From NCBI GenBank assembly GCA_016844365.1, contig JAENIT010000007.1, positions 5,303 through 18,057 on the forward strand: a stretch of DNA of 12,755 bases, given 5' to 3'. The notes under the pieces are model-generated. The model saw nothing but the letters and a program-made list of their open reading frames with translations. It did no database searches and was not told where the DNA came from. How positions within the stretch are numbered: the first letter of the stretch is position 1; the number at the start of each line of letters is the position of its first letter. Shown here piece by piece: positions 1-12,755 of this stretch. The stretch comes from Dehalococcoidia bacterium. Lineage in GTDB: Bacteria; Chloroflexota; Dehalococcoidia; SHYD01; SHYC01. Both the position numbers and the translations under genes were made by a program.

Positions 1-422
1 AGATACAGGGCCGCCGGAGAACCCAAGCCTCCGGCGCCGATGAGAAGAACCTTCGAGGCCAGGAGCTTGCGCTGCCCTCTTCCTCCCACCTGGGGCAGGA
101 TTATATGACGGCTGTACCTAAAGACCTGTTCCTCCGTGAAGGGGACAGCCCCGCCGGAGATGGCGGGCACGATGGAGATCTCGTCCCCCTCGTTGACCTT
201 GGTCTCCCTTCCCTCCAGGGTCAGAATGTCCCGACTGTTGACAAAGACACAGACATGCTCGGCCACTTCGCCTTTGGAATCGAAGATGAGGGCCTTGATT
301 CCAGGATACTTCACGCCCAGATCCCGTAACACCTCGTCAACATTTTCGCCATTGGCCTCTATCTTCCCCTGACGTCCTGTGGCCACTCGGAAGGGCCCCG
401 GTATATATACTTGAATAGACAT
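1..422 (-). CDS. CysO/MoaD-like sulfur carrier fused to ThiF/MoeB E1-like domain (3' end off window)
   Basis: This partial gene (140 codons visible) reads leftward off the window edge. Residues 1-91 form a ubiquitin-like sulfur carrier: it opens MSIQVYIPGPFRVATG, has HVCVFVN near 56-62 and ends GDEISIVPAISGG. That is the pattern of mycobacterial CysO (IP..R..TG.Q, then HV.V.VN, then GD...I.PA..GG). After only a few linker residues comes the typical N-terminus of a MoeB/ThiF adenylyltransferase: FTEEQVFRYSRHIILPQVGG, then the ATP-binding loop GAGGLGS at 129-135. Such E1-like enzymes adenylate the carrier's terminal glycine so that it can be loaded with sulfur. The ATG at 422 has a clear ribosome site, AGGAGG, 11 bases upstream. 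It lies 81 bases behind the cysteine synthase, so the carrier probably serves cysteine synthesis, as CysO does with CysM. A thiamine or molybdopterin role is possible but fits the context less well. The fusion is read directly in one frame. The function is inferred. Confidence 0.85.
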   Translation of the reverse strand, partial: MSIQVYIPGPFRVATGRQGKIEANGENVDEVLRDLGVKYPGIKALIFDSKGEVAEHVCVFVNSRDILTLEGRETKVNEGDEISIVPAISGGAVPFTEEQVFRYSRHIILPQVGGRGQRKLLASKVLLIGAGGLGSPAALY

Positions 423-503
423 ATTCTTAACTACCTCCTGTTTTCCCCACTATTGGTGGTAACTTCACTGCATCAAGATCAGTGCATGGCTGGACCGGGA
501 GAT

Positions 504-1389
504 CTACGACCGTCCCCGGGACTGCCGTCCCCGAAGCGCGTCGGTCTTCATGCCCCCTGGCTCTCGATTCATAGCAGAGAGACTCAAATATCGCTCCCCT
601 GTGTCAGGAAGCACCGTCACAACCCTCTTGCCGACACCCAGGCGCTTCGCAATCTGAAGGGAGGCATAAACGTTTGCGCCTGCGGAGACCCCTACCAGCA
701 ACCCCTCCTCTCTGGCGAGGGACAGGGCAGTATCATAGGCGTCTTCGTCCTCAACAGCAATAATCTCGTCGATGATGCTGCGATTGAGAACGCCAGGCAC
801 GAAGCTAGCGCCCTTTCTTCAGGACTTCGCCCACGCCAGTTATGGTGCCTCCGGTGCCCACGCCCACCACCAGGGCGTCCAGCTTACCCTCTGTGGCTTT
901 CAGGATCTCCACAGCCGTGGTCCTACGATGGACATCCGGATTGGCCGGATTTTCAAACTGCTGGGGCATGAATCGCCCCGGGTTGGCCTCCACTAGCTCC
1001 TGGGCCGCGGAAACAGCCCCTGTCATGCCCTCCAGCGCAGGAGTAAGAACAACCTCAGCGCCGAGGCGGTTAAGGAGCCGAATCCGTTCCTGGCTCATAT
1101 CATCGGGCATGGTTAAAATGAGCCTGTAGCCCTTGACCGCGGCCACCATAGCCAGCCCGATGCCAGTGTTGCCGCTGGTAGGCTCCACGATGGTGTCTCC
1201 AGGCTTAATGACGCCCGCCGCCTCAGCCGCCTCTATCATAGCCAGCGAGATCCTGTCCTTCACACTTCCCGCGGGGTTCAGATTCTCCAGCTTTGCCAGA
1301 ATCTCGGCGTACCCAGGCCCAGGCAGCCGGTTAAGGCGCACCATTGGCGTGTTTCCTATAAGCTCCAGAACGTTGCTAGCTACCCGCAA
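504..1389 (-). pseudogene. cysK: Cysteine synthase (CysK-type, PLP-dependent), split by internal deletion and frameshift
   Basis: The enzyme would join sulfide, or a carrier thiocarboxylate, to O-acetyl- or O-phosphoserine to make cysteine. The first part (1389-805) starts at a TTG with AAGGTG just upstream and aligns with CysK from its N-terminus ([18 protein letters not shown]). It has the PLP lysine K44 in [14 protein letters not shown] at 71-76 and the phosphate loop GTGGTITG at 178-185. It then stops at TAG after GEVLKKGR. The second part resumes in another frame with [14 protein letters not shown] and continues through VSAGANVYA to [10 protein letters not shown]. In the family about 32-36 residues (the VAVEP...GGKPGPHKIQGIG stretch) lie between these points, and they are absent here. 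The missing length must be 2 modulo 3, about 95-100 bases. The gene starts 21 bases behind rrf2, so both belong to one operon. Either the gene is broken or the assembly lost a segment. Both halves otherwise look well conserved. Confidence 0.85.
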
Positions 1390-1410
1390 TCAGCACCTTT
1401 ACAACACGGA

Positions 1411-1851
1411 TTAAATATAATACATGGTTTTGCTTTGCTTCAGGGCATTTTGCCGCTCGGCTAGGCTCCCCAAGGTAGTGGACTCCAGAATCCTCTGTAC
1501 GCCGTCTGTAACGCTCCGCCATATCTCCTGCTGACCGCATTGGCCGGATAGGTTGCAGTCCATACTTCCGTCCAGGCACCCTATGGTAGCAGCAGAGCCT
1601 TCCAGGGCAGACACCATCTCCGCGAGGCTTATTCCCCAGGGATCTCGAGCGAGTACATGCCCACCCTGAGGACCACGCCTGCTGGTTATAAAACCCGCCT
1701 TTCGTAGAACGGTGAGGAGTTGGTCAAGGTAAGGCTCAGGAACGTACTGTCGCTCTGCAATCTCATTGCTTTGAACTGGGCCTTGACCGAAGTGCTGAGC
1801 TAGATCGATTAGCGCTCGCACACCATAGTCGCCCCTCATGGACAACTTCAT
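1411..1851 (-). CDS. Rrf2-family transcriptional regulator with IscR-like cysteines
   Basis: A 146-residue winged-helix regulator, the usual Rrf2 length. It opens MKLSMRGDYGVRALIDLA, as the family does. The recognition region is NEIAERQYVPEPYLDQLLTVLRKAGF (about 29-54), followed by the wing RGPQGGHVLAR (59-69). Cysteines at 92, 99 and 105 follow the IscR pattern (C92, C98, C104 in E. coli), so it may bind an iron-sulfur cluster. The IscR histidine after the last cysteine is replaced by glutamine here. It heads an operon with a cysteine synthase and a sulfur-carrier/E1 fusion, so it probably senses cysteine or Fe-S status and controls its own operon, like CymR or IscR. The ATG at 1851 is preceded by AGGGGC. 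Family assignment is firm. The ligand and the targets are inferred. Confidence 0.9.
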   Translation of the reverse strand: MKLSMRGDYGVRALIDLAQHFGQGPVQSNEIAERQYVPEPYLDQLLTVLRKAGFITSRRGPQGGHVLARDPWGISLAEMVSALEGSAATIGCLDGSMDCNLSGQCGQQEIWRSVTDGVQRILESTTLGSLAERQNALKQSKTMYYI

Positions 1852-1868
1852 TTAAAGCCCCTGAGTGC

Positions 1869-1890
1869 CTACCTTGTCAGTCTACTTTGT
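1869..1890 (-). promoter_or_regulatory. Direct repeat at the rrf2 transcription start, candidate operator
   Basis: On the plus strand CTACCTTGT (1869-1877) and CTACTTTGT (1882-1890) form a near-perfect direct repeat with a 13-base period. It covers the predicted rrf2 start site and the early leader. A repressor bound here would block its own operon. It does not match a known IscR or CymR consensus that I can recall, so the call is tentative. Confidence 0.3.
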
Positions 1891-1894
1891 AACC

Positions 1895-1903
1895 ATTCTA
1901 TCA
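1895..1903 (-). promoter_or_regulatory. Extended -10 promoter for the rrf2 operon
   Basis: On the minus strand the sequence reads TGATAGAAT, an extended -10 element (TGn plus TAGAAT). A poor -35 (TTGTGG) sits 18 bases upstream. The predicted start of transcription is near 1888, about 37 bases before the rrf2 ATG. Prediction by eye only. Confidence 0.4.
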
Positions 1904-1936
1904 CACGGTGGTGTCACTCCACAAGAAACGGCTGTG

Positions 1937-1986
1937 GGGGAACCAAGACATGGGGGCAGTATCCCGGCTGGTCTAAGGGGAACCAA
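1937..1986 (+). repeat. 10-bp direct repeat in the mutL leader
   Basis: GGGGAACCAA occurs at 1937-1946 and again at 1977-1986. The second copy contains the mutL ribosome site and the first base of the ATG at 1986. The copies start 40 bases apart. The role is unknown and chance is possible. Confidence 0.4.
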
Positions 1987-3806
1987 TGTGCTATGCTAGT
2001 AGGCGATTCATTCTTCCACGCTTTGTATGCAGAATGCCCATTAAAGTTCTGGATCCCGATGTTGTAGCCCAGATCGCCGCAGGAGAGGTTATAGAAGAGC
2101 CCTCCTCTGCGGTGAAGGAGCTAGTGGAGAACTCCCTCGACGCTGGGGCTACCAGGGTGTGGATTCTGGTAGAGGGCGGAGGCCTGCGCCGCATTCAGGT
2201 CCGAGATAACGGGTGCGGCATACCCCCTGCCGAGGTGGAGCTGGCCTTCCACAGACACGCTACCAGCAAGCTATCCAGAGCGGACCACCTCAGCCACATA
2301 TCCACCATGGGCTTCCGAGGCGAGGCGTTACCCAGCATGGCCGCGGTGGCCGATGTTGCCATAGTCACCCGAACCCCAGAGCTGGACTGGGGGACATACC
2401 TGAGCCTCAGCAACGGCTCCGTTGTGGAGAGGGGCAAGAGGGCGTCACCCCCGGGCACTACCATCACTCTGGACAACCTCTTCTCCAACCAGCCGGCCCG
2501 TCGCAAGTTCCTGCCCTCAGCATCGGCGCTAAACAGCCGCGTAGCCGGACTTGTGAGCCGCCTAGCCCTGGGGTCTCCTCAGGTGGGATTCAGCCTGAGT
2601 GTAGATGGGAGAATATCCTTCCAATCCCCTGTGAGCGGCTCCCTCAGAGACACTATGGCCTCGGTTTACGGAGCACAGGTGGCCGACTCCCTGTTGGAGC
2701 TTGTCCTGAGCCTTCCAGGGAAGGACGAAGGGATAGAGCCCCATCCTCAGGAGACCTCCCGACCATCACCCACAATAACTGGGATGGTAGCGCCCCCATC
2801 GGTCACCAGGGCCACCCGGAGCTACGTCCACCTCTATGTAAACGGGCGCTGGATATACAGCCGTGCCCTGGCAGCAGCCGTGGAGGAAGCGTACCATGGT
2901 CTGCTTATGACGGGCAGGCATCCTTTGGCTGTCATCCACATCAAGGCGCCGCCGGATGAGATAGATGTGAACGTCCACCCAGCCAAAAGAGAGGTCCGCT
3001 TCTTAAAGGAGCGGCAGATCTTCGCCATGATTCAGCGCTCCGTGAGAAGCGCTCTCTTATCCAGCACGACTGTCCCCTCTATAGCGCCCGGATATGCTGA
3101 CAGAGGAGACCCTCTCACCTTTCCAACCTCCACCCGTAGCTTCGGCCCTCCCTCAGCCGGGGCTGCGACCAGCGTTACTCATGGGACGGAGATTCCTCAG
3201 AACGAGGCTTCTGCTCTGATGGTCGATCTACCCATTATGCGCGTGCTGGGCCAGTTAAGCGCCACATATATAATTGCCGAAGGCCCCGACGGCATGTACC
3301 TGGTGGACCAGCACGCGGCCCACGAAAGGGTGCTCTTCGAAAAGATCCTTGGGGATCTGCAGGGGGGACACAGAGATATCCAGGGGTTTCTGGAGCCTTT
3401 GGTCTGGGAGCTGACTCCGGAACAGAGCGAGCTTTTGCTGCGGCACCAGGAGCCACTAAGACTAACGGGCTTCCAAATCGACCCCTTCGGAGACGGGGCG
3501 TGGCTTGTCCGTGGTGTCCCTGGGGTGCTTAACGACAAGAATCCTCTTGAGGCCCTCAGGGATATCCTGGACCAGTTGGCTGGTGTGGACAGAGATGGGG
3601 AAGACCACTCCTGGCAGGAGAGGATGGCTGCCTCTCTGGCATGTCACAGCGCTGTAACAGCAGCGCACCCCCTCACTACTGAGGAGATGCGTCAGATAAT
3701 CCTACAGTTAGAGAGGACAGCCAACCCTCGTACCTGCCCTCACGGCCGTCCCACCATGCTTCACCTCAGCTCCTCCTTGTTGGAGAAGCAGTTCGGCCGA
3801 CGGTGA
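1986..3806 (+). CDS. mutL: DNA mismatch repair protein MutL (endonuclease type)
   Basis: MutL links mismatch recognition by MutS to strand removal. The N-terminal GHKL ATPase is complete: ENSLDAG (48-54), DNGCGI (74-79), GFRGEAL (109-115) and GTTITLDNLFSNQPARRKFL (157-176). After a Pro/Ser-rich linker (about 355-415) the C-terminal dimerisation/nuclease domain follows. It has DQHAAHERVLFE (441-452), which fits DQHA-x2-E-x4-E, then ACHSAVTA (552-559) and CPHGRPT (584-590). These mark a nicking MutL, as found in bacteria that lack MutH. The start is uncertain. The ATG at 1986 has AAGGGG five bases upstream. The ATG at 2034 (MPIKVLDPDVVAQIAAGEV) matches the usual family N-terminus but has a poor ribosome site. 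No mutS is in the window. The gene is divergent from rrf2 and convergent with the ferredoxin. Confidence 0.96.
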   Translation: MCYASRRFILPRFVCRMPIKVLDPDVVAQIAAGEVIEEPSSAVKELVENSLDAGATRVWILVEGGGLRRIQVRDNGCGIPPAEVELAFHRHATSKLSRADHLSHISTMGFRGEALPSMAAVADVAIVTRTPELDWGTYLSLSNGSVVERGKRASPPGTTITLDNLFSNQPARRKFLPSASALNSRVAGLVSRLALGSPQVGFSLSVDGRISFQSPVSGSLRDTMASVYGAQVADSLLELVLSLPGKDEGIEPHPQETSRPSPTITGMVAPPSVTRATRSYVHLYVNGRWIYSRALAAAVEEAYHGLLMTGRHPLAVIHIKAPPDEIDVNVHPAKREVRFLKERQIFAMIQRSVRSALLSSTTVPSIAPGYADRGDPLTFPTSTRSFGPPSAGAATSVTHGTEIPQNEASALMVDLPIMRVLGQLSATYIIAEGPDGMYLVDQHAAHERVLFEKILGDLQGGHRDIQGFLEPLVWELTPEQSELLLRHQEPLRLTGFQIDPFGDGAWLVRGVPGVLNDKNPLEALRDILDQLAGVDRDGEDHSWQERMAASLACHSAVTAAHPLTTEEMRQIILQLERTANPRTCPHGRPTMLHLSSSLLEKQFGRR

Positions 3807-3840
3807 AGCTGGGCCTCCTAATATCTTGTGCGCAGGCCCT

Positions 3841-4194
3841 CTAGACAGCGAATCCCTGGTCATATACGGCTTTGCTAGCGAACTCAGAGTCCTTGTTCTT
3901 CTCCATAGCCACGGTTATCAGCTTTGTGAACTTAGTTAGCGTGGTCTCCCGGCCATCAGAGAAGTACTCGTAGTTCACGGGCGTCCACTCCGTCTGGTCC
4001 TCGGGTACGTCGTCCTCAGCGTAGATGGCGCTAACCGGACACTCCGGTACGCAGGCGCCGCAGTCGATGCACTCATCCGGGTTTATGAACACCATCACGT
4101 CCTGCTCCGTGGCGATGATGCAGTCCACAGGGCAGACCGCAATGCAAGACTCATCCTTAACGCCGACGCAGGCCTCGGTTACTATGTAAGTCAT
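3841..4194 (-). CDS. fdxA: 7Fe ferredoxin ([3Fe-4S][4Fe-4S]), FdxA-like
   Basis: A 117-residue soluble electron carrier. The cysteines follow Azotobacter ferredoxin I closely. C9, C17 and C52 would hold the [3Fe-4S] cluster, and C21, C42, C45 and C48 the [4Fe-4S] cluster; C25 matches the free Cys24. The position of the extra cysteine (Cys11 in FdI) is valine, which supports a 3Fe first site. The block DECIDCGACVPECP and the AEDDVPEDQTEW tail are typical of the long 7Fe group. The ATG at 4194 has AGGAGGT about ten bases upstream. The gene stands alone, convergent with mutL across 34 bases. A promoter and a leader hairpin are described separately. The physiological partner cannot be read from the context. 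The EtfD-like protein in the same window is one redox candidate, but nothing links them. Confidence 0.93.
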   Translation of the reverse strand: MTYIVTEACVGVKDESCIAVCPVDCIIATEQDVMVFINPDECIDCGACVPECPVSAIYAEDDVPEDQTEWTPVNYEYFSDGRETTLTKFTKLITVAMEKNKDSEFASKAVYDQGFAV

Positions 4195-4231
4195 TGGGTA
4201 CCGTACCTCCTGTATGATCCGTGTATATCAT

Positions 4232-4248
4232 AGCCTCCGGGCGAGGCT
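4232..4248 (-). other. Leader hairpin upstream of the ferredoxin gene
   Basis: AGCCTC (4232-4237) and GAGGCT (4243-4248) form a perfect 6-bp inverted repeat with a 5-base loop. It lies in the predicted 5' leader of the ferredoxin gene, about 38 bases before its ATG. It could be an operator or an RNA hairpin. Confidence 0.35.
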
Positions 4249-4280
4249 GAGACTGATAAGTTAAACGCCAAAGCCAGTAT

Positions 4281-4310
4281 ATTCTACAGCATTCCCATGC
4301 CTGGATACAA
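4281..4310 (-). promoter_or_regulatory. Sigma-70-type promoter for the ferredoxin gene
   Basis: On the minus strand TTGTAT (4310-4305) is followed after 18 bases by TAGAAT (4286-4281). Transcription would start near 4274 and give a leader of about 80 bases. Predicted by eye. Confidence 0.4.
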
Positions 4311-4549
4311 TACCACTTGGGGGGCGTCTGAAAAACCTGTTAATTCCCTGAAAGTAAGGCGTGACCTGGAGGTGCCCCTTCGGCCAGGCTCAGGACACGC
4401 CAGCCCCGAAGCAATCTCAGCGTGGCGAGATTATTACGGCCCCGATACTCGGGGCCTAGCAACGACGGTGCAACGGAGACCTGTATTTTCGCTGGCAATG
4501 ACACCAAGAAGAGGCGGGCGGCTATTAAACGCTCCGTAGCAGACCAACC
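4311..4549. other. Gene-poor spacer with several inverted repeats
   Basis: This stretch, part of the 355-base gap between the ferredoxin and TadG-like genes, holds no convincing protein gene. Short open frames here have no ribosome site and no recognisable residues. It contains four paired segments in a row: GGCGTG/CACGCC (4358-4363 with 4396-4401) enclosing CCTGG/CCAGG; AATCTC/GAGATT (4413-4418 with 4427-4432); GGCCCCGA/TCGGGGCC (4438-4445 with 4449-4456, three-base loop); and ACGGAG/CTCCGT (4473-4478 with 4532-4537). No T-tract follows the strong GC hairpin on either strand. It could be a structured RNA, the 3' end of the tad transcript, or an intergenic repeat. The pairings are seen; the function is unknown. 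Confidence 0.5.
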
Positions 4550-6028
4550 CTACTCAATGATGTTCACTGCCTTGGCGGGGCCGTCGGCGGCGGTGCTTAC
4601 CGTGCCCGTGGGATCAACCCAGCCGATGAACTTTCCTAGAATTCCCTTGGAGTCGGCGTTGTCCAAGGTGCCATATCCCGTTGCCAATGGCGTAGTCACT
4701 GCCAAGGAGTAGGCGGCGGTGCCGGCAACTCTTTCCACTACTAGGGTGTAGGTGCCCGTGGTCGTGACCACGGCGGAGAGGGTTTCAGGACGGTTTGTGG
4801 TAGTTGCCGACGCGATCACGGAACCGGAGGGATTGAGCAAATAGAGGTCCGGGTTGTTGCTGGTGGTGTTGCCAGTCCAGCCACTCAAGGTAGCGCTGAT
4901 GGTCCCCGTAGTGCTCACGGTGAAGGTATGGGTCATCTCGGTGGTCGTGCTATTCACGGTGCCTGTGAAGGTCGTGGTGCTACTACCACCGGCGGTATCA
5001 AACCCCGTGGCGGGCCCCGCTGAGCTGGAAGCCACCTGGTCGCACTCAGCGTTGTCCGGGCTGGGCGAAGCATTACTATTCCCCGAAATCCACACGTCGG
5101 TTAATCTGAATCGGCCAAAACCTTTAACTCGATAGCACAGGCCGGAGCCAGTGGCAAGGCCATTGTCGCAGTCGTCGTTGTTGCCAAAGGCATCATAAAT
5201 GGCCACGGTGACCTCATTATGCGGCGGGTTTACATCGACAACACCATCGCCATTGGTGTCACCTGTTATCATCTCAAGAATCGGATCCTGGAGGGATGCC
5301 TTATTACCGGTCTCAGTATCCAACTCGGCGCTAGCCGTGCCCACACTTATCGTATCATCGCAGCCGGTGTCTCCACCCGAAGCGTAGCTCTCGATCCATC
5401 CCGCCAGCTCAGATGCCCCACCACCGCCACCGTTCAGGTCAACCCAGCCGAAGGAGCCTCCGCCCGGTGAGGCGTTGTCGTCCCTTATTATATAGCAGGT
5501 GTCGAGGGTGAAGTCGGCGTCGAAGGCGCCGTCGCCGTCAGTGTCGCCGTTGACCACTGCAGGGAAGAGGTTGGCGCAGCTTGCCGTGCCCACCGCGCCG
5601 ACGATGGTGGTGGTCCGGGCGTTGGCGGATAGGGTATCTCTACCAACAATGCCCAGGAAGAAGGTGTTGAAGTTGGGGTTATCGCAAATGATCCTTACGT
5701 AGGCAGTGGATGTATCGGGGGTGCCTGTGAAATAGGTAGTCGCGTCGGCGCTGTACTGTATGGTGACGTTAGTGGAACCAGTGCCGGGCACGCCGTTATT
5801 GTGGGCATAAGTGTATCCTGTAGAGTTAGCGTTTGAGTAGCTGGCTGTCGCCACCTGGTAGCTCACCGCCCTAACGGCAAGGTCGCAGGACCGCTGCACC
5901 AAGCGCCTCTGAAAATAGGCGTTCCCTGCATCCAGAGCCAGGGCCACCATCGCTATGGAGGCGGTCATCATTACGGCCATTAAGGCGATGGCCTGGCCCC
6001 GTTCATCTCTCAACAACCTCTTTATCAT
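4550..6028 (-). CDS. TadG-like secreted pseudopilin with calcium-loop motifs and a PPC-like domain
   Basis: The ATG at 6028 gives 492 residues starting MIKRLLRDERGQAIALMAVM. This is the N-terminus of the Tad/TadG pilus-assembly family: a short basic segment, then one membrane helix at about 13-34. The glutamate at +5 found in true prepilins is missing. The start has GAGGGG nine bases upstream. An in-frame ATG at 6112 would add 28 residues, but those are encoded by an intergenic repeat, so 6028 is preferred. After the Tad core, FFLGIVGRDTLSANARTTT is typical. Two loops, DTDGDGAFD (162-170) and DTNGDGVVD (257-265), look like dockerin/EF-hand calcium sites. The mature part has eight cysteines. 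Residues about 367-445 resemble a PPC beta-sandwich (DLYLLNPSGSVIAS, then TTGTYTLVVERV). It is the last gene of the cluster. It probably acts outside the membrane in adhesion or pilus assembly. The substrate is unknown. Confidence 0.8.
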   Translation of the reverse strand: MIKRLLRDERGQAIALMAVMMTASIAMVALALDAGNAYFQRRLVQRSCDLAVRAVSYQVATASYSNANSTGYTYAHNNGVPGTGSTNVTIQYSADATTYFTGTPDTSTAYVRIICDNPNFNTFFLGIVGRDTLSANARTTTIVGAVGTASCANLFPAVVNGDTDGDGAFDADFTLDTCYIIRDDNASPGGGSFGWVDLNGGGGGASELAGWIESYASGGDTGCDDTISVGTASAELDTETGNKASLQDPILEMITGDTNGDGVVDVNPPHNEVTVAIYDAFGNNDDCDNGLATGSGLCYRVKGFGRFRLTDVWISGNSNASPSPDNAECDQVASSSAGPATGFDTAGGSSTTTFTGTVNSTTTEMTHTFTVSTTGTISATLSGWTGNTTSNNPDLYLLNPSGSVIASATTTNRPETLSAVVTTTGTYTLVVERVAGTAAYSLAVTTPLATGYGTLDNADSKGILGKFIGWVDPTGTVSTAADGPAKAVNIIE

Positions 6029-6074
6029 GGCTCCTCTCCCCTCATACAGGCGCATTGCTGTACTTGTAGTGAGC

Positions 6075-6136
6075 CCTTCGACTCTGCTATCCACGCAGGC
6101 AGAGTCCGACAAGAAGGACAGGACAGGCTTGTCGAA
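6075..6136. repeat. REP-like palindromic element between tad genes
   Basis: Two adjacent perfect inverted repeats: GACTCTGC/GCAGAGTC (6080-6087 with 6099-6106) and CGACAAG/CTTGTCG (6107-6113 with 6128-6134). An outer pair, TTCGAC/GTCGAA, spans 6077-6136. GGACAGGACAGG lies in the second loop. The CCCTTCGAC and GTCGAA ends resemble short palindromic elements common between genes in many bacteria (from memory). A related-looking piece, CCCCTTCGGCCAGG, lies at 4375-4388. It fills most of the 117-base gap between the second TadE-like gene and the TadG-like gene. Confidence 0.55.
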
Positions 6137-6145
6137 CCTACGCCC

Positions 6146-6565
6146 CTAACAGCTAGTATTAACAACCTCTACCATCGCCTCAGCAGTCTGGGTTAGAGTG
6201 ATGCTCCCGCCCATGGCAGCCACCGTCAGATTGCCGATTACGGGTGTAATGGGAGTGTAGGTTACACTGGCGGTAACCTGTAGGGTATCTCCCAGCCCAT
6301 TGTTAGCGATGATGGTGGTTATCCCACTCAGATCTGGGGCAGCTTGGCTCACCCTAGTTTCTATGCTGGTGGTGGACTGGCAGATCGAACCCCAGCGAGC
6401 TCCCTCTTGGGCAGCATTGCTGAGGTTAATAAGGCTAAAGAAAGCCCGCCCGAAGTCCGCTACTCCCAGGGCCAGAAAGAGGACGAGAGGCATCATAAGA
6501 GCAAACTCCACCGCGCTCTGGCCCCTGCTTGAGGAAATCAACCCTCTCCAACAACTCCTTAACAT
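6146..6565 (-). CDS. TadE-like pseudopilin (second of the cluster)
   Basis: A 139-residue TadE-family protein. The processing motif RGQSAVEFALMMP (about 14-26) has Gly before the cut and Glu at +5, as in class III prepilins cut by a TadV/CpaA peptidase. It leads into a hydrophobic helix (LVLFLALGVADFGRAFF), then SNAAQEGARWGSIC, the conserved region after the helix. A beta-rich tail (TPITPVIGNLTV) ends in a C-terminal cysteine, NTSC. A second cysteine sits just after the GSI motif, so a disulfide is possible. The ATG at 6565 has AGGGGAAGGG upstream, and the gap from the previous gene's stop is 10 bases, so the two are translated from one message. It would be a minor pilin or pilin-assembly component. 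No ATPase, TadB/C or peptidase gene is in the window. Confidence 0.87.
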   Translation of the reverse strand: MLRSCWRGLISSSRGQSAVEFALMMPLVLFLALGVADFGRAFFSLINLSNAAQEGARWGSICQSTTSIETRVSQAAPDLSGITTIIANNGLGDTLQVTASVTYTPITPVIGNLTVAAMGGSITLTQTAEAMVEVVNTSC

Positions 6566-6575
6566 AGCCCTTCCC

Positions 6576-7055
6576 CTACACGCAGGTCTGGTTCGTCTGC
6601 TCTATAAAGGTCTCCGCAGTACGGGTCAGGGTGTTGCCTATGAAAGTCAGAAGGATTTGGCCAACTACCGGGGTTAGTGGGATGTAATCTACGCTAACAT
6701 CAACCTTGATACGCTTCCCCATCTGAGGGCTGACGAGGGGGGTGATGCCATCGTTCTCCAGGTAGGCAACGGTAATGTCAGCGGGATCTATGGTAACGCC
6801 AGTAGCAGCCTGTGTAATCTTATACTGAATGCTGTTGGCAACAACCCCGGCGGGATCCTCGCACTGGCGGATGCTCCCAGCACGGGCCCCCTCTCGGGCC
6901 GCGTTGCTGATGGTTATTACGGTGAAGTACATCCGAGCAAAGTCAAAGATGCCCATGGATACCATGAGCGCAATAGGGATGACCAGAGCGAACTCGACAG
7001 CGCTCTGGCCTCGCTGACTCTCAGAATGCCTACCCCTGAACCTCAAGCCCAACAC
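6576..7055 (-). CDS. TadE-like pseudopilin (first of the cluster)
   Basis: A 159-residue paralogue of the next gene. RGQSAVEFALVIPIALMVSM (15-34) is the prepilin motif and the start of the membrane helix. It continues FDFARMYFTVITISNAAREGARAGSIRQC, then a beta-rich periplasmic part with TPVVGQILLTFIG, and ends NQTCV. As in its neighbour, one cysteine follows the GSI motif and one lies at the extreme C-terminus. The start is GTG at 7055, with AGAGGT eight bases upstream. No in-frame ATG lies near the family N-terminus. It begins the tad-like operon, behind an extended -10 promoter and a CRP-like site. The two TadE genes are probably an old tandem duplication, since the architecture is kept but much of the sequence differs. 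The role in pilus biogenesis or surface attachment is inferred from the family. Confidence 0.87.
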   Translation of the reverse strand: MLGLRFRGRHSESQRGQSAVEFALVIPIALMVSMGIFDFARMYFTVITISNAAREGARAGSIRQCEDPAGVVANSIQYKITQAATGVTIDPADITVAYLENDGITPLVSPQMGKRIKVDVSVDYIPLTPVVGQILLTFIGNTLTRTAETFIEQTNQTCV

Positions 7056-7085
7056 CGAACTTACCTCTACCCTTAAACTAGTGAC

Positions 7086-7094
7086 ATTATAGCA
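7086..7094 (-). promoter_or_regulatory. Extended -10 promoter of the tad-like operon
   Basis: On the minus strand TGCTATAAT is a consensus extended -10 (TGn-TATAAT). No good -35 is seen at 16-18 bases. Transcription would start near 7079, about 24 bases before the GTG of the first TadE-like gene. Confidence 0.6.
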
Positions 7095-7111
7095 CTCCCC
7101 AGAGGATATGC

Positions 7112-7127
7112 TATGACCAAAGTCACA
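7112..7127 (-). promoter_or_regulatory. CRP/FNR-family-like site at about -41
   Basis: Minus-strand TGTGACTTTGGTCATA matches TGTGA-N6-TCACA in 9 of 10 consensus positions. Its centre is about 40.5-41.5 bases upstream of the start predicted from the TATAAT. That is the class II activator position, and it fits the lack of a -35 element. No regulator gene is in the window. Confidence 0.4.
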
Positions 7128-7154
7128 TAGGTAAGCTCTTCTGGCACGTTGACA

Positions 7155-9170
7155 TCACTCAATGGCCTCCGCCACCAGCTCTGCGATGTCCCTGACCCTC
7201 ATCTCTTCCGATTTGTTTTTGTTGAGCACTCCGTTCTCCATCATCTGCATACAGAAGGGACAGGAGGTTGCTATCACTGACGCTCCCACATCGATGGCCT
7301 GCTGGACTCGGATGTTCTGCACTTGGCCCCCTACCGGGTCATCCATCCACATGTGGCCGCCGCCAGCGCCGCAGCAGAGGCTCGCCTCTTTATTCCACGC
7401 CATCTCCACCAGGTTGGCTTGAGGAAGGGCATTGACCACACTCCTGGGAGCATCAAAGACCTGGTTGTAGCGACCCAGATAGCAAGGATCGTGGTAAGTG
7501 ACCTTTCCGTCCAGGCCAATGTCTTTGGTTAGCTTCAGCTTGCCCTGCTGTATGAGCTGCTCTATGAGCTGGCTGTGGTGAATGACCTCATAGTTACCCT
7601 CAAACTGGGGGTATTCGTTCATTATGGTGTTGAAGCAGTGGGGGCACTGGGTGATGATCTTCTTAACTTTACGGCTGTTAAGCATCTCTATTACCTGCAT
7701 AGCTTGCGTCTGGTATAGATATTCATTACCCATACGTCGCGCCGGGTCCCCAGTGCAGGTCTCCATAGCCCCCAGGACTCCGAAGTTCACTCCTGCGGCT
7801 TTAAGTATCTTTATTACATCCAAGGTGATCTTGCGGCTCCGCTCCTCCAGAGCTCCAGTGCAGCCTACCCAATACAGGTACTCCATCTCATCACCGGAGG
7901 TGAACTCAGGGACTTCCAGGCCCTCCATCAAGTCGCCCCGTACATACTGAGTGCCCCGCCACGGGTGGCCACGCCGTTCTATATTTATGAGGGCATTCTG
8001 GGCTGTCTCAGGAATCCTGCCTTCATTGAGGACGAAATTCCTTCTCATGTCCACTATCTTGGGCACGTGTTCGATAAAGACCGGGCATACGGCCTGACAG
8101 GCAAAGCATGTGCGACAAGCCCATATCGGGTCTTCGCCAGCAGCCCCCTTGTCCATAGGCTCCCGCTCTCCGCCCTCTTGAAGGAGCAGTTTATAGCCCT
8201 CTTCATGAAGGTGGTCCTGGAACTCCAGGATCAAGTGTTTGGGGGAAAGGGGCGTGCCACTCAAGTTGGCAGGACACACTGAGGTGCACCGGCCACACTC
8301 GGTGCAATTGTACAAATCCAGCATGTCTTTCCAACTGAAGTCCTCCAGGCGAGTGAGACCAAGGGTCTCAGCATTTTCGAGGTCTATAGGCCGTAAAGCG
8401 CCCCTGGGGCCCAGGTTCCTGAAGAAAACGTTAAAGGACGAGGCGAAGACGTGCAGATGTTTCGAGCGAGGAATATATACCAGGAACCCTAAAAGAATAC
8501 CCACATGTAGCCACCAGAAGAGGCTGAAGGATACGTATTGAACCCCTTTACTCAGTCCGAGGCCGTCAAAGATTTCGGCCATCACCAGGCCTCCAGGAGA
8601 CCACGAAACCAGGCCGTGCTCTCCCTCAAGTTGAGCTATAGAGAGCCTGTGGCCGTCCACGAGAAAATCCGTGAACATAAGTCCGAACAGCAGCGACAGG
8701 ATCACTGCCGCCGTAACTCCTCCACCCTTTAGCCGGGGAAGATGCTCTATATACCTGCGGTAAGACGCCATAAGCACCCCTAGGATCACGAAAGCCTGGA
8801 AAATACCCCAGACAGAAGAGAGAGGAAGATATATACCGTGGGGGATGTACTCCCTCCCTACGAATCCTGAGATAATAAAGTTGAGGTTCTGCAGCAACAG
8901 CACCATAAACCCCCAGAAGATGAGGGCGTGCATAGTCCCCGAAAACGGATCCCTAAAGAAGAGCCGTTTCTGGCCAAAGACATATATAATAACGGACTTG
9001 ATCCGTTCGCCAATGCGATCAAATCTAGGGTCGCTCTTTTTCCCTTTGCGCATGTATCGGATCTTTGTTATGACGGAATCAGCGAACAGGTAGAGGCCCG
9101 CTATAGTAACTAGAGCCAGTAGTAGTCGGCCAGGGATGAAGCCCAGGTAGGTGTCTATGGTAGGGACCAT
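7155..9170 (-). CDS. etfD: EtfD-like membrane iron-sulfur oxidoreductase (ETF:menaquinone)
   Basis: A 671-residue membrane protein in three parts. Residues 1-240 hold five to six membrane helices in a NarI-like arrangement, with histidines that could bind haem (H81, H222). Then come two 4Fe-4S motifs: C289, C292, C295, C299 (CTECGRCTSVCP) and C352, C355, C358, C362 (CRTCFACQAVCP). The C-terminal half has two CCG domains like HdrD/GlpC. The first has C437, C472 in ETCTGDPARR, C509 and C512. The second has C563, C599, C600, C637 and C640. The first CCG reads CTG, which I recall as normal for this subfamily. In Mycobacterium and fatty-acid-degrading anaerobes such proteins pass electrons from EtfAB to menaquinone. 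No etfAB or acyl-CoA dehydrogenase gene is in the window, so the donor is unproven. The ATG at 9170 has AGGAGGG upstream. It is divergent from the protease gene. Confidence 0.88.
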   Translation of the reverse strand: MVPTIDTYLGFIPGRLLLALVTIAGLYLFADSVITKIRYMRKGKKSDPRFDRIGERIKSVIIYVFGQKRLFFRDPFSGTMHALIFWGFMVLLLQNLNFIISGFVGREYIPHGIYLPLSSVWGIFQAFVILGVLMASYRRYIEHLPRLKGGGVTAAVILSLLFGLMFTDFLVDGHRLSIAQLEGEHGLVSWSPGGLVMAEIFDGLGLSKGVQYVSFSLFWWLHVGILLGFLVYIPRSKHLHVFASSFNVFFRNLGPRGALRPIDLENAETLGLTRLEDFSWKDMLDLYNCTECGRCTSVCPANLSGTPLSPKHLILEFQDHLHEEGYKLLLQEGGEREPMDKGAAGEDPIWACRTCFACQAVCPVFIEHVPKIVDMRRNFVLNEGRIPETAQNALINIERRGHPWRGTQYVRGDLMEGLEVPEFTSGDEMEYLYWVGCTGALEERSRKITLDVIKILKAAGVNFGVLGAMETCTGDPARRMGNEYLYQTQAMQVIEMLNSRKVKKIITQCPHCFNTIMNEYPQFEGNYEVIHHSQLIEQLIQQGKLKLTKDIGLDGKVTYHDPCYLGRYNQVFDAPRSVVNALPQANLVEMAWNKEASLCCGAGGGHMWMDDPVGGQVQNIRVQQAIDVGASVIATSCPFCMQMMENGVLNKNKSEEMRVRDIAELVAEAIE

Positions 9171-9207
9171 GATGCCCTCCTAAATTCTTAGTTCGTTCTC
9201 GTCCAAT

Positions 9208-9236
9208 ATACTAACTCAGGCGGGGCTACTTTTCAA
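9208..9236 (-). promoter_or_regulatory. Promoter of the etfD-like gene
   Basis: On the minus strand TTGAAA (9236-9231) is followed, after exactly 17 bases, by TAGTAT (9213-9208). The expected start is near 9201, giving a 30-base leader that contains the AGGAGGG ribosome site. Confidence 0.45.
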
Positions 9237-9295
9237 TAGACTCCTTCCTGAAACTATATCGATTGAAATCTGTATTGTGAAGAGGGGAATATAAT

Positions 9296-9324
9296 TTGAC
9301 ACACATGGGCGCAAGATTTATCAT
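9296..9324 (+). promoter_or_regulatory. Sigma-70 promoter of the S8 protease gene
   Basis: A perfect TTGACA (9296-9301), a 17-base spacer and TATCAT (9319-9324). Transcription would start near 9331, only about 24 bases before the ATG at 9355. A TATAAT at 9290-9295 overlaps its upstream side but has no matching -35 at normal spacing. No Shine-Dalgarno sequence is visible before the ATG. Confidence 0.55.
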
Positions 9325-9354
9325 GGTGTTCGATTCCCCCCGAACATCTTGTTC

Positions 9355-11097
9355 ATGAGCAATAAACTCTCAACTACACTGATAAGCATAATAGCTGTTG
9401 CGGCCCTGGTGTTACTACAGATCCCGCCAGTGGCAGCCGTTACCTCGTTATTGGCAATAGAACCCGATGGCTCCAGTGCTTCTCCCATCTTTGACCCGAA
9501 GGTGTGGGAGATAATTCCCCTCGGCGGGATACCCGGGAACAAAGCTCCAGAAAAGCTGGACACCCCTCTGGCCGAGCTAAGCCAGGCCCTCTCCACTGGT
9601 GGAATCACCACTATGACAGCGGTAGCCCACACCCGAGGACTGAAGCTGGAGGGCGACGGCGTAAGGATAGTAGTTGTAAGCGAAGGGGACTCGGTGGAAC
9701 CCCTCACCCCAAAGCTTGGTGAGATGGGAGTTCAACTAGAGAGCGTCTACGAAAACCTTCTCCAGGCTATCGTGCCCGTTGCTAAGCTGGAAGCGGTGAG
9801 CCAGCTTCCGGGAGTAAGTTATCTTCGTAACCCCTTTAGCCCCGTTCCTGCCGCCGTAATGAGCGAAGGTGTGGCTAGCGCCGGAATCCAACCCTGGCAA
9901 TCCGCCGGATTCAGAGGAAGGGACGTGAAGGTCGGCGTGGTAGACGTGGGGTACAACGAGTACCAAGACAGGCTAGGCGTAGACTTGCCCTCAAACGTAA
10001 TCGCCAAGTCATGGCGCAGCGACGGTGACATCACTGGCGCCGGAAGCGGCCATGGGACCGCTGTGGCGGAGATAGTGTACGACATGGCCCCAGAGGCTCA
10101 GCTCTATCTCGCCAACTTCGGCACCGAGGTGGAGTTCGGCTCAGCAGTGAACTGGCTCATTGAGCAACGGGTGGAGATCATAGTCAGCGCTATTGGCTGG
10201 CCAGCGACCGGCCCCGGTGACGGCACGGGCAGTATTGCCAATATAGTTAAGACAGCCAAAGATAGGGGCGCTCTATGGGTGCAAGCCGCAGGCAACTTCG
10301 GGAGCACCCACTGGGCCGGCCGTTTTCGCGACACCAACGGCAACGGCTACCACGAATTTGTCCTGGGTGACGAGGGCAACACCATCACCCTGGCCCGCAG
10401 TGGCAGGGGGGAGCTTATCTACCGCATCGAGATAATACTGACCTGGGACGATTGGGACACCTACACCAACGATTATGATCTGTTTCTACTTAAAGGGGAC
10501 AGCGTTGTAGCCCAGTCCACCGCTTTCCAAAACGGACAGTTCCCCCCCGTGGAGCGGATTGTCCACGTTACTCCTTCTTCCGGCGACTATTGGATCGCCA
10601 TCCAGCGTTTCAGGGCGTCGAAATCCTCCAAGCTAGAGCTGTTTGTCACCACGGACTACGGCATGGAGTACAAAACAAGCGAAAGCAGCCTCATTATCCC
10701 CGCCGACTCTCCCGATGCCCTGACCGTGGGAGCTGTGCCAGTGTCAGGCGAGCAGATCCAGCCCTACAGCTCCCGCGGGCCCACTAAAGACGGAAGGGTG
10801 AAACCCGATATGGTGGCCTACGACAGTGTATCCACCGCCACCTTTGGCCCCGGTCAGTTCATGGGTACATCGGCGTCTGCGCCCCATGTGGCGGGGGCGG
10901 CGGCCCTGATTAAACAGGCGCTCCCCTGGTACACTCCTGCGCAAATACAAGCCCTCCTGCAATCCAGAGCTATACAACTGCCATCCGCCCCTCCTGGCAA
11001 AAACAACTCGTCCGGGGCAGGAAGGTTGGACTTAGGCCAACCACCTCCTCGATCCCTTCTGCCCCTGATAGTCAACGGTGCCACTCTGCCACCCTAG
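9355..11097 (+). CDS. Secreted subtilisin-like S8 serine protease with a PPC-like insert
   Basis: A 580-residue extracellular protease from the ATG at 9355; an in-frame TTG lies two codons upstream. A signal peptide covers about 1-29, with a likely cut after PPVAA. Residues about 100-165 (VRIVVVSEGDS, then LPGVSYLRNPFSP) look like an inhibitor propeptide. The catalytic triad is D197 (VGVVDVGY), H233 (GSGHGTAVAE) and S506 (GTSASAPHVAG), with oxyanion N314 (QAAGN). Between N314 and the serine region, about 320-435 form a beta-rich insert. Its NDYDLFLLKGDSVVAQS and SGDYWIAIQRF motifs resemble a PPC domain, and DTNGNGYHEF may bind calcium. The C-terminus is a Pro-rich linker then RSLLPLIVNGATLPP, similar to the LPL-type tails I associate with Chloroflexota exoproteins. 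No Shine-Dalgarno sequence is seen. It is followed by a zincin gene on the same strand, with a 75-base gap. Confidence 0.92.
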   Translation: MSNKLSTTLISIIAVAALVLLQIPPVAAVTSLLAIEPDGSSASPIFDPKVWEIIPLGGIPGNKAPEKLDTPLAELSQALSTGGITTMTAVAHTRGLKLEGDGVRIVVVSEGDSVEPLTPKLGEMGVQLESVYENLLQAIVPVAKLEAVSQLPGVSYLRNPFSPVPAAVMSEGVASAGIQPWQSAGFRGRDVKVGVVDVGYNEYQDRLGVDLPSNVIAKSWRSDGDITGAGSGHGTAVAEIVYDMAPEAQLYLANFGTEVEFGSAVNWLIEQRVEIIVSAIGWPATGPGDGTGSIANIVKTAKDRGALWVQAAGNFGSTHWAGRFRDTNGNGYHEFVLGDEGNTITLARSGRGELIYRIEIILTWDDWDTYTNDYDLFLLKGDSVVAQSTAFQNGQFPPVERIVHVTPSSGDYWIAIQRFRASKSSKLELFVTTDYGMEYKTSESSLIIPADSPDALTVGAVPVSGEQIQPYSSRGPTKDGRVKPDMVAYDSVSTATFGPGQFMGTSASAPHVAGAAALIKQALPWYTPAQIQALLQSRAIQLPSAPPGKNNSSGAGRLDLGQPPPRSLLPLIVNGATLPP

Positions 11098-11172
11098 CCT
11101 CCCAACGACCTCATCGAAAGAGACTCCGTGATCTCATCACCCCTGTCTGAATGACCCAGGAGGCGGAGAGAA

Positions 11173-11532
11173 ATGACCAAGAGCCAGTTCGAGGAATTAG
11201 TAGCTAGAGCTCTGGAGAGCCTCCCTGAAGTCTTCAAAGTGCGCCTGGACAACCTGGTGATCGAGGTGCAGGACAGGCCCTCTAAACGCCTGCTGAGGAG
11301 CCTGGACATGGACGATGACGACCTGCTCTTCGGCCTATACGACGGCGTCCCACTAACCGAGTACGGGAGGGAGGAGATGTTCAGACTGCCCGACCGCATC
11401 ATCATCTTCAAAGAGCCCATTGAGGAGGCCTGCGAGAGCGAGGCGGAGATCGAAGAAGAGATTCGGAAAACGGTGCTCCACGAGATCGGCCACTACTTTG
11501 GTCTCAAGGAGGAGGAGCTGAAAGACGTTTAG
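11173..11532 (+). CDS. Minimal zincin metallopeptidase (Zincin_1/DUF1025 family)
   Basis: A 119-residue cytoplasmic protein with no signal peptide. It has the zinc motif HEIGHYFGLKEEE: H103, E104, H107, then G110 and E113, the HExxHxxGxxE form. The preceding LPDRIIIFKEPIEE and the N-terminal FEELVARALESLP are typical of the small PF06262 family found across Actinobacteria, Chloroflexota and Proteobacteria. The substrate is not known for the family. The ATG at 11173 follows a perfect AGGAGG at nine bases. It may be read through from the S8 protease gene 75 bases upstream, since no convincing terminator lies between them. It is convergent with the HD-GYP gene. Family identity is firm and the role is open. 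Confidence 0.9.
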   Translation: MTKSQFEELVARALESLPEVFKVRLDNLVIEVQDRPSKRLLRSLDMDDDDLLFGLYDGVPLTEYGREEMFRLPDRIIIFKEPIEEACESEAEIEEEIRKTVLHEIGHYFGLKEEELKDV

Positions 11533-11570
11533 CCCTAAGCTTATCTCTGGGCCTTTTCCATCTCCCTCAG

Positions 11571-12755
11571 CTATGCCTCTTCTTCGCTCTGGGCGCGTCG
11601 GTAGGGCCTATCGGTGATCATGGCGTCATAGGCGTCCACCACGGCAATGATCCTGGACCCAAGGGGAATACGTTCTCCCTGCAACCTGTCCATGTAGCCG
11701 GCGCCGTCGTACCGCTCGTGGTGGTGGTAGATAAGGGGTGCCATGGGCCGGAGGAAGCCCACCTTTTTGGCGATTTCAGCGCCGATGAAGGGATGCTGTT
11801 TCATCAGCACCCACTCCTCAGGGGTGAGAGATGCCGGTTTCATAAGTACGACTTCAGGCACGCCTACCTTTCCGATGTCGTGGAGGAGGGCTCCATAACG
11901 CACCACTTCCTGCTCCGCGGGGGTGAGGCCCATTGCCTGGGCCAAGGCCTTGGAGTACGCGCCCAGTCGGCGGCAGTGCCCCCCGGTGTAGGGGTCCCGA
12001 TGCTCTATCGCCTCTGCCAGAGCAATGATAGCCTCTATAGTGAAGGAGTGGATCTGGGATAGGTGCTGAGCGGTCTGAACAGCTATGGCGAGTTGGACGC
12101 CCAAACGAGCCATCTGCTGGATCTCCTCTGGGGAAAACTCCCGCTCCTCCCGGAAGATGACGGTCAGGGCTCCTGTGACCTGACCATGAATAATTATGGG
12201 CACTGACATAGCCGACACAAACCCTATTCTTTTAATCAGATCCCTTCTTCGGAAGAAGCGCTCGTCCGCGAGCATGTTGCTCACAGTAGAGGGTTGGCCG
12301 GTTGCCATAACCCACCCGGGCAACCCCTCTCCCATTCTGCGCTGGTCAAGATTCAGATCCTCCATCTCTTTCGACGTTAGCCCGTGGACGGCTAGATTCC
12401 TGACAAATCGACGCTCCTCATCGGGAACGTCAAAGAAGCAGTGATGGGCCTTGGTCAGCTCTGCCACCAGTTGGACTATTACTCTGCCGACGCTCTCCAT
12501 CTCCGGGTTGGCCAGGATGGCCTGATCGATGCGGTGCAAGGCCCTCAGCTCCTGAGCCCGCTCATCGACCTCGGCAGTCCTCTCCGCCACACGCTGCTCT
12601 AGGGTCTCGTTAAGTGTCCTCAGATCCGCCTCTATTGCCGTTCTTTCCCCATCTACTACATCAACATACCTAGCAGCGAGCCAAACCAGAATGGCGTAAA
12701 CAAACGCACCGAAGGTAGCTAAGAGGGCCACGCCAAACTCGGTACCGTAAAGGCC
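11571..12755 (-). CDS. Membrane GAF / HD-GYP protein, putative c-di-GMP phosphodiesterase (5' end off window, short C-terminus)
   Basis: The frame stays open to the right edge, so the start is missing; the GTG at 12731 is only an internal possibility. Numbering from that GTG, a membrane helix spans about 2-20. A coiled coil follows (TAIEADLRTLNETLEQRVAE, about 31-65). A GAF sensor covers about 68-220. The HD-GYP domain starts near 230: HRDPYTGGHCRR, HDIGK (H284, D285), KQHPFIGAEI, HHHERYDGAGY, then DAYDAMITDRPYRRA. HD-GYP domains hydrolyse cyclic di-GMP. Two oddities stand out. The diagnostic GYP triplet is GYM, and the protein stops at SEEEA, about 30 residues earlier than usual. In-frame codons after the TAG still read like the family tail (LREMEK) before a second stop. 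The HD metal residues are intact, so activity is plausible but unproven. The GAF signal is unknown. Confidence 0.88.
   Translation of the reverse strand, partial: GLYGTEFGVALLATFGAFVYAILVWLAARYVDVVDGERTAIEADLRTLNETLEQRVAERTAEVDERAQELRALHRIDQAILANPEMESVGRVIVQLVAELTKAHHCFFDVPDEERRFVRNLAVHGLTSKEMEDLNLDQRRMGEGLPGWVMATGQPSTVSNMLADERFFRRRDLIKRIGFVSAMSVPIIIHGQVTGALTVIFREEREFSPEEIQQMARLGVQLAIAVQTAQHLSQIHSFTIEAIIALAEAIEHRDPYTGGHCRRLGAYSKALAQAMGLTPAEQEVVRYGALLHDIGKVGVPEVVLMKPASLTPEEWVLMKQHPFIGAEIAKKVGFLRPMAPLIYHHHERYDGAGYMDRLQGERIPLGSRIIAVVDAYDAMITDRPYRRAQSEEEA

Follow-up and report, generated by a model that had tools for sequence, protein, structure and literature searches.

The question raised by this locus is how a CysO-type sulfur carrier can work when the Gly-Gly of its tail is buried inside a longer polypeptide. 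In the window, by which we mean the whole stretch of 12,755 nucleotides analysed, a single open frame (positions 3..422, minus strand; 140 aa, ATG start, containing SIVPAISGGAVPFTEEQVFRYSRHIILPQVGGRGQRKLLASKVLLIGAGGLGSPAALY) is still open at the window and contig edge, and the 3′ part of this Ubl-E1 fusion gene is absent at the contig end. Its first domain (residues 1-91, positions 150..422, minus strand) is a CysO/MoaD-type carrier with the ThiS/MoaD beta-grasp fold: it matches the Pfam profile ThiS (PF02597) at residues 5-91 (E 9.1e-13), and the nearest solved structures are mycobacterial CysO (3dwg_C, 2.9e-11) and a ThiS/MoaD family protein (4n6e_B, 3e-11). The strands and helices of this domain are likewise present in the predicted model of a relative, P0121. 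The carrier ends in PAISGG (residues 86-91), the codons of Gly90-Gly91, the presumed cleavage and activation site, occupying positions 150..155 (minus strand). It is followed by AVPFTEEQ and a MoeB/ThiF (E1) domain; counted from Gly-Gly to the RYSRH motif, the linker, of variable length in relatives, reads AVPFTEEQVF (120..149, minus strand). Only the start of the E1 domain (3..119, minus strand) is encoded, matching the Pfam profile ThiF (PF00899) at residues 103-140 (E 4.7e-9); owing to the contig end, this match covers just the first 38 positions of the 238 in the profile. The nearest solved structures for this second half are Uba4, ThiF, and MoeB, and the ThiF domain is complete in P0121 (residues 103-337). 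The first-pass annotation, which had described a CysO-type carrier fused to its E1 in one frame with the Gly-Gly at residues 90-91, within positions 100..200, was thus correct on both counts. As translated, the carrier has no free C-terminal glycine, since its frame continues into the E1, and the buried tail is probably freed by a protease before the carrier works in cysteine making. More specifically, comparison of sequences leads us to consider it likely that a JAMM protease cuts after Gly-Gly, so that the carrier and an E1 lacking a rhodanese become available to cysteine synthesis.

A trivial answer would be a sequencing or assembly artefact joining two genes, and the cysteine synthase gene adjoining the fusion is indeed broken, so that this particular contig may be imperfect. 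Nevertheless, we give this explanation practically no weight, and for the family we exclude it, since the same fusion recurs across the class and in a second branch. The window ORF was matched in 292 of 393 genomes drawn from the Dehalococcoidia class, and the fusion frame is open in at least 125 of the 393, that is, 122 among the matches listed, where a fused match is an open frame running from query residue 4 or lower to residue 140 with no stop, plus three genomes confirmed as fused from their DNA (G206, G226, and G141, with loci L175, L176, and L180). The closest relative among the matches listed (G059) shows 77% identity. Out of 120 loci taken from genomes, 104 contain a fused ORF, all different and coming from 103 genomes (two in G104), and fused proteins come from other sources too. 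Protein searches retrieved them from Dehalococcoidia, Chloroflexi, NC10, Methylomirabilis, Blastocatellia, Gemmatimonadota, and Acidoferrum (names as given by the sources), one of them (P0161) carrying the name Methylomirabilis oxyfera. A search with residues 1-140 of P0034 matched 2670 proteins, and among the best 120 of these 2670, 119 were new, all of which continue into the RYSRH motif of the E1. They form the second fusion branch, which we label acidobacterial-type, with members such as P0217, named Vicinamibacterales, and P0257, which adds a rhodanese domain. The sequencing error that had been the first concern about this locus is thereby dispelled by open fusions in at least 125 genomes, and the genome search proposed at the same time returned the fusion in those genomes of the 393 and a conserved operon around it.

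Several observations made during these searches concern other arrangements of the same genes. A contig scan of genomes with the 140-residue fragment yielded 20 loci, of which none was a true fusion. Two loci that looked like fusions in tblastn (L003 and L011) were ruled out, each being a CysO with a stop codon followed by a separate E1. In other Chloroflexota (G001, G003, and G004; L022-L031), an unfused E1 has a separate CysO-like gene on either side. The 170-residue protein P0067 joins an E1 start to a JAMM domain and could be a genuine E1-JAMM fusion or else a chimera created when two genes of the operon were assembled together. The two fused ORFs of G104 differ in setting, L114 lying in a cysteine context and L174, with tail PLIAGG, being more distant. 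In the second branch (P0208-P0326), linkers are long and hypervariable, and some of them share repeat-like pieces such as AVAEKGPYPFS.

The Ubl-E1 architecture is already published. Ubl-E1-TBP proteins of Thaumarchaeota were listed among fusions shared with bacteria (PMC2948915), and MoaD-MoeB fusions were described in 61/98 Thaumarchaeota, with bacterial cases limited to Rokubacteria and NC10 and with MoeBR forms linked to Acidobacteria (PMC11237513). Like the fusion studied here, MoaD-MoeB/MoaD-MoeBR and Ubl-E1-TBP have an N-terminal Ubl on a MoeB-type E1, and the NC10 proteins were recovered here as relatives (PMC11237513, PMC2948915). A Ub-like domain distinct from ThiS was also noted in 2006 at the N-terminus of some ThiF proteins, as in Campylobacter (PMC1779556). 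With at least 125 of 393 Dehalococcoidia-class genomes, the bacterial range of the fusion now goes beyond the Rokubacteria and NC10 to which it was reported to be confined. The section on MoaD-MoeB discusses it under molybdopterin synthesis (PMC11237513), whereas in these Dehalococcoidia it lies in a cysteine operon, so that both the spread and the cysteine setting extend what was known. The published sections on MoaD-MoeB and Ubl-E1 contain nothing on how the Gly-Gly becomes exposed (PMC11237513, PMC2948915), and it is this processing step that we propose. In the open-licence literature, we found no paper on the fusion in Dehalococcoidia, on its presence in a cysteine operon, or on its processing, and the literature searched holds no observation of cleavage, protease, or product for this fusion.

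The carrier tail is strongly conserved in the fused sequences. Gly-Gly is kept in 364 of 368 (246/249 ORFs and proteins and 118/119 of the second branch), a count including three proteins that repeat loci of the set (P0012, P0121, and P0125), each with Gly-Gly, and the tail follows the pattern PA[LIMVT][AS]GG in 60/60 of the fusions first aligned. In an alignment of 84 fusions (44/101 locus references and 40/86 two-domain proteins), only Pro40, Asn62, Gly90, and Gly91 are invariant in the carrier. The mean column entropy, counted on P0121 columns only and hence leaving out linker insertions of other sequences, is 1.63 bits for residues 1-85, 0.56 for the tail (86-91), 1.60 for the linker (92-99), and 0.84 for the E1. 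The carrier body is therefore as variable as the linker, and yet the Gly-Gly is invariant in this alignment. A dead or purely structural carrier, its fold kept for E1 stability or localisation, might account for a body less conserved than the E1 and for the four proteins of 130-224 residues in which Gly-Gly is absent (P0034, P0041, P0058, and P0319). However, with 364 sequences against four, and given that P0041 at least looks like a single change or error since it shares its linker with P0284, which has Gly-Gly, we reject this as the main reading and regard it as very improbable. The inactive carrier entertained by the first-pass annotation is made unlikely by the same tail conservation, and the loss of Gly-Gly in homologues, which had been envisaged as a sign of such a structural role, is not what the family displays.

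The stretch beyond the tail behaves differently. The distance from Gly-Gly to the RYxRH motif varies from 9 to 30 residues in 102 fused loci, and the linkers of the 119 second-branch proteins have 16-48 residues. In most cases a small residue follows Gly-Gly (Ala 156, Ser 32, Thr 19, and Gln 19; n=246), and the end of the linker before RYSRH is moderately conserved (Thr96 in 68/84, Glu98 in 70/84, and Gln99 in 66/84), this end belonging to the first E1 helix (97-107 in the P0121 model). In that model (mean pLDDT 88.7, pTM 0.73), which is a single chain and says nothing on the dimer, pLDDT drops under 50 for at least three consecutive residues at one place only, 89-91. A retained Gly-Gly before a linker that differs in both length and sequence is what a cleaved precursor would show, and a Gly-Gly directly before a partner, with a disposable junction, is also the arrangement of JAMM-processed linear Ubl fusions, as far as sequence can tell.

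Relatives in which the two parts are separate bear on the same point. Three genomes encode the same carrier subfamily and the E1 as two genes (L177, L179, and L182). In L177, Gly-Gly is followed by 12 residues and the stop overlaps the next ATG as ATGA, behind GGAGG; in L179, 134 bases separate the stop from the E1 domain; and in L182 (reverse strand), the carrier ends in Gly-Gly-Glu with a TAATG overlap, the glycine codons forming GGAGGTGA and doubling as the Shine-Dalgarno sequence of the next gene. In the E1 tree, L177 pairs with the fused L073 and L179 falls among the fused L119-L121. This quick tree with long branches, built from 125 E1 domains (69/101 fused loci, 24/83 fused proteins, and 32/35 unfused E1s), contains 12 changes between fused and unfused states, or 10 when four doubtful fragments (P0117, which still holds the end of a carrier, and three others) are unlabelled, and at least six changes are forced by well-supported branches under either labelling. 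Fused and split forms thus seem interchangeable in evolution, which would fit a fusion that is undone after translation.

The L182 arrangement also invites another explanation, namely that the E1 is additionally translated from a start codon within the linker and that the fusion is a minor read-through product. An in-frame ATG does occur in the linker of 64/102 fused loci, and 10/102 have a start codon with a Shine-Dalgarno match of at least 5 nt. The other 92 lack such a combination, which leads us to reject an internal start as a general explanation; the window linker has no ATG, GTG, or TTG codon, and unfused carriers have GGAGG at their glycine codons more often (30/128) than fused ones (8/102). 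Internal initiation would in any case leave the carrier end blocked, and we hold it to be most unlikely.

The neighbouring genes point to cysteine synthesis. In relatives, the operon order is Rrf2, CysK, fusion, second CysO, and CysM-type synthase, often with a JAMM gene. Counted over the 104 fused loci, each denominator being the loci with enough DNA on that side, an Rrf2 gene lies upstream in 94/97 and a CysK-type synthase in 92/98, whereas a second, free-standing CysO lies downstream in 96/100 and a second synthase in 86/93. Of the upstream synthases, the one tested scores 436 bits against the cysK model, whose cut-off is 351. Of the downstream ones, the single enzyme tested has its nearest match in M. 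tuberculosis CysM, the partner of CysO (2e-87, the next other protein at 1.8e-73), and against the cysK and cysM equivalog models it reached neither cut-off. In the window itself, the Rrf2-family regulator announced by the first-pass annotation is present on the same strand, upstream of the synthase (1411..1851, minus strand; PF02082, 2.7e-35), and scores 109 bits against the CymR model, under the cut-off of 195. The neighbouring cysteine synthase is also there, although broken (504-1389, minus strand) into an N-terminal piece of CysK type (805..1389, minus strand; PF00291, 9.1e-55; 74-80% identity to the CysK1 of the best relatives) and a C-terminal piece in another frame (504..800, minus strand; PF00291, 6.2e-11, and alignment to the CysK1 of relatives), with about 36 residues absent between the halves compared with these CysK1. 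It may be a pseudogene or a local misassembly. The cysteine-operon setting holds in relatives, where Rrf2, CysK, the second CysO, the second synthase, and JAMM are the neighbours kept, and it is from these that we read a probable cysteine rather than molybdopterin setting for this Ubl-E1 fusion.

The second CysO is informative in two ways. It overhangs its Gly-Gly by 1 to 21 or more residues in 78/96 loci and ends exactly there in 18/96, so that these operons make overhanging carriers anyway, and fused and overhanging carriers of the same operon would both need trimming. It also means that the fused carrier is rarely the sole carrier, and the second CysO could be the only working one, the fused carrier being used otherwise, which speaks against the precursor reading. 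Four loci with room have no second CysO (L112, L114, L117, and L174).

The E1 part offers a comparison with the MoeZ of mycobacteria. P0121 contains only ThiS and a complete ThiF domain, and the 101 fused loci with a near-complete E1 encode 360-407 residues, which is too short to accommodate the additional rhodanese domain of MoeZ. The description of this gene as a one-polypeptide version of CysO plus MoeZ is therefore right for the joining of carrier and E1 but not for the MoeZ rhodanese, and it is also too strong in view of the second CysO. A rhodanese does occur in the second branch (P0257), and a gene of one family, the tested member of which is a rhodanese, occurs in 17/60 fusion loci. 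Alignment shows that the nucleotide and catalytic Cys residues are kept in the E1 of relatives, the window holding just the first 38 profile positions. Four conserved Cys of the relatives' E1 presumably form a zinc site. P0121 Arg105 aligns with MoeB Arg14 and, if the numbering of the Uba4 crystal chain is taken as shifted by two, with Uba4 Arg18; the same shift pairs Cys278 with Uba4 Cys202. Of these Uba4 residues, Arg18 is part of the partner subunit's nucleotide site, and Cys202 is the one that forms the thioester (PMC7527816). Since Gly91 is just 14 residues before Arg105, the fused tail would, in a dimer, start near the active site of the partner.

This geometry suggests a way in which the chain might act uncut. 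The carrier could remain attached and insert its Gly-Gly tail into the active site of the E1, acting there as a pseudosubstrate or a docking module and so reserving the enzyme for the separate second CysO. The second CysO in 96/100 loci favours such a regulator, as does the position of Gly91 14 residues ahead of the equivalent of Uba4 Arg18, a residue reaching the partner nucleotide site (PMC7527816). We nonetheless judge it unlikely: carriers of the same subfamily exist split from separate E1s, linkers of 9 to 48 residues are odd for a fixed inhibitory geometry, and the four loci without a second CysO have no such partner, JAMM following directly after the fusion in L112 and L117. A related possibility, which we regard as rather doubtful, is that the fusion serves the whole pathway as a zymogen. 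In the uncut dimer, the carrier of each chain would lie against the nucleotide site of its partner, so that the enzyme is blocked and its substrate pre-docked. One JAMM cut would then switch on the E1, release the first carrier right at the active site in 1:1 ratio, and, through trimming of the overhanging second CysO, make the remainder of the operon ready. If true, cysteine synthesis would be controlled by a Ubl-processing protease.

To return to the precursor reading, candidate proteases are at hand. Of the 67 fusion genomes covered by the JAMM test (out of at least 125), 65 have a hit exceeding the Pfam cut-off; the two others, which may be incomplete genomes, have none (G145) or a weak match (G347). 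In the loci, a JAMM gene lies downstream, on the same strand and within 5 kb, in 26/56 with room and was not found in the other 30. The motif HxH-x7-S-x2-D is present in 45 of the 46 same-strand JAMM copies, the remaining one being a 56-residue fragment, and in L112 and L117, both without a second CysO, JAMM is directly 3′ of the fusion. As a control, strong JAMM matches (E <1e-12) were found in 31/40 genomes of the class that matched the ORF but showed no fusion and in 0/20 that had no match at all, the latter being small (0.8-2.2 Mb) and of completeness not given; six more of the 60 control genomes had only weak JAMM hits over the cut-off. JAMM hence accompanies CysO systems generally rather than the fusion alone, and its presence is no proof of fusion cutting. 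Two JAMMs tested against NCBIfam gave no specific family above cut-off, the desampylase model scoring 62 and 59 bits (cut-off 130). For HvJAMM1, the diglycine is reported to be dispensable in the cutting of linear SAMP1 fusions (PMC8832034), so the conservation of Gly-Gly speaks for carrier function, not for protease recognition. With a kept tail, a variable linker, and JAMM in 65/67 genomes, the JAMM-type cut after Gly-Gly that the first-pass annotation had put forward as one possibility appears to be the simplest explanation, and its interpretation as a whole is partly supported.

Known carriers provide precedents for such processing. MoaX is active only once cut behind the second glycine (PMC4326299), and the JAMM of D. 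radiodurans (DRJAMM) cuts MoaD-MoaE (PMC8832034). MoaX and MoaD-MoaE are, like the fusion, carriers with an internal Gly-Gly fused to a partner that need a cut after the second glycine, JAMM being the protease in Deinococcus, but their partner is MoaE, an enzyme that uses the carrier, whereas here it is the E1 that charges it (PMC4326299, PMC8832034). The M. tuberculosis system likewise comprises a CysO-type carrier, an E1 (MoeZ), a CysM-type synthase, and a JAMM (Mec+), but there two polypeptides provide the carrier and the E1, the latter with a rhodanese domain, and Mec+ is given the task of freeing cysteine from its adduct with CysO rather than that of processing a precursor (PMC3227635). 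Operon class 4c of Iyer et al. 2006, found also in Chloroflexus, similarly contains a ThiS/MoaD-like protein, an E1, a JAB, and a cysteine synthase, with the E1 fused to rhodanese instead of to the carrier (PMC1779556).

Taken with these precedents, the gene product would be a precursor composed of a CysO-type carrier, its Gly-Gly, a disposable linker, and the MoeB-type E1 that activates that carrier. A metalloprotease of the JAMM/Prok-JAB type, whose gene may lie within the operon or at another place in the genome, would cut behind Gly-Gly, so that the carrier gains a free C-terminal glycine and the E1 is of ordinary form apart from a short N-terminal extension. As a dimer, the E1 may then adenylate this glycine as well as the one of the operon's second CysO. 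Sulfur from a separate donor would convert the adenylated carrier to the thiocarboxylate, which the CysM-type cysteine synthase would use to make cysteine. If JAMM trims the carriers, the stop codon after Gly-Gly would be free of selection, so that overhangs and read-through fusions could arise and persist. At the scale of the family, this suggests that in bacteria a sulfur carrier can be produced as a precursor of the ubiquitin type and that beyond its Gly-Gly can lie the very enzyme that activates it; it also gives the operon JAMM proteases a concrete, testable substrate pair, the fusion and the overhanging CysO.

The rest of the window encodes proteins of other types. The minus strand encodes a small ferredoxin (3841-4194), three adjoining genes with Tad/TadE pilus-assembly domains (4550-7055), one of them with a PPC domain, and an Fe-S protein with two cysteine-rich CCG domains (7155-9170), which we take to resemble heterodisulfide-reductase-like enzymes. 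On the plus strand (9349-11532), a subtilase gene (PF00082) precedes a Zincin_1 metallopeptidase gene (PF06262).
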